From Marinomonas pollencensis (lineage in GTDB: Bacteria > Pseudomonadota > Gammaproteobacteria > Pseudomonadales > Marinomonadaceae), in the NCBI RefSeq assembly GCF_003387375.1, contig NZ_QUNG01000004.1, positions 124,001 through 188,000 on the forward strand: 64,000 nt of DNA, read 5' to 3'. Position 1 is the first letter of the stretch. Every line of letters begins with the position of its first letter. A model generated the notes under the pieces. The model saw nothing but the letters and a program-made list of their open reading frames with translations, ran no database searches and was not told the DNA's origin. The position numbers and the translations under genes were made by a program. This document shows positions 1-64,000 of this stretch, piece by piece.

Positions 1-1057
1 AGACACTGGCCGTTTCACTGTTAGTGGCATAACGCTGATTAGCATTGATTTTAATAACCGCGCCCTGGTTAATGGTCGGGGCATGGTTAGCATCATGCAT
101 ACTGGCGTAATTAGGATGCAAAGCATGGGCATTGTCTGCAGACACCAACATAGAGCGCTGCATTGCCTGAACATACTGCTCTGGGTTCGGTGATAGACGT
201 CTTAGCACATCGTCCAAGAAAGGCCCATTGGCACCACAGGCAGACAAGCTGCCAATTTCTTCATGGTCCGTGCAAATCAGCAAACTGGGGCGCTGCATAT
301 CAGAGTCTAACAAGGCTTGCATGCCAACAAAGCAACTTAACAAATTATCCAGTCGAGCGGAGCAAATGTACTCTTGGTGCAATCCGACTAACGCTGGTGG
401 CTGGGTATCGTAAAGACTTAATTCAAAATCCAGCACCTTCGCAACCTGTACCTCTGGATGCTGCTTCTCAACTTGTGTTTTCAATAACACTTGCAGATCA
501 AACTCATTTTCAGCCCCACACAAGATAGGTAAAATTTCTTGTTGTGGGTTTACAGAAAAGCTTTCGTTGGCTTTTCTGTTTAAATGAATCGCCAAATTAG
601 GTACCACTGCAATAGGGTCTTTAAAGTCCACTAGACGACTGTTGATGTCACCGTCTTGGTTTTTATAGCTAACACGACCTGCAATAGAAAGATCGCGATC
701 CAGCCAAGTATGCAATAACACACCACCATAGACTTCAACGCCTAATTGATGATGGCCATGACGTTTCACATGCGCATTTGGCTTAAGTTTCAAGCAAGGA
801 CTATCAGTGTGGGCGCCAATCATGCGCCAGCCGCTATGGTGAAAATCCAACTGCGGAGCGGTAAAGGCAATCAATGACGACTCATTACGGGTCACAAAAT
901 ACTTGCCACCTTCGTCAATCACCCAGCTTTCTTCTTCTAAGAGCTCAATAAAGCCAGCGTCGGTTAACGCTTGGCGCATGCTGTTTGTGGCATGGAATGG
1001 TGTTGGTGATTCTTGCAAAAACGATAACAATGATTGATTAAAGTTAGAATATTCCAT
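1..1057 (-). CDS. apeB: M18 family aminopeptidase, C-terminus beyond the left edge
   Basis: Metallo-aminopeptidase of the M18 family (aspartyl aminopeptidase type), a cytosolic zinc enzyme that removes N-terminal residues from peptides. Reading the minus strand from the ATG at 1057 gives an uninterrupted frame to base 1, about 352 residues. Family motifs are visible: MIGAHTDSPCLKLKP (metal-ligand His and Asp), GVEVYGGVLLHTWLDRDL, ARLDNLLSCF, and CTDHEEIGSLSACGA (metal and catalytic acids). M18 proteins run to about 430 residues, so roughly 75 C-terminal residues lie off the window. AGGAAA just upstream of the ATG is a good ribosome binding site. It is divergent from prc. Confidence 0.93.
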   Translation of the reverse strand, partial: MEYSNFNQSLLSFLQESPTPFHATNSMRQALTDAGFIELLEEESWVIDEGGKYFVTRNESSLIAFTAPQLDFHHSGWRMIGAHTDSPCLKLKPNAHVKRHGHHQLGVEVYGGVLLHTWLDRDLSIAGRVSYKNQDGDINSRLVDFKDPIAVVPNLAIHLNRKANESFSVNPQQEILPILCGAENEFDLQVLLKTQVEKQHPEVQVAKVLDFELSLYDTQPPALVGLHQEYICSARLDNLLSCFVGMQALLDSDMQRPSLLICTDHEEIGSLSACGANGPFLDDVLRRLSPNPEQYVQAMQRSMLVSADNAHALHPNYASMHDANHAPTINQGAVIKINANQRYATNSETASV

Positions 1058-1180
1058 AATTTCCTGACAGGACAATACCTTAAAAAAGTGACTTTTTAGC
1101 AGTTAGACTGGCCTTACTGCTCTGTGTCTAATATGATTTTACTCAACAACGTAAATACAGACCAAGAGAACCCATACCGG

Positions 1181-3241
1181 ATGAATTATAAACACCTTTT
1201 GTTTTGCCTTTTCACGGGTCTAACCTTTGCTTCGACGCAAGCCGCTGCCTACACAGAACTCCAGCCGCCCCATGAATACGACACAGTTTCTAAAGAACTG
1301 GTGAGTATGCTAGAAAGCGAACATTATGACAAACCTACAATCGATGACCGCATTTCAGAAGAAGCTTTCAACTATTATTTAGATTCTTTAGATCCATCCA
1401 AGAGTTTTTTATTGCAAAGCGACGTTGATAAACTAACAAAATACAAAGACAGTTTTGATGACGCCTTACGTAATGGCGACACACAAGTGGCTTACACCAT
1501 CTACAACCTTTATGCGAAACGCATCGAAGATCGCCTGAACCAAGTAGAAAAGGACATTCCCAAAATAGTCAAAGGCTTTGACTACACCAAGCAAGAGTCA
1601 CTCAATAATGACCCTGATAAACTAAAATGGGCCACCACAGAAAGTGAGCTAAACGAATACTGGCGCAAACGACTAAAGAACCGTGCTCTGATATTAAAAA
1701 TGAACGGTGACTCTGAAGAGAAAATCATCGACACTCTCGAACGCCGATACAAAAACCAGCTTCGTCAAGTGGATCAAACCAACGCGGTTGATGTTTACCA
1801 GATATTCGCCAATGCGATCACAGCAACGCTAGACCCTCACACATCTTATTTTGCACCACGCGCATCAGAAACCTTTAACATCAACATGAGCCTGTCCTTA
1901 GAAGGCATTGGTGCGGTTCTACAAGCAGACGATGACTACACCAAAATTGTTCGCCTCGTGCCCGGCGGCCCGGCGGCCACACAAACGGATTTAGCACCAA
2001 ACGACAAAATTATTGCCGTTGGCCAAGAAGGTAAGCCCATGGTCGATATTGTTGGCATGCGTCTTGACGATGTGGTGGAAATGATTCGTGGGGAGCGCGA
2101 CACCAAGGTCAATTTGGAAATCATTCCAAGCAAGGGCGATGGACAAACCAGCAAAAAAATCACCATTGTCCGCAAAAAAGTAAAACTAGAAGACCAGTCT
2201 GCCAAAAAAGACATTATTCACATTAAGCGTAATGGTGAAGATTACAAAGTTGGTCTTATTCACCTACCTACTTTTTATTCTGATTTTGCCGCCATTCAAC
2301 GTGGCGACAAAAATTACAAAAGCTCCACCCGTGATACCAAAAAGCTCATCGAAGAGCTACGCAAAGAAAATGTTGTCGCCCTCATTCTAGACCTAAGAAA
2401 CAACGGTGGCGGCTCATTGCAAGAAGCCAATTCATTAGCCGGCTTATTTATCCCTTCTGGCCCTGTGGTACAGATTCGCGACCAAAAAGGCCGTGTTACG
2501 CCACTTGGCGACAGCGATGGCGACATCACTTACAGCGGTCCTTTAGCGGTACTAACCAACCGCATGAGCGCATCGGCTTCCGAAATTGTCGCAGGAGCAC
2601 TACAAGACTATGGTCGTGCATTGATTCTTGGTGGCCAAACCTTTGGTAAAGGCACGGTGCAAGTACTACAAGACATGGACAAAGGCCAGCTTAAAGTCAC
2701 CCAAGCGAAGTTTTATCGCGTTTCAGGGGAAAGCACCCAGCACAAAGGCGTGATCCCTGACATGGCCTTCCCTTCTTTGATTGACGATAAATTGGTCGGC
2801 GAAAGTGCGCTAGATAACCCGCTACCATGGGACAAAATCCATGAAACACGCTATCCGGTTTACTGGAACATGGACGCCTACGTTCCTTTGCTGGAGCCTC
2901 GCCATGAAGCGCGCATTAAAAAGGACCCCAACTTTATTGCGGTGGTGGATCAAATCAACGATTACAAAGCGCAGGCAGAGAAATATAAAACCATTTCTTT
3001 GAATGAAAAAGCCCGCGAAGCACAAACCGAAGCGAACAAAAAACGCGAACTGGAACGAGAAAATACGCGCCGTAAAGCCCTTGGTCTTGAGCTGGTTAAA
3101 TCCGTTGAGGATATCAAGCCTTCTGATAAAGCCGACGACGATGCCTACGCTCATGAAGCCGCTGAAATTCTATTGGATTTTATTGCCATCAACCAAAAAG
3201 CAGAAGAGGCCGCTAAGCACCAACAAGCGAGCCACAACTGA
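1181..3241 (+). CDS. prc: Carboxy-terminal processing (tail-specific) protease Prc, S41 family
   Basis: Periplasmic serine protease that trims protein C-termini and, in E. coli, degrades SsrA-tagged and cell-wall hydrolase substrates. The chosen ATG at 1181 starts a clear signal peptide (MNYKHLLFCLFTGLTFAS, Ala-rich cleavage region) and gives 686 residues against about 680 in E. coli. The frame is open back to a GTG at 1124, but only the 1181 start has a purine-rich ribosome site (AAGAGAA) and lets the signal peptide begin at residue 1. A PDZ domain lies near residues 215-320. The catalytic dyad is S465 in MSASASE and K490 in FGKG, 25 residues apart as in the family. The C-terminus is the charged DUF3340 tail. 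A hairpin terminator follows. Confidence 0.95.
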   Translation: MNYKHLLFCLFTGLTFASTQAAAYTELQPPHEYDTVSKELVSMLESEHYDKPTIDDRISEEAFNYYLDSLDPSKSFLLQSDVDKLTKYKDSFDDALRNGDTQVAYTIYNLYAKRIEDRLNQVEKDIPKIVKGFDYTKQESLNNDPDKLKWATTESELNEYWRKRLKNRALILKMNGDSEEKIIDTLERRYKNQLRQVDQTNAVDVYQIFANAITATLDPHTSYFAPRASETFNINMSLSLEGIGAVLQADDDYTKIVRLVPGGPAATQTDLAPNDKIIAVGQEGKPMVDIVGMRLDDVVEMIRGERDTKVNLEIIPSKGDGQTSKKITIVRKKVKLEDQSAKKDIIHIKRNGEDYKVGLIHLPTFYSDFAAIQRGDKNYKSSTRDTKKLIEELRKENVVALILDLRNNGGGSLQEANSLAGLFIPSGPVVQIRDQKGRVTPLGDSDGDITYSGPLAVLTNRMSASASEIVAGALQDYGRALILGGQTFGKGTVQVLQDMDKGQLKVTQAKFYRVSGESTQHKGVIPDMAFPSLIDDKLVGESALDNPLPWDKIHETRYPVYWNMDAYVPLLEPRHEARIKKDPNFIAVVDQINDYKAQAEKYKTISLNEKAREAQTEANKKRELERENTRRKALGLELVKSVEDIKPSDKADDDAYAHEAAEILLDFIAINQKAEEAAKHQQASHN

Positions 3242-3263
3242 ACCTCTGTGACTAAGGTACGTC

Positions 3264-3296
3264 AAAAGGCAGTGTGTTTTCACACTGCCTTTTTCT
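3264..3296 (+). terminator. Rho-independent terminator after prc
   Basis: A perfect 9-bp stem, GGCAGTGTG (3268-3276) with CACACTGCC (3281-3289), has a TTTT loop and is followed by a T run. It sits 27 bases past the prc stop. Confidence 0.9.
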
Positions 3297-3447
3297 TTAT
3301 TGACGCAATCTCATCGCTTTGGCCTTGGACTGGCGGTAAATTTCCCACATAATAGCGCGCTGAAATCCATAACGAGAAAGTGACTAGGATAATCGCCTAT
3401 CCAGTGTCTCGGTTTATTTTACTTTTTGATTGTATGTACGGAATACC

Positions 3448-3747
3448 ATGGCAAAATCGTCCGCCGATAGAAACACTATCGACTTATTTGGCTCCTCTCG
3501 AGGCCGTCCTCGAAGCCAACCCTTAAATCGAAAAGACCAACTAAAAGTAAACAAACGCCTCCAGCGTGAAAAAGAGAAGGCCCTTGGGCTAAAACGCTTA
3601 GAACTCTTGGTCGATGAAGAAACCATCGCTAAGCTTGACCAGCTCTGTGAGCTCAATGATGTAAAGCGCTCTGAATGGCTTACAATGCAAATTGCCTTGT
3701 CTTTTTCAAAGTCAAAAACAGGCAAACTAAAAAAGCCGACCCGCTAG
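3448..3747 (+). CDS. YbfE-like LexA-regulated family small protein
   Basis: A 99-residue basic protein resembling E. coli YbfE: MAKSSADRNTIDLFG, then RGRPRSQPLNRKDQLKVNKR, LKRLELLVDEETIAKLDQL and RSEWLTMQI. The second half looks like a ribbon-helix-helix or CopB-type fold, so a DNA-binding role is likely but unproven. In E. coli the gene is named for its LexA regulation. The start is the ATG at 3448, with GGA 6-8 bases upstream and a start matching the family N-terminus; an in-frame upstream codon at 3430 would add six residues unlike the family. No convincing SOS box was seen, but a GGATA-N6-TATCC dyad lies at 3387-3402. Confidence 0.75.
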   Translation: MAKSSADRNTIDLFGSSRGRPRSQPLNRKDQLKVNKRLQREKEKALGLKRLELLVDEETIAKLDQLCELNDVKRSEWLTMQIALSFSKSKTGKLKKPTR

Positions 3748-3824
3748 ACAGTTAACCTACTGGTGTCACTGGTACGTTTTTTAACTGAAAAAATCAACAC
3801 AACGACTCGACTGACAGACTTACT

Positions 3825-4403
3825 ATGGCCAAACTGTACTTTTATTATTCTGCTATGAACGCAGGAAAATCCACCATACTGCTGCAATCTGCCCACAACT
3901 ATAAAGAACGTGGCATGGACGTGATGTTGCTAACGGCAGCCATTGATGATCGTTACAAAAGCGGCCAAATTGCATCACGAATTGGTATCAGCGCAGAGGC
4001 TCAAGTATTTACCCGAGAGTCAGACCTATGGACACAGATTACCACCCAACACCAGGCAACCAAGCTAAGCTGTATCTTAATTGATGAAGCTCAGTTTCTA
4101 ACCAAAGAACAGGTCTATGCCTTATCTGATGTGGTTGATTCGCTTAACATTCCTGTCTTAGCATTTGGGATTCGAACTGATTTCCAAGGGGAATTATTTG
4201 AAGGCAGCAATGCCCTACTGGCTTGGTCTGATAAACTCATCGAATTAAAAACGGTTTGTCATTGTGGCAGCAAGGCCATTATGGTGATTCGTCTTGATGA
4301 GCAAGGCAACCCAGTAAAAGAAGGCGCCCAAGTAGAAATTGGTGGCAACGACCGCTATTTGTCCGTTTGTCGAAAACATTTTAAAGAAGCCGTGAGACGA
4401 TAA
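3825..4403 (+). CDS. tdk: Thymidine kinase
   Basis: Cytosolic type II thymidine kinase: ATP plus thymidine gives dTMP, a salvage reaction. The protein has 192 residues and closely resembles the N-terminal 190 residues of E. coli Tdk. The P-loop is SAMNAGKST (residues 9-17), the catalytic acid is in IDEAQFL (D87/E88), and the lasso/substrate region is around [12 protein letters not shown]. Zinc ligands are C145, C147, C182 and H185 (CHCGSK and CRKHF). It lacks the short extra C-terminal tail of the E. coli enzyme. It is followed after 2 bases by rdgC, so the two are probably co-transcribed. Confidence 0.96.
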
Positions 4404-4405
4404 TT

Positions 4406-5308
4406 ATGTGGTTTAAGAATGCCCAGATTTTCCAATTAAAAGACACAAAGTCACTCGATACGAATGAACTCATTAACAAAATCCCTGAGTTCCCACTAAC
4501 AGAATGTGGCTCTCAAGAAGAGTTCTCTTTTGGCTGGTTACCTCTTATTCGTAACAGCGAACAGTGGAGCCTGGCGAGCGATCAGTGCCTTTTATTTCGC
4601 GCGGGAAAAGAAGAAAAAGTGTTACCTGCGGCCGTTGTTCGTGAGGAACTCGAAGCTAAGGTTGCCGAAATCGAGTTAATGGAAGGCCGTAAGGTGGGTC
4701 GCAAAGAAAAAACCGACATGAAAGATGAATTGGTTTTCAGCTTACGACCAAAGGCTTTTTCAAAACGCACTGACATCTGGGCATATATTGATTTAAAAGC
4801 TAAAATTTTAGTTATCAACAGCACAAATGCGAGCATGACTGAACTGCTGTTTAAACATTTGCAAACGACCTTGGGCAGCTTTCCTATGTCCCCATTGCAA
4901 GCACAAGTCTCCCCTGCCTCATTAATGACTGACTGGCTCACTAAAAATGAAGTGCCAGCCAGCCTAGAAACCGGCGATGAGTGCGAAATTCAAGATGGTT
5001 CAGAAGACAAAGCAACCATCCGTTTTAAAGCGCTAGAACCTCTTTCTGAAGACGTAACCCGTCATTTAGCACAAGGCATGGCAGTAAAATCTGTCGCGCT
5101 ACGTTGGACTGATAAACTGACCTTTGTTTTGCATGAAGACCTAACATTGCGCAAAATCAAATTTGATGACGCACTTAAAGAAGCAGCCTTTAATGACTCA
5201 CAAGGTGGTGGCTTATCAGATATGGACGCCAACTTTGCCTTGATGTCATTAACACTTCGTGAATTCTATGCTTCTTACTGTCTTTGGTTCGAGATTACAG
5301 AAGCATAA
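4406..5308 (+). CDS. rdgC: Recombination-associated protein RdgC
   Basis: Nucleoid-associated ring-forming dimer that binds duplex DNA and restrains RecA. The protein is 300 residues against 303 in E. coli and starts with the family signature MWFKNAQIFQL. Further recognisable blocks are FGWLPL near residue 43, DELVFSLRPKAF, and TDKLTFVLHEDLTLRKIKFDD toward the C-terminus. Its start lies 2 bases after the tdk stop, suggesting translational coupling. The 172 bases after it hold no gene, only a pair of weak DnaA-box-like 9-mers flanking GATATC. Confidence 0.95.
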   Translation: MWFKNAQIFQLKDTKSLDTNELINKIPEFPLTECGSQEEFSFGWLPLIRNSEQWSLASDQCLLFRAGKEEKVLPAAVVREELEAKVAEIELMEGRKVGRKEKTDMKDELVFSLRPKAFSKRTDIWAYIDLKAKILVINSTNASMTELLFKHLQTTLGSFPMSPLQAQVSPASLMTDWLTKNEVPASLETGDECEIQDGSEDKATIRFKALEPLSEDVTRHLAQGMAVKSVALRWTDKLTFVLHEDLTLRKIKFDDALKEAAFNDSQGGGLSDMDANFALMSLTLREFYASYCLWFEITEA

Positions 5309-5480
5309 AACATGCCTAATTTTTAACCAACTCCCAACGTTGTCCACAGATATCGTGGATAACACTGGGGAGAACATTCGGGAAGCCAGACAGCAAGGCT
5401 GCTTCCTAAAAAAGCAAGCCATAGCAAGCATAAATGAGTGTTATTAAACTCACTGTTAAATCCATACGAATGAGCGCTTC

Positions 5481-6653
5481 ATGACAAAACTGCAACAAGA
5501 ACAAGCGATTGCTAAACGAGTCACTTTAGTTGGGGCCATTTGGGATGCCATCTTAGGGGTCGCCAAAATTGTCGCTGGTTATTTCTCTCAATCCCAAGCA
5601 TTAATGGCCGATGGCATACACTCGCTGTCAGATTTAATCACAGACGTATTTGTCTATTTCGCCTCATCCAATGCACGCCAAGGGCCCGATGAAAAGCATC
5701 CCTATGGCCATCTGCGTTTTGAGACAGTGACAACCGTCTTTTTAGGCATGGTATTGATCATCGTTGCCGCTGGCATTGCTTATGAATCGATAGACAACCA
5801 AAAACTAGCGCAATTCACCTGGTATGGTATGGCGGCTTTATTGGCCACCATCGGTGTGAAAGAAGCCATTTTTCACTACACCAAGAAAGCAGGCGAAGCA
5901 ATCAGCAGCCAACTACTGGTTGCCAATGCTTGGCATAGCCGCAGTGATGCCCTGTCTTCTGTTGCTGTACTAATTGGCCTCATCGGCGTGTATTTCGGTT
6001 ATCCCTGGGCTGATATGCTGGCCTCTATTGTAGTGGCGCTATTAATCGGCAAAATGGCACTAAGCATGATTTGGGAAAGCCTTAGCGAATTGGTCGACAG
6101 TGCCCCAGACCCAAAACTGATAGCGCAAATAAAAGAAACCGCCGACAGCCTGAAGAATGTGATGGCACCCCATGATGTTCGCGCTCGCTCGATGGCAGGT
6201 AAAATTTACCTTGATATGCATATTTATGTGCCAAATCATGCCAGCGTTAGTGAAGGGCATTTTCTAGGGGAACTGGTGTCTTACACTATCCGCAAGGCAC
6301 ACCCACAGGTGGTCGACGTATTAGTGCACATTGATCCTGAAGATGACATTGATGAAGAGTTGCCTATCGAAGGGGAAAAGCCTGAGTACTTAAAACGCCC
6401 TGCAAGGCATCAAGTATTAGCGGATTTGAACTTTTTATTACGTCGCCATAGCGCCTACCTGAAGGTACATCAGACTCGTCTACACTACCTCGCTCACAGC
6501 CTAGACATCGAACTGATCGCAGATTCAAGTAAATTACCAGCAGAGGCAGACCTGCAAAAGGTAACGCAAGCTATCTATTTGGACATGCAAGCGGCACCTT
6601 ATGCAAACCAAGTAGAGGTACTTTGGTCAGTGGCTAAACGAGACCCACTTTAA
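5481..6653 (+). CDS. Cation diffusion facilitator (CDF) family transporter
   Basis: Inner-membrane proton-coupled divalent metal exporter of the CDF family. The 390-residue protein has about five or six N-terminal membrane helices (residues 10-200). The metal site motifs are ADGIHSLSDLITD (HxxxD, helix 2) and NAWHSRSDALSS (HxxxD, helix 5), giving the HD-HD arrangement usual for Zn, Fe or Mn exporters. A cytoplasmic domain follows (VRARSMAGKIYLDMHIYV and VDVLVHIDPEDD), with an extra C-terminal domain of about 100 residues (from about 290) that makes it longer than FieF (300 residues). The substrate metal cannot be read from the sequence. Its stop overlaps the convergent rmuC stop by 4 bases. 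Confidence 0.9.
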   Translation: MTKLQQEQAIAKRVTLVGAIWDAILGVAKIVAGYFSQSQALMADGIHSLSDLITDVFVYFASSNARQGPDEKHPYGHLRFETVTTVFLGMVLIIVAAGIAYESIDNQKLAQFTWYGMAALLATIGVKEAIFHYTKKAGEAISSQLLVANAWHSRSDALSSVAVLIGLIGVYFGYPWADMLASIVVALLIGKMALSMIWESLSELVDSAPDPKLIAQIKETADSLKNVMAPHDVRARSMAGKIYLDMHIYVPNHASVSEGHFLGELVSYTIRKAHPQVVDVLVHIDPEDDIDEELPIEGEKPEYLKRPARHQVLADLNFLLRRHSAYLKVHQTRLHYLAHSLDIELIADSSKLPAEADLQKVTQAIYLDMQAAPYANQVEVLWSVAKRDPL

Positions 6654-7963
6654 ACCTCTTCTGACTCATCACTTAGAGCGTCATTAAGGCGCTCTGGTGG
6701 GAGCGCTTTGGTAGTTTTTGCCCCCATCGACTTCAGTTTTTCCGCCCTCGCTAATAAATTACCCCGCCCAAGGCTTAGCTTTTTCAGCGCCGCATCATGG
6801 CTACGCCCTACGGCATCTAACTTATTACCAATATCATCCATATCCTGTACAAAAGCGGCAAATTTGTCGTACATAGCCCCCGCTTGGCGCGCAATTTCGA
6901 TGGCATTTTGACTCTGTTTTTCATTTCGCCAAATATTTTGAATAGTGCGTAAGGTCGCTAACAAGTTTGATGGCCCAACAATAATAATATTGTGCTCGAA
7001 GGCCTCACTGAAAAGACCGTTATCGGCTTGTAATGCAAGACCAAAAGCCGCTTCGATGGGAATAAAGAGCAATACAAAATCCAACGACGTAATACCGGGT
7101 AAATCATGGTAGGACTTAGCACTGAGTTCTTTCATATGACGACGCACAGCGTCTAAATGCTGCTTCAAGGCACGGTTTCGTGCCTCTTCACTCTCTGCTT
7201 CCATATAGGCAAGGTAGCTCACTAACACCATTTTGGAGTCCACTACAATCTGCTTGCCCTCGGGTAAATGAATAACCACATCAGGCTGCAGGCGCCGTCC
7301 TTCTTCGGTTTGCACAGACACTTGCACATCGTATTCACGGCCTTTTTCTAATCCAGATTTTTCCAGAAGGCGCTCCAGAATAACCTCACCCCAGCCACCT
7401 TGGAGCTTATTTTGCCCTTTTAGAGCAGAGGTCAAACTCATCGCATCATCGCTGATTTTCTGATTTAACTGCTGCAAGCTTTTGATTTCTCGCACCAAAG
7501 AAAAACGCTCTCGCGCTTCTTCTTGATAACTTTTATCAACACTTTCTTGAAACTTCTGGATCTGGCTGCCTAGCGGAGTGAGCAAACTGCCTAGCTGACG
7601 TTCGTTTTCTTTTGCTAAATGCTGCCCCTGCTGACTCATAATTTCATGGGCCATTTGCTTAAATTCGGTTTCATTTTGCTTTTTTTGCTCACGATAAAAC
7701 GCTTCTTTCTCTTGCCAAACGCTCTGCGCAGCGGCAAATTGTTGCTCTAGGGTAATGGATTCTTTTTCCAGATAATGAATCTGCTCCTTAGACTGCTCAA
7801 CAAGGCGCATTAACTCCTCATTTTGTTGCTGCATTTTTTGCTGTGTATGGTGCCACTGACGACGCATAGCCTGTACAATAAGACTGGCAAGGCCAGACAG
7901 TAGAATCGCGCCCACACAAAAGCCCGATAACGCCCAAACTGATTGTGAAAGCCAATCTGTCAT
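6650..7963 (-). CDS. rmuC: DNA recombination protein RmuC
   Basis: RmuC family protein of 437 residues, linked in E. coli to limiting recombination between short inverted repeats; the biochemistry is unsettled. An N-terminal membrane anchor (residues 9-31) is followed by a long coiled coil (about 35-165, rich in Q and E). Next comes the conserved nuclease-like core: GGWGEVILERLLEKSGLEKGREYD, RLQPDVVIHLPEGKQIVVDSK, and SLDFVLLFIPIEAAF. The D...DSK pattern suits a PD-(D/E)xK fold. A variable Lys-rich tail follows. It is convergent with and overlaps the CDF gene by 4 bases, and divergent from yigZ. Confidence 0.93.
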   Translation of the reverse strand: MTDWLSQSVWALSGFCVGAILLSGLASLIVQAMRRQWHHTQQKMQQQNEELMRLVEQSKEQIHYLEKESITLEQQFAAAQSVWQEKEAFYREQKKQNETEFKQMAHEIMSQQGQHLAKENERQLGSLLTPLGSQIQKFQESVDKSYQEEARERFSLVREIKSLQQLNQKISDDAMSLTSALKGQNKLQGGWGEVILERLLEKSGLEKGREYDVQVSVQTEEGRRLQPDVVIHLPEGKQIVVDSKMVLVSYLAYMEAESEEARNRALKQHLDAVRRHMKELSAKSYHDLPGITSLDFVLLFIPIEAAFGLALQADNGLFSEAFEHNIIIVGPSNLLATLRTIQNIWRNEKQSQNAIEIARQAGAMYDKFAAFVQDMDDIGNKLDAVGRSHDAALKKLSLGRGNLLARAEKLKSMGAKTTKALPPERLNDALSDESEEV

Positions 7964-8029
7964 ATGAATTAAAACCCGCTATTTTTTATAGTGAAATCAA
8001 TCACTCTTGAATTCAATTGATAAGTTTAC

Positions 8030-8647
8030 ATGGATTACTACTTAAGCCCAACACACACGCAACGCTTTGATCTTGAAATCAAAAATAGTCAGTTCATTAC
8101 CACAGTGAGCCGCACTCAAGGTCGCGCGGCCGCCAAAGCCTTTATCGACCAAATACGCGCCCAGTACCCAGACGCGAATCATCATTGCTGGGCCTTTGTC
8201 GCGGGCGCTCCCAACAACGTGCATTTATGGGATCAAAGTGACGATGGAGAACCCAAAGGCACCGCCGGAAAACCCATGTTAAATGTATTACAACATTCGG
8301 ATTTTGGTGAAACTACGGTCGTGGTGACACGCTATTTCGGTGGTATCAAACTGGGGGCTGGCGGCTTAGTTAGAGCCTACAGCCAAGCAGTACAAGAGGC
8401 ATTAAGCCAAACCGAAAGTGAAAATGTGTATCCGCGCGTCCCTGTTCAGCTAAAAATCACCTATTCTCTACTAGGTAAGATCGAATATTTTTTAGAACAA
8501 AGCGACATCGAAATACACAACAAAACCTACACTGACAGCATTGTCATTGACCTTGCTGTTATAGAACGCACTTGGCCCGAGCAGAAACAAGCACTGACTG
8601 ACTTATGCCAAGGCAATTTAACGTTAATTGAACCGGACAACGAGTAA
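8030..8647 (+). CDS. yigZ: IMPACT family protein YigZ
   Basis: A 205-residue member of the YigZ/IMPACT family. The N-terminal UPF0029 domain holds the signature DDGEPKGTAGKPMLNVLQ (about residues 71-88) and VVVTRYFGGIKLGAGGLVRAYSQAV. The C-terminal ferredoxin-like DUF1949 domain follows. Eukaryotic IMPACT acts on translation control; the bacterial role is not established. The stop is 2 bases before rapA, so it probably heads a yigZ-rapA-rluA operon. The start ATG at 8030 lies in the short divergent gap with rmuC. Confidence 0.92.
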   Translation: MDYYLSPTHTQRFDLEIKNSQFITTVSRTQGRAAAKAFIDQIRAQYPDANHHCWAFVAGAPNNVHLWDQSDDGEPKGTAGKPMLNVLQHSDFGETTVVVTRYFGGIKLGAGGLVRAYSQAVQEALSQTESENVYPRVPVQLKITYSLLGKIEYFLEQSDIEIHNKTYTDSIVIDLAVIERTWPEQKQALTDLCQGNLTLIEPDNE

Positions 8648-8649
8648 CT

Positions 8650-11475
8650 ATGTACCAAACTGGACAAAGATGGAGTAGCCGCAACGAGCCTGATCTCGGC
8701 GTCGGCATGATCATTGAAAAACAAAACAAATCCTTCTTGTTGCATTTCCCTGATGCAGAAGCGGATCGTCAATACTCAAACGACCAAACCAGTCTTGTAC
8801 GTCGCACCCTTACCCCTGGCGACCAATTATCCTTTAAAGATGAGACTTTCACTGTACTGGAAGTCGAAGAAATTGATGGCTTAATCGAATACCGTATCAG
8901 TGATGATGACGATTGGTTAGAGGAATCGCTAATACAGTTCCCGCGTAACGACAAAAACGAATTGGATTCGATTCTTGCCTTATCACCAGCACGCCGCATG
9001 TGGTTTGATTTACGCCGCCACACGCTTGAGCACCAAGCCGCTAATGCTGCGTCTCAAGTACGCGGTTTGATGGGCCTCAAAGCCGAGCTATTGCCCCACC
9101 AGATTTACCTCGCTCACGACATTGCAAACCGCCCACAGGCACGCGCTCTTTTGTGTGACGAAGTGGGTATGGGTAAAACCCTAGAAGCGGGTTTGATCTT
9201 GCATCAACGACTACTTAATGGCCTTTGCAAACGCGCCCTTATTCTTACTCCAACCAACCTGCAACACCAATGGTTGGTTGAAATGCTGCGTCGTTTCCAT
9301 CAGCCATTTAGCCTGATTAACGATGCCGTGTATGAAGATTTCATGGACGGTGATGACAACCCATTTGAGCAGCAGCCTTTCGTGATTGCACCAATCGACT
9401 GGGCCAGCCAGCATCCTAAAGCCGCGCAACATATGCTGGATGCAGAATGGGACATGGTGATCGTCGATGAAGCTCACCACCTTGCTTGGCACCCAGAAAC
9501 ACCAAGTATTGGCTATCAAGTAGTTGCCCGTCTCGCCGAGAAAACCGAGTCATTATTGCTGCTTAGTGCAACGCCTGAACAAACCGGTGAGCGCGAGCAT
9601 TTCTCTCGCTTACAATTGCTAGACGCCGACCGTTACCACGACTTCGAACGCTACCAAGCGCAACAACACGCCTTCAAACAAGCGGCCAGCTTAGCCGAAG
9701 CTTTGTTGCCATTAACCACTCAAGACGACACAAGCGATCATGATTGGCCTGCTGCATTTGGCAACTACCTAGGCGAAGTCAAAGCCAAAGAATGGTTCAC
9801 ACAACTTAACCACAGTGACTCAGAGCAGCGCGCTGAAGCGGCCAAAGAAGCCATTAGCTGGTTGATTGATCGCCATGGTACTGGGCGTGAAATGTTCCGT
9901 AACACTCGTGCGGCCGTCGGTGGTTTCCCTAATCGAGCATTGCACAGCTACCCGCTTGAGAATAACGAGTTTTTTGCCTCTGCAACCCACCATGTTCAGC
10001 CGGAAACTGAGGTTCAAGATGGATTATGGGAAAAAGACCCTCGCTGGGTGTGGCTAAAAGAATTTCTAGAGTGTCAGGCAGATAAAGTACTGGTTATTTG
10101 TCATACCGCTGACATGGCCCAATGGCTAAATGACCAACTTACCTTTGCCGGCTTCCAAAGCGCCGACTTCCATGAGCAAATGCCATTAATCCACCGCGAT
10201 CGTGCGGCCGCCTACTTTGCTGACGAAGAAGGTGCACAAATTCTCGTTTGTTCTGAAATCGGCAGTGAAGGACGTAACTTCCAATTCAGCCATCACCTAG
10301 TTATGTACGACTTACCTGAGCATCCAGATTTACTAGAGCAGCGTATTGGTCGTTTGGACCGTTTAGGGCAACGCGAAGATGTACAGATTCACGTTCCTTA
10401 CCTTGCCGACAGCGTACAAGAGCGTCTTTTCCATTGGTACCACGATGCATTGAATGCATTTTGCCGTACCACAGGCGCTGGCGACAAAGTCGAAGAAGCT
10501 TTCCGCGACAGCCTGTACGCCTATTTACATGGCCAAGATGATGACGCCACCCTACTTGAAGAAGCGCATGTGTACCACGAAGCGCTTCTTAAACAAATGG
10601 AAGAAGGCCGTAACCGTCTTTTAGAAATGAGCTCTTGCCGCCCAGAACGCGCTCGTGAACTGATCTCCCAGATCAATGAGCAAGCAACCCACGGCCTGCA
10701 TGATTACATTGAAGATGTCACTCATGCGTTTAACATCCATGCAGAATGCATGAATGACAACCCAGAGCAAAGCGCTTGGTTTATTCGCCCATCTACTGAC
10801 ATGATGCTTGAGGCCTTACCTGGGATCGAAGAAGAAGGCAAAATGCTGATGCTAGACCGCCGTCAAGCCAGCCAGCGTGAAGACGTTGCTTTCGCCACTT
10901 GGGAGCACCCTTTGATCACCATGCTGATGGACGAAGTTCAAGGTTTTGACTCCGGCAGGCTTACCTCGGCGATTCTGCCGATTGCGGCACTTCCTGAAGG
11001 CACAGTCTTGGTTGAAAGTATGTTTGTTATCGAGGCTACCGCTCACCCTAGATTGAAGCTTGCGCAGTCATTACCAATGACACCAATGTGGCAACTGTCG
11101 GATTCTAATGGCAAGTTCTTGCATCAGCAATTTACCGCGGACAAGTGGGCTGAAAAACTTAAAGGTGTACCAAACCGTGTTGCAGAACAATGGGTTGCAG
11201 CCTTGCGCAAAAATCTGATCGAAGTACTACAAACCCATCAGCTAAACGCTCAAGACCAAGCTCGTCCTATTGTTCAAGCGGCAAAATCGTCTTATCAGCA
11301 CCGCTGTCAAAGTGAAATTGAACGTTTAAGTGAGCTTAAAACGTTTAATTCAGCCATTACTGAAGAAGACATTGAGCGCCTAGAAACGAACATGCAAGAA
11401 GGCTTAGTACGTATTGATGAGCATCAAATCCGTTTGGATGCGATTCGAATCATTCTCACCACTAAGCCGGAATAG
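8650..11475 (+). CDS. rapA: RNA polymerase-associated ATP-dependent helicase RapA
   Basis: SWI2/SNF2-type ATPase that binds RNA polymerase and helps recycle it after transcription. The 941 residues compare with 968 in E. coli. Two N-terminal Tudor-like domains (about 1-110) are followed by the helicase core: motif I CDEVGMGKTLEAG with K176, motif II DEAH at 273-276, motif III LLLSATPEQ, and motif VI LLEQRIGRLDRLGQ near 565. The RapA C-terminal regions complete it. It lies 2 bases after yigZ and 6 bases before rluA; the rapA-rluA adjacency is also found in E. coli. Confidence 0.96.
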   Translation: MYQTGQRWSSRNEPDLGVGMIIEKQNKSFLLHFPDAEADRQYSNDQTSLVRRTLTPGDQLSFKDETFTVLEVEEIDGLIEYRISDDDDWLEESLIQFPRNDKNELDSILALSPARRMWFDLRRHTLEHQAANAASQVRGLMGLKAELLPHQIYLAHDIANRPQARALLCDEVGMGKTLEAGLILHQRLLNGLCKRALILTPTNLQHQWLVEMLRRFHQPFSLINDAVYEDFMDGDDNPFEQQPFVIAPIDWASQHPKAAQHMLDAEWDMVIVDEAHHLAWHPETPSIGYQVVARLAEKTESLLLLSATPEQTGEREHFSRLQLLDADRYHDFERYQAQQHAFKQAASLAEALLPLTTQDDTSDHDWPAAFGNYLGEVKAKEWFTQLNHSDSEQRAEAAKEAISWLIDRHGTGREMFRNTRAAVGGFPNRALHSYPLENNEFFASATHHVQPETEVQDGLWEKDPRWVWLKEFLECQADKVLVICHTADMAQWLNDQLTFAGFQSADFHEQMPLIHRDRAAAYFADEEGAQILVCSEIGSEGRNFQFSHHLVMYDLPEHPDLLEQRIGRLDRLGQREDVQIHVPYLADSVQERLFHWYHDALNAFCRTTGAGDKVEEAFRDSLYAYLHGQDDDATLLEEAHVYHEALLKQMEEGRNRLLEMSSCRPERARELISQINEQATHGLHDYIEDVTHAFNIHAECMNDNPEQSAWFIRPSTDMMLEALPGIEEEGKMLMLDRRQASQREDVAFATWEHPLITMLMDEVQGFDSGRLTSAILPIAALPEGTVLVESMFVIEATAHPRLKLAQSLPMTPMWQLSDSNGKFLHQQFTADKWAEKLKGVPNRVAEQWVAALRKNLIEVLQTHQLNAQDQARPIVQAAKSSYQHRCQSEIERLSELKTFNSAITEEDIERLETNMQEGLVRIDEHQIRLDAIRIILTTKPE

Positions 11476-11481
11476 CTATTC

Positions 11482-12138
11482 GTGCCAACGCCATTATCTA
11501 GACGAGCACCAGACTCTAGGCTAGAGATACTTTATGAAGACGACTGGTTTGTTGTGATCAACAAACCAGCGAATTGTTTGTCTGTGCCCGGTCGCGGTCC
11601 AGACAAGCAAGATTCTATTTTGTATCGTGCTGAGCAGCAGTTTGGTGAAGCCTTTGCCATTCATCGATTGGACGAAGCCACTTCAGGATTGATTCTGGTG
11701 GCCAAAACCCACGAATGCCAAAAGCGCATGTACGCGCACTTTCGTGAACGAGAAGTCAAAAAAGAATACCGCGCCTTGTTGCGCGGTAAACTTTTAGGTC
11801 AACGGGGAGAAATACGTAAACCGTTACGCTGCGACTGGCCGAATCGACCAAGACAAATTGTCTGCACTGACGAGTGGAGCAAAGATTCCATCACTTTTTG
11901 GCAGCCCATTGGCTACGAAGGCAACACGACTCGCGTTCGGCTCACCCCCTACACAGGACGTTCTCATCAACTTCGTGTGCACATGCAAAGCATTGGTCAT
12001 TCTATCATTGGTGATGAATTCTACGATCCGGAATACACCGAAGCGGATCCTAGGTTATTGCTGCACGCCTATCGACTGGAGTTCCGTCACCCTTTTACTA
12101 AGGCTTGGCTCGCTTTTGTCGCCCCCTGCCCTTTTTAG
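11482..12138 (+). CDS. rluA: Dual-specificity 23S rRNA/tRNA pseudouridine synthase RluA
   Basis: RluA makes pseudouridine at 23S rRNA 746 and at position 32 of some tRNAs. The 218-residue protein matches the E. coli enzyme (219 residues) along its length. It has the catalytic motif HRLDEATSG with D64 in the same position, CDWPNRPRQIVC, and TGRSHQLRVHM followed by GHSIIGDEFYDP. The start is a GTG at 11482, because the first ATG in frame would remove the conserved LEILYEDDWFVVINKP strand. It lies 6 bases after rapA and is the last gene of that operon. Confidence 0.94.
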   Translation: MPTPLSRRAPDSRLEILYEDDWFVVINKPANCLSVPGRGPDKQDSILYRAEQQFGEAFAIHRLDEATSGLILVAKTHECQKRMYAHFREREVKKEYRALLRGKLLGQRGEIRKPLRCDWPNRPRQIVCTDEWSKDSITFWQPIGYEGNTTRVRLTPYTGRSHQLRVHMQSIGHSIIGDEFYDPEYTEADPRLLLHAYRLEFRHPFTKAWLAFVAPCPF

Positions 12139-12159
12139 CTTATTTCTATTCTTAACAGG

Positions 12160-12188
12160 AAAGAGCGAATAACAGCCATTCGTTCTTT
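12160..12188 (+). terminator. Probable terminator after rluA
   Basis: An 11-bp stem with one G-T pair, AAAGAGCGAAT (12160-12170) with ATTCGTTCTTT (12178-12188), has a 7-base loop. The following tract is only moderately T-rich (CTGCTTTTCTG), so termination strength is uncertain. Confidence 0.55.
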
Positions 12189-12189
12189 C

Positions 12190-12691
12190 TGCTTTTCTGT
12201 CTCACACTGTCGTGAGTTAATAACACTAGATCAATCGGCGTTTCTCTTCGAAACTGCCGCCTACCTCATCAACAACACCGATCAATCTTGCCCACAACAG
12301 GCTGAACTCCTCACTAAGGGGTCACTTCCCTGTAAAACCCTACTGGAGTATCAGCACTCAATGCGTTGCGTTTAAAGGGATTTGATAACCAGATAGCACA
12401 GATAAAGAATGCGCCTTCACTGGCTTTTGTAGGTTTTTGCCACGGCTAATTGCCACAATTTTAGATAAAGGCGACGGACGAATGTCTGTCGTTAACCCCT
12501 TTACCCTATCTATACCAATTTTAATCAAATTAAAGTGATAAGCAGCGGGAGTTATAAGGTAAGATAAGCGTACTTACATTGCGTTTGTTGCGGTTTATCA
12601 AAGCGACAGACGATCCTATAATGTAAATTAGGACAAGTTAGAACAGACCGATGTTTCCTCATTATTCTGAACACGCTCCATTACACCACTA
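12190..12691. other. Intergenic region, no gene recognised
   Basis: About 500 bases between the rluA terminator and the hairpin before the small ORF at 12786. Both strands were read and no frame with family similarity, tRNA or rRNA was seen. A 23-codon frame starting at the ATG at 12651 (MFPHYSEHAPLHHYPTSQ...) runs into the hairpin at 12692-12748 and lacks a clear ribosome site. The region could carry a promoter or a small RNA, but nothing decisive is visible. Confidence 0.4.
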
Positions 12692-12748
12692 TCCCACAAG
12701 TCAAAACGACGCTTTTATTTAAAGGTGCTCATCGTTTTGCCTATGGGA
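12692..12748 (+). promoter_or_regulatory. Long imperfect hairpin upstream of small ORF
   Basis: Two nested arms pair: TCCCA (12692-12696) with TGGGA (12744-12748), and CAAAACGA (12702-12709) with TCGTTTTG (12732-12739). The interior is AU-rich. It is 38 bases upstream of the ATG at 12786. It may be a leader structure, an operator-containing element, or part of a small RNA; there is no T run, so it is not a classic terminator. Confidence 0.4.
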
Positions 12749-12785
12749 CAACAAGCTGACTAGCAATTTAAAAAACAGGCGTTTT

Positions 12786-12998
12786 ATGACAGATAAGCAT
12801 TTCATTTTCCAACGAATTCAGAATTATGCAGGTGAAGGGTTTGACCCCACCGCAGACGATCAGATCGCAACCATGCTGCAGTCGAAGTTTAATATTTATT
12901 TACCGCAACGAACCTCTGTTGATAAATCCCTTGAGTCTACTAGCAGTGATCACGAGATTATTGATCTCATCATTCAATACCGGGCCCTAACCGCTTAA
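12786..12998 (+). CDS. Hypothetical small protein (70 residues)
   Basis: Not recognised. The 70-residue acidic, mostly helical-looking protein (MTDKHFIFQRIQNYAGEG... ending DLIIQYRALTA) has no signal peptide, no membrane segment and no cysteines. AGG lies about 9 bases before the ATG, and the codon use looks coding. It stands alone, preceded by a structured leader and convergent with the deacetylase-like gene. Function unknown; it could be a small regulator or an interaction partner, but nothing in the sequence says which. Confidence 0.55.
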   Translation: MTDKHFIFQRIQNYAGEGFDPTADDQIATMLQSKFNIYLPQRTSVDKSLESTSSDHEIIDLIIQYRALTA

Positions 12999-13074
12999 TC
13001 ATGACCCCTTGTAGCCGAGAACATTCGTTTAGCAAAATACCTGATAAGACAATACAAGCTGCCCCGATATAAGC

Positions 13075-14046
13075 TTACGAGGAAGAGAGACCCGTTTCTT
13101 GCCATACTTGATTCGCTGCCTGATGCAATAAACTGTGCCGCCACGCCACGCTTTCTTCTTGCCGGTCGTAGCCTCCACCGATCACACAGGCAACGGGGAT
13201 GCCTTGCTCAACACACTGACTGATCATGTAGTGATCCCGGGCTAACACACCGTTATCCGTGAGATTGACATAGCCTAATCGATCGTCCTTGTGCACATCG
13301 GCCCCAGCATCATAGAAAACAAAGTCAGGCCGATGTTCTGCCAACAAAGCGGGCAAGGTACGCTGTAAAATAGACAAATAGAATTCGTCTTCAGCCCCCT
13401 TGGGAATGGCGATATTGATGCCTTTTGTTTGCTTCACACTGGGGTAGTTTTCTTCGCAATGCCAAGAAATTGGTATAATGTCAGTCCGGTCTTGAAAGAA
13501 GGCTACGGTGCCATCGCCTTGGTGTACATCACAATCCAGTATCAATACTTTTTTGGCTTTGCCCGAGTTCACCAAAGCTAATGCCGCCACCGCTAAGTCA
13601 TTAAAAATACAGAAGCCTGCCCCATGGGCAGGATGTGCATGGTGGGTTCCACCCGCCAGGTGGCAAGCTAAACCATGCTGCAATGCCAGCTCACTGGTTA
13701 AAATCGTACCAGAGACAGCTCGCAAAGTACGCTCAACCAGCCATTCCGACCAAGGCAAGCCAATGTCTTTGATTTCTTGAGCCGTCAACTCACCACGAAT
13801 AAAGCGTTGTACATAGCCTTTGTCATGGGCTTGCATCAAAATTGACAGAGATAAGGGGCTAGGCTGATGTTCGTTTTCGGCAGTCAAAATCCCCTGTTTA
13901 CGCAAGGTCTCTGCTAACAGACGAAATTTGTGCATGGGAAAACGGTGCCCCGCTGGGAACGGGATACTGTAATGAGGGTGAAACACCAAAGGCAATTTTT
14001 TACTATTTAATGCAGCAGAGGTGACAGTTGAAAGCAAATCAGGCAT
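13075..14046 (-). CDS. Histone deacetylase-fold (class II HDAC-like) hydrolase
   Basis: Zinc-dependent deacetylase of the arginase/HDAC fold; bacterial members act on acetylated small amines or on proteins, and the substrate cannot be told here. Motifs are LAGGTHHAHPAHGAGFCIFND (catalytic His pair), ILDCDVHQGDGT (zinc ligands D and H), and FYDAGADVHKDDRLG (third zinc ligand D). The start is taken at the ATG at 14046, giving 323 residues and placing the conserved LPLVFHPHYSIPFPAGHRFPM at residue 18. A TTG at 14082 would add twelve hydrophobic residues without better support. It is downstream of the HPt/HD-GYP-like gene on the same strand, 48 bases away. Confidence 0.9.
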   Translation of the reverse strand: MPDLLSTVTSAALNSKKLPLVFHPHYSIPFPAGHRFPMHKFRLLAETLRKQGILTAENEHQPSPLSLSILMQAHDKGYVQRFIRGELTAQEIKDIGLPWSEWLVERTLRAVSGTILTSELALQHGLACHLAGGTHHAHPAHGAGFCIFNDLAVAALALVNSGKAKKVLILDCDVHQGDGTVAFFQDRTDIIPISWHCEENYPSVKQTKGINIAIPKGAEDEFYLSILQRTLPALLAEHRPDFVFYDAGADVHKDDRLGYVNLTDNGVLARDHYMISQCVEQGIPVACVIGGGYDRQEESVAWRHSLLHQAANQVWQETGLSSS

Positions 14047-14094
14047 AGAAAAATACAGCAAAATCAGAACATTGAAGGACAATGTTAGCAGTGA

Positions 14095-15201
14095 TTATTG
14101 ACGACGCGCTACTATGACCTTACGAATCGCGGCATTAAAAGAATCTACCAAGGGAGGCGGAAACCTCTTACCACTTTCAAAATTCACTTGCTGAATCGCA
14201 CGCATCGAGCTGGCCCGGTACTCACTACCAGATTTACCCCAGACAACATCAATAAACATCACTGCAAGCGCAACGATAAATGCCCCTTGAGGAATTAAAG
14301 AACCAACCAAACCATTAGGAGTGCCTGAGCCATCAAAACGCTCTTGATGCGCTTCCACCATAGCAACGGCAGCGTCCCAACCTTGGTGCTTGTTCAGCAA
14401 CTTCGCCCCTACCATAGGGTGATTAAATTCTGCTTGCTGTTTGGCGTCTTCATCTTGGCTGTTTAACACCACCGCCATCCCCATATTATGCATATAGGCG
14501 GCAGCACTTAGTTGCGCTGGATCTTCTTGGGTTTGGCATTCTAGATTAATGAGTTGGCATAATTTCAAAATTCGCTCACCACGCTCTTCTGAATAACCTA
14601 ATAGCCGATTCAACTTGCTGCTCAACTGACGAAAATGGTCAATGTCTTTTTGTTGAGCTTCATTGTATTGCACTTTTACCAACAGCGAGGTGGTTTTCGC
14701 ACCAATGGGGGCGTCACTTAATTCGATCGCAATTTCTTCTATTAAATAACGCGCTAAGCGAGGTCGGTGCTGGTCATTTTCACAAGCATAAACACCATCT
14801 AATCCCGATTGCAGCTTTGCTAAAATTAGGCGTTCAGCACCGTGATACTGATACAGCTGCTGCAACAATTCTCCCACTTGTTCCAAGACCACATTGATCA
14901 AACTCCCTAGATCATAGTGGTAAGCAATATAGCCGCCGCGCATGCCATCAACGATTTCTTCCAAACTGTGCAGTGCTGCCACTAAAGGGTCGAGAAAACA
15001 CACTGAACAGTTCCCTTTCATGCTATGCAATGAACGGAATAAATTATCCAGTTTCTCGAATGAAAAACCTTCATCTTCGATATTATTAATAATGTTTTCG
15101 ATTTCTTGTTGAGCGTCTTGATAGCACTCTAACAAGTCATCTTTAAGCTCTTTTTCTAGAGCGGAAAACTCTTTGCAGGCAAATTGACCCATTGTATCCA
15201 T
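14095..15201 (-). CDS. HPt domain fused to a degenerate HD-GYP-like domain
   Basis: A 368-residue cytoplasmic signalling protein. Residues about 10-125 form a histidine phosphotransfer (HPt) domain with the phospho-acceptor H59 in LHSMKGN. Residues about 165-345 resemble an HD-GYP output domain, but key residues differ: the HD pair reads H238-N239 (AYMHNMG), and the GYP region reads HQERFDGSGTPNGL (285-298), GTP instead of GYP. H261 in NHPMVGA and H285 are kept. Phosphodiesterase activity against cyclic di-GMP is therefore doubtful, and the domain may act as a sensor or binding partner. No response regulator or kinase gene is adjacent. The start at 15201 is one of two close ATGs (also 15192). 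Confidence 0.8.
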   Translation of the reverse strand: MDTMGQFACKEFSALEKELKDDLLECYQDAQQEIENIINNIEDEGFSFEKLDNLFRSLHSMKGNCSVCFLDPLVAALHSLEEIVDGMRGGYIAYHYDLGSLINVVLEQVGELLQQLYQYHGAERLILAKLQSGLDGVYACENDQHRPRLARYLIEEIAIELSDAPIGAKTTSLLVKVQYNEAQQKDIDHFRQLSSKLNRLLGYSEERGERILKLCQLINLECQTQEDPAQLSAAAYMHNMGMAVVLNSQDEDAKQQAEFNHPMVGAKLLNKHQGWDAAVAMVEAHQERFDGSGTPNGLVGSLIPQGAFIVALAVMFIDVVWGKSGSEYRASSMRAIQQVNFESGKRFPPPLVDSFNAAIRKVIVARRQ

Positions 15202-15516
15202 CCATTACTAAATATCGCCATTGCTTAAGGGAGGCAACAACCACTTCTCTTGACTCAACAGGTGGATAAAAGCTTGCTGTTCGCGGCAAGTATCGGATCA
15301 AAATAGTGTACCCATAGACAAGATACTTAACAAAAAACACCAGCTTTTAGACCATGCCCTTAGGGGCTGAAGCGACTTATTCGCGCCTTCCTTAAGACCA
15401 ATCAATTAACCTCAAACTATTTGGTATAAACCCTATCCCATGGCTTAATCACACCATTGTAGATAAAATGTAAAACTGCGTGAAGCACCCCCAACCTTTA
15501 TTAAAGCGAGAAAAAC
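15202..15516. other. Divergent intergenic region
   Basis: Promoter region between the HPt/HD-GYP-like gene (minus) and the EVE gene (plus). No gene, RNA or strong dyad was seen. A ribosome site for the EVE gene (AAAGCGAGAAA) lies at its right end. Confidence 0.5.
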
Positions 15517-15978
15517 ATGCCTCAATATTGGCTAATGAAATCGGAACCAGATGCGTTCTCCATCCACGACCTTAAACAGCAAGGGCCTTCGCCTTGGGAT
15601 GGGGTTCGAAACTACCAAGCGCGCAACTTTATGAAAAACATGGAAGTCGGCGATCTTGTCTTCTTTTATCATTCCAGCTGCAAACCCGCAGGCATTGCCG
15701 GCATTGCTCAAGTCACTCGCCGCGCTTACCCAGATTACACGAGCTGGGATTCCAGCAGCCCATATTACGACCCAAAATCCACGAAGGAAAGCCCACGTTG
15801 GTTTATGGTGGATATCGAGCTGGTTAAAATATTACCTAGTATCATTACCTTGAGCCGTCTCAAACAGGACCCGGCATTGAGTGACATGACCTTAGTAAAG
15901 AAAGGCAGTCGCCTTTCCGTGATGCCGGTTTTGGCAAGCGAGTGGCAGCATATTCTCAACACAACGCACCAGGCTTAA
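15517..15978 (+). CDS. EVE domain-containing protein
   Basis: A 153-residue single-domain protein of the EVE (PUA-like) family. It carries the family hallmarks YWLMKSEPDAFSIHDL at the N-terminus, WDGVRNYQARNFMKNM (about residues 28-43), GDLVFFYHSSCKPAGIAGIAQV, and the later RWFMVDIELV. EVE proteins are thought to bind modified bases in DNA or RNA, and some occur in modification-dependent restriction, but this one is not next to any restriction gene. It appears to be a stand-alone transcription unit. Confidence 0.92.
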   Translation: MPQYWLMKSEPDAFSIHDLKQQGPSPWDGVRNYQARNFMKNMEVGDLVFFYHSSCKPAGIAGIAQVTRRAYPDYTSWDSSSPYYDPKSTKESPRWFMVDIELVKILPSIITLSRLKQDPALSDMTLVKKGSRLSVMPVLASEWQHILNTTHQA

Positions 15979-16096
15979 ACAAAATGGAAGGGGGCAAATT
16001 TCGAAGAAATCGAGGCCATGGGGTGGCTATTAGACGCTAACGCGACCTAAGCTCAAGCTTTTGCACCTGCCCTCTTTCTTAAACCACCCGCTCGCG

Positions 16097-16780
16097 TTAA
16101 TGATAGCGGCGCTCGCGTTCTTGCAAAGAAACCTTAGTATCAAAGTAGTAGCGGGCGATAACACCAAGATAATCATTATCTTCTCCTGAACGCGCAATCA
16201 CGCCAACACTCGCCAATTGACGGTATTTATCTGGTTGAAAAAAGGCTTCAATACGCCAAGCGGACTCATCGTTATAGCGCTCACGATAAGCAGAAATACG
16301 CACATCCTCGGTTAGATAATAGCTCGCCCCTAAGCGCGTACTACTGAGGTTATTAAGAGTGCTGTCGTAGCTTGTATAATTTCCTGAGAAGGTCACTTCA
16401 TCCCAAAACGCATCCGCCATGACGCGACCAACGAGGCTGCGGTCGGTTTCCTTATTGTCGTCTTTCGGTTTTAGCTCCGAAACGCCTACTCCCACCCCAA
16501 GCCGACCGTATTCATTTCGAGCAAACCAGTTAGATGCCAGTTCAGATTGCGCAAAACTGTCTTTAGAACGACCTGTCATTAAATAGTTACTGTTTAACAG
16601 AACTTGAGTGGAATACACCTCATTTAATGGAATATTTAACAACACATCTAGGTTAAACAGCGCTTTGCTGTTTAATAATCCACCACCCAAACCAAGTTCG
16701 AAATTAGGCGACTCATCATTTGCCCAAGCCTGCCCATTGAAAATGGTTAAAATCATGAAAGTTGAAAGCAGATACTTCAT
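16097..16780 (-). CDS. Predicted outer-membrane beta-barrel-like protein
   Basis: A 227-residue protein with a signal peptide (MKYLLSTFMILTIFNGQAWA) followed by alternating hydrophobic/polar strands and many Tyr, Gly and Asn residues (FELGLGGGLL, YGRLGVGVGVSEL, RLGASYYLTEDVRISAY, YLGVIARYYF). The last strand ends in aromatic residues but is followed by a short basic tail. This pattern suggests a small outer-membrane beta barrel. I cannot assign a family or a function. The ATG at 16780 is chosen because AGGGGA lies 5 bases upstream; the frame stays open to 16846. It is divergent from miaB. Confidence 0.65.
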   Translation of the reverse strand: MKYLLSTFMILTIFNGQAWANDESPNFELGLGGGLLNSKALFNLDVLLNIPLNEVYSTQVLLNSNYLMTGRSKDSFAQSELASNWFARNEYGRLGVGVGVSELKPKDDNKETDRSLVGRVMADAFWDEVTFSGNYTSYDSTLNNLSSTRLGASYYLTEDVRISAYRERYNDESAWRIEAFFQPDKYRQLASVGVIARSGEDNDYLGVIARYYFDTKVSLQERERRYH

Positions 16781-16974
16781 AACGTCCCCTTGCCCAAACC
16801 ACCCTATAAATGTGGCATCGCAGGGCAAATAAAGCAAAGTCATCATGGCTTGTTAACAAACTATTTCAACGTTAAAGTACGCGGAATGTCCAACAGCTCT
16901 GTGATTCAGAGTCAATCCCCAATATAATGGGTGCAAAGTCGATAAGACGAACACATTTTAGGTTTATAAGTTAC

Positions 16975-18330
16975 ATGGCAAAAAAACTTTTTATCCAAAC
17001 TCACGGCTGCCAAATGAACGAATACGATTCTTCTCGTATGGCAGATTTACTCGGCGAAAGTCATGAGATGGAACTAACAGATAATGCAGATGAAGCTGAC
17101 GTTTTACTGCTAAACACATGCTCTATCCGTGAAAAAGCACAAGATAAGGTGTATCACCAACTTGGCCGCTGGAAAAAGCTAAAACAGAAAAACCCAGACT
17201 TGGTCATTGGTGTGGGTGGTTGTGTGGCCAGTCAAGAAGGCGATGCTATTCGTAAACGCGCTAAGCATGTTGATATGATTTTTGGCCCACAAACTCTGCA
17301 TAAACTTCCAGAAATGGTCAATGCAGCGGGCAGCCATATTCCCATCACAGACGTGACGTTTCCGGAAATCGAAAAGTTCGACCACTTACCGGCTCCTCGA
17401 GTTGAAGGCGCTGAAGCGTTTGTTTCCATTATGGAAGGTTGCAGTAAATACTGTACTTTCTGTGTCGTGCCTTACACTCGCGGTGAAGAAGTGAGCCGTC
17501 CATTTGAAAGCATCCTAGTGGAAGTCGCCCAACTGGCTGAACAAGGTGTGCGTGAGATCCATCTACTGGGTCAAAACGTCAATGCATACCGTGGTGAAAA
17601 CGAAGAAGGTGACGAAACCGATCTGGCCGACATCATTCATGCTGTGGCTCAAATCGATGGCGTAGAACGCATACGCTTTACCACCTCTCACCCAGTTGAG
17701 TTCACGGACAGTTTAGTGGAAGCCTTCCGCAACGAGCCTAAATTGGTAAGCCATTTACATTTACCAGTACAAAGCGGTGCAGACAACATCCTAAGCGCGA
17801 TGAAACGTGGTCATGATCGTCAATATTACATTGATAAAATTAATCGCATCAAAGAAGCGCGCCCAGGCATTAGCTTGTCCTCTGACTTTATTATCGGCTT
17901 TCCTGGTGAAACCGACGAAGATTTCATCGACACTATGAACCTGATCCAAGAAATTGGCTTCGATCATTCTTTCAGCTTCGTATACAGCCAACGCCCTGGC
18001 ACACCTGCATCTAATTTAGAAGATGACACTCCGGAAGAAGTGAAAAAAGAGCGCCTTTCTATTCTACAACGTCGCATCAGCCAACAAGCCTATGATATTA
18101 GCTTGGCTATGGTTGGCGAGGTTCAACGCATTCTAATCAGTGGCTACTCTCCACGCGATCCAGGACAGCTGCAAGGCCGCACGGAAAACAACCGTATTGT
18201 CAATTTCCGCGCAACTGATCCGCAGCTAATCGGCAAGTTTGCCGATGTGGTCGTAACAGACGCTTACCCCAATTCCCTACTGGGTGAATTGATTAGCTCT
18301 GAGCTAGACACAGACTTTGTTCTTCACTAA
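16975..18330 (+). CDS. miaB: tRNA-2-methylthio-N6-dimethylallyladenosine synthase MiaB
   Basis: Radical-SAM methylthiotransferase that converts i6A37 to ms2i6A37 in tRNA. From the ATG at 16975 the protein is 451 residues. The N-terminal UPF0004 domain has cluster ligands C12, C49 and C83. The radical-SAM cluster motif is C156-SKY-C160-TF-C163, and a TRAM domain lies at the C-terminus (about 375-440). The frame is open upstream to 16927, but the conserved [15 protein letters not shown] start matches the family. It begins the conserved miaB-ybeZ-ybeY-ybeX-lnt run. Confidence 0.96.
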
Positions 18331-18342
18331 ATAAGGTTACCC

Positions 18343-19389
18343 TTGGATACAACACAGACAACACAACAAACCCGTCTAATGCCCGCTGAAGCGCCTGCTT
18401 TAGCGGCATTATGCGGCCAGCTTGATGAGAACATTAAGCTTATCGAAGCTCGCCTTGATGTCACTATTCGTTATCGTGGTGAGCTATTTGATATTTCAGG
18501 GGATGACGCTGAGCGTGTTGCCGCCGCCAAAACCTTGATCGAAAACCTCTATCGAGAAGCCTTGGCTGAAGCCGCCATTAGCACCGAGACTGTGCACCTT
18601 TATTTGCAGGAATCAGCGATTGAGTCGCTGACCAAAAGCAGTAAGAGACAAAGTGACCAGCTGGTTATCAAAACTCGCAAAGCTTACATCAAGCCAAAGG
18701 GTAAAAACCAACAAGGCTATGTCCGCGAAGTTCGCAAAAACGATATCAACTTTGGTATTGGGCCTGCCGGAACGGGCAAAACTTATTTGGCTGTCGCCTG
18801 TGCTGTTGAAGCGCTAGAAGCGGATCGAGTAGAACGTATCATGTTGGTTCGTCCTGCTGTTGAAGCGGGTGAAAAACTGGGTTTTTTACCAGGCGATTTA
18901 TCGCAAAAAATCGACCCCTACCTACGCCCCTTGTACGATGCCCTCTATGAAATGCTTGGCTTTGAGCTAGTCGATAAGCTGATCGAGAAAAACGTCATTG
19001 AAATCGCCCCTCTTGCGTTCATGCGAGGCCGCACTCTAAACAATGCGTTTATTATTCTTGATGAAAGCCAAAACACCACACGAGAGCAAATGAAAATGTT
19101 CTTAACGCGTATTGGCTTCGGCTCGACCGCCGTGATCACTGGTGACACCTCTCAAGTCGATTTACCCCGTGGAACATCGTCAGGTTTAGCACATGCCATG
19201 CACGTATTACGCGGTGTAAACGGCATCAGTTTGACACACTTTACCGCATCCGATGTGGTTCGCCATCCTCTTGTACAGCGTATCGTGGAAGCCTATGAGC
19301 GCTTTGATGAAGAAGAGGAAGTTGAGAAAAAAGCCCGCACTGAAGCCCGCCTAAAAGCGCAAGCTGAAACTAAGAGCAATACAGAATAA
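18343..19389 (+). CDS. ybeZ: PhoH-like ATPase YbeZ
   Basis: PhoH family P-loop ATPase of 348 residues; it works with YbeY in rRNA or RNA metabolism. The Walker A motif is [12 protein letters not shown] (about residues 143-154). The Walker B region is [32 protein letters not shown] and [11 protein letters not shown] are family blocks. The C-terminus is a highly charged helix. The start is a TTG at 18343, with AAGG 7 bases upstream. It overlaps ybeY by one base (TAATG), so translation is probably coupled. Confidence 0.94.
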
Positions 19390-19853
19390 TGGCCCATTTA
19401 GAGTTAGATCTACAAATCGCCAGCCAAGACACGGACAACTTACCCAGCGAGGAAGATTTTTCACGCTGGGTAACCGCGGCTTTGCCCACCATTGGCGATG
19501 AATTTGAAGTGACAATTCGCCTTGTAGACGAAGCAGAAAGTCAGTCATTGAACAACGAATACCGTGGCAAAGACAAACCCACCAATGTCCTTTCTTTTCC
19601 ATTTGAAGCACCAATGGATTTAGAGGTTCCCCTGCTGGGTGATTTGGTTATTTGCACTCAAGTGGTTAACCAAGAAGCAAAAGAGCAACAAAAACCGCTT
19701 TTGCACCACTGGGCACACTTAACCATTCATGGCATATTGCATTTACGTGGTTATGACCATATAAATGATGACGAAGCAGAAGAAATGGAAGCGCTAGAAG
19801 TACAACTGCTTGCTTCTCTGGCGATACCTGACCCCTATTTGATAAAAGAGTGA
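19389..19853 (+). CDS. ybeY: Endoribonuclease YbeY, rRNA maturation factor
   Basis: Zinc-dependent single-strand endoribonuclease needed for 16S rRNA 3' end processing and ribosome quality control. The 154 residues carry the diagnostic metal motif [15 protein letters not shown] near residues 113-127 (three His ligands) and the upstream [16 protein letters not shown]. Its ATG overlaps the ybeZ stop, and the corC-like gene follows after 12 bases, as in E. coli. Confidence 0.96.
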
Positions 19854-19865
19854 GTTCACAACCCC

Positions 19866-20729
19866 ATGAGTGAAGACCGATCGAGTAACTCCAACGATCA
19901 TAAATCTTGGTTTGAGCGATTAGCGCAAGCGTTTCATGACGAACCTCGTAGCCGAGAAGACATCGTCAAACTATTAGAAACGGCGGTAAAATCTGATGTT
20001 ATCGACCGTGATGCCTTTACGATTGTAGAGGGTGCTTTGGAAGTGTCTGAAGTACAAGCCCGCGATATTATGATTCCACCTTCTCAGATGGTAATCATCA
20101 AATCCGAAGACGATCCAAAAACCTCGATCCGAAAAGTCATCGACTCTTCCCACTCACGCTTTCCTGTGGTGGGTGAAGAACCCGACGAAATTCTGGGTGT
20201 TTTACTCGCGAAAGATCTACTGCCTTTACTGTTCAAAGACGAAGAGATCGTACTCGATGACATTATGTCACGCCTACGCCCGGCTAACTTCATTCCTGAA
20301 AGTAAGCGCCTCAATGTCCTGTTGAATGATTTTAGAACCAAGCGCTATCACATGGCATTGGTACTTGATGAATACGGTAGTGTCTCTGGCCTAGTGACCA
20401 TTGAAGATGTATTAGAACAAATTGTTGGTGAAATCGAAGACGAAACCGACCGTTTAGAAAACGACGATATTCAAAGCACGGATGACAGTAATGTTTTCCT
20501 AGTCCCTGCGCTGTGTACCATAGAGGACTTCAATGAGTTCTTTAAAGCCGATCTCAGCGAAGAAGAGTTTGACACCATTGGTGGCATTCTGGTTCAGCAA
20601 TTTGGACATGTTCCTGTCCGTGGCGAAGAAATCACCTTCAACCAACTGCATTTTCACGTACTAAAATCAGATGGTCGCCGAGTAAAAACCATACAAGTTT
20701 CAACCCTTACAGAAGAAGCAATGGAATAA
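19866..20729 (+). CDS. ybeX: CorC/YbeX family CBS-domain protein
   Basis: A 287-residue cytosolic protein with two CBS domains (about 65-125 and 135-190; motifs VSEVQARDIMIPPSQM and LVLDEYGSVSGLVTIEDVLEQIVGEIEDE) and a C-terminal CorC/HlyC domain (about 205-285; EFDTIGGILVQQFGHVPVRGEEI). It is annotated historically as a magnesium/cobalt efflux accessory protein; recent work links YbeX to ribosome metabolism, which fits its place after ybeY. It is followed one base later by lnt. Confidence 0.94.
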   Translation: MSEDRSSNSNDHKSWFERLAQAFHDEPRSREDIVKLLETAVKSDVIDRDAFTIVEGALEVSEVQARDIMIPPSQMVIIKSEDDPKTSIRKVIDSSHSRFPVVGEEPDEILGVLLAKDLLPLLFKDEEIVLDDIMSRLRPANFIPESKRLNVLLNDFRTKRYHMALVLDEYGSVSGLVTIEDVLEQIVGEIEDETDRLENDDIQSTDDSNVFLVPALCTIEDFNEFFKADLSEEEFDTIGGILVQQFGHVPVRGEEITFNQLHFHVLKSDGRRVKTIQVSTLTEEAME

Positions 20730-20730
20730 T

Positions 20731-22332
20731 ATGTCCGATCGCCTCCCCGACTTAACCACTCGAGCGGGGCGGAAACGCCCTTCTGCGTTAAAAAACCGTT
20801 CACCCTATATCGTTTTTATCATAGGTTTGTTAACTGGCGCGATCGGTGTAACCAGCTTTGCGCCATTTAATTTCTGGCCCAGCTACTTCGTTACTCTGAT
20901 GGCTTTTGCTACGCTGATTTTATCCAGCTCAACAGCCAAATCAGCGTTTTGGCGTAGCACTTCCGTAGGCTTAGGTTTTTTTGGCGCTGGGGTATCATGG
21001 ATTTTCGTCAGTATTGACACCTATGGTCAGGTCGGCGATATCGCCTCAACCCTGATCACCCTATTGTTTGTACTCGTGGTCACCCTCTTTTGGTCTTTAT
21101 CTGGCTGGTTGGCTTGGCGCTTAATTCAACGTTTTAAACATATTTCCCCTGCGCTGCTGATTGCCTTCAGCCTATTGCTGGGCGAATTTGCTCGCAGCCA
21201 CCTTTTCACTGGCTTTCCTTGGTTGTTACCTGGCTACGCTATTCAGGAAACTTGGCTGTATGAATTATTGCCCATTGGAGGAATCTGGCTCACCAGTGCC
21301 ATTGTTGTACTCACGGCCTGTCTGATTCCGGGACGCTTATTTAGCAGCCATAACCATATTGCGCTGATTCTTGCGGTATTACTGTCTTGGTCAGCAGGCC
21401 TGTATTTGCACTACTTCCCTGAGCAGTGGGTTTCGCAAACCGGCACCCTTAAAACCACCCTAGTACAGGGCAATGTGCCTCAAGAGTTAAAATGGCAGCA
21501 AAGCACGGCCTCAAGCTCTTTAGCCTATTACGAAAAGGCCACCCGTGAACACCTAGACAGTGACTTAGTGGTATGGCCTGAAACCGCCATCACTTATTTT
21601 TACCATGAAGTTCGCCCCTTCTTAAGTCCCCTAAGAAAGCAGTTAGCCGACACCGACACCACGCTGATCACAGGTGTGCCGGATTACAACTCAAAAACCA
21701 ACATCTACTACAATGCGATGTGGGCCACAGGCAACGGCTTTGGCCTTTACTACAAACGCCATCTGGTGCCATTTGGCGAATACATACCCCTCGCATCACT
21801 GGTTGGGCCTATTTTAGATATCTTTGGCATGCCGATGTCGTCTTTCTCGGCTGGAGACAGCAACCAGCCAACTTTACAAGTTGGTGAATGGGCAGCAGCG
21901 CCCTTCATTTGTTATGAGATAGTCTATCCAGAGCAAGTGCGACAGTTGGTACGTGACAGTGACTTCTTGATCACCATCAGTAACGATGCATGGTTTGGTG
22001 CTTCTATTGGACCTTGGCAACATTTGCAAATTGCCCGCTTTCGCGCCAAAGAATCTGGCCGTTATTTGATTCGAGCAACCAATACCGGAGTGTCTGCCAT
22101 TATCGACCAAAATGGCGACATTATTGCTGAAGCCAAGCAGTTTGAAAGAACAACATTAACCGCCACAGTAAACACATTACGCGGCATTACCCCCTATGTA
22201 CAGTGGGGCTATTGGCCAGTGATATTGCTCTTGCTGATTACTTTTGTGTTGTCTTACGGCAGTAATAAAGCATTAAGCAAGCGCCGTATCAGCGAAAAGA
22301 AAAGCCTATTAAAAAGCCGACTTTATCAATAA
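20731..22332 (+). CDS. lnt: Apolipoprotein N-acyltransferase
   Basis: Inner-membrane enzyme that adds the third acyl chain to the N-terminal cysteine of lipoproteins. The 533 residues include about six N-terminal membrane helices (30-220), a periplasmic nitrilase-fold domain (about 240-500), and a final C-terminal helix. The catalytic triad is visible: E284 in VWPETAITYF, K342 in YYKRHLVPFGEYIPL, and C394 in PFICYEIVYPE. The gene starts one base after the ybeX stop and closes the run. Confidence 0.96.
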   Translation: MSDRLPDLTTRAGRKRPSALKNRSPYIVFIIGLLTGAIGVTSFAPFNFWPSYFVTLMAFATLILSSSTAKSAFWRSTSVGLGFFGAGVSWIFVSIDTYGQVGDIASTLITLLFVLVVTLFWSLSGWLAWRLIQRFKHISPALLIAFSLLLGEFARSHLFTGFPWLLPGYAIQETWLYELLPIGGIWLTSAIVVLTACLIPGRLFSSHNHIALILAVLLSWSAGLYLHYFPEQWVSQTGTLKTTLVQGNVPQELKWQQSTASSSLAYYEKATREHLDSDLVVWPETAITYFYHEVRPFLSPLRKQLADTDTTLITGVPDYNSKTNIYYNAMWATGNGFGLYYKRHLVPFGEYIPLASLVGPILDIFGMPMSSFSAGDSNQPTLQVGEWAAAPFICYEIVYPEQVRQLVRDSDFLITISNDAWFGASIGPWQHLQIARFRAKESGRYLIRATNTGVSAIIDQNGDIIAEAKQFERTTLTATVNTLRGITPYVQWGYWPVILLLLITFVLSYGSNKALSKRRISEKKSLLKSRLYQ

Positions 22333-22342
22333 GTCACTCACT

Positions 22343-22384
22343 CTTCAGTGCAAATCCTTCTCTCTCAAATGGCCTGCACTGAAG
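22343..22384. repeat. Inverted repeat between convergent lnt and ybeL
   Basis: A perfect 10-bp inverted repeat, CTTCAGTGCA (22343-22352) and TGCACTGAAG (22375-22384), with a 22-base loop. It lies between two convergent genes and may stop transcription from both sides, but no T run follows on either strand, so this is only suggested. Confidence 0.4.
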
Positions 22385-22410
22385 GGTTTAGTTACTTCAA
22401 TAGATGCTAA

Positions 22411-22833
22411 TTAATGTGTCGATAACAAACCGTAGTGACACACTTCACAAGTTGCTAATGTCCCTTCTTCTGTCATGATGTTATCGTGGCCGCAAGACAT
22501 ACAATGATAAACCCCAGCTTTAGCTGGCTGCCCAGCCACATGACATTCTTCAAGCGGGACTGGGTTATTGTTCGCATGATTTATTAGCCATAGCAACGCG
22601 GCATCTTCTTTTTCATCCAGTTCCTCAACCAGCTCATGCCCCTCATCTAGAATAAGATGCCAATTGGCATCCACCCAGGCCTCGGTATAGCCCATTTTGT
22701 CGTGCCAGTAAGCTTTTATTAGTGACACGTCGTCCAGTAGCCAATCCTTCGCCCCTTGCAAGGTCTTACGAGCTTCAGCCACTAAATCTGTGTTGTTTTG
22801 CTCTTTTAGGTCATCTTTTTTCATTGTTTTCAT
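22411..22833 (-). CDS. ybeL: YbeL-like zinc-ribbon protein (DUF1451)
   Basis: A 140-residue protein with a helical N-terminal part (about 12-90; GAKDWLLDDVSLIKAYW and EGHELVEELDEKEDAALLWLINHANN) and a C-terminal zinc ribbon of two CxxC knuckles: CMSCGHDN and CEVCHYG. Its position next to leuS matches E. coli ybeL. Function is unknown. Two starts are possible: ATG 22833 (AGGAG two bases upstream) and ATG 22824 (better spacing). Confidence 0.9.
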   Translation of the reverse strand: MKTMKKDDLKEQNNTDLVAEARKTLQGAKDWLLDDVSLIKAYWHDKMGYTEAWVDANWHLILDEGHELVEELDEKEDAALLWLINHANNNPVPLEECHVAGQPAKAGVYHCMSCGHDNIMTEEGTLATCEVCHYGLLSTH

Positions 22834-23003
22834 AACTCCTCTTCTCTGTGCCTTCTCATTAGAGCTTCATCTCTATAAAATAGCGAATATTCTTAGACTC
22901 TGTTGGGCTCTACGCAAATTTTTAATGCAATCCTTGTCTTTTCCTTAGTTAGAGAAGCAAGTGTGTAGTGACGACCAACCTAACGCCTATTACGGGACCA
23001 TAA

Positions 23004-25457
<2,454 letters not shown>

Positions 25458-25467
25458 TGTGTTCAAC

Positions 25468-25493
25468 AAGGGATGGTATTGCCATCCCTTTTC
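25468..25493 (+). terminator. Hairpin terminator between leuS and lptE
   Basis: AAGGGATGG (25468-25476) pairs with CCATCCCTT (25482-25490) with a 5-base loop and is followed by TTC. The short T run suggests partial termination, leaving some read-through into lptE. Confidence 0.65.
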
Positions 25494-25514
25494 ATTCTTG
25501 CCAAATAAGAGACC

Positions 25515-26039
25515 ATGGCCATGCTAGCATTCTTTAACAATACTACCCGCTCTCTTTTTCTTGCTTTTATCGCGCTAAGTGTAACCGCTTGCGGCTTTCA
25601 GTTACGCGGGCAAGCCGAGATACCACAAGCTCTGAAAACCATTACGCTCACCTCTGAAGCAAAATCCAATACTTTTAACACTTCTTTGCGCATCGCCCTA
25701 ACCCGTGCTGGCATTACTGTGGTTGACGCTAAAGATGCGGCGGATGATGTATTAGAGCTAAAAGTAAACGCCATAACGACGGCGGATACTGTGTTAGCGC
25801 GTAACTCGTCTAATGACATCACGCAAATCGAACGTCGCATGCGCACCAGCTACTTCATTCGTCAAGATGATGGTAAATCGTTATACGGCCCTCGTACGGT
25901 AAGCACCAGTAAGACCCTTTCAAATCAGAATTCTGAAGAAAGCACCAAAGCCGCTTACAACAAGTCTAAAGAAGAAGAGATGAGTGAAGAGCTGGCGAAC
26001 CAATTGATCTATGATTTAGGCTACGCGCCCATTAAATAA
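25515..26039 (+). CDS. lptE: LPS-assembly lipoprotein LptE
   Basis: Outer-membrane lipoprotein that plugs LptD and helps insert lipopolysaccharide. The 174 residues start with a lipoprotein signal peptide ending in the lipobox LSVTAC, followed at once by the family motif CGFQLRG. The rest has the LptE alternating strand pattern (TLTSEAKSNTFNTSLRIALTRAGITVV). The ATG at 25515 could be replaced by the one at 25521, which has better spacing from AAGAGA. leuS-lptE-holA is the E. coli order. Confidence 0.93.
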   Translation: MAMLAFFNNTTRSLFLAFIALSVTACGFQLRGQAEIPQALKTITLTSEAKSNTFNTSLRIALTRAGITVVDAKDAADDVLELKVNAITTADTVLARNSSNDITQIERRMRTSYFIRQDDGKSLYGPRTVSTSKTLSNQNSEESTKAAYNKSKEEEMSEELANQLIYDLGYAPIK

Positions 26040-26063
26040 GCTCGCATACAGGCCAATTCACTG

Positions 26064-27098
26064 ATGAAAGTAAGAGCAGATCAACTGTCTCAACAACTCA
26101 ATAAAAATCTCGCTCCCTTGTATATTATTTCAGGGGACGAGGTATTATTGACCCAAGAAGCGGCCGACAGCATTCGTCGTGCCGCCCAGCAGGCAGGCAT
26201 CAGTGAGCGCCTTCGTTTTGTTGCCGATGCACAATTCGATTGGCTAGATGTCATCAATGAAAACCAAAGCTTATCGCTGTTCTCAAATCAACGTCTGTTT
26301 GACATCCAGATAGACAAAATGGGCGAGAAACACACTAAAGCCCTGGCCCAACTGGCCCAGTCTCTTACCCCAGACAACACTATCTTGATCACCTTGCCCA
26401 AGATAGATGCACGCACACAAAAAGCCAAATGGTTTACCCAGCTGGAATCACAGGGGGTATTTGTTCAAATTTGGCCTATAGACACAAATCGCCTACCCGC
26501 TTGGGTACAGCAGCGCGCTCAGGCATTGGACCTGTCTTTGACTCGAGATGCCGCCAGCATTATTTGTGAACGCGGGGAAGGTAACTTATTAGCCCTCTCC
26601 CAAGAGCTTGAAAAACTCGCTTTACTACATGGCACTGGATCGAAAATAGACGCAGAAAAGGTCGCAGAATCCGTCGCGGACAGCAGCCGCTATTCCATTT
26701 ATGATTTAAGTGACCGCTTGCTAATGGGAAAAACCAAAGAGGCCATGCACTGCTTAAGCCAGTTACTGGGCGAAGGGGTGGAACCTAATATTATCCTCTG
26801 GCTATTTAACCGTGAAACTCAGACCCTCGTGAGCTTATTGCAGGCCATGCGCACCGGTAGTTTACGCCAAGCCTGCCAAGCACAAAGAATCTGGGACAAG
26901 CGAATTCCTTTTTACGAAAGCGCGATGTCACGCCATAACCAAGCAACGCTACCGTACTTACAGAATTATCTTGCCTTGATGGACCAAGGTATTAAAGGGC
27001 TCGAAGGTCCAGATTTAGACATAGGCTTTCGCAATCTTGTGATGATGTTTTGTAGCTTTAAACCGGTTACGACCGAATTAGATTTGCCAGCGTATTAA
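26064..27098 (+). CDS. holA: DNA polymerase III subunit delta
   Basis: Clamp-loader delta subunit that opens the beta sliding clamp. The 344 residues carry the family features PLYIISGDEVLLTQEAAD at the N-terminus (domain I), a beta-interaction helix with LSLFSNQRLFDIQ near residues 71-83, and the C-terminal collar (EGVEPNIILWLFNRE and QGIKGLEGPDLDIGFRNLVMMFC). Its ATG lies 24 bases after lptE. Confidence 0.95.
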   Translation: MKVRADQLSQQLNKNLAPLYIISGDEVLLTQEAADSIRRAAQQAGISERLRFVADAQFDWLDVINENQSLSLFSNQRLFDIQIDKMGEKHTKALAQLAQSLTPDNTILITLPKIDARTQKAKWFTQLESQGVFVQIWPIDTNRLPAWVQQRAQALDLSLTRDAASIICERGEGNLLALSQELEKLALLHGTGSKIDAEKVAESVADSSRYSIYDLSDRLLMGKTKEAMHCLSQLLGEGVEPNIILWLFNRETQTLVSLLQAMRTGSLRQACQAQRIWDKRIPFYESAMSRHNQATLPYLQNYLALMDQGIKGLEGPDLDIGFRNLVMMFCSFKPVTTELDLPAY

Positions 27099-27106
27099 AC
27101 GCTGGC
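27086..27106. repeat. Short inverted repeat over the holA stop codon
   Basis: GCCAGCG (27086-27092) and CGCTGGC (27100-27106) form a 7-bp stem that includes the holA stop. It lies between convergent holA and the MFS gene. No T run follows, so a terminator role is uncertain. Confidence 0.35.
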
Positions 27107-27122
27107 AGCACATACGACAAAC

Positions 27123-28577
27123 TCATTGCGCGCCTTTGGCCCCTTTCTGTACCGCTCGCAAGCGACTGAAACTGATAATAATCGCTAACATAGTAGCCGT
27201 CGCTGCAACCCAAAGACTCACTTTCACACCTTGAGCTTCGCGTAATATAAAGCTGGACTCAGTACCATTAGACAAGCTGTATTGCGCCAAAATCACGCCC
27301 ACAAACGCGCCCCCTAGACATTGGCCAAAGGTACGCATAATAGCCAAAATACCCGAAGCATAACCACTATTCTCTCGCGATACATTTGACAGCAACTCGC
27401 GGTTATTTGGACTTTGAAAACAACCAAAACCAATGCCGCATAACAAACTGCGCAAACCAATGTCCCAAATTGAAGCCTGCTCTGGCAATAGCGCCAGCAG
27501 TGCGATTCCTACAACAAAGATACATAAACCTACCGTTGACACTAAGGCCGCAGAATATCGATCAGCCAGCTTACCCGCCTGTGGAGCGGCCAAAATAATA
27601 CCTAAAGGCCAAGGCGTGAAGAGCAATGCAGAGCCAAAAGCACTATAGCCATAGACGTTTTGGAAGAGGAACGGCAAGGTAATAAAGATAATGCCCTGGC
27701 TAATAAAAGAAGCCAATGAAGTTAACGCAGCTAATGAGAAGCGCGATGATGCGAAAATCTGCAATGGCAACAAAGGTTTTGGGGCGCGTTTTTGTCGCTG
27801 AAAGAACAAAATGCCAGACACCATAGACACCGCAGCGTAAAGCAAAGCTGTTAACAAGGTATCAAGGTCAATACCCACTTCGCCGGCCTGAGAAAAAGTA
27901 TTGGCGGTCATAATAAGTGCACCGAGCATTATCGCAGATAAAAGTCCTCCCCAAATATCAAACGCCTCTCGTCCACTGCTTTGTTTTCCCGGAATCGCAC
28001 GTTGCGTTAACAACAAAGCAACAAGGCCAAAAGGAATATTGATAATAAACAGCCACTGCCAACTTAAGGTTGATATTAAAGTACCACCAATCACTGGGGC
28101 GATGGCAGTCACACTGGCAATCAATAAGGCGTTAACTCCCAATATACGGCCCAATAGGCGGTTGGGGAAAATAGATCTGAAAATGGCTGGTGCAATACTT
28201 AACACAGCCGCTGCTCCTACCCCTTGCAATAGGCGCATACCCACCAGCATCGGCAGTGAAGACGATAAAGCACACCCCAGAGAGGCCAAAGTGAACACAC
28301 TCAACCCCATAGTAAATTGCACACGGAAGCCGACTTGTTTTACAAAAGCAGCAAATATAGCCAGGGTCATTGCCGTCGATAATAAGTAGCTGTTCGATAC
28401 CAGTACTGCGTCACTGGATGAAATCTGTAATGAACGCGCAATCTGCGGCAAAGCAATATTCACCATAGAACCATCGAACACCGCCATCGTTGTAGTGGTC
28501 ATCACTGCCAGCATTGCCAAGCGACGCTCTCGCCCTATCAGTCCTTCGTCCCCTGGCTTGTCTGAAAATAATTCCAT
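27123..28577 (-). CDS. MFS transporter, DHA2 (14-TM drug/proton antiporter) family
   Basis: Inner-membrane proton antiporter of about 484 residues with roughly 14 hydrophobic segments. The motif FDGSMVNIALPQIARSLQIS (about residues 34-53) is the DHA2 signature near helix 1, and GMRLLQGVGAAAVLSIAPAIF and GRILGVNALLIASVTAIAPVIGG (motif C type) support export. A cytoplasmic loop and the second half (FGCFQSPNNRELLSNVSRENSGYASGIL) also match DHA2. The drug or metabolite is unknown. The ATG at 28577 is chosen; a GTG at 28589 is also possible. Confidence 0.88.
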   Translation of the reverse strand: MELFSDKPGDEGLIGRERRLAMLAVMTTTTMAVFDGSMVNIALPQIARSLQISSSDAVLVSNSYLLSTAMTLAIFAAFVKQVGFRVQFTMGLSVFTLASLGCALSSSLPMLVGMRLLQGVGAAAVLSIAPAIFRSIFPNRLLGRILGVNALLIASVTAIAPVIGGTLISTLSWQWLFIINIPFGLVALLLTQRAIPGKQSSGREAFDIWGGLLSAIMLGALIMTANTFSQAGEVGIDLDTLLTALLYAAVSMVSGILFFQRQKRAPKPLLPLQIFASSRFSLAALTSLASFISQGIIFITLPFLFQNVYGYSAFGSALLFTPWPLGIILAAPQAGKLADRYSAALVSTVGLCIFVVGIALLALLPEQASIWDIGLRSLLCGIGFGCFQSPNNRELLSNVSRENSGYASGILAIMRTFGQCLGGAFVGVILAQYSLSNGTESSFILREAQGVKVSLWVAATATMLAIIISFSRLRAVQKGAKGAQ

Positions 28578-28946
28578 ATATGCGATCACCCCTGTGCGTT
28601 TGGTTTTTGAGTTTCATTATCAACGCCGCAGTATAAGCCTTCGTGGAACAAGGCGGAAGCTAGGAGCCCGCTAAATCAGACTTCAAACAAACAGTTTTTT
28701 GATTTTATTAATTGTCTATAATGCGTGATAAAACAAGCCGTTGCAGAACATGCAAAATAAACACGACCGGAATAGCCAGCAGCAAACCAAGCCACCAGTA
28801 GGTGGCAAATCTTAAGCAAAGGATTCCTGCATTTCTAGTTAGAGAAAAAGCGCTCCCAGTTGGACTTCATTTATTCTTTTAGCCTGTTATCATGCGCCCT
28901 TCGCACACGACTTTTATAACTCTCTTACGTTATTAGGTAGAAAAGA
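28578..28946. other. Divergent intergenic region
   Basis: Promoter region between the MFS gene (minus) and the 2OG-oxygenase-like gene (plus). The minus strand near 28690-28830 reads as a short hydrophobic frame (ATYWWLGLLLAIPVVFILHVL) with no ATG or GTG start, perhaps a decayed remnant or chance. Nothing else was recognised. Confidence 0.4.
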
Positions 28947-29606
28947 ATGAATGATGAAGCCATCACCTTAGAAGCACTCAATGTTTGGAATACGCCTCTA
29001 TTTGTGAGTCAATTACCAGACCATGAGTTTCTAAAAGAGGCACTACTGGATCTAATCTACCAACAAAAAGCCGCTCAAAAAACGGCTATTGATAGCCTTG
29101 TCGCCCCCACAGCCAAGCATGGGATGCATGAAAGCACCTTGGATTTTCTCGACCAAGAAGACCCTACTGTGATGGAAACCAAACGAATATTAGAAGAATT
29201 AACCTTAGAAGTGGCGGCAAGCCTTAATCATTCATTCTGGCCTGAAGAGGCAACTGCCGACGCTCATATTATTGAGTCTTGGTACCACGTCACCCAAAAA
29301 GGTGGCTACCATGATGTACACTCACACCCAAATTGTTCTTGGTGTGGTATTTACTACCTAGAACCTGGAGACGCGGCAACACCAGGCAGTGGAGGATTAA
29401 ACCGTTTTTACGACCCACGCATAAATGCAGAACATTACACGGACCCTGGCACAGCGTATCTCGGTGCTCAAGGGGTTTGGGACTTTACTCCCATAGAGGG
29501 TCAAGTCGTGTTTTTTCCCTCTTATTTGAAACACTCGGCCTTGCCTTATTTTGGTGACAAAGACCGAGTTGTGATTGCTTTTAACAGCATTATTGAATTG
29601 TATTAA
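28947..29606 (+). CDS. Putative 2-oxoglutarate/Fe(II)-dependent oxygenase
   Basis: A 219-residue protein resembling the TIGR02466-type group of putative 2OG-Fe(II) oxygenases. The jelly-roll core has a first metal-ligand segment in GGYHDVHSHPNCSWCGIYYLEPG (about residues 122-144), PGSGGLNRFYDPR, and a distal FFPSYLKHSALPYFGDKDRVVIAFN, supplying the second His and the Arg that would bind 2-oxoglutarate. The first motif reads H-x-H rather than the classic H-x-D, so metal coordination needs care. Substrate unknown. AGGT lies before the ATG. It is convergent with ycgB. Confidence 0.78.
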   Translation: MNDEAITLEALNVWNTPLFVSQLPDHEFLKEALLDLIYQQKAAQKTAIDSLVAPTAKHGMHESTLDFLDQEDPTVMETKRILEELTLEVAASLNHSFWPEEATADAHIIESWYHVTQKGGYHDVHSHPNCSWCGIYYLEPGDAATPGSGGLNRFYDPRINAEHYTDPGTAYLGAQGVWDFTPIEGQVVFFPSYLKHSALPYFGDKDRVVIAFNSIIELY

Positions 29607-29638
29607 CGGCTAGGTTTCAGTCTCTGACATACCTGCTC

Positions 29639-31159
29639 TCATTCTTCTTGAGCGCAGGTGTAAGTCTGAACTAAACCATCTTTGCCCCAAGACTCCAATC
29701 GCACCTCGAAGCCCCACAGCCTGCGGAAATGTTTCATAACCTCAACTGTGTCTTCATTAAGAGGCCGATCTCCATCCATGATATGGCGCAGCACCAGGCT
29801 TCTGTCTTCGTTAATATTGACCTTTTGTACCTGAATATTCGGCTCACGGTAACTTAAATTGTATTGCTGAGATAATCTCTCGCGGAGTTTTTGATAGCCC
29901 TCGTCATTGTGTATTTCTTTAATTTCTACAAATGGGTCGAGCACATCATTCTCCATGCCAAAGAAACGAAATTCGCGCATTAACTTGGGGGACAAATACT
30001 GCAAAATAAAACTTTCGTCTTTGAAATTTCGCATCGCAAAATCCAATACCTCAAGCCAATTTTTCCCTACTATGTCAGGAAACCAGCGACGATCTTCTTC
30101 TGTTGGATGTTCACACATGCGTTTAATATCAGAATACATCGCAAACCCTAATGCATAAGGGTTAATACCAGAATAGTAAGGCGAATCGAAACCTGGCTGA
30201 TACACGACACTGGTGTGTGATTGCAAAAATTCTAAGATAAAGCCGTCATTGACTAGCCCTTTATCGTACAAGGCGTTCATCAAGGTATAGTGCCAAAATG
30301 ACGCCCACCCTTCATTCATTACTTGCGTTTGTCGCTGTGGGTAAAAGTACTGCGCCATTTTACGGACGATACGGATCAATTCCCGTTGCCAAGGACGCAG
30401 TAAAGGCGCGTGTTTTTCCAAAAAGTAGAGCAAATTTTCCTGGGGTTCAGACGGAAAAATGCGTTCTTTACGTATGCTCTCTTCGTCCTTTCCCAGCACC
30501 GGAATAGTACGCCATAAATCATTTACCTGTTGCTGCAATGCCTGCTCTCGCTCCTCTTGTCGAGAGCGCTCTTCTTCGGCTGACAAAGGCACTGGGCGTT
30601 TATAGCGATCGACACCAAAATTCATCAACGCATGACAAGAATCTAACGTCAGCTCCACTTCTTCTATGCCATATTTTTCTTCGCATTCTTGTACATACTT
30701 TTTAGCAAACACAAGGTAATCTATAATCGCACTGGCGTCGGTCCAGGTTTTGAATAGGTAGTTTCCTTTAAAAAATGAGTTGTGCCCATAACACGCATGA
30801 GAGATGACGAGCGCCTGCATCATCATGTTGTTTTCTTCCATCAGGTAGGCAATACAAGGGGATGAATTAATCACAATTTCATACGCCAACCCCATGCGGC
30901 CGCGCTTGTAATTTTGCTCCACTTCGAGAAACTGTTTGCCATACGACCAGTGATGATAGCCCAATGGCATGCCGACAGACGCATAGGCGTCCATCATCTG
31001 CTCAGAGCTAATGATCTCAATTTGGTTGGGGTAAGTATCCAAGCCAAACTCTTTGGCAATTTTGTCTATTTCTTGCTCATACTTTTGAATCAATTCAAAA
31101 GACCACTCAGGCCCTTCTGACAAATATTGACGCTTCGCTTTACTGGCCGCTTGACTCAT
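29639..31159 (-). CDS. ycgB: SpoVR family protein YcgB
   Basis: A 506-residue SpoVR-like protein (E. coli YcgB has 510). The name comes from B. subtilis SpoVR, involved in spore cortex formation; in non-sporulating bacteria it belongs to the stationary-phase yeaG-yeaH-ycgB set, and its biochemistry is unknown. Conserved blocks are [68 protein letters not shown] and [15 protein letters not shown]. The start at 31159 has a perfect AAAGGAGG and lies inside the yeaH 3' end (21-base overlap), so translation is coupled. A longer open frame to 31270 is discounted. Confidence 0.94.
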
Positions 31160-32432
31160 TTTGCCTCCTTTGGAACAAGTCCCGGAAAACAGGGTAAATA
31201 TCGCCAACCTCGGTGATGTGTCGCATTGAGAAATATTTAGGGTGCGCACTTTGCACCTGTTCATAGGCATACCACAAACTTTGATGCTCTCTTGGAGTAA
31301 TTTCTATGTAAGTAAAGTACTGCACTTTATCGATGATATTGTCTTCTAAAATTTTACGACAAGTGGTCGAGTCATCGTCCCAGTTGTCGCCATCAGACGC
31401 CTGTGCCGTGTAGATATTCCAAGCATCTGATGGGTATCGATCGGCGATAATCTTATCCATTAAAGTCAGTGCACTGGAGACAATCGTGCCACCAGTTTCA
31501 CGGGAATAAAAAAACTCTTCTTCGCTCACTTCTTTAGCGCTGGTGTGATGCCGAATAAACACCACGTCTATTTTTTCGTAATTGCGACGCAAAAATAGGT
31601 ATAAAAGAATAAAAAACCGTTTAGCAATATTTTTAGTTTCTTGTGTCATTGAGCCAGACACATCCATCACGCAAAACATTACCGCTTGGCTGCTGGGTTT
31701 AGGTTCCTTTATATGGTGGTTATAACGTAAATCATACGTATCTAAAAATGGCGTTCGGTCAATCTTCTGCTTGAGCATTTCAATCTGCTCTTCGAGCGCG
31801 GTCACTTTCGCGCTGTCCCGTAACGCAAAATCCACCGCCATTAAACGAGCCATTTCGGCTTCTACTTCTTTCAGCTCACGTCTTGCACCGCCGTTCATCA
31901 CCATACGTCGCGCATACGCATTGCGCATAGAGCGAACTATGTTTAACTTAGACGGTGTTCCATCACTGACAATACCCGCATGCTTTAAAGAATACTCTTT
32001 GATCTCTTTGAGTTCTTTTTTCAGCAAATTTGGCAGCGCCAAATCTTCGAAAACGTAATCAAGAAACTCCTCTTGGGATATTTGGAAGACAAAATCGTCT
32101 TCCCCCTCTCCACTATCACTGGCGTCACCGTTACCACTTCCCCCAGCCGCGCCTCCACGGGGCTTAGGAATACGATCACCGGTCGAAAACTCTTTATTAC
32201 CAGGGTGTACAATAGACCCAGTTCCACCTTGACCATGGCCGAAAGTAGGCTCATGGATGTCTTTTTGAGGAATGGTTATTTTCTCACCTCGATCCAGATC
32301 TTTAATGCTACGTTCGTTTACCGCTTCCTCCACGGCCTTTCGAATATGCTCACGATAACGGCGCAAAAATCGCTGCCGATTTACACTGCTCTTATGCTTT
32401 CCGTTTAGGCGGCGGTCAATTATGTATGACAT
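31140..32432 (-). CDS. yeaH: DUF444 family protein YeaH
   Basis: A 430-residue protein of the YeaH/YhbH family (DUF444). The N-terminal part is basic and glycine-rich ([27 protein letters not shown], then a Gly/Asp-rich linker at about 90-115). A C-terminal von Willebrand A-like domain (about 245-425) has the metal-site motif [12 protein letters not shown] and [11 protein letters not shown]. It is encoded between yeaG and ycgB. The ATG at 32432 has AGGAGGTGGGT just upstream; the GTG at 32438 overlaps that ribosome site and is rejected. Confidence 0.94.
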
Positions 32433-32523
32433 ACCCACCTCCTTTCACTGATCAGACAGTACATCTTAGTCTTACGCATAAACACTACCCGCCTTTTCGC
32501 TGATACCACATCGACCTAACTTT

Positions 32524-34446
32524 CTATTGAGATTTACGGACGCGTAAGTACCACTCAGACAATAAACGAACTTGTTTTTCAGTATAGCCACGCTCTACCA
32601 TGCGTTTAACAAACTCATTATGTTTGTTTTTATCTTCACTGGACGATTTCGCACTGAATGAAATAACCGGTAATAGGTCTTCAGTATTGGAAAACATCTT
32701 ACGCTCGATCACCACTCTGAGTTTTTCATAGCTCAACCAACTTGGATTTTTACCATTGTTATTGGCTTTCGCCCTTAACACAAAGTTCACCACCTCATTA
32801 CGGAAGTCTTTAGGGTTACTAATACCCGCTGGTTTTTCGATTTTTTCCAACTCATCATTAATAGAAGAACGGTCTAAAATGTCACCGGTTTCTGGGTCAC
32901 GATATTCTTGATCCTGAATCCAGAAATCGGCATAAATAACATACCGATCAAAAATATTCTGACCGTACTCTGAATAAGACTCTAGGTAAGCGGTTTGGAT
33001 CTCCTTGCCGATAAATTCCACATAACGTGGTGCTAGGTATTCTTTTAAGGCACGTAAGTATCGGTCATGTCGATCCTGGTCAAATTGTTCTTGCTCAATT
33101 TGCTGTTCTAAGACATACATCAGATGCACCGGATTCGCGGCGACCTCTGTTGGATCAAAGTTAAACACTCGAGAAAGGATTTTAAAGGCGAATCGAGTCG
33201 ACAAGCCGTCCATCCCTTCATTCACTCCCGCTGCGTCTTTGTATTCTTGTAAAGATTTTGCTTTGGGGTCTATGTCTTTCAATGACTCCCCGTCGTAGAT
33301 GCGCATTTTAGAAAACAAACTGGAGTTTTCAGGTTCTTTGAGACGAGACAGAACCGAGAATTGCGCCAACATTTTTAGCGTATCTGGAGCACATGGGGAA
33401 TGCTGCAATGAACTGTGCTCAAGCAATTTTTGATAGATATGCATTTCTTCAGTAACACGCGTACAGTAAGGCACCTTGACGGTATACACACGGTCAATAA
33501 AGGCTTCGTTAGTTTTATTGTTCTTAAACGTTTGCCACTCAGACTCATTCGAGTGAGCGAGAATCAAACCGTCAAAAGGAATACCGCCCAGCCCTTCTGT
33601 ACCGTTATAGTTCCCTTCTTGCGTCGCAGTTAACAATGGGTGCAGCACCTTGATTGGTGCCTTAAACATTTCCACGAATTCCATAATACCGCGGTTACCA
33701 CGACATAAGCCGCCAGAATAGCTGTAAGCGTCGGCGTCATTTTGCTCAAAGTATTCCAATTTACGGATATCTACCTTACCTACCAAGGCTGAAATATCTT
33801 GGTTGTTTTCATCACCTGGTTCGGTTTTTGAAATCGCCACTTGATTAAGAGCAGATGGGTAAATTTTTACGACTTTAAACTCTTCAATGTTACCGTTGAA
33901 CTCTTTTAGCCGCTTAGTCGCCCAAGGTGACATCGCATTTTTCAAATAGCGCTTAGGAATCCCATATTCCTCTTGAAGAATGTCACCGTCTTCATTGACA
34001 TCAAATAAGGCAAGCGGCGACTCAAAGACTGGAGACCCCTTGATGGCGTAAAATGGTACCGATTGCATAAGCTCTTTTAATTTTTCTGCCAGGGACGATT
34101 TACCACCGCCTACAGGCCCTAGCAGGTACAAGACCTGTTTCGACTCCTCCAAACCTTGAGCAGCATGGGTCAAAAACGCCACAATGCGTTCAATGGCTTC
34201 TTCCATTCCGTAAAAATGTTCGAACGAAGGGTAACGTTTGATTAGTTTATTAGAAAAGATTCGACTCAACCGAGTATCGCGGGATGTGTCAATCACTTCA
34301 GGCTCACCAATCGCCATTAATAGACGTTCGGCTGAGGAAGCAAAAGCAGCAGAATCTTGTTTGCATAATGCGAGATACTCAGCGAGAGACATTTCTTCAT
34401 CTTTTTGAGCGTCATAGCGAGATTGGACATGGTCAAAAATACTCAT
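32524..34446 (-). CDS. yeaG: PrkA family serine protein kinase YeaG
   Basis: A 640-residue PrkA protein (E. coli YeaG has 644). An AAA-type N-terminal domain has the P-loop GPVGGGKSSLAEKLK (about residues 110-124) and an inserted arm. The C-terminal PrkA kinase-like domain follows (SWLSYEKLRVVIERKMFSNTEDLLPVISF). In E. coli YeaG is a Ser/Thr kinase made in nitrogen starvation and stationary phase. It is the promoter-proximal gene of yeaG-yeaH-ycgB on the minus strand, with a GAGAGGA ribosome site. The 91 bases to yeaH hold no strong terminator. Confidence 0.95.
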   Translation of the reverse strand: MSIFDHVQSRYDAQKDEEMSLAEYLALCKQDSAAFASSAERLLMAIGEPEVIDTSRDTRLSRIFSNKLIKRYPSFEHFYGMEEAIERIVAFLTHAAQGLEESKQVLYLLGPVGGGKSSLAEKLKELMQSVPFYAIKGSPVFESPLALFDVNEDGDILQEEYGIPKRYLKNAMSPWATKRLKEFNGNIEEFKVVKIYPSALNQVAISKTEPGDENNQDISALVGKVDIRKLEYFEQNDADAYSYSGGLCRGNRGIMEFVEMFKAPIKVLHPLLTATQEGNYNGTEGLGGIPFDGLILAHSNESEWQTFKNNKTNEAFIDRVYTVKVPYCTRVTEEMHIYQKLLEHSSLQHSPCAPDTLKMLAQFSVLSRLKEPENSSLFSKMRIYDGESLKDIDPKAKSLQEYKDAAGVNEGMDGLSTRFAFKILSRVFNFDPTEVAANPVHLMYVLEQQIEQEQFDQDRHDRYLRALKEYLAPRYVEFIGKEIQTAYLESYSEYGQNIFDRYVIYADFWIQDQEYRDPETGDILDRSSINDELEKIEKPAGISNPKDFRNEVVNFVLRAKANNNGKNPSWLSYEKLRVVIERKMFSNTEDLLPVISFSAKSSSEDKNKHNEFVKRMVERGYTEKQVRLLSEWYLRVRKSQ

Positions 34447-34865
34447 TACTGCATCCTCTCATGGTACGTTGTCGCAAGGTTATTGCCGTTAAAATCACGG
34501 GCGTTACCTAAATTTTCCGGCAGAAAGAAACTGGGTATGTTTATTAGGTTTAGCATAGTCTCAGCCGTACTCAAGGCTTTTAATGCAAAGTCTCATTTCA
34601 TAATATCCTCACCAAAACAAGATATTAGGTGAATAAGTGTCTGAAAATTAAGCGCTTTCGATCGTTCAAAATACAATCAAACTAAACAATTCAAAAAACA
34701 AAATTCATATTTCTATCTTAAATGCACTTTTTTCCTTGCCATTGCGTTCCCAAAGCTGCATTTATAAAAAAGTAATTTGCCTAACTTTCTCATCAAGCAT
34801 TCACAAGTCATCAACACTTGTAGTAATTTAACCAGTATTGACTTTTGATTTGATTAGGTAGATTT
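34447..34865. other. Divergent intergenic region between yeaG and the flavin reductase gene
   Basis: An AT-rich stretch of about 420 bases carrying promoters for both sides. One dyad is visible, ACAAGT (34803-34808) and ACTTGT (34816-34821), 45 bases before the flavin reductase ATG; it could be an operator. No gene or RNA was recognised. Confidence 0.45.
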
Positions 34866-35474
34866 ATGCTGTTTCAATTTGATCAACTCAGCGGCACCGA
34901 CCGCTATCACTTGATCACCCAAACTGTCACCCCAAGACCGATAGCTTGGATCATGACTCGCAATGAAAATCAGACCTATAACCTTGCCCCCTTTTCTTTC
35001 TTTTCTGCGCTTTGCCCCGATCCAGCACTGCTCGTTGTCTCTATTGGCAATAAAAACGCCGAACAGCAAAAAGACACTAAACAAAACCTAATTCGTGAAC
35101 AGGAATGTGTTTTGCATATTCCCAGTGCAGAACTGGTTGAGGCAGTAAACCTCAGCGCCGCAACCTTAGCTTACGGAGAATCGGAATTAACCAGATCAAC
35201 ACTCTCGTTGACGACTTTCACCACACAGCTACCGCGCATTGCAGACGCCAAAGTTGCGATGCACTGCCGCCTCTATGACATGCATCCTATAGGCTCATCG
35301 TCATTCAGTGCCTGTTATTTGGAAATTTTAAGCTTACATGTCGACGACGACATTCTGCGACAAGAAAACGGGCGTAACCTTATCAACAGCGCCCAACTGA
35401 ACCCGCTAAGCCGTCTTGGTGGAAACGATTACGCACTTATTGGTCAAACACTGACGATCAAACGCCCTGAATAA
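34866..35474 (+). CDS. Flavin reductase-like domain protein
   Basis: A 202-residue FMN-binding split-barrel protein. Family blocks are RYHLITQTVTPRPIAWIMTRNENQTYNLAPFSFFSALCPDPALLVVSIG (about 13-60), the core of the flavin-reductase-like domain, and ENGRNLINSAQLNPLSRLGGNDYALIG at the C-terminus. Such proteins reduce flavin for a monooxygenase or act as FMN enzymes themselves; no partner monooxygenase is next to it. It ends 26 bases before the large multidomain gene, so the two are probably one operon. Confidence 0.85.
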   Translation: MLFQFDQLSGTDRYHLITQTVTPRPIAWIMTRNENQTYNLAPFSFFSALCPDPALLVVSIGNKNAEQQKDTKQNLIREQECVLHIPSAELVEAVNLSAATLAYGESELTRSTLSLTTFTTQLPRIADAKVAMHCRLYDMHPIGSSSFSACYLEILSLHVDDDILRQENGRNLINSAQLNPLSRLGGNDYALIGQTLTIKRPE

Positions 35475-35500
35475 GAGCCAAAAGAATCGAGGTAATAACG

Positions 35501-38116
35501 ATGGACATAACTGAACAGATACAAGCCATGCCTTTTATGGCTGATATCAGCAAAGACATGCACACCTCATTGCTTGATATTGCGAGCATAAGAAAGCTCA
35601 ACTCTGGCGAGTTACTGGCTAAGCAGTTTGAAATAGGTCACTCTTTGTATTTTATATTAACCGGAGAAATTGCCATTTCTATCCCTCTCCGAGAACAAGG
35701 AAAGTCCTACAATGTTGGCTTAATCAGTGAAAAATACACACCGATTGGCTGGTCCGCGTTCCGCCACCCATCACGCTATGCGACAACCTTTCAAGCGACA
35801 AAATCGTCCACGGTACTGGCGCTGCCAATCGTCGCATTGCAAAAACTTTTAGACAGCGATATTGATTTCGCCAATACCTTCTTGCGCTTTATCTACGAGC
35901 AATCTCTGCCCGTACTGACAAGCATTCACAACCAAACGCGTCCGTTTTTTTCTAATGAGTCCTTGGCCTTCGAAGAAACCCGCCCGTTTATCAACCCAGA
36001 CCAACAAACACAGTCACTAAAAGAGTCCTCTGCGTTACTGAATTACGCGCCATTTTGTGAGACCTTCACCCAAACAGAAATCCATGCCTTAGCCAAACAA
36101 TCTTCTATCTTATTGGCCCACCAAGGGGACATTATTTCTCAACAAGATCAGTATCCTGATGGCCTGTATTTTCTGATCAAAGGCAAAGCGGTCATTAGTT
36201 ACCAAACTGATACCGGCGATATTATTACCACCCGCTCCATTTCCCGCGCCGGGACTTTGTTAGTCTGGTGTACTCCGGGCAATGAGCTCAAAAACAGAAC
36301 GTCTATTATTTCTTCCCGAGACAGCAGTATTTTGTTTATCCCAAAAGAAAAACTTTTGTCTCTGTTTGAAAGCATGCCAAAACTGGCGGTCAAATATTTA
36401 CACCGTTTGATCTGGCTCGTCGGCACTCACCTACTCGCTGCACGCATGCGCTACTTATCTCAAATCGCCAACGACGAAGTATTGGCGGTCAGCAATGTGA
36501 TTGAACAAAACGCCGCGGTATTACCCGTCAGTTCACCTCTTTATAAAGTCAGTGAGCTACTCAAAAGTGCGATCACCACCGCCTCTGCCTTTGGTGTTCT
36601 GTATAAATGCCTACATTTCGGTAGCGTATTAGAAAGAACCATCGCAGGTATGTGCCTGGATATATTAAAAGATTTGCAACGTGAAAATGCCTTCTATCGT
36701 CACTTGCAAAAAGCCTATGACAACATCAACAGCTTACCTAAAGACACCCCTGCGTTGGATGTCAGACGCTTTGGCACCGAACAGTTTAAACTCGCTTTTC
36801 AACAAGTGCCTTACGTTATTAAAGGACTAGAAAATCTGCCCAAAAAAGCCGGCAGTCTATTTATTTACAACCACCTGTTAGGGTCGCCGACAAATCGCCT
36901 GCCGAATGGATTTCGTTTCTCTATCGATGCGCAATTCATTAGCGCCATGATTATCGACAACGAATACGGTATTTCAGGTCAGCGTATTGTTCGCCGCAGT
37001 GATGAAAATGAATTCTGGCGTGACGATTACTATGAGCGTTTTGGCAATGTCTTTGTAGATAGCTGGGAAAACCTATGTAAAGGCACCCCAGAATACGCAC
37101 AGTTCATTCAGCAGTCACAAGACACATTAAGAGAGAACTACCCATTAATGATCTCCCCCGAGGGCATGAGCTATGGCACCCATCAGTCGCCTGGTGCCTT
37201 TTTGCCTCACGCGTTTGAATTAGCGGGGTCCATGGGCAGCGACGAACCTTGGATTGTGCCTCTAGCCGTGGCTAACTTTGACCGTCGAGCTGATCATAAT
37301 ATCTATACAGTGGTTATCAAGCCGGCATTCAAATTGTCTGATCGGGTGGATATCCAAGACCCGAAAGCGGTTGCGCACTTCTTAGCTGAATACCAAGAAG
37401 AGTATCGTGGCTATGTCAACGAAGCCGTTGAGCTTGCGCGAGAAATCCGCCAGTACCCTATCCTCAGTGGACGTGCGGGTTACCGTTCGAATGTCTTGGG
37501 ATTAAACCAACTGGATGTCGAGTTTGAATCCGACGTCCGCGAGCTTGAATTCCGCACTGCACATCAGGTTTATAAAGACCGTCCAGTGGCATTTTATGGC
37601 TCTTCTACTATGCGTTTATGGCATGATTTTGATGAGCATTTTCACCCTAAAGAAGCCATTAATCTCGGTTTTGGAGGCGCGACATTAGAAGCTTGCGTTT
37701 ACTATTTTGAACGGATTATCTTGCCTCATAACCCTCGCTCTTTGGTCATTTATGCAGGCGACAATGACATCGGAAATCACTGTGATTGCAATAAGGTCAC
37801 TGAGCTTTATATCGAGCTGCTGCAAAAAATCGATCGTTATTTACCGGGTATTCCTGTGATGCTGTTAAGCATTAAATGTAGCCCTGCACGACGTGCCATG
37901 CGCAGCACTATAGAAAAAGCCAATGCGCAACTTGAGCGCTTGGCGAAAACACGACCTAATACCCGCTACCTAGATCTATTTGCCAACCTACTGGACTCAC
38001 AAGGTGACATTAAAGACACTCTTTTTGAAGGGGATAAACTGCACCTAAATAGTAAAGCTTACGACATTTGGACTAAGCAGCTAAATCAACAAAAAACGTT
38101 CATTTTTGGCTCATAG
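35501..38116 (+). CDS. Multidomain protein: two cNMP-binding domains, acyltransferase-like region, SGNH hydrolase
   Basis: An 871-residue protein of unusual architecture. Residues about 10-130 and 185-305 are two cyclic-nucleotide-binding-type domains (GHSLYFILTGEIAIS; PDGLYFLIKGKAVISYQTDTG). Residues about 430-650 look like a glycerolipid acyltransferase (PlsC-type) fold, with YNHLLGSPTN (N457, H458) in place of the NHxxxxD motif and ISPEGMSYG (P553, E554, G555) like the FPEG motif. Residues about 690-865 are a clear SGNH/GDSL hydrolase: S701 in YGSSTMRLW, the GFGGA glycine block, N755 in AGDNDIG, and D845/H848 in GDKLHLN. There is no signal peptide. I infer a cytosolic, nucleotide-controlled lipid-modifying enzyme. 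It is probably co-transcribed with the flavin reductase gene. Confidence 0.75.
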   Translation: MDITEQIQAMPFMADISKDMHTSLLDIASIRKLNSGELLAKQFEIGHSLYFILTGEIAISIPLREQGKSYNVGLISEKYTPIGWSAFRHPSRYATTFQATKSSTVLALPIVALQKLLDSDIDFANTFLRFIYEQSLPVLTSIHNQTRPFFSNESLAFEETRPFINPDQQTQSLKESSALLNYAPFCETFTQTEIHALAKQSSILLAHQGDIISQQDQYPDGLYFLIKGKAVISYQTDTGDIITTRSISRAGTLLVWCTPGNELKNRTSIISSRDSSILFIPKEKLLSLFESMPKLAVKYLHRLIWLVGTHLLAARMRYLSQIANDEVLAVSNVIEQNAAVLPVSSPLYKVSELLKSAITTASAFGVLYKCLHFGSVLERTIAGMCLDILKDLQRENAFYRHLQKAYDNINSLPKDTPALDVRRFGTEQFKLAFQQVPYVIKGLENLPKKAGSLFIYNHLLGSPTNRLPNGFRFSIDAQFISAMIIDNEYGISGQRIVRRSDENEFWRDDYYERFGNVFVDSWENLCKGTPEYAQFIQQSQDTLRENYPLMISPEGMSYGTHQSPGAFLPHAFELAGSMGSDEPWIVPLAVANFDRRADHNIYTVVIKPAFKLSDRVDIQDPKAVAHFLAEYQEEYRGYVNEAVELAREIRQYPILSGRAGYRSNVLGLNQLDVEFESDVRELEFRTAHQVYKDRPVAFYGSSTMRLWHDFDEHFHPKEAINLGFGGATLEACVYYFERIILPHNPRSLVIYAGDNDIGNHCDCNKVTELYIELLQKIDRYLPGIPVMLLSIKCSPARRAMRSTIEKANAQLERLAKTRPNTRYLDLFANLLDSQGDIKDTLFEGDKLHLNSKAYDIWTKQLNQQKTFIFGS

Positions 38117-38126
38117 TGAAAGCATA

Positions 38127-38163
38127 AAAAAAGAGGTTCAGAAAATGTCTGAACCTCTTTTTT
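38127..38163. terminator. Strong bidirectional terminator
   Basis: A 16-bp stem, AAAAAAGAGGTTCAGA (38127-38142) with TCTGAACCTCTTTTTT (38148-38163), around a 5-base loop. It has T runs on both strands and serves the multidomain gene and the convergent LysE gene. Confidence 0.93.
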
Positions 38164-38184
38164 GCACTCATTTTAATTCACTTA

Positions 38185-38796
38185 TCAGCCTAATATCACT
38201 TTTAAGGCCAATAAAATAAGCAGACAACCCATACCTCTGTCTACCCACACGCGATGACGACGCAGCCAAGCTAAAAGCGGTCCACCCGCTAGCAATAACG
38301 CCACTAAAATATACCAACCACCATCAATGACAACCACAGTTGCCCAGAGCTGAAGCTTTACCAGTGCCGCCATTTCTGCCTGCACATACTGGCTAAACAA
38401 AGCCAGAAAAAACAACCCAGCCTTGGGGTTCATCAAAGCAACCAGAAGACCATCACGAGCCGATTCCCAATAAGAGGACTTCAGCGCTACAGTATCAATA
38501 TCATTCCCTTTACCTGCATAGCGAATTGACTTCACTCCTAACCAAGCCAAATACAAACCACCAGCCACCGATAAGAAATAAAATATAGTAGGATGCTCAG
38601 TCACTAATACAGCCAAGCCTTGCATGGTTAATAATGCCCAAAAACCAACGCCTAAGCCGTGTGTAATCGCAGCAACCATGCCATGCAAAGGGGCTTGCGA
38701 TAAAGTCACTCTTAAAATAACCGCTAAACTTGGCCCAGGAGAAATGGCCCCCATAGTACAAATAGCGGCCAAGGATAACCAAGTGGCAAATTCCAT
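38185..38796 (-). CDS. LysE/RhtB family amino-acid exporter
   Basis: A 203-residue inner-membrane exporter with about six hydrophobic segments. The N-terminal GAISPGPSLAVILRVTLSQAPLHGMVAAITHGLGVGFW (about 16-53) is the LysE/RhtB signature, including the conserved PGP. LYLAWLGVKSIRY and NPKAGLFFLALFSQYV are further family blocks. Typical substrates are amino acids or derivatives, but which one cannot be read. It is divergent from dapA. Confidence 0.9.
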   Translation of the reverse strand: MEFATWLSLAAICTMGAISPGPSLAVILRVTLSQAPLHGMVAAITHGLGVGFWALLTMQGLAVLVTEHPTIFYFLSVAGGLYLAWLGVKSIRYAGKGNDIDTVALKSSYWESARDGLLVALMNPKAGLFFLALFSQYVQAEMAALVKLQLWATVVVIDGGWYILVALLLAGGPLLAWLRRHRVWVDRGMGCLLILLALKVILG

Positions 38797-39141
38797 TTAA
38801 ACTCTCTTATTTTTCAATTTTAATTTATCAAACAAAACATCTATGCTGTAGAAGATTATTTTGCCAGCATTAATTGCTAAATCCTAGATAATTGGGCTAC
38901 GAGCCTTGACCTTCTATAGCAAAAACGGCAGCATGATAGATAACAACATAGACATTAGATTTTTATAATCATTATGCTTAATACTATCTTATCAAAACAC
39001 AACGGCGATAAACGTAAGGCTAAGAAGCCCTGCAACGCTGGCGTGTGGATGTAAGATAAAAAATTCCCCGGCAGCATGTCTCGCTGACGGGTTTATCTCC
39101 TCTTCAGCGACATGCTTACCCACTTTTAATGAGGCTAGAGT
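38797..39141. other. Intergenic region with structured dapA leader
   Basis: Divergent promoter region between the LysE gene and dapA. A hairpin is visible near dapA: AGCATGT (39073-39079) plus CGCTGA (39082-39087) pair with TCAGCG (39104-39109) plus ACATGCT (39110-39116), with a 2-base bulge. The loop contains CCTC (39099-39102), complementary to GAGG of the dapA ribosome site (39131-39134). No known lysine riboswitch architecture is recognisable. Confidence 0.45.
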
Positions 39142-40014
39142 ATGTTCCACGGTGCAATTACCGCTTTAATCACCCCTTTTCGTGACGGTCAGCTAGATGA
39201 AGACGCGTTGCGTAACATTGTGCGTTGGCAAATAGATCAAGGCATTAATGGTCTTGTGCCTGTCGGCACAACCGGAGAGTCTCCAACATTAAGTGAGCAC
39301 GAACATAAGCGCGTCATCGAAATCACCGTCGAAGAAACCAACAAGGCCGTTCCTGTATTAGCCGGTGCTGGGTCCAACAACCCTGTCGAAGCGGTGAATT
39401 ATTCTGAGTTTGCCTATCAAGCAGGGGCCGATGCCACTTTGCATGTTGCTGGCTACTACAATCGCCCAAACCAAACTGGGTTGTACGAGCACTTTAAATA
39501 CGTTCATGACAACAGCAAATTACCCATTGTGTTATACAATATTCCGCCACGCTCCGTTGTTGGCCTAGAAGTGGACACCCTAGCTCGTCTTGCCGAATTG
39601 CCTCGCATTATCGGGGTAAAAGATGCAACGGGAGACCTCACTCGCCCTATTCGTGAACGAGCTCTGGTCAATAAGCCTTTTTGTTTCTTGAGCGGTGACG
39701 ATGTCACCACAGTTGCCTATAACGTGGGCGGTGGTAATGGCTGTATTTCGGTGTCTTCCAATGTAGCACCAAAACAAGTTGTTGAACTGCAACGCCTGTG
39801 TCGTGAGAACAAATTCGCCGAAGCGGCGCAACTGCAAGACAAATTATTCAACCTTCATAGCGCTTTATTTATTGAGCCTAACCCAGCCGGCCCAAAATAC
39901 GCCATGTCACTTCTGGGTTTATGTTCTGAAGAATGTCGCCTGCCAGTGGTGCCTCTTCAAGACAGTAGCAAAGCGACCATTCGCCAAGCCATGCTTGAGC
40001 TTGAACTGATCTAG
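39142..40014 (+). CDS. dapA: 4-hydroxy-tetrahydrodipicolinate synthase
   Basis: Class I lyase that joins pyruvate and aspartate semialdehyde, the first committed step of lysine and diaminopimelate synthesis. It has 290 residues (292 in E. coli). The Schiff-base lysine is K160 in IGVKDATGD. Y132 and the carboxylate-binding arginine R137 are in LYNIPPRS, and T43/T44 are in PVGTTGESPTL. Y106 lies in AGYYNRPN, where most DapA proteins read PYYNKP, a small departure. GAGG lies 8-11 bases before the ATG. A strong terminator follows. Confidence 0.92.
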   Translation: MFHGAITALITPFRDGQLDEDALRNIVRWQIDQGINGLVPVGTTGESPTLSEHEHKRVIEITVEETNKAVPVLAGAGSNNPVEAVNYSEFAYQAGADATLHVAGYYNRPNQTGLYEHFKYVHDNSKLPIVLYNIPPRSVVGLEVDTLARLAELPRIIGVKDATGDLTRPIRERALVNKPFCFLSGDDVTTVAYNVGGGNGCISVSSNVAPKQVVELQRLCRENKFAEAAQLQDKLFNLHSALFIEPNPAGPKYAMSLLGLCSEECRLPVVPLQDSSKATIRQAMLELELI

Positions 40015-40047
40015 CTTGCCCCTTTAGAAAGCGACTCTTGTTAGCAA

Positions 40048-40078
40048 AGCCAGCATGTTTCTCATGCTGGCTTTTTTA
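40048..40078 (+). terminator. Terminator after dapA
   Basis: AGCCAGCATG (40048-40057) pairs with CATGCTGGCT (40063-40072) around a 5-base loop and is followed by TTTTT. Confidence 0.93.
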
Positions 40079-40200
40079 TACTCAGAAAAAGGCACTTTTC
40101 GTCATCAAATATTGCTAAAGTATCTGCTTAGGAAAAGGGGTTCCCCTAGACACTGAACCAAGATAACGTCGATTACATGATGTATTGCAAGGAGAGTTGG

Positions 40201-40884
40201 ATGGCTAAAGTACACTTTGTTGGTGGTGAAAAAGGCGGTGTTGGAAAATCCATGACCGCACGTGTGTTAGCTCAATATTACATTGATCACGAACGTCCTT
40301 TTATTGGCTTCGATTGTGATTCTTCCCATGGGACTTTTTCACGTTTTTATCAAGACTACTCTTCACCGATTATTATGGGTGAGGAAGACAGCCTAGATGG
40401 CATGTTAGCCGCTATTGAAGCCTACCCTGAAAGAGATCTCATTATTGACCTAGCCGCACAAGCTGCCCAGCCACTTGGCGTCTGGATTGAAGAAACCGAC
40501 GTTTTTGGTCTGCTCGATGAACTGGGCTATCAAGTCTGTTTATGGCATGTCATGGACGATGGGGCAGACTCAGTCCAATTACTTGAGCAATTACTGGAAC
40601 GCTATCAGCAGCCTTCTGTGGACTTTATTGTGCTACAAAATTTAGGCAGAGGAACAGACTTCACCCGCTTCAGAAAATCCGATGGCTATCAAACAGCCCT
40701 AAAAAGGGACGCTTTGATCCTAGAACTGGCCAAGCTGCAAACCAAGCTAACACAAAAAATTGACTTTAATAACAGCAGCTTTTGGTCAGTGGCTAATGAT
40801 CGCAGCATCATGAACATTGCAGAGCGTCAGCGCATGAAAGTCTGGCTACGCAAAGTCTATGAGGAGTTCAATAAAATCGGCTAA
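40201..40884 (+). CDS. Orphan ParA/MinD-type P-loop ATPase
   Basis: A 227-residue SIMIBI-class ATPase. It starts MAKVHFVGGEKGGVGKSMTARV with the deviant Walker A motif KGGVGKS at 11-17, followed by FIGFDCDSSHGTFSRFY as the switch I-like block and a DLIIDLAAQAAQPLG segment as the Walker B/switch II-like block. The rest does not match ParA, MinD or NifH closely; it recalls mobilisation or cargo-positioning ATPases. No ParB or other partner is adjacent. The start at 40201 has AAGGAGAG upstream; the frame is open to 40177. It is flanked by two terminators, so it is monocistronic. Confidence 0.8.
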   Translation: MAKVHFVGGEKGGVGKSMTARVLAQYYIDHERPFIGFDCDSSHGTFSRFYQDYSSPIIMGEEDSLDGMLAAIEAYPERDLIIDLAAQAAQPLGVWIEETDVFGLLDELGYQVCLWHVMDDGADSVQLLEQLLERYQQPSVDFIVLQNLGRGTDFTRFRKSDGYQTALKRDALILELAKLQTKLTQKIDFNNSSFWSVANDRSIMNIAERQRMKVWLRKVYEEFNKIG

Positions 40885-40907
40885 CAGCCTCTTTCTTCAA
40901 AAACTAA

Positions 40908-40940
40908 AAAGCCAAGGATCACACGGTGATCCTTGGCTTT
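40908..40940. terminator. Strong bidirectional terminator
   Basis: A perfect 15-bp stem, AAAGCCAAGGATCAC (40908-40922) and GTGATCCTTGGCTTT (40926-40940), with a 3-base loop. It lies between the ParA-type gene and the convergent oxaloacetate decarboxylase-like gene. Confidence 0.93.
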
Positions 40941-40968
40941 GATAAAACGAACAGCGGCGAAAGAAAAA

Positions 40969-41832
40969 TTATTCCTGCACATCCATGTATTTGTTTGCCC
41001 AAACACGGTTTTCTTCTAATGTGGAGTATCGAGTCGACAGCTCAGACGCATTAAGAGTGCCTTCAGCAATGCCTCGTTGTTCGCGCAAGCAATCGTAAGT
41101 CGCTTTAATGGCAGCAAAATATGCCGCATGGCCGTTTACAATTATACGCACACCATTACCAGCTAGACGCTCGCGGTCATTTAACTCTGGATTTCCGTAA
41201 GAAACCAACATAACAGGGATAGTCAGGTGTTGAGTGATTTGCTCTAAATGATCAAAATCACGAATCCCCACCATACAAATACCATCGACTCCGACCGCTT
41301 GATAAGCTTTAACCCGCGTGATCGTCTCTTCAATCGTTAGCTGGCCTGCATTAGTACGAGCAATAATACTCATCGCAGGATCAATTCGCGCATCCAATGC
41401 GGCTTTTAATTTGCCAACCGCTTCTTCCAGTGGAATCAAATCCGTTGATTTATGACCGTATTTAGCAGGTAACAAAGTATCTTCAATCGTCAACGCCGCG
41501 ACACCAGCACGCTCTAGCTCAGTGATGGTACGAATAACGTTCAAAGCGTTTCCGTAACCGTGATCTGCATCCGCAATAATCGGCAAACGCGCCACACGGC
41601 CAATACGAGTCGCTTGTTCAGTAAACTCACTTAATGTAATCAATGCAAAATCAGGAGCCGCTAACACCTGAAGAGAGGCAACAGAACCGCCTAAGATACC
41701 GACTTCAAAACCAAGGTCTGCAGCAATACGCGCTGACATAGGGTCAAAAGTAGAAGCTGTGTAGTAACATTGATTGCTTGCTAATAAGGCACGAAAGTCA
41801 TTACGTAGGTCGTGCTGGGAAGGTGTTGCCAT
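40969..41832 (-). CDS. Oxaloacetate decarboxylase-like enzyme of the isocitrate lyase/PEP mutase superfamily
   Basis: A 287-residue TIM-barrel enzyme, the same length as Pseudomonas oxaloacetate decarboxylase PA4872, which it resembles by my recollection. Superfamily motifs are [38 protein letters not shown] (metal-binding acids; family DxDxGYG) and [19 protein letters not shown]. The expected reaction is Mg-dependent decarboxylation of oxaloacetate to pyruvate, but related superfamily members cut other C-C bonds, so the substrate is not certain. It has its own transcription unit: a terminator separates it from the F420 operon and a dyad lies in its promoter region. Confidence 0.85.
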
Positions 41833-41915
41833 GTCTATACTCCTGAAATGTCATTAAATTACATATGACGAATTGGGCGGCATTATACGCCCGTTAGAAT
41901 TAAGCTTCATTATCA

Positions 41916-41933
41916 ACTAACCTCTTGGTTATG
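41916..41933. promoter_or_regulatory. Operator-like dyad upstream of the oxaloacetate decarboxylase-like gene
   Basis: TAACC (41918-41922) and GGTTA (41927-41931) form a dyad with a 4-base spacer (TCTT), 86-99 bases upstream of the start at 41832. It shares the ACC-N4-GGT geometry with the two sites at 48741 and 49868, but the outer bases differ. A GGGCG/CGCCC hairpin lies at 41875-41892, between it and the gene. Confidence 0.4.
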
Positions 41934-42064
41934 TTTTATAACTGAATGGTTACTATAAGTAGCGTGTATAGTGATGTAATTAGCAAAGGTTTCATCAGCA
42001 CTTTGTAAAAAATAAGGGTAAGACAATTAAAACCGTAAACAGCACGCTGGTCAGTGCCATAACG

Positions 42065-42098
42065 CATAAAAAATGGCCAACATAATCGTTGACCATTT
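42065..42098 (-). terminator. Terminator of the F420 operon
   Basis: On the minus strand AAATGG-CAAC pairing (42071-42081 with 42088-42098, one C/A mismatch) is followed by TTTTTT, 26 bases past the stop of the LLM oxidoreductase gene. It separates the F420 operon from the decarboxylase-like gene. Confidence 0.75.
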
Positions 42099-42123
42099 AG
42101 AATGGTGAGCACAACGCTTAGGA

Positions 42124-43131
42124 CTAGTCTTGGTTAAACTTAGGGATAATATGACGGCCATATTGCGCAATAATTTCTTCTTCATCGCCACTGTCTAAGT
42201 AGATATTAAACTGCGTCGTCCCCGCTTCTTCAAGGGCTTTGATTCTGCCAATATGATCTTCCACCGTACCGAGAACACAAAAGCTTTTTACAATGTCTTC
42301 GCTGATAAAGTCTAAGAATGGATTATCGCTTTGTCCGTGCTTTGAATAATCATAGCCTCGACGCTTTTCAATATAATCGGTTAAGCTTTTTGGCACCAAT
42401 CCAGAGTCATTACCGTATTTTTCAACGATATCTGCCACATGATTCCCGACCATAGCGGGGAACCATTTGGTGTGTTCAATACAGTAATCCATGTCGCCAA
42501 AATAGGCTGGGGCAGCGGCCTGTACTTTGAAATTCGACATGTCTCGACCTGCTTCTTTTCCCGCACTAAGCGCTTGGTCCTTAAACCATTTAACCAAGTC
42601 TGGGTCACCAATTTGCAAAATCAAACCGTCGCCAACCTGACCGGCTGTGGCCAAGGCTTTAGGACCGTATGCGCCAATCCAGACTGGTAAATCATAGCCC
42701 GTTGCCCAAGGCAGTTTGACCGGTTCTGGGCATTCGCCATACTCGACTTCTTCACCACGAACCATGGCCTTTACCTTGGTGGTAAATTCAGCCAAGCGAG
42801 CTAAGGTGGCCGGCTTCTTGCCCATCACTCGCATGGAAGAATCCCCTCGCCCCAGTCCAATATCAAAACGACCATTACTTTGATGGGCCAAACTTGCGTA
42901 TAAGCTGGCCGACAATGACCAATCACGGATATTAGGATTGGTCACACAGGGGCCAAAACGCATGGTTTTGGTGTGTTCCATACACATGGCCATTGCTACA
43001 AAAGACTCGCGCCACAAAATGTGTGAATCGTAAAACCAGCAATAGTCGAAACCCGCCGCTTCCGCCTGACGAACCAGATTTCGTGCGCGATCTGGGCTAA
43101 CAAACCCTTTAAAAGTAATACCGAATTCCAT
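42124..43131 (-). CDS. F420-type LLM class oxidoreductase
   Basis: A 335-residue TIM-barrel protein of the luciferase-like monooxygenase (LLM) superfamily. It resembles the F420-dependent subgroup I recall as TIGR03842 (CPS_4043 type). Blocks are MEFGITFKGFVSPDRARNLVRQAEAAGFDYCWFYDSHILWR (1-41), HQSNGRFDIGLGRGDSSMRVMG (the cofactor phosphate-binding region), and PVWIGAYGPKALATAGQVGDGLIL. It is the last gene of the cofGHDCE-npdG operon, 107 bases after npdG, with AGAGGAA upstream. I infer that it uses F420H2 made by its neighbours; the substrate is unknown and may be a pyrimidine ring (see findings). Confidence 0.87.
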   Translation of the reverse strand: MEFGITFKGFVSPDRARNLVRQAEAAGFDYCWFYDSHILWRESFVAMAMCMEHTKTMRFGPCVTNPNIRDWSLSASLYASLAHQSNGRFDIGLGRGDSSMRVMGKKPATLARLAEFTTKVKAMVRGEEVEYGECPEPVKLPWATGYDLPVWIGAYGPKALATAGQVGDGLILQIGDPDLVKWFKDQALSAGKEAGRDMSNFKVQAAAPAYFGDMDYCIEHTKWFPAMVGNHVADIVEKYGNDSGLVPKSLTDYIEKRRGYDYSKHGQSDNPFLDFISEDIVKSFCVLGTVEDHIGRIKALEEAGTTQFNIYLDSGDEEEIIAQYGRHIIPKFNQD

Positions 43132-43238
43132 GATGTGTTCCTCTTATGCTTTTTTAATCGTTTTTTAGCGCTGACTTTTTCGTTCTGAATGACCCCTTGT
43201 GCCCCTGGCGGCGCAGCGAATTGCCGCCCTAGATGGCG

Positions 43239-43928
43239 TTAATGCTCAGGCGGGCAAATAGCAATACCGGCGTGACTGAAAGGCACATCCTTTGAGATAT
43301 TCAAGCGAATCAAAATGGGGGTAATGGCTTCTATACAACGGGCACTTTCTGCTAAGCCTGCGTTGTAGGCCTTGGTGCCCATGGACTCTATCAGCCCAAT
43401 AACAGATTTTTTCGACGCCAAATCATTACCACAAACCAAAATGTCGCAATTAATCGGACGCGATAAATCGTTCAAGGTAATAGCAGACACATTGTGCAGT
43501 GCCCCGACCACGGGAATCGACTCGCCCAATACTATTTGCGCGTGTTCAGTTACCGAGCCAGCGGCAGGCATCTCAACGGCCTTCGGATTACCAGGCGCTA
43601 ATGGCACCACAATATCCACTAAAATTTTTCCCGCTAACAAGGGCTTGAGTGCATCCAAAGTGGCATCATGGGCGCTGTAAGGCACAGACAAGATAACCAT
43701 ACTGTCTGCTGCCTGGGTGGCGGCTTCCATGGATAATCCTGTAATCTCAGCTTGGACGCCACGCTCTGCCAACTGGGCCGTTAACGTTTGGGCCACTTGT
43801 TGCGCTTTAGCAGCGTCACGGGAGCCTAATATTACTTGGGTTCCAGCCATCGCGAGACGCAATGCCAGACCTTTCCCCTGGGGGCCTGTACCACCAATAA
43901 TGGCGACTTTTTCATTCTCTGTGCTCAT
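43239..43928 (-). CDS. npdG: NADPH-dependent F420 reductase
   Basis: A 229-residue Rossmann-fold protein of the F420:NADPH oxidoreductase family (Fno/NpdG). The dinucleotide-binding motif is [21 protein letters not shown] (9-29). [13 protein letters not shown] follows, where the Ser-Arg after strand 2 favours [16 protein letters not shown] and [15 protein letters not shown] are later family blocks. It moves hydride between NADPH and F420, so it would supply F420H2 to the LLM enzyme. It lies 42 bases after cofE. A GC-rich stem (GGCGGC 43207-43212, GCCGCC 43223-43228) lies in the gap to the LLM gene. Confidence 0.92.
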
Positions 43929-43970
43929 GCTCTTTCCCTTTTCTTAAAGCCGTCTAAATGGGCCTTTTTG

Positions 43971-44744
43971 TTATTTAAAAAGATCTTCGCTTTGCGCCCG
44001 AATAAGATCCTGGCTGCTGCTCTGAGTAATCGGCCAATCAAGGCCACGAAACACAATGACCGGGGCTTTCGCGCTTTTCTCCATTAATAAACCAGACGCC
44101 GCGGCCAACTCATCAGCAAACGCAGGCGCCGTGACACTTAATGGGCGACCAAACGCATCCAACTCACCTTCCATCTTCATCACCGCTGGCACATTAGCCA
44201 GTCCAATGGCCACATTGGTTTGACCTAATCGCCATGGGCGACCAAAGGTATCGCTGATGACAATGCCGATTTCACAGGAAAAGTGGCGGCTAAGACGCTG
44301 ACACAGCCTTTGCGCACTAAGGTCTGGATCTTCCGGCAGTAAAATCAGTTGCCCAGGGTGATCCGCATTGGATTCATCTACGGCAGCATTGGCACAGACA
44401 TAGCCATTTTTGTGCTCTGCAATCAGCACACCTTCTTGCTGATCTGGGCGTTTAACCGCACGCACAATACGCTTGGATTGGGATAAGATAACCTCCACTT
44501 TACGAGCATCTTTATTGACGGTTTTAGCTAACGCCAAGGCATCCGCACTGGGAGTCACTTGAGCTAAGTCGATACAAGCCCCTTCGCTTTTTGACACCAC
44601 TTTATGGGCAATCACTAAAATATCACCGGCCTTTAATACTTTATCCTGCGCTTCCAAAGTGCAGATAATAGAGCCAGCCAAGTCATCCCCTTGTTGGAAA
44701 TCTGGCAAGCCTTCAAGGCGAAACATGGTCATAGAATCAGGCAT
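43971..44744 (-). CDS. cofE: Coenzyme F420-0:L-glutamate ligase
   Basis: GTP-dependent ligase that adds gamma-linked glutamates to F420-0. The 257-residue protein shows CofE blocks: DILVIAHKVVSKSEGACIDL (about 41-60), PDQQEGVLIAEHKNGYVCANAAVDESNA, CEIGIVISDTFGRPWRLGQTNVAIG and GRPLSVTAPAFADELAAASGLLMEKS. It is the stand-alone form: the second (FMN reductase) domain of actinobacterial FbiB is absent. The start at 44744 overlaps the cofC end by 8 bases and has AGGAGCG upstream. Confidence 0.94.
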   Translation of the reverse strand: MPDSMTMFRLEGLPDFQQGDDLAGSIICTLEAQDKVLKAGDILVIAHKVVSKSEGACIDLAQVTPSADALALAKTVNKDARKVEVILSQSKRIVRAVKRPDQQEGVLIAEHKNGYVCANAAVDESNADHPGQLILLPEDPDLSAQRLCQRLSRHFSCEIGIVISDTFGRPWRLGQTNVAIGLANVPAVMKMEGELDAFGRPLSVTAPAFADELAAASGLLMEKSAKAPVIVFRGLDWPITQSSSQDLIRAQSEDLFK

Positions 44745-45396
44745 ATTGGCGCTCCTTTACTGGCCATTTTCGAGTCGTTTCACACCATGGCAAAAAATGC
44801 TCAGCTTGTTGTGTAATGGCCCTATCAAGGTCCTCCCCTTGGTCAATATCTTGTGCTAAATGAGGCAATCTCAGCTGACAAAAAGACAAACCTTGGCGCT
44901 TAGCCGCTTGGGCATGTTGTGCCGCCGAATGGAGACCATAATGAAAACCAATGGCATCAGGTGGAGAACTGACAAGAGCATTGGTGCCTCCATCTTTGGC
45001 TTGTGCAATGACCACTTGCTGTTGTGTGGCGACGGCAAATAGCAGATCAAATTCTTGTTTATCTAACAAAGAAATATCACTTGGCACTATCACCTGATGA
45101 GTAAAGCCTGCTTTTTTTACCCATTGGCATGCCTGCCATAACGCCTCATTTAACCCCTCCTTTCCCTCTTCTCGCAGACCGTGAGCTCCGTAGGACTTAG
45201 CTAATGACAAGACAACACAGGACTGACTGATCACCACGACCTGATGTTGCGGAAAATGCTGCTGAAAAAACGCCAGAGTATTGGCATACAAACTGACCGC
45301 CAATTGCTGTCGCTCGCTCGCCGACAAACATCCCGCCAAACGCTGCTTGGCACAACTGGGAGATTTCATCGGGATCACAATACATAAGTGCGTCAT
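44737..45396 (-). CDS. cofC: CofC-type phospho-acid guanylyltransferase of F420 synthesis
   Basis: Nucleotidyltransferase that activates the three-carbon acid (2-phospholactate in archaea, PEP in mycobacteria, 3-phosphoglycerate in some proteobacteria) with GTP. From the ATG at 45396 it has 219 residues. It starts CIVIPMKSPSCAKQRLAGCLSASERQQLA, the GTP-binding strand and loop, and later has DGGTNALVSSPPDAIGFHYG, the family acceptor-binding signature. Which acid it uses cannot be read. The ATG overlaps the cofD stop (TAATG), and the frame open to 45459 is inside cofD and unsupported. Confidence 0.92.
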   Translation of the reverse strand: MTHLCIVIPMKSPSCAKQRLAGCLSASERQQLAVSLYANTLAFFQQHFPQHQVVVISQSCVVLSLAKSYGAHGLREEGKEGLNEALWQACQWVKKAGFTHQVIVPSDISLLDKQEFDLLFAVATQQQVVIAQAKDGGTNALVSSPPDAIGFHYGLHSAAQHAQAAKRQGLSFCQLRLPHLAQDIDQGEDLDRAITQQAEHFLPWCETTRKWPVKERQYA

Positions 45397-46355
45397 TAAG
45401 CGGCCCTCTGCTTGCGGCGTTGCTGAGCGAAATCCACCGCTCTGGTTAATAAGGCGCATTTGTCTTCACGGGTTTTCATTAGCGTCGGCGTGACCAACAC
45501 ATCCAGCCCCTGATCATGCAACCAAGGCAGATCGCCACGATCTGCTTCATCAATCACCATGGCATCGAGAAAAGAGGAGTAACCTTGATAAATACCTTTC
45601 GAATCGGTGCTAAGGCCCATGCTAGCCAACATTTTATCCGCAGGCCCTTTAACCGTTTTACCTGCAATTAAAGGCGAAATAGCCAGCACATAAGCATTAC
45701 TGTTTTCAATCGCTTGCTGGATCCCTGGGGTTGCTAATATGGCGCCTATACTTACTATTGGGTTACTTGGCGCAATGATAATCAGGTCACTTTTTGCGAT
45801 CTGAAACAGCGCTTCTGAGGTTGCTCGGGCAATATTTGCCCCCTTGTAGTCCACTTCTAACACTTCAGGTTTGCATTGCTCGCGGACGAAATATTGCTGA
45901 AAAGACAACCACCCAGAAGGGGTATTTACTTGTGTTTGCACCACATCATCGGTGGGCAATAAAATCGGCAAGCTCGCCCCGTAACGTTTGGCTAAACGCT
46001 GCACAATATGGCTGGCTCGCACCCCTTGCTTACGTAACTCAGTGCGATAAATATGAGTGGCAAGGTCAAGATCCCCCAGCGTCATCCAAGTATCTTGGCC
46101 GAGTAAGGATAACTCCTCTAATAAGCGATAAGACTCGTTTTTACGCCCCCAACCTCGCTCCCTATCTATCTGATTACCTAGGGAGTAAATTAAGGTATCT
46201 ATGTCTGGTGAAACCCATAACCCATGGAATTCTTCGTCATCGGCAATATTCCCAATCACCTGGGTGTTGGCAGCATAAATACTGGCAGCGAGCCCCTCTG
46301 CAGCCTTTGCACCGCCCACACCACCGGCGAGCAAAGTAATGGTCAAATCAGACAT
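45396..46355 (-). CDS. cofD: CofD-type phospho-acid transferase, F420-0 synthesis
   Basis: Joins the GDP-activated acid to the deazaflavin Fo, giving F420-0. The 319-residue protein carries LLAGGVGGAKAAEGLA (9-24) at the N-terminus, NIADDEEFHGLWVSPDIDTLIYSLGN (36-61, the family NTGDDFELHGLxISPDLDT type block) and IAPSNPIVSIGAILATPGI. It corresponds to FbiA of actinobacteria. Its ATG overlaps the cofH stop by one base and its stop overlaps the cofC start. Confidence 0.95.
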   Translation of the reverse strand: MSDLTITLLAGGVGGAKAAEGLAASIYAANTQVIGNIADDEEFHGLWVSPDIDTLIYSLGNQIDRERGWGRKNESYRLLEELSLLGQDTWMTLGDLDLATHIYRTELRKQGVRASHIVQRLAKRYGASLPILLPTDDVVQTQVNTPSGWLSFQQYFVREQCKPEVLEVDYKGANIARATSEALFQIAKSDLIIIAPSNPIVSIGAILATPGIQQAIENSNAYVLAISPLIAGKTVKGPADKMLASMGLSTDSKGIYQGYSSFLDAMVIDEADRGDLPWLHDQGLDVLVTPTLMKTREDKCALLTRAVDFAQQRRKQRAA

Positions 46356-47569
46356 TAGGCGACTCCTTGAATAGGGATACGCTGCAAACCAGACGTCTCT
46401 AATGCAAAGTGTGCAATGGGGTCATAGAAGGTATTTCGCTGGATCGCCTGCAACCCAGCAGAATGAATGTTGGCGACCATATCCGCTGGCATCACCTCTT
46501 GTCCGTGGGTGGCGCCAGCGGCACGGGAAATGCTCTCATTCATCAGAGTACCACCAAGATCATTGGCGCCAGAGCGCAACATTTTAGCCGCCACGTCAGG
46601 CCCCATCTTGACCCAAGATGCCTGAATATTATCAATATGACCTTGCAGCATTAGCCGTGCAATGGCGTGCATTTTAAAGTGTTCATCTCGGGTTGGACCG
46701 GGACGCACTTGCTCTGGGTTATCGTTATACAAACGGGTTTCATAATGGATAAAACCCAATGGTACAAACTCAGTAAAACCGCCGGTTTCTTTTTGGATAT
46801 CTCGCAATAATTTAAGGTGGTTTGCCCAATGAATCGGCTGATCCACATGGCCATACATAATGGTCGAGGTAGTTTTAACACCTACCGAGTGAGCGGCTTT
46901 TACAATGCGTACCCACTCTTCTGTGGTGAGCTTATTTTTGGTCAATTGCTTGCGGATCTCGGTGTCCAAAATCTCTGCCGCTGTGCCTGGCATAGAGCCA
47001 AGGCCCAATGCTTTTAACTCCGCTAGAAATACCTCGGGGGTAAGGCGTGCTTTTTTACAGCCGTACCAGATTTCAAAAGGGGAAAAGGCATGAATATGAA
47101 TTTCAGGCACCCGTTTTTTCACCGCAACAATCAGGTCGCGGTAATAATCCGCATCAATATCTGGGTGCAAACCACCTTGAATACACACTTCTGTAGCACC
47201 ACGCTCCCAGGCTTCTTGTGCCCTGTCTGCCACTTGCTCAACGCTTAAAAACTCTGCCTCTTTATCACCCTTTTGCTTAGCAAAATTACAAAATCGACAG
47301 CCCATATAGCACACATTGGTAAAATTAATATTGCGCGTAATAACATAGCTTCCGGTATTGCCAACCCGTTGCTGTCGCACTTGATCCGCCGTGTCTAACA
47401 CAGCTTGGGCTTCACTTCCTTGGGTTGCAAACAACACACAAGCATCAGCGACTGACAATTCCTCACCTTGCAAGCATTGCGCTAAAATCCGTTCTACTGG
47501 TGTACTGATCGTGTGGTCAATAAAAGTCGATTGACGCATATCTTGATGACTAGGCTGGATAGGATTCAT
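46355..47569 (-). CDS. cofH: Fo synthase subunit 2: ribityl-diaminouracil-tyrosine hydroxyphenyl transferase
   Basis: Radical-SAM enzyme that joins the hydroxybenzyl part of tyrosine to 5-amino-6-ribitylaminouracil. The 404-residue protein has the cluster motif C87-YMG-C91-RF-C94 (NVCYMGCRFCNF), followed by GATEVCIQGGLHPD, the family signature, and MYGHVDQPIHWANHL and ETGGFTEFVPLGFIHYET. It is separate from CofG, as in archaea and cyanobacteria, not fused as in actinobacterial FbiC. ATGA overlap with cofG (4 bases) shows coupled translation. Confidence 0.95.
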   Translation of the reverse strand: MNPIQPSHQDMRQSTFIDHTISTPVERILAQCLQGEELSVADACVLFATQGSEAQAVLDTADQVRQQRVGNTGSYVITRNINFTNVCYMGCRFCNFAKQKGDKEAEFLSVEQVADRAQEAWERGATEVCIQGGLHPDIDADYYRDLIVAVKKRVPEIHIHAFSPFEIWYGCKKARLTPEVFLAELKALGLGSMPGTAAEILDTEIRKQLTKNKLTTEEWVRIVKAAHSVGVKTTSTIMYGHVDQPIHWANHLKLLRDIQKETGGFTEFVPLGFIHYETRLYNDNPEQVRPGPTRDEHFKMHAIARLMLQGHIDNIQASWVKMGPDVAAKMLRSGANDLGGTLMNESISRAAGATHGQEVMPADMVANIHSAGLQAIQRNTFYDPIAHFALETSGLQRIPIQGVA

Positions 47570-48708
47570 GCTAGAACACCTCCTGACTGATGCGATTTAG
47601 GGTAAGCCGATTGCCCAGCTAATAACGCCACTCGATGGGCAAGATCCGGAGTAAGATACGTCTCTTGTTGCTGATAAAAACGATCATAAATCGTTAATCT
47701 CTCAGCCAATGAATAACCTAAACCTTGGCAGGCTTGCGCGACGCTGCTGATTTGTGGCCAGGCTCGTTCTGGGTTAATAAAATCTTTAGTTAGGGGGGAT
47801 ATTCCACCAAAATCATTAATACCGGCGTTGATATAACAACCGTATTCCTGCTCTAAATTAGGCGGGGCTTGAATACTAATTTGCGCAGGCAACAGCAAAC
47901 GAGCAACCGCAATAGTGCGTTTCATATCTTCTAAATCTGGCTCTTGATAAGCCGCCATTAAGGTGCCTTCTTTGGCACGAAAGTTCTGAATGATAACTTC
48001 TTGAATATGCCCATAGGTCAGATGGCGTTCTCGAATTGCCAGCAAGCTATGAATGCGATCTTGCCAGCTTTCTCCGATGCCGATGAGGAGGCCTGTGGTA
48101 AAAGCGATGTCCAATTTTCCCGCTTGCTCAATCGTATCAAGACGGCGTTTTGGCGTTTTATCGGGGCAGGCATAATGGGCCTGTCCCTTCTTCAGTAAAT
48201 CATTGGAGACAGTTTCCAGCATCATTCCCATGCTCGCCGCAACCGGCTTAAGCTGTTTTAGCTCAGCAAAAGACAAGGCGCCCGCATTCACATGGGGTAA
48301 CAATGATGTATTCAAAAGCACGTTCTCACATTGATCATGCAGATAATCTAATGTGCTGCGGTAGCCTAAATTATTGAGTAACTCACGGGCTTTTTGATGC
48401 CTCTCTTCTGGCCGCTCTCCTAAACTAAACAAGGCTTCCTTGCACGCTAACTGCTGTCCCTCATAAGCGGTTTTGAACACTTCTGCTGGGGACATGTAAT
48501 TCGCATAAGGAGAATCAGGCCCCTGCACAAAGGTGCAATAGCCACAGGCATCTCGGCACATATTGGTCAGGGGGATAAACACTTTTTTCGAATAAGTTAA
48601 CTGTTTCCCCCAGTGTGCATCGCGTATTTTCGCCGCTTGCTGACAAAGAGCATATAAGTCTGGTCCAGTAACAAACTCATAAGAAATAGCTTCAGAAACA
48701 GAGATCAT
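47566..48708 (-). CDS. cofG: Fo synthase subunit 1: 7,8-didemethyl-8-hydroxy-5-deazariboflavin synthase
   Basis: Radical-SAM enzyme that closes the deazaflavin ring after CofH. The 380-residue protein carries the cluster motif C51-RDA-C55-GY-C58 (NMCRDACGYCTF), FSLGERPEERHQ, and GINDFGGISPLTKDFINPERAWP near the end, a CofG block. It is the first gene of the operon cofG-cofH-cofD-cofC-cofE-npdG-LLM. GGGAGT lies 6 bases before the ATG, and an operator-like dyad sits 33-48 bases upstream, where it would overlap a promoter. Confidence 0.95.
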   Translation of the reverse strand: MISVSEAISYEFVTGPDLYALCQQAAKIRDAHWGKQLTYSKKVFIPLTNMCRDACGYCTFVQGPDSPYANYMSPAEVFKTAYEGQQLACKEALFSLGERPEERHQKARELLNNLGYRSTLDYLHDQCENVLLNTSLLPHVNAGALSFAELKQLKPVAASMGMMLETVSNDLLKKGQAHYACPDKTPKRRLDTIEQAGKLDIAFTTGLLIGIGESWQDRIHSLLAIRERHLTYGHIQEVIIQNFRAKEGTLMAAYQEPDLEDMKRTIAVARLLLPAQISIQAPPNLEQEYGCYINAGINDFGGISPLTKDFINPERAWPQISSVAQACQGLGYSLAERLTIYDRFYQQQETYLTPDLAHRVALLAGQSAYPKSHQSGGVLA

Positions 48709-48740
48709 ATTTACTCCCGGCCAAATATTGAATGTAGTTT

Positions 48741-48756
48741 TTTACCATTTGGTATA
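48741..48756. promoter_or_regulatory. RutR-like operator upstream of cofG
   Basis: TTTACCATTTGGTATA contains a perfect TACCA-TT-TGGTA dyad. The core ACCANNTGGT is the core of the E. coli RutR site (consensus TTGACCANNTGGTCAA). It lies 33-48 bases before the cofG start and differs by one base in twelve from the site at 49868-49887 before the hydrolase operon. Confidence 0.65.
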
Positions 48757-48838
48757 AAAATTAATATCAAGATTTTAAAATAGAGTAAATTGTTTTTTTT
48801 AGTGCAGACACGCACCAACAACGAACTTAAAAACTAAA

Positions 48839-48866
48839 GTTTAGTTAACCTTAAAGTTAACTAAAC
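48839..48866. repeat. Perfect 11-bp dyad between the TetR gene and cofG
   Basis: GTTTAGTTAAC (48839-48849) and GTTAACTAAAC (48856-48866) form a perfect inverted repeat with a 6-base spacer. Each arm itself contains the palindrome GTTAAC. On the minus strand it lies 87 bases after the TetR stop and is followed by TTTAGTTTTT, so it may terminate tetR; alternatively it is a second operator for the F420 operon. Confidence 0.6.
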
Positions 48867-48952
48867 GGTTAAGATCATGAATGGAAAAGATTTTTATTCT
48901 ATACAAGAGAACTATGAAAGGTGTTTTTTCAGATTTAATATATAAAAATAAT

Positions 48953-49612
48953 TTAGAAAGAAGGTGAATTATTTTTTTTTGCACCAAGAGCGCGCACCAC
49001 AAATTCTGTTAGCGCTATTTCAGCCCGTTCGAAATCCTCTTCTTGCAACTGTTTTTTGCCTAACAAAACTTCAATCTGAGTCGAAAAATCCGCATAAGTT
49101 TGAGTCGCCGCCCAAATGGTAAAAAACAAATTCTCTGGGTCTATTTCATCAATTAATCCTTTATCTATCCATGACTTAACTAGTTTTATGTCACGCTCAA
49201 ACTGCGGTTTCAAATGACTAATCAAGTAGTCTTTGAGCACGGGTGCCCCACTGATTATTTCATGAGCGAAGACCTTAGAACCATTAGGATAGAGGCGTGA
49301 GATCTGCATTTTTTCACGCACATAACTGCGTATGACTTGTTCTGGTGTATCGCCATGATTCTCTAAAAAAGACAGCTTCTCGATCCAAATATCCAGAATT
49401 TCTTCAAGCACCCTCCTATATAGCAAGTCCTTGTTTGGAAAGTAATAAATAAGGTTCTGCTTGGATATTTTAGATATTTCTGCAATGCGCTCCATTGAAG
49501 CACCACTAAACCCTTTAGAAGCAAAAACAATTTCTGCTGACCGTAATATACGAGACTCTAAAATCTTTCTATTCACTGATTGTTTAGTATATTTTGGTTT
49601 TTTCTCAATCAA
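48953..49612 (-). CDS. TetR family regulator, RutR-like
   Basis: A 219-residue transcription factor. The N-terminal helix-turn-helix (about 22-68; FASKGFSGASMERIAEISKISKQNLIYYFPNKDLLYRRVL) is followed by a ligand domain of the YcdC/RutR type (ILDIWIEKLSFLENHGDTPEQVIRSYVREKM; SRLYPNGSKVFAHEIISGAPVLKDYL). RutR of E. coli senses uracil. It is divergent from the hydrolase-transporter operon and points toward cofG. The matching operator-like dyads before both operons suggest that it controls both; this is inferred. Confidence 0.88.
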   Translation of the reverse strand: MIEKKPKYTKQSVNRKILESRILRSAEIVFASKGFSGASMERIAEISKISKQNLIYYFPNKDLLYRRVLEEILDIWIEKLSFLENHGDTPEQVIRSYVREKMQISRLYPNGSKVFAHEIISGAPVLKDYLISHLKPQFERDIKLVKSWIDKGLIDEIDPENLFFTIWAATQTYADFSTQIEVLLGKKQLQEEDFERAEIALTEFVVRALGAKKNNSPSF

Positions 49613-49926
49613 AGCTTATCCCTACCTTTATTTGACAACACCTATAAAAATCACTATTTATAATCTTATTTACTTCATTCTAACGTTAAAGTAGCATCGA
49701 AAATCACTTAAATTAGTATATCACTTCGATTGCTAATATTAAAAGTTGGCCTGCTAATTGCTTTCTGTAAAGTCTAATACACTTTTTGCCAATCACGAAC
49801 CAATGATAAATCATTATATTCTTTCTTCTATCGGAAAGAATAAGTGTTTTATTTTGTTTCGATAAGTTTTTTACCTTTTGGTAAAAATAAATGATTTCAA
49901 AGAGATACGCTATCTAGGAGAAAAAC
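49613..49926. other. Divergent promoter region tetR / hydrolase operon
   Basis: A 314-base AT-rich region. Besides the operator at 49868-49887 it holds TAACGTTA near 49680 and an imperfect repeat TATCGGAAA / TTTCGATA (about 49829-49865). No gene or RNA was seen. A strong ribosome site (AGGAG) precedes the ATG at 49927. Confidence 0.5.
49868..49887. promoter_or_regulatory. RutR-like operator upstream of the hydrolase-transporter operon
   Basis: TTTTTACC (49868-49875) and GGTAAAAA (49880-49887) form a perfect 8-bp dyad with a TTTT spacer, 40-59 bases before the start at 49927. The central 12 bases differ at one position from the cofG site at 48743-48754. Confidence 0.65.
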
Positions 49927-51171
49927 ATGCAAGATCTACGCATTAACGAGCAACGCCTTTGGGACACTCTTATGGAAATGGGTGAAATTGGCGGCACGGA
50001 AAAAGGCGGTTGTAATCGCCTTGCAGGTACCGATCTAGACAAGCAATCACGAGATATTTTTGTGGCTTGGTGTAAAGCGTGCGGTTGTGAAATAAGCATA
50101 GACAAGATTGGCAATATCTTTGCTCGCCGACCAGGACTTAATAATGATTTGCCTGCCGTTGGCACGGGCAGCCATCTCGACACCCAGCCAACCGGTGGAA
50201 AATTCGATGGCGTTTTTGGCGTTCTTTCTGGGGTTGAAGTGCTGCGCACATTACATGAAAACAACATAGAAACCCCAACGCCAATGGAGTTTTCAGTTTG
50301 GACCAATGAGGAAGGCTCTCGCTTTCAGCCTGCGATGCAAGGATCTGGAACTTATGTTGGTCGCTTTGACCTAGAAACCGAGCTTAACAAAACAGATGTT
50401 AATGGTATCCGCCTAGGGGACGAATTAGCCCGCATAGGTTATTTAGGCGACATGGAATTGGGCAGCCGCAATATGGGGGCTTTCTTTGAAGCTCATATAG
50501 AGCAAGGCCCTATTCTTGAAGATGAGAAAAAAGCCATTGGTATTGTGCGCCTAGGTCAAGGGATTCGTTGGTACAACATTGAAGTCGTCGGACGCCCTTC
50601 TCATTCTGGTACCACTCCAATGCACCTACGCAAAGACGCCATGCTCGCTGCTGCTGCTATCGTAACTGAAATGAAAGCCATTGCCGACCGACATGAAAAC
50701 GGTTTGGGAACCGTCGGCTTTATGCAGGTTTGGCCAAACTCTCGCAACACCATCCCAGGTAATGTGAAATTCAGTGCCGACCTACGCAACCCACGGCCAG
50801 ATGTCCTATTAACTATGCATGAAGAGCTCCTAGCCTTTGCTGAAAAAATTGCTGAGGAACACGGTTTAGACGTCAACATTGATCCTTTTTGGTATTTCGC
50901 CCCTGTTGAGTTTAATGCTTCTGATGATGTCAAAGCCGCCACTGAAAAGCTTGGCTACAGTCACATGGATATTTATGCCGGGGCTGGCCATGACGCTTGC
51001 TATATGGCAGACCTAGTACCTACTGGCATGATATTTACTCCTTGTTTAAATGGTATTAGCCATAATGAAGCTGAATACAGCTCCCCTGAAGAATGTGCAG
51101 CCGGTGCTAATGTCTTGCTACATACTATGCTTGAAGCCAGTGAGCGGATTGCCAAACAGCACCAGGCTTAA
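49927..51171 (+). CDS. N-carbamoyl amino acid amidohydrolase (beta-ureidopropionase type), M20 family
   Basis: Zinc hydrolase of the M20/hydantoinase-carbamoylase family, 414 residues. Metal motifs are GSHLDTQPTGGKFDGVFG (H and D), TNEEGSRF (E pair) and HIEQGPILE. The dimerisation domain starts at GRPSHSGTTPMHLRKDAMLAA, and the C-terminal GAGHDACYMADLVPTGMIF holds the last ligand. Likely substrates are N-carbamoyl-beta-alanine or other N-carbamoyl amino acids, giving the amino acid, CO2 and ammonia; allantoate cannot be excluded. It is the first gene of the operon with the transporter and dihydropyrimidinase, which favours the pyrimidine route. Confidence 0.9.
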   Translation: MQDLRINEQRLWDTLMEMGEIGGTEKGGCNRLAGTDLDKQSRDIFVAWCKACGCEISIDKIGNIFARRPGLNNDLPAVGTGSHLDTQPTGGKFDGVFGVLSGVEVLRTLHENNIETPTPMEFSVWTNEEGSRFQPAMQGSGTYVGRFDLETELNKTDVNGIRLGDELARIGYLGDMELGSRNMGAFFEAHIEQGPILEDEKKAIGIVRLGQGIRWYNIEVVGRPSHSGTTPMHLRKDAMLAAAAIVTEMKAIADRHENGLGTVGFMQVWPNSRNTIPGNVKFSADLRNPRPDVLLTMHEELLAFAEKIAEEHGLDVNIDPFWYFAPVEFNASDDVKAATEKLGYSHMDIYAGAGHDACYMADLVPTGMIFTPCLNGISHNEAEYSSPEECAAGANVLLHTMLEASERIAKQHQA

Positions 51172-51278
51172 CGTCATAATAAGGGCTGTGCAAGTGACAG
51201 CCTGACCAAGATTAAAATAATAACAATACGTTAGCGATAATGACTTGACACTGATAATCACAAAAGAAGAGGTGAAGC

Positions 51279-52763
51279 ATGACCAGTAAATCTGTCCAAC
51301 AAGGTGAGTTTTACGAACTCGAGGTCGACAGCGACCTTAAGCAAAGTAGCGCGTATAACGATGATTTAGCGCCTACAAAAGTACATGAACGCACATGGAA
51401 TAAATGGAATATCACCGCATTATGGGTCGGCATGGCAATCTGTGTGCCCACCTATACTTTAGGCGGTGTATTAACGGCGTACTTTGGTTTGTCCGTTATG
51501 GAGGCGTTACTCACCATTTTAGTCGCTAACGTCGTGCTGTTATTTCCGTTAACCTTAAATGCTTATCCTGGAACGAAGTTTGGTATCCCTTTTCCAGTCT
51601 TATTACGCTCTTCTTTTGGTATTGTCGGCTCTAATATTCCCTGTTTAATTCGTGGCCTAGTCGCCTGTGGTTGGTTCGGCATTCAAACTATGTTTGGTGG
51701 CCTCGCCATTCATTTATTTTTGTCCGCCGTGTCTTCTAGCTGGGCAAGCTTAGGCGGAGTTGGCGAAGTCATTGGTTTCTTCATCTTTTGGTCATTAAAT
51801 ATGTATGTGGTGATCCGAGGGGCTGAGTCAATAAAATGGCTTGAAACTCTGTCTGCGCCCTTGCTATTGATCGTAAGTATTGGCCTGATGATTTGGGCTG
51901 GCGGTAAAGTCTCCTTTACTGACATTCTTGCAACGCCCGCTAATCGACCTGAAGAGGCTGGTTTTTGGGGCTATTTCTTCGGTGGTTTAACCGCCATGGT
52001 CGGTTTTTGGGCCACCCTATCATTGAATATCCCTGACTTTAGCCGCTATGCTAAATCCCAAAAAGACCAAGTATTGGGGCAAATTATAGGCTTACCTATA
52101 ACGATGTTTTTCTTTGCGGCCTTAGGCGTGGTGTTAACGGCGGCGTCGTCAACGCTGGTGGGGGAAACCATTTCCGACCCTATCTCTCTGATTGGCAAAA
52201 TAGACAGCCCATTTTGGGTCGCCATTGCCATGGTATTGATCATCATCGCCACCCTATCCACCAATACCGCAGCCAATGTCGTGTCACCCACCAACGATTT
52301 CCAAAACATTGCCCCTAAATACATTAACCACACTCGCGGAGCCTTATTGACCGGCTTTGTTGGTATTGCTCTGATGAGTTGGGAGCTATTGAAAAAGATG
52401 GGCTGGTTAGAATCTGATGTGAGTGTCGAAAGCATGTATTCCAACTGGCTGTTAGGCTACTCCAGCTTATTGGGTCCGATTGCCGGCATCATGATAGTGG
52501 ATTACTTCTTAATCAAACGACAACACCTAGATTTGGTTGCACTTTACACGCCAAATAGCCTTTACCCAACGTTTAACAGTGCAGGTCTTACCGCGTTTGC
52601 GGTACCTGTCGCCATTACCTTGATTGCCCTCAATGTATCTGCCCTTAGCTGGTTTTACAGCTACGGTTGGTTCACTGGCGCTTTTACTGGCGCCTTGGTG
52701 TATTTCATTATTGCGAAGCTACAGACCTCCTCCGTTGGTCAGGCTGAGGCCTTGTCACCTTAA
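51279..52763 (+). CDS. NCS1 family nucleobase:cation symporter
   Basis: A 494-residue inner-membrane permease with about 12 hydrophobic helices. NCS1 features are the N-terminal KVHERTWNKWNITALWVGMAICVPTYTLGG (about 29-58), GSNIPCLIRGLVACGWFGIQTMFGG, and LSLNIPDFSRYAKSQKDQVLGQIIGLPITM. NCS1 carriers take up uracil, cytosine, allantoin, hydantoins or purines with a cation; the operon suggests a pyrimidine or hydantoin. It lies 107 bases after the amidohydrolase gene, a gap holding a GGCTGT/ACAGCC stem at 51184-51202. A good AGAGGTG ribosome site precedes it. Confidence 0.9.
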   Translation: MTSKSVQQGEFYELEVDSDLKQSSAYNDDLAPTKVHERTWNKWNITALWVGMAICVPTYTLGGVLTAYFGLSVMEALLTILVANVVLLFPLTLNAYPGTKFGIPFPVLLRSSFGIVGSNIPCLIRGLVACGWFGIQTMFGGLAIHLFLSAVSSSWASLGGVGEVIGFFIFWSLNMYVVIRGAESIKWLETLSAPLLLIVSIGLMIWAGGKVSFTDILATPANRPEEAGFWGYFFGGLTAMVGFWATLSLNIPDFSRYAKSQKDQVLGQIIGLPITMFFFAALGVVLTAASSTLVGETISDPISLIGKIDSPFWVAIAMVLIIIATLSTNTAANVVSPTNDFQNIAPKYINHTRGALLTGFVGIALMSWELLKKMGWLESDVSVESMYSNWLLGYSSLLGPIAGIMIVDYFLIKRQHLDLVALYTPNSLYPTFNSAGLTAFAVPVAITLIALNVSALSWFYSYGWFTGAFTGALVYFIIAKLQTSSVGQAEALSP

Positions 52764-52797
52764 CAAATCTTCAGCACAGACTAACCTGTATTTGCCC

Positions 52798-52827
52798 ACC
52801 ACTGGAGCTCACTCGTGTTCCGGTGGT
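52798..52827 (+). repeat. Hairpin between the NCS1 and dihydropyrimidinase genes
   Basis: ACCACTGG (52798-52805) pairs with CCGGTGGT (52820-52827), one T-G pair, 14-base loop. It is not followed by a T run, so it is more likely an mRNA processing or stability element than a terminator. Confidence 0.35.
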
Positions 52828-52857
52828 AGTGCTCTCGATGATTAACAAAAATGATAA

Positions 52858-54321
<1,464 letters not shown>

Positions 54322-54359
54322 AGATTCAACTTTGTGATGTGTTTGATGAACATCAGAAA

Positions 54360-54388
54360 AAAAGGGCACAATGATGTGCCCTTTTAGC
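54360..54388. terminator. Bidirectional terminator between hydA and the GST gene
   Basis: AAAAGGGCACA (54360-54370) pairs with TGTGCCCTTTT (54375-54385) around a 4-base loop, with A/T runs on both sides. Confidence 0.9.
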
Positions 54389-54430
54389 TTTTAATCTGTC
54401 TGGTCCTGAAATATATCGCCTACGCTTTAT

Positions 54431-55033
54431 TTAAACACTGTGCTGCCACTGCGCTGCTTGCTTAAGCGCAGTTTTCAATAATGGCCACTGCAATAAGCTT
54501 TGTTGATATTTTCCAGCATCACCCGATAAATAAATGCCGTATTGCTGCAATCGACAAGCTAAAATCGCGTAACAAGCATCAACTGCACCGGGTGTAGCGA
54601 ACATAAATGGCCCCTCTGCTTGCGCAAAGATAGCTTCCACTCGCAACAGTTCTTGCTGCAAGTCATCAGGTATTGTTTGAAATGGTGTTGCTCCTGACGA
54701 ACGAAAAGGACACTGTTGGCGCAATCGACTAAAACCCGAATGCATCTCAGCACATAAACTACGAGCAACCGCCCTGTCCTCTAATGAAGGGGGGTATAAA
54801 GCCCCTTTTGTCAGTTCATTAAGAAATTCTATAATCGCAAGCGAGTCATGCACGACTAGTGAACCGGAGGTTAACACTGGCACCAATCCGGATGGAGAAT
54901 AGTGATTCAGCCTCGTCTTATGATCGGCTACAGAAAGATCAATAACAACTTCAGTCAACTCTATATTCACTAATTTGGCGCACAGCCAAACGCGTAATGA
55001 CCATGTCGACTCCATTCCAACCACAAGCTCCAT
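54431..55033 (-). CDS. Glutathione S-transferase-like protein
   Basis: A 200-residue cytosolic protein of the GST superfamily. The thioredoxin-like N-terminal domain (about 1-75) has the ESTWSLRVWLCAKL start, where S9 or S12 would be the active-site serine, SPSGLVPVL with the cis-proline, and VHDSLAIIEFLNE binding the glutathione glutamate. The C-terminal helical domain follows. The substrate is unknown. AAAGGAG precedes the ATG. It is separated from hydA by a bidirectional terminator, so no operon link is claimed. Confidence 0.85.
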   Translation of the reverse strand: MELVVGMESTWSLRVWLCAKLVNIELTEVVIDLSVADHKTRLNHYSPSGLVPVLTSGSLVVHDSLAIIEFLNELTKGALYPPSLEDRAVARSLCAEMHSGFSRLRQQCPFRSSGATPFQTIPDDLQQELLRVEAIFAQAEGPFMFATPGAVDACYAILACRLQQYGIYLSGDAGKYQQSLLQWPLLKTALKQAAQWQHSV

Positions 55034-55152
55034 AAAACGCTCCTTTTTATTATTCGCTGAAGGCCTTTGCTGTATCGGCTTGCTTCAATATACTCGTCTT
55101 CTGTTACCTCTGTGAATAGCCAACGGCATTAAAATACTAGGGCAGCGGATGG

Positions 55153-55746
55153 TTAAAGCGCCTCTGACACTTGTTTCGATATCGGGTCTAGCACTTTCTG
55201 GAACCAAGTTTTTGCCAGTGTTTGCACTAACTTTGGGTAGCCACTCTGAGCCAATTTTTCACTTACCATAAAGCTTTTATCACGCATAATTTGCCCACTT
55301 GCTGAGAACAATGTCCAGCGCCCAGAGACATGCACTCGCCCCTCTAAGTCCCCATAAAAGGCATCTACTTCTATACTCAGTTTGAGCAGGTCGTTCATCT
55401 TAGAGTGATTTCCTCGATACCAATCGGTCAGTGGTAAGCGCTGCATAAAGCCCTGCATGGTCAAACGATTCAATTGCGCGGATAAGGGCTCCGCCCATAA
55501 ATTTTGTTGCGAGCGATACACTTCTCCTTGCTTAGACAACAAGACAATCTCACTGCCCGCCAAATAGTCGGCCACCTGGATAGGCAGCAGCTGAATATTG
55601 ACCTCTGTACGCGCATCATCAATCACCACTTTAGGTGTATTATCCATCAGCAGGTATTCACTGCTGGTCAGTGGAGTGTTGGCGCAACCTAACAATAGCC
55701 ACGCCAACCCACCTATCATCAGAGCCTTTACAGTGTTACTTTTCAT
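55153..55746 (-). CDS. pqiC: PqiC outer-membrane lipoprotein
   Basis: The 197-residue lipoprotein of the PqiABC inter-membrane lipid transport system. A signal peptide ends in the lipobox LLGC (mature CANTPLTSSEYLL), followed by the family ABC-type transport auxiliary domain (VNIQLLPIQVADYLAGSEIVLLSKQGEVYRSQQNLWAEPLSAQL). The ATG at 55746 has AAGGAA at correct spacing; the ATG at 55752 is too close to it. It begins 15 bases after pqiB. Confidence 0.88.
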   Translation of the reverse strand: MKSNTVKALMIGGLAWLLLGCANTPLTSSEYLLMDNTPKVVIDDARTEVNIQLLPIQVADYLAGSEIVLLSKQGEVYRSQQNLWAEPLSAQLNRLTMQGFMQRLPLTDWYRGNHSKMNDLLKLSIEVDAFYGDLEGRVHVSGRWTLFSASGQIMRDKSFMVSEKLAQSGYPKLVQTLAKTWFQKVLDPISKQVSEAL

Positions 55747-55761
55747 TTTCATTTCCTTTCT

Positions 55762-57405
55762 TTACTGTGCGGCTTTAGGTTGTATGTCTGGCTGTGCTTG
55801 CTTATCAAATATCAAAGTATTCGGATTATTTCTTAATTGTCTTAATAAGGGTTGAAGCTCATTCAGAGATTTTTCCAACGCATTAAGGTTTTCTTTTAGG
55901 GGCATACCAATTTCGCCATTGGTTTGATAAGCCTCTAAAATACGCGACACCTGATTCATTATGCCGAGGACCTCATCAGGTAATTGCTTTACTCCTGGCT
56001 GGTTGATTAAATCATCTACATTTTTCGACACATCTTTTACCGTAGCTAAAGTATCGTTGGCATTGCTCATGGTGTTTCGAATACTTTGCAGGCTTTCATT
56101 AACGGGTGCCTTAGCCAGTTTATCTAAAATTTCTGTCACTTTCTTTTCAATATTTGAGAAGCCCGCATTGGTTACCGGAAACACATCAATACCAGCGACT
56201 TTTTGTGCTTTTACAGGCAAAGCGTTAGGGTAGGAATCAATATTGATAGATTTCGCGCCCGTCAAGAAATTACGTGTTTTCAACGACGCGCGAAAACCAC
56301 TTTTAATTCGCTTGTCAAACAAGTCTTGCCACTCTTTTAAAGTCAGATCTTGGTCACCATTATTTAACCGTTGTGGCTCAATTCGTGCCAACACAGGAAT
56401 AGCCGCTTGACTTAGTGAGGTTAACTCAACCATAGACAAGCCAGTAAAAGGAACCTGCTCAACCGTACCAATACGTATACCACGAAATTCAACTGGCGCT
56501 CCCGCCGTCAAGCCACTAACATCAGAACCAAACAAAAACACATAATCAATAAACTGGTTATAAAACTGGTTTTGCGCCTCTTCTTTTGACTTATAAAGAT
56601 GAAACTTAGTTAAGTCTTCGACCTCTTTATTCGCCTTCTGACGATGAACCAAACCAAAGCTAATGCCACCAGATAACAGGGTTTCCAATGAATCAACACG
56701 CACTTCAACACCTTGTGCAGAGCTTTTTAGCGCTATGCCCGGTGTCATCCAGAATTCAACACCACGACTTACTAAGGCATCGTATGGGGCTTTGATAAAC
56801 ACTTGGTAGGTTATTGCTCCAACCGCTGTGTCAAACCCCACTTTTTCAATATAGCCCACATCATAACCACGAAAATGTACGACAGTACCTACATCTAGCT
56901 TTGAACTACCAGTACTGTCCAGCATTAAGCGAAGACCCTTGTCTTCTGCCGTGGAGAGAGGCGCTTGCTCTAGCACCTGAAACTCAGATTTAAACTCGCC
57001 ATGGGTTCCTGGCTCCATATCAATATAGGCCCCCGACAGTAGAGTGCTTAAACCACTAATACCTTCTTTACCAACCCGGGGTTTAACCACCCAGAATTTG
57101 GCGTCTTGATGCAACATATTCTCCGTATCCTTGTTCATACGAACCTGGATAATCGCGGTATTATAGTCACCGCTAAGACGGATATTAGTTACGGTGCCAA
57201 TGTCCACATTACGAGCTTTGACTTTGGTTTTACCTGCTTCTAGCCCTTCTGCATTAGAGGCAATCAAGGTAATTTCTGGTCCTTCGCTTGACCAATTTTG
57301 ATAGACCATCCAGCCAGCCACAATTAAGGCCAGCAAAGGAACAAGCCAAATCGAATTAAAGCGTACCTTGCCCACCGACTGGCTGCTCTCTTGTAACTCA
57401 CTCAA
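55762..57405 (-). CDS. pqiB: PqiB, MCE-domain inter-membrane transport protein
   Basis: A 547-residue protein (546 in E. coli) with one N-terminal membrane helix (about 17-36) and three MCE domains (about 40-135, 155-250 and 285-400); each begins with a GLEAGKTKVKARNVDIG-like strand pair. A C-terminal helical needle-like region follows (about 430-530). PqiB forms a syringe-like tunnel between inner and outer membranes for lipid transfer. The start is a TTG at 57405 with AAGGGGA upstream. It follows pqiA after 55 bases. Confidence 0.94.
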   Translation of the reverse strand: MSELQESSQSVGKVRFNSIWLVPLLALIVAGWMVYQNWSSEGPEITLIASNAEGLEAGKTKVKARNVDIGTVTNIRLSGDYNTAIIQVRMNKDTENMLHQDAKFWVVKPRVGKEGISGLSTLLSGAYIDMEPGTHGEFKSEFQVLEQAPLSTAEDKGLRLMLDSTGSSKLDVGTVVHFRGYDVGYIEKVGFDTAVGAITYQVFIKAPYDALVSRGVEFWMTPGIALKSSAQGVEVRVDSLETLLSGGISFGLVHRQKANKEVEDLTKFHLYKSKEEAQNQFYNQFIDYVFLFGSDVSGLTAGAPVEFRGIRIGTVEQVPFTGLSMVELTSLSQAAIPVLARIEPQRLNNGDQDLTLKEWQDLFDKRIKSGFRASLKTRNFLTGAKSINIDSYPNALPVKAQKVAGIDVFPVTNAGFSNIEKKVTEILDKLAKAPVNESLQSIRNTMSNANDTLATVKDVSKNVDDLINQPGVKQLPDEVLGIMNQVSRILEAYQTNGEIGMPLKENLNALEKSLNELQPLLRQLRNNPNTLIFDKQAQPDIQPKAAQ

Positions 57406-57460
57406 GGTGTATCCCCTTATTCATTAATATTGCTTTAGCACTAATCACACTGCGTACTTT

Positions 57461-58696
57461 TTAAGGCTGTTCTTGATCCCATAACAAGCGTGCGTCATAA
57501 GACATAGCTGCCAACATGGTTAAAATGACCACCGCCGCAAACGATAAAGCCGCGGCACCGGGCAGCACGGACATAAAGCCGCCCATTTGCACCAAACCAG
57601 TTAATGTCGCGACCACAAAAATATCAATCATTGACCAGCGTCCAACACACTCGGTTATGCGATACAGCTTGAGCTTCTGTGTGGTTGAATGACGTGACGA
57701 AAAACGCAACTGCCAACACAACCATGCCAGTGCCAATATTTTCGCAACCGGAATAAACACACTCGCGATTAAAATAATAATCGCAATCGGATAAGACCCC
57801 ATGCCCCACAGCTGAAAAACGCCCCCTAAAATAGTGGAAGGCTCAGTCACACCAAGAAAGGTTGTTTTCATAATAGGCAGTAGATTGGCAGGGATATACA
57901 TCAATGACGCCGCCACTAACAGTGCGATGGTGATTTGCGCACTCGCTGGCCTACGACTGTGCGTAGTATGACCACAACGCCCACAATGTGGGTCTTCTTG
58001 AGCCACCACCGCCGCGCAAAAATGACAGCCTATTAGACCTTGCGAACGGGCGGGCAGCGCAACCGAAGCAGGACTCATCGCCGCCCCAGCCACTTGATGC
58101 CAAAACCAGCGTCGATCAACGAGAGAAACACTTTTTAACAAACACAGAACATAACCACAGAACGACCAAAATGATAAACCAAAGCTGATGTCCGCCATGC
58201 TTTGCATCTTAACTAACGCCACAAGCACACCGACGAGAAAAACATCGACCATTAACCAAGGCTGAATCACAGTGATGGTACGCAGCAATAAACGCTGAAC
58301 GGTTCTGTTCTTTCTTTTTTTAATTAACCACGCCAGCGCCACAACACTGAGTAAATAACAGATTGGCAAAACCAGCAAAACAAAAATTAATAATGCGCCT
58401 AAGAAAGTAAAGTGCTGGGTTAATAACACTGACATGCTTTGCCAAAAAGTCACGGTTCGCCCGATGCCAGATGACGAGAAGCTCAAAAAGGGAAAACTTA
58501 GGGACAACACCAACATTAATAAACCAGAGCCACCATAGGCGAGTATTTTCTCTATTCTATGAGTCGGTAGACTTATCAGTAAATGGTGGCACCGAGAGCA
58601 AGTGAACTTCTCACTCTGCGCCATTGGTGGAATGATATTCACCAAATCGCATTCATCACACACAGTTGCATATTCATTAAATTTGAAGCGACTCAT
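57461..58696 (-). CDS. pqiA: PqiA, inner-membrane protein of the PqiABC system
   Basis: A 411-residue protein (417 in E. coli) built of two PqiA repeats, each with a rubredoxin-like zinc knuckle and four membrane helices. Knuckles are CDECDLVNIIPP...CSRCHH (about 14-36) and CHFCAAVV...CGRCGH (about 222-242). The EcPqiA name reflects paraquat and SoxRS induction in E. coli; no SoxS box was recognised here. AGGAAGG precedes the ATG. It is the first gene of pqiABC. Confidence 0.94.
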   Translation of the reverse strand: MSRFKFNEYATVCDECDLVNIIPPMAQSEKFTCSRCHHLLISLPTHRIEKILAYGGSGLLMLVLSLSFPFLSFSSSGIGRTVTFWQSMSVLLTQHFTFLGALLIFVLLVLPICYLLSVVALAWLIKKRKNRTVQRLLLRTITVIQPWLMVDVFLVGVLVALVKMQSMADISFGLSFWSFCGYVLCLLKSVSLVDRRWFWHQVAGAAMSPASVALPARSQGLIGCHFCAAVVAQEDPHCGRCGHTTHSRRPASAQITIALLVAASLMYIPANLLPIMKTTFLGVTEPSTILGGVFQLWGMGSYPIAIIILIASVFIPVAKILALAWLCWQLRFSSRHSTTQKLKLYRITECVGRWSMIDIFVVATLTGLVQMGGFMSVLPGAAALSFAAVVILTMLAAMSYDARLLWDQEQP

Positions 58697-59126
58697 GGCC
58701 TTCCTAAAAAATAGCGTAGTAAAACAATGCCAAACACTGAAAAGCCCAGCATATAGTTATCAAAAATCGACTTTTTTGCGCATCCACCGAGGAAACAACC
58801 TGCGATCGCACGCTCTGTAAGTAGAGCCACACTTTGTTTTGACTATTTTGATACTTTACTCACAAATAGGTTCATTTTTATCACAACGTAAACTCGCTTA
58901 AAAAAAAGGATAGGACTTGCACTTTGCCTGCAAAAAAAGACAACAAGCTCGCAAAATCTTTTCACTTCTCAGACACCAAAAACTCACTATGTAAACTCGA
59001 AAGCTTTATCATAAGACTTTAAATTAAAAGAGATTCTCAAGGAGTCAGAGGCTCATACAATCACAGTATTCAGAACACAATTTCTATTCAGTTCTGCCTG
59101 TTTACTTAGAGCTCATTTTTTTCACT
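58697..59126. other. Divergent intergenic region pqiA / opgG
   Basis: A 430-base AT-rich stretch with promoters for both operons. No gene, RNA or long dyad was recognised. An AAGGAG near 59039 is not followed by a start codon. Confidence 0.5.
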
Positions 59127-60803
59127 ATGCATAATTTAACATCACTTAAATTCTTTTTTATTGTGGTCTCTGTGTTGTTCAGCGCGATTACGCAAGCTGC
59201 CACCAGTCAGACGAACACACCGACTAATAACGCCACCATAAAACCACAATCCGATGCCCAACAGGCGACCAACAAAGAGGCTGAAGCGACTGCTGTGGTT
59301 CAGCCAGCATCCCCTGTGTCTGCCAAAGAGAATACTAAGCCAGTTAGTGGTACAGAGAAAGACGAAAAAAACGATTATGCATTTTCTTCCCAAACTGTGA
59401 TTAATCTTGCAAGAAATCTCGCTAAATCTCCCATGGTTCCCCCTGATGTGGCACCAGAAATGCTCACCAACCTAGACGCCGAAACCTATCAGAAAATAGA
59501 TTTCCAGCAGAACAAAGCCGTTTGGGGGAATACACCCACACCTTTCTCCATACAGTTATTTGCACCAGGCTATTTATACAAAGACCTAGTGTCGATTGAT
59601 GTGGTTGAAAATGGGCGCGGTTTCCCACTGGACGTATCCGCTTCGTCCTTCACCACACCAACACCTAAAATTGACGAAATGATTGCCAAAGCAGGTAAAT
59701 ACGCAGGCTTACGCCTTCATTACCCACTTAATTCATCTTCTGAAAACGATGAGTTTATTGTCTTTCAGGGGGCCAGCTATTTTCGTGCTATTTCAAAAGG
59801 CCAGAGCTACGGTTTATCTTTTCGCGGCTTGGCCATCAATGTGGCACAACCGATGGGAGAAGAGTTTCCTCGCTTCAAACACTTTTGGATCGAGCGACCT
59901 TCTGTCACCCAAAAAGCCATTGTGGTCCATGCCCTATTAGACAGCCAGAGTGTGACAGGAGCATTTCGCTTTGGTATTTACCCAGGCGCCCCTACCCGTG
60001 TCGACGTTCAAGCCACCTTATTCCCACGAGTCGACATTAAGCATGTTGGCTTAGCACCACTGACCTCCATGTTTATGCACGATGGTTCGTTGGATATCTC
60101 TGATCAGCCAGACTACCACCCAGAGCTGCACGACTCTGATGGTTTACAGATCCAGACCGGCAAAGGCGAGATGCTATGGCGTCCACTGAATAATCCTAAA
60201 AATCTGCAAATCAGCGCTTTTGTTGACACCTCGCCAAAAGGCTTTGGGTTAATTCAGCGTCATAATAAGTTCCATGATTACCAAGATTTAGAAGCAAACT
60301 ACCAAAATCGCCCTTCCAGCTGGATCAAACCGCTCAATGATTGGGGAGCAGGTCATATTGAGTTAGTAGAAATCCCATCCAACTCAAAACACAACGATAA
60401 TATTGTCGCCTACTGGCAACCAAAAGACGGCCTTAAAAAAGACACGCCGTACACATATTCATACCAGCTTACCCTGCCCAATGACACACCAACTCTGGCA
60501 GGAAAGCCACATATCGTACGCAGCGCTAAAGCCGCCTCTGAGCTTGAGAATAGCCAAGAATTGCTGATCGACTACAGTAATTTAACAGTAACAGACATCA
60601 ATAAGGTTACTGTGGATATCAGCGCGAGCCAAGGTAAGATCCTCCGTACTCGTGTGATCAAAAACCCTCATATTCATGGTGTTAGAGCGTATATCACCTT
60701 TGACCCTCTTGAAGCAGACGTAGCCGAATTACGCGCCCAACTGAAAGAAAATAATCAACCTATTGCGTCCACATGGTTATATCGATGGTTAAAACAAAAA
60801 TGA
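59127..60803 (+). CDS. opgG: Periplasmic glucan biosynthesis protein OpgG (MdoG)
   Basis: Periplasmic protein needed for branching or release of osmoregulated periplasmic glucans. The 558 residues start with a signal peptide (MHNLTSLKFFFIVVSVLFSA), followed by a low-complexity Thr/Ala/Lys linker (about 25-85), longer than in E. coli. The MdoG domain (about 90-555) has the blocks LFAPGYLYKDLVSIDVVENG, FQGASYFRAISKGQSYGLSFRGLAIN, ERPSVTQKAIVVHALLDSQSVTGAFRF and FVDTSPKGFGLIQRHNKFHDYQDLEANYQNRPS. It is followed by opgH with a 4-base overlap. Confidence 0.94.
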   Translation: MHNLTSLKFFFIVVSVLFSAITQAATSQTNTPTNNATIKPQSDAQQATNKEAEATAVVQPASPVSAKENTKPVSGTEKDEKNDYAFSSQTVINLARNLAKSPMVPPDVAPEMLTNLDAETYQKIDFQQNKAVWGNTPTPFSIQLFAPGYLYKDLVSIDVVENGRGFPLDVSASSFTTPTPKIDEMIAKAGKYAGLRLHYPLNSSSENDEFIVFQGASYFRAISKGQSYGLSFRGLAINVAQPMGEEFPRFKHFWIERPSVTQKAIVVHALLDSQSVTGAFRFGIYPGAPTRVDVQATLFPRVDIKHVGLAPLTSMFMHDGSLDISDQPDYHPELHDSDGLQIQTGKGEMLWRPLNNPKNLQISAFVDTSPKGFGLIQRHNKFHDYQDLEANYQNRPSSWIKPLNDWGAGHIELVEIPSNSKHNDNIVAYWQPKDGLKKDTPYTYSYQLTLPNDTPTLAGKPHIVRSAKAASELENSQELLIDYSNLTVTDINKVTVDISASQGKILRTRVIKNPHIHGVRAYITFDPLEADVAELRAQLKENNQPIASTWLYRWLKQK

Positions 60804-62905
60804 TGACTCAACAAGAACGCCTCGCGTTACCGCAAGAAGCACCACTGGACATGCCTCGTCATGCTGTAAACGAGCCACGTCAGTCAGCGAAAAAGCTAAT
60901 AAAGCCTTTTTTGCTGCGTACCTTATGCGCCCGCCTTTGTGTCATCTGCGTCACATTAGGTCTCACCTGGTATGGTGCGACAGAAATGTACGCGGTGTTA
61001 AGCACCAACGCTATTGCAGGCTTACAATGGGCCTTTTTGGTGTTGTTTTGCATTAACTTCACCTGGATTTCTTTTGCCTTCTCACAAGCAACGATTGGCT
61101 TTTTATGCCGCCTTTGGCCCTTCTCTCGAAGCGTTAAAGAAACCGAACCTGATGGCGTTACTGCTATTTTATTACCGGTTTACAATGAAGACCCAGCTCG
61201 CATCCGCGCCAGCATAGAAGCCATGCACGCGGATCTGTTAGAAAAAGCTCCCGGCAAGTTTGCATTTTTTATTCTCAGTGACAGCAATCGCTCTGCTGCT
61301 TGCATTAAAGAAAAACACACCTTTTATCCGTTGCTCAACCATGAGGACCAAGGCTGCCCTATTTATTACCGCCGCCGACACAATAACAACGAGCGTAAAG
61401 CAGGTAACATCGCTGAATGGGTGACCCGCTTTGGGGCGCGCTATGAAAGCATGATTGTTCTCGATGCAGACAGTTTAATGAGCGCTGAATGCCTAATCAG
61501 CCTGTCTCGCCGGATGGCAGCGGAACCTGGTCTAGGGTTAATACAAACATTACCAACCATTATTAAAGCCAACACGCTATATAGTCGCATCCAGCAATTT
61601 GCCAACCAATGTTTTGGGCCTGTTTATGCTTCTGGCTTGGCGGCATGGCATGGCACCGCATCCAACTTCTGGGGACATAATGCGATCATTCGCACCAAAG
61701 CCTTTGCTGAGTCCTGTGGCCTGCCCATTTTAGACGGCAAGGCGCCTTTTGGCGGTCATGTAATGAGCCACGACTTTATGGAAGCGGCGATGCTGCGTCG
61801 AGCAGGCTGGGGGGTTCGTTTTGACATGGATTTAGAGGCGTCTTATGAAGAAGCGCCGCCATCACTCATCGATGTCATGGTCCGAGATCGCCGCTGGTGC
61901 CAAGGTAACCTACAACACAAAGCGTTTTTATTGGCACGAGGGTTTCACTTTGCGACACGCGTGCACCTATTTTCAGGCATCTTCTCCTATTTAAGTGCTG
62001 TTTTTTGGTTTTTACTGATTGCCGTCGGTTTTGCTCTGGCAGTACAGGCGCATTTTGTGCGACCTGAATACTTTTCCAACCCTTCGTTGTTCCCAACTTG
62101 GCCAGTATTTGATTTCCAAAAAGCCTTGTTGCTGTTCGAGCTCTCTATGGCGCTTGTCTTAGCCCCTAAAGTGTATGGTTGGTTAAGCGCTATGGTGCAT
62201 CCCAAACGCTGCCTTGCATTTGGTGGCCCCATTTTACTGACACTCGATACGCTATTAGAAGTGCTGCTCTCTGCACTATACGCGCCTATTTTGATGTTCT
62301 CGCAATTTTTGGTTGTGTTTGATGTATTAAAAGGACGCGATAGTGGCTGGAAGCCTCAGTCTCGAGATGATGGTGCAACACCTTGGAAGACCGTGGCTCG
62401 CGCGCACTTATCCCACACCCTTCTCGGTGCTGGCTTGGCGGCTGGCGCCTTGTTCCTAAGCCTTGAACTTTTCTACTGGTCCTTACCGATAACCATAGGC
62501 TTGGTGTTTTCAATTCCACTATCTTGGTTAAGTGGTGGGGAAAAGCGAGGTAACCTTTTATCCAAATGCATGTTACTTCGTGCATCTCAAGAAAAGCGCC
62601 CAACCGGCATCGTTAAACGACTAAACGATAAACAAGCGCAAGTGACTCAAGACGATTTCCCAGTCACTCAACCTGCATTACAGCGCTTTGTTCAGGATGT
62701 CGATTTTTACCACTGGTATCTTGCCCAGCTGCCCGAAGAAGAAGAAAACACCCTGTGTCGCAGTCGCATTTGTGCTGAATGGCAAATTGATAAAAGCGCG
62801 AATTTGGAGCAACTCACTGAACACCTTCAAGAAAGCGAGTGCTTGGCCATTTTGAAACATAAGTCTTTGATGCTAGCGATGGGGAAATACCTGCCACAGC
62901 ACTAA
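60800..62905 (+). CDS. opgH: Glucans biosynthesis glucosyltransferase OpgH (MdoH)
   Basis: Inner-membrane GT2 glucosyltransferase that makes the beta-glucan backbone from UDP-glucose. It is shorter than E. coli OpgH (847 residues): from the ATG at 60800 it has 701 residues, with a reduced N-terminus. The catalytic core shows VTAILLPVYNEDPARI, FILSDSN, IVLDADSLMSAECL (DxD), SHDFMEAAMLRRAGW (ED-type acceptor site) and RDRRWCQGNLQH (QxxRW-type motif). About eight membrane helices flank it. The ATG at 60800 overlaps the opgG stop (ATGA); ATGs at 60773 and 60785 are alternatives inside opgG. Confidence 0.93.
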   Translation: MMTQQERLALPQEAPLDMPRHAVNEPRQSAKKLIKPFLLRTLCARLCVICVTLGLTWYGATEMYAVLSTNAIAGLQWAFLVLFCINFTWISFAFSQATIGFLCRLWPFSRSVKETEPDGVTAILLPVYNEDPARIRASIEAMHADLLEKAPGKFAFFILSDSNRSAACIKEKHTFYPLLNHEDQGCPIYYRRRHNNNERKAGNIAEWVTRFGARYESMIVLDADSLMSAECLISLSRRMAAEPGLGLIQTLPTIIKANTLYSRIQQFANQCFGPVYASGLAAWHGTASNFWGHNAIIRTKAFAESCGLPILDGKAPFGGHVMSHDFMEAAMLRRAGWGVRFDMDLEASYEEAPPSLIDVMVRDRRWCQGNLQHKAFLLARGFHFATRVHLFSGIFSYLSAVFWFLLIAVGFALAVQAHFVRPEYFSNPSLFPTWPVFDFQKALLLFELSMALVLAPKVYGWLSAMVHPKRCLAFGGPILLTLDTLLEVLLSALYAPILMFSQFLVVFDVLKGRDSGWKPQSRDDGATPWKTVARAHLSHTLLGAGLAAGALFLSLELFYWSLPITIGLVFSIPLSWLSGGEKRGNLLSKCMLLRASQEKRPTGIVKRLNDKQAQVTQDDFPVTQPALQRFVQDVDFYHWYLAQLPEEEENTLCRSRICAEWQIDKSANLEQLTEHLQESECLAILKHKSLMLAMGKYLPQH

Positions 62906-62913
62906 CCTACCTC

Positions 62914-62947
62914 TGTGGACGAGCAAGCTCTCGTCCACAATCCTTTA
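62914..62947 (+). terminator. Probable terminator after opgH
   Basis: A perfect 10-bp stem, TGTGGACGAG (62914-62923) with CTCGTCCACA (62930-62939), has a 6-base loop and is followed by ATCCTTTAG, a poor T tract. Confidence 0.6.
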
Positions 62948-63183
62948 GCGCTTTCTTATTGGTTGCCGCCGTCTTATTTCCGCTAAACCAACCTTGCTTC
63001 AAGGCGCTGTCTCCTATTGCTTTAGTGGACTTTTAGTCAAAGCAATCGGTAAGCAGAAGCTTCATCCGACTCCCCACCAAAGTGGTCTTTTTAGTCCGCT
63101 ATATGGCGGCTCTGCACGACTTAAAACTGCCCGCTCGTCGCGACAGCAACCCCAGAGGCAAAACAGCAGCAACAAAAAAGAGG
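62948..63183. other. Intergenic region opgH / rluF
   Basis: No gene recognised between these convergent genes. A weak stem (CCAC/GTGG) followed by TCTTTTT near 63078-63098 could add to plus-strand termination. Confidence 0.35.
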
Positions 63184-64000
63184 TTAGCGAGACGCCCTTG
63201 GCTTACGTGGATTGCCCTTAACATTTGGCTTTGACCCTGTAGGTCGAGAGCCTGCGGGCTTAGGTCTTTGACCAGGTCTTCCCCCTTTAGCAGGGCCATT
63301 CTCCCCAGGTCGCTTATGTTTGGTGTTCGGAGTGTTAGAAGCACCATTAGGACGGTACGGCTTACCGCCTGGTTTGCCACGAGCCGGCGAGGCCCCTGAT
63401 TTCGCGCGCGGGGCTGGGGTTTTCTTCGCTTTGTGGGGGGCTTTTTTCCCCTGTTTGACTGGTTTGGTATTGTCCGCCTCAGAAGAAGAATCCTCGATGG
63501 CCTTCGACAACAGTTCTATTTCTTTTTGCGTAAAATCACGCCATTCACCCACCGGCAAACCTTTTAAACCAATGTGCATAATGCGAATGCGCTCAAGCTT
63601 CACCACTTCGTAACCAAAATGCTCGGCCATACGGCGAATCTGACGATTCAAGCCCTGTACCAGAGTGATTCGAAACACATTATTAGACTCTTTGGAGACT
63701 TGGCATTTCTTGGTCATAGTACCCAAAATAGGCACACCATTTGCCATGCCTTTAATGAAATCCTCGGTAATAGGCTTGTTCACCGTCACTAGGTATTCTT
63801 TTTCATGGTTGTTACCAGCACGCAACACCTTGTTCACCAGGTCACCGTTGTTGGTCAAAAAAATCAGACCTTGGGAGTCTTTATCAAGACGACCAATCGG
63901 AAATATGCGCACACCGTGTTTAACAAAATCGACGATATTATTGCGCTCAGCACTTTCAGTGGTGCTGACAATACCAACAGGCTTATTTAAGGCAATCAAG
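63184..64000 (-). CDS. rluF: 23S rRNA pseudouridine(2604) synthase RluF, N-terminus beyond the right edge
   Basis: RluF modifies U2604 of 23S rRNA (and tRNA-Tyr U35 in E. coli). The visible 271 residues match E. coli RluF from [15 protein letters not shown] through the catalytic block [18 protein letters not shown] (the Asp in GRLD) to [14 protein letters not shown]. The first codon inside the window reads TTG (Leu in the family), so the N-terminal S4 RNA-binding domain lies past base 64000. The last ~100 residues are a Lys/Pro/Gly/Arg-rich, probably disordered tail ([20 protein letters not shown]...), longer than in E. coli. Confidence 0.95.

Follow-up and report, generated by a model that had tools for sequence, protein, structure and literature searches.

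A conserved Marinomonas protein combining CNB-like, acyltransferase-like and SGNH hydrolase domains, and the esterase genes linked to its relatives

Introduction

Could a single polypeptide both add and remove acyl groups, and could it do so under the control of a bound ligand? The question is raised by a gene within a 64,000-nucleotide stretch of the genome of Marinomonas pollencensis (contig NZ_QUNG01000004.1; this whole stretch is referred to here as the window). The product was originally predicted to comprise two cNMP-binding domains, an acyltransferase-like middle part and an SGNH hydrolase, to be capable of both adding and removing acyl chains under nucleotide or metabolite control, and to have no described function. 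Here, the domains, their conservation, their relatives outside the genus and their gene neighbors are examined with the goal of evaluating this prediction.

Domain architecture, conservation, and distribution

The 871-residue protein is encoded by an intact open reading frame that occupies exactly positions 35501-38116 of the forward strand (Table 1), and the frame that was read on the opposite strand of the same stretch is rich in stop codons. It is a core gene of the genus, present at near-full length and with 57-100% identity in 35 of 35 Marinomonas genomes, including that of the window. A scan of the named genome collection returned 44 loci, among which 39 carry the whole or near-whole gene (38 titled Marinomonas and one from Maribrevibacterium harenarium); the remaining five (L071-L075), in which the SGNH part alone matched, were dropped. 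Further genome sets yielded matches in 2 of 3, 1 of 5, and 2 of 48 genomes, all of which had already been found, and none of 32 stretches of viral contigs with a pattern match encoded a relative. A second copy, 33% identical, is present in one genome (locus L021 of G010). Conservation in the Marinomonas group was determined from 48 unique full-length proteins derived from 68 of 69 loci, a set that includes the L021 paralogue as well as the protein of the window and from which a frame-shifted sequence (L065) was dropped.

Table 1. Positions within the window of the fusion gene, its parts, and neighboring genes.
Feature	Position	Strand	Basis
CDS, 871 aa: CNB-CNB-helical linker-PlsC/GPAT-like acyltransferase-SGNH hydrolase	35501..38116	+	Pfam, AlphaFold model
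CNB-like domain 1, residues about 1-145	35501..35935	+	PF00027; full-length model matches PKA regulatory subunits
Stretch resembling a phosphate-binding cassette, residues 83-95; Arg92 retained, canonical Glu replaced by Trp84	35747..35785	+	Alignment; CRP/PKA cassette comparison from general background
CNB-like domain 2, residues about 173-325; cassette degenerate in Marinomonas	36017..36475	+	Pfam, model, alignment
Helical linker, residues about 326-433; last helices within the range aligned to the PlsC N-terminal part	36476..36799	+	Models
PlsC/GPAT-like (LPLAT fold) domain, residues about 386-655	36656..37465	+	Model of 330-665; 5kym Z 18.9, 1k30 Z 14.0
Block I, N457-H458-x17-D476, HX17D replacing HX4D	36869..36928	+	27/27 sequences; H458 aligns with PlsC NH
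Block III, P553-E554-G555	37157..37165	+	27/27 sequences; aligns with PlsC PEG
SGNH hydrolase domain, residues about 671-871	37511..38113	+	PF13472; 7pzg Z 23.9, 2hsj Z 23.8
SGNH nucleophile S701	37601..37603	+	48/48
SGNH N755	37763..37765	+	47/48
SGNH D845-x-x-H848	38033..38044	+	48/48
Flavin-reductase-like gene, ends 26 bases upstream	34866..35474	+	PF01613
yeaG (PrkA family)	32524..34446	-	NCBIfam PRK15455, 1242.8 bits
yeaH-like gene	31140..32438	-	PRK05325 family
ycgB/SpoVR-family gene	29639..31270	-	PRK11767

The four-part reading of the original prediction (two cNMP-binding domains, an acyltransferase-like part, and an SGNH domain) is borne out by Pfam together with matches to the AlphaFold model, and every motif residue that it named is present (N457-H458, P553-E554-G555, S701, N721-G723, N755, D845, and H848). 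The NH and PEG motifs it assigned to the middle part are each found in 48 of 48 Marinomonas-group proteins and align with those of PlsC, and its SGNH block is complete, with S701, N721, G723, D845, and H848 likewise found in 48 of 48 and N755 in 47 of 48 (Ser in L057). The original prediction was to be given up if structure prediction showed no acyltransferase fold in the middle or no cNMP-binding fold at the N-terminus; tandem CNB domains are predicted for the latter and an acyltransferase fold for the former. Two features about which it was silent are the absence of HX4D spacing in the acyltransferase domain and the Trp that the first CNB carries in its cassette. The known parts thus occur in a real and conserved combination that is undescribed in the papers searched, among which a single match (PMC12419801, considered in part) was returned and no description of a CNB-acyltransferase-SGNH architecture was found.

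The full-length AlphaFold model has a pLDDT of 79.4 and a pTM of 0.51. Due to this pTM and to low Foldseek TM-scores (0.36 by target length for the best match to a PKA subunit), the placement of the domains relative to one another is unsupported. The highest hydropathy of any 19-residue window is 1.36, so that no transmembrane-like window is present, and there is no signal-like stretch. A weak match to a transglutaminase-like chain (9y6s_8G) was also noted.

Pfam Lipase_GDSL_2 (PF13472) matches residues 706-856 of the C-terminal domain with 53.5 bits (cut-off 32.9), and the structures matched by the C-terminus of the full-length model are 7pzg, a sialate O-acetylesterase (Z 23.9), and 2hsj, which is PAF-acetylhydrolase-like (Z 23.8). 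The domain therefore has the fold of SGNH/GDSL hydrolases (7pzg and the PAF-acetylhydrolase-like 2hsj and 1wab; Z about 23-24) and shares their Ser, Gly, Asn, and Asp-x-x-His residues but differs from them in being appended to an acyltransferase that has no transmembrane-like or signal-like stretch.

Relatives outside the genus and their esterase partner

A profile of the middle domain was compared with genomes at increasing taxonomic distance. In the order (293 genomes), it matched 13 members of the genus, including the genome of the window, and, weakly, one other genome. In the class (369 genomes) and the phylum (398), strong matches came from genomes that are not of the genus, namely G557, G657, G664, G689, and G692. 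More relatives were found in the family of G557 (4 of 11 genomes) and in the order of G664 (15 of 99 genomes). Strong matches outside the genus thus come from 22 genomes, from which 21 loci were fetched. Weak matches in G262, G456, and G1022 were not treated as members, and at 1e-6 none of the unfused proteins matched the G456 stretch (L102). Where uncut and uninterrupted, the open frames of the relatives encode 665-730 residues. Two CNB stretches and an acyltransferase were recognized by Pfam in the two relatives scanned, and ten aligned relatives show the same order of domains. The SGNH domain of the window's protein, by comparison, had no match in any of the 36 stretches that were searched.

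In 20 of the 21 loci, an AXE1 esterase gene (PF05448 in the four tested) adjoins or is near the gene of the relative, one gene away in the case of G692. These 20 loci belong to three families, namely f174 (G557, G1035, G1036, and G1038), f187 (14 loci), and f247 (G689 and G692), and the two genes diverge in all 18 loci from f174 and f187 and converge in both loci from f247. In the 21st locus (G657), the contig breaks off where the gene starts, and no AXE1 is seen on the other flank. When the 99 genomes of one order were searched with the AXE1 protein, the same 15 genomes were recovered as with the acyltransferase profile; the limit for AXE1 was 1e-30 and that for the profile was the default of 1e-3, so any weaker homologue of AXE1 in the remaining 84 genomes would be unlisted. 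Within one genus of that order, 13 of 19 species have both genes and the other 6 have neither. Naive chance probabilities for this co-occurrence, uncorrected for kinship, are 4.6e-18 over the 99 genomes and 3.7e-5 within the genus. In a further genome, G1084, in which pieces of the gene were found, the matches to AXE1 and to the middle domain are about 1.2 kb apart on contig C73. None of the 39 Marinomonas-group loci has an AXE1 match, and genome-wide AXE1-like matches in the genus are weak, occur in 4 of 25 genomes, and are in no case near the gene. A tree of the acyltransferase domain separates 12 fused from 15 unfused sequences by a single branch (support 100/99); L098, the upstream flank of which lies out of view, was grouped with the unfused sequences (label AXE_neighbour).

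Since AXE1 accompanies relatives that lack the SGNH domain, an esterase of unrelated fold is present in trans in those organisms and in cis in Marinomonas. It thus seems that one partner slot can be occupied by either of two esterases whose folds are unrelated, and the pairing of acyltransferase and esterase is well supported. This suggests that acyl transfer and acyl cleavage are carried out by a matched pair, a view that indirectly favors the proposal that the protein could add and remove acyl chains: the pairing is evident in 20 of 21 loci and in the same 15 of 99 genomes, and the two activities are predicted from sequence. It should be noted that gene linkage points to shared function and not to opposed action, and the esterase might precede the transferase, follow it, or itself do the transferring.

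The reading that we prefer, at a probability of roughly 45%, is that the protein is an allosterically gated acyl-remodelling enzyme, soluble and probably membrane-peripheral, in which a transferase and an esterase edit acyl groups in one chain. With acyl-ACP or acyl-CoA as the donor, the PlsC/GPAT-like domain (H458 and D476, with PEG at 553-555) would acylate a hydroxyl on an acceptor that is a lipid or resembles one, and the ester cleaved by the SGNH domain (S701, N755, and D845-H848) would be in that molecule or in a precursor of it. The two CNB-like domains may respond to a ligand, probably other than a canonical cyclic nucleotide, or form an autoinhibitory lid. For relatives without the SGNH domain, the neighboring AXE1 enzyme would be the esterase partner. 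The four domains, the conservation of the catalytic residues, and the acyltransferase-esterase linkage on which this reading draws are evident from sequence or model; the activities, a shared substrate, gating, and a role in stress or stationary phase are what we infer. Extended to all of the relatives, the same reading describes a previously undescribed ligand-gated family for acyl cycling, in which a variant PlsC-like acyltransferase with an HX17D site shares its substrate with an esterase (AXE1 in trans, or the fused SGNH domain in Marinomonas) and the tandem CNB domains respond to some cue of starvation or of the membrane that is not a cyclic nucleotide; this wider version is put forward as a possibility, held more tentatively. 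If true, acyl groups would be added and removed by one chain, or by a constant gene pair, that is allosterically controlled and in which one esterase fold has been swapped for another, and the system would offer a test case for futile-cycle or editing logic in the acylation of bacterial lipids or metabolites. It would also bring a new block I spacing into the PlsC fold and point to a new ligand for this type of CNB.

The same pairing could instead reflect a sequential route, in which the esterase strips a short, acetyl-like acyl group and the hydroxyl thereby exposed is then acylated, making the two domains a biosynthetic pair that does not cycle. The closest structures to the SGNH domain include sialate O-acetylesterase and PAF acetylhydrolase, so that it resembles short-acyl esterases, and the partner in trans, as an AXE1 match, is likewise reminiscent of such enzymes; however, no pathway gene is common to the compared loci, and we regard this route as unlikely. 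An acyl relay, in which SGNH or AXE1 performs the final acyl transfer and the acyltransferase domain loads or feeds it, appears slightly more doubtful. Its model would be the AT3-SGNH proteins, in which the AT3 part is an integral membrane domain unrelated to the PlsC type and which are not known to carry CNB domains. That multi-span domain is absent from the Marinomonas protein, where it is not among the five Pfam families listed and where hydropathy does not exceed 1.36; both catalytic sets of the fusion protein, moreover, are complete. AXE1, being of a different fold, would also be poorly tolerated by a specific relay interface. In favor of a relay, the pairing of transferase and esterase is constant, and the O-acetyltransferases OafA and OafB likewise join an acyltransferase and an SGNH domain in one chain, with AT3-SGNH fusions needing both domains and SGNH performing the last transfer step, according to an excerpt of PMC7448272.

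The acyltransferase domain

When residues 330-665 were modeled alone from an alignment of 27 sequences, the model had a pLDDT of 92.9 and a pTM of 0.88, and VIA-align matched it to PlsC (5kym; Z 18.9, rmsd 4.0, 222 residues) and to GPAT (1k30; Z 14.0). The full-length model matched 5kym at Z 17.3. Foldseek returned two matches below 1e-3 for the middle model, both to GPAT, PlsC having appeared through VIA-align. At the level of sequence, HMMER gives a low-scoring alignment in which H458 falls on the NH of PlsC and PEG 553-555 on its PEG, and searches of PDB sequences with the middle profile found no acyltransferase when distant relatives were left out and PlsC, weakly (E 0.0073), when they were added. 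Pfam Acyltransferase (PF01553, cut-off 23 bits) matches residues 441-589 with 11.7 bits in the whole protein and 14.5 bits with the domain alone; two relatives scanned whole exceed the cut-off (L097, 26.5 bits; L100, 38.9 bits), and all 27 members of the family alignment, including that of the window, match at E <=0.1 (best 3.3e-12). Given these matches and the PlsC Z-score of 18.9, the weak PF01553 match is not due to chance.

Canonical LPLATs carry HX4D in block I. The present family shares with PlsC and plastidial GPAT (LPLAT, PF01553) the fold, the aligned NH and PEG, and a conserved Pro beyond PEG (P587) but has H-x17-D instead of HX4D, in addition to the fusion of the window's protein to CNB and SGNH domains. 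The pattern N-H-L-x7-L-x8-D-x2-F, that is, H-x17-D, is found in 27 of 27 sequences, none of which has HX4D at the block I place. N457, H458, D476, F479, R495, and P-E-G are invariant in all 27, of which 26 have 29-88% identity to the domain of the window. In the middle model, the NH strand is followed by a helix (146-160) that has D476 as its second residue, presumably near the usual place of the catalytic Asp of HX4D. From this model, we infer a 13-residue loop insert with the catalytic dyad kept.

That the insert has instead broken block I, leaving a catalytically dead or altered domain that serves as a lipid-binding scaffold for the esterase, would fit the lack of HX4D in 27 of 27 sequences and the score of the window's domain below the PF01553 cut-off. 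However, this is improbable given that N, H, D476, F479, and PEG are invariant despite such divergence and that D476, as modeled, lies second in the helix after the NH strand, near where the Asp of HX4D would be expected.

The genome of the window encodes six other PF01553 matches above the cut-off, on which basis a role as the sole housekeeping PlsC was rejected. A pattern search of these proteins recovered HX4D from L140 and L142 and, from L141, a form with Glu where the Asp would be; an HX4D-type pattern was not found in L144 or L145, and the match for L143 fell in the neighboring open reading frame of L141.

The CNB domains and their possible ligand

Pfam cNMP_binding is matched in two stretches with 61.6 bits (cut-off 27.5), and Foldseek matched the full-length model to PKA regulatory subunits (5kbf, E 2.7e-13, with a TM-score of just 0.36 by target length) and also to PKG regulatory domains. 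Since the VIA-align rows for this model list no CNB structure, being filled by SGNH structures and one PlsC row, the CNB fold rests on Foldseek and Pfam. In the first CNB, G83, S85, and R92 are kept in 48 of 48 proteins, and residue 84, which we take to be the position of the cassette Glu that contacts the cyclic nucleotide in canonical CNB domains, is Trp in 47 and Ile in one. Judged by a cassette with both Glu and Arg, the domain therefore has the Arg and lacks the Glu. No such cassette is seen in the alignment of the second CNB in Marinomonas; at that site, GWS or GWT is present in 7 of 10 aligned unfused relatives and absent from the three of f174.

The replacement of the cassette Glu in 47 of 48 proteins makes binding of cAMP or cGMP doubtful, so that the claim of nucleotide control is weakened. 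Mycobacterial Pat (Rv0998 type) is a fusion of a CNB to a GNAT protein acetyltransferase that is not an LPLAT and has no esterase; it resembles the present protein in joining a CNB to an acyl-group transferase, and the first CNB of relative L120 partly matches NF058543 'acetyltransferase Pat' (57.3 bits, cut-off 460). In NCBIfam, the CNB domains resemble the family 2B encapsulin model (NF041163), far below the cut-off, although in encapsulin the similar CNB is inserted in a shell protein. An excerpt of PMC12407261 reports this encapsulin CNB to be without cyclic-nucleotide binding. Together with the replaced Glu, the distant likeness of the domains to that of encapsulin makes a ligand other than a cyclic nucleotide the more likely on sequence grounds. 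A similar case is neuropathy target esterase (PNPLA6), in which CNB-like domains are joined to a lipid esterase, as here, and for which an excerpt of PMC6995513 gives no evidence of direct cAMP binding; it differs in its patatin catalytic domain, three CNB domains, transmembrane anchor, and absence of an acyltransferase. That the CNB domains are instead true cAMP or cGMP sensors and the enzyme is cAMP-regulated like Pat is very improbable, the PKA and PKG matches, the PF00027 score above cut-off, and the Pat-like match of L120 being set against the missing Glu and the likeness to a CNB reported not to bind cyclic nucleotides.

Genomic neighborhood

In the window, yeaG, yeaH, and ycgB lie upstream of the gene on the opposite strand, and two of the four f174 loci (L097 and L117) have homologues of them next to the gene in an unchanged order. 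yeaG was not found in the other two f174 loci, one of which (L119) spans just 3.2 kb, nor in the f187 and f247 loci; in the Marinomonas group, it is present within the fetched 5 kb in 17 of 39 loci, one of them a partial match. In E. coli, yeaG is needed for adaptation to nitrogen starvation, as reported in an excerpt of PMC4664914. From this neighborhood, the acyl-remodelling enzyme proposed here may possibly have a role in stress or stationary phase. When open reading frames of at least 130 codons were compared across 18 loci, the groups that recurred in at least 4 loci, besides the gene itself and AXE1, were those of yeaG, yeaH, ycgB, and the GGDEF-EAL type, with between 4 and 6 loci apiece. 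A downstream GGDEF-EAL gene, suggestive of c-di-GMP, occurs in 14 of the 39 Marinomonas-group loci with matches down to 31% identity and was rejected as a constant partner; two of these loci (L041 and L048) are cut short downstream. A DapA-like gene, the identity of which was assigned by eye, lies downstream in 34 of the 39 loci, and a homologue of the flavin reductase lies just upstream in 30, the copy in the window being probably co-transcribed with the fusion gene.

Gene neighborhood, additional copies, and other genes in the window

A total of 14 of the 39 Marinomonas-group loci, which carry the whole or nearly whole gene, encoded a GGDEF-EAL-type protein downstream (L045, L051-L055, L057-L059, L061, L062, L064, L067, and L068), with identities as low as about 31%. 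This downstream gene suggests a possible link, via c-di-GMP, to the two CNB-like sensor domains of the four-part protein.

One Marinomonas genome encodes the four-part protein twice; as judged by eye, the second copy lies close to an apparent two-component system. The genome that encodes a stand-alone SGNH protein belongs to a different family of the same order, and the N-terminus of that protein resembled, by eye, a membrane anchor. At three loci, L099 (G664), L132 (G1095), and L065, the gene was broken by a stop or frame change, reflecting either decay or sequencing error; the neighboring esterase gene AXE1 was still open at L099 (343 codons) and L132 (339 codons).

Features identified in the window and at related loci
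Feature	Location	Strand	Remarks
Second copy, entire four-part protein	L021:5967-8594 (G010)		33% identical
Stand-alone SGNH protein	L031:4827-5549 (G037)		31% identical to fused SGNH domain
Coenzyme F420 genes cofG, cofH, cofD, cofC, cofE, npdG	window 42124-48708	-	NCBIfam
ParA/TraL-like ATPase gene	window 40177-40884	+	weak match, conjugal transfer model

The coenzyme F420 gene set, found here in a gammaproteobacterium of the genus Marinomonas, was accompanied within the same interval and strand by a TIGR03842 F420-type oxidoreductase, and in the window scan each of these genes exceeded its NCBIfam cut-off. The ParA/TraL-like ATPase gene scored 66.9 bits against the conjugal transfer model, below the cut-off of 360; its flanking genes resembled, by eye, dapA and a PEP-mutase-type gene.
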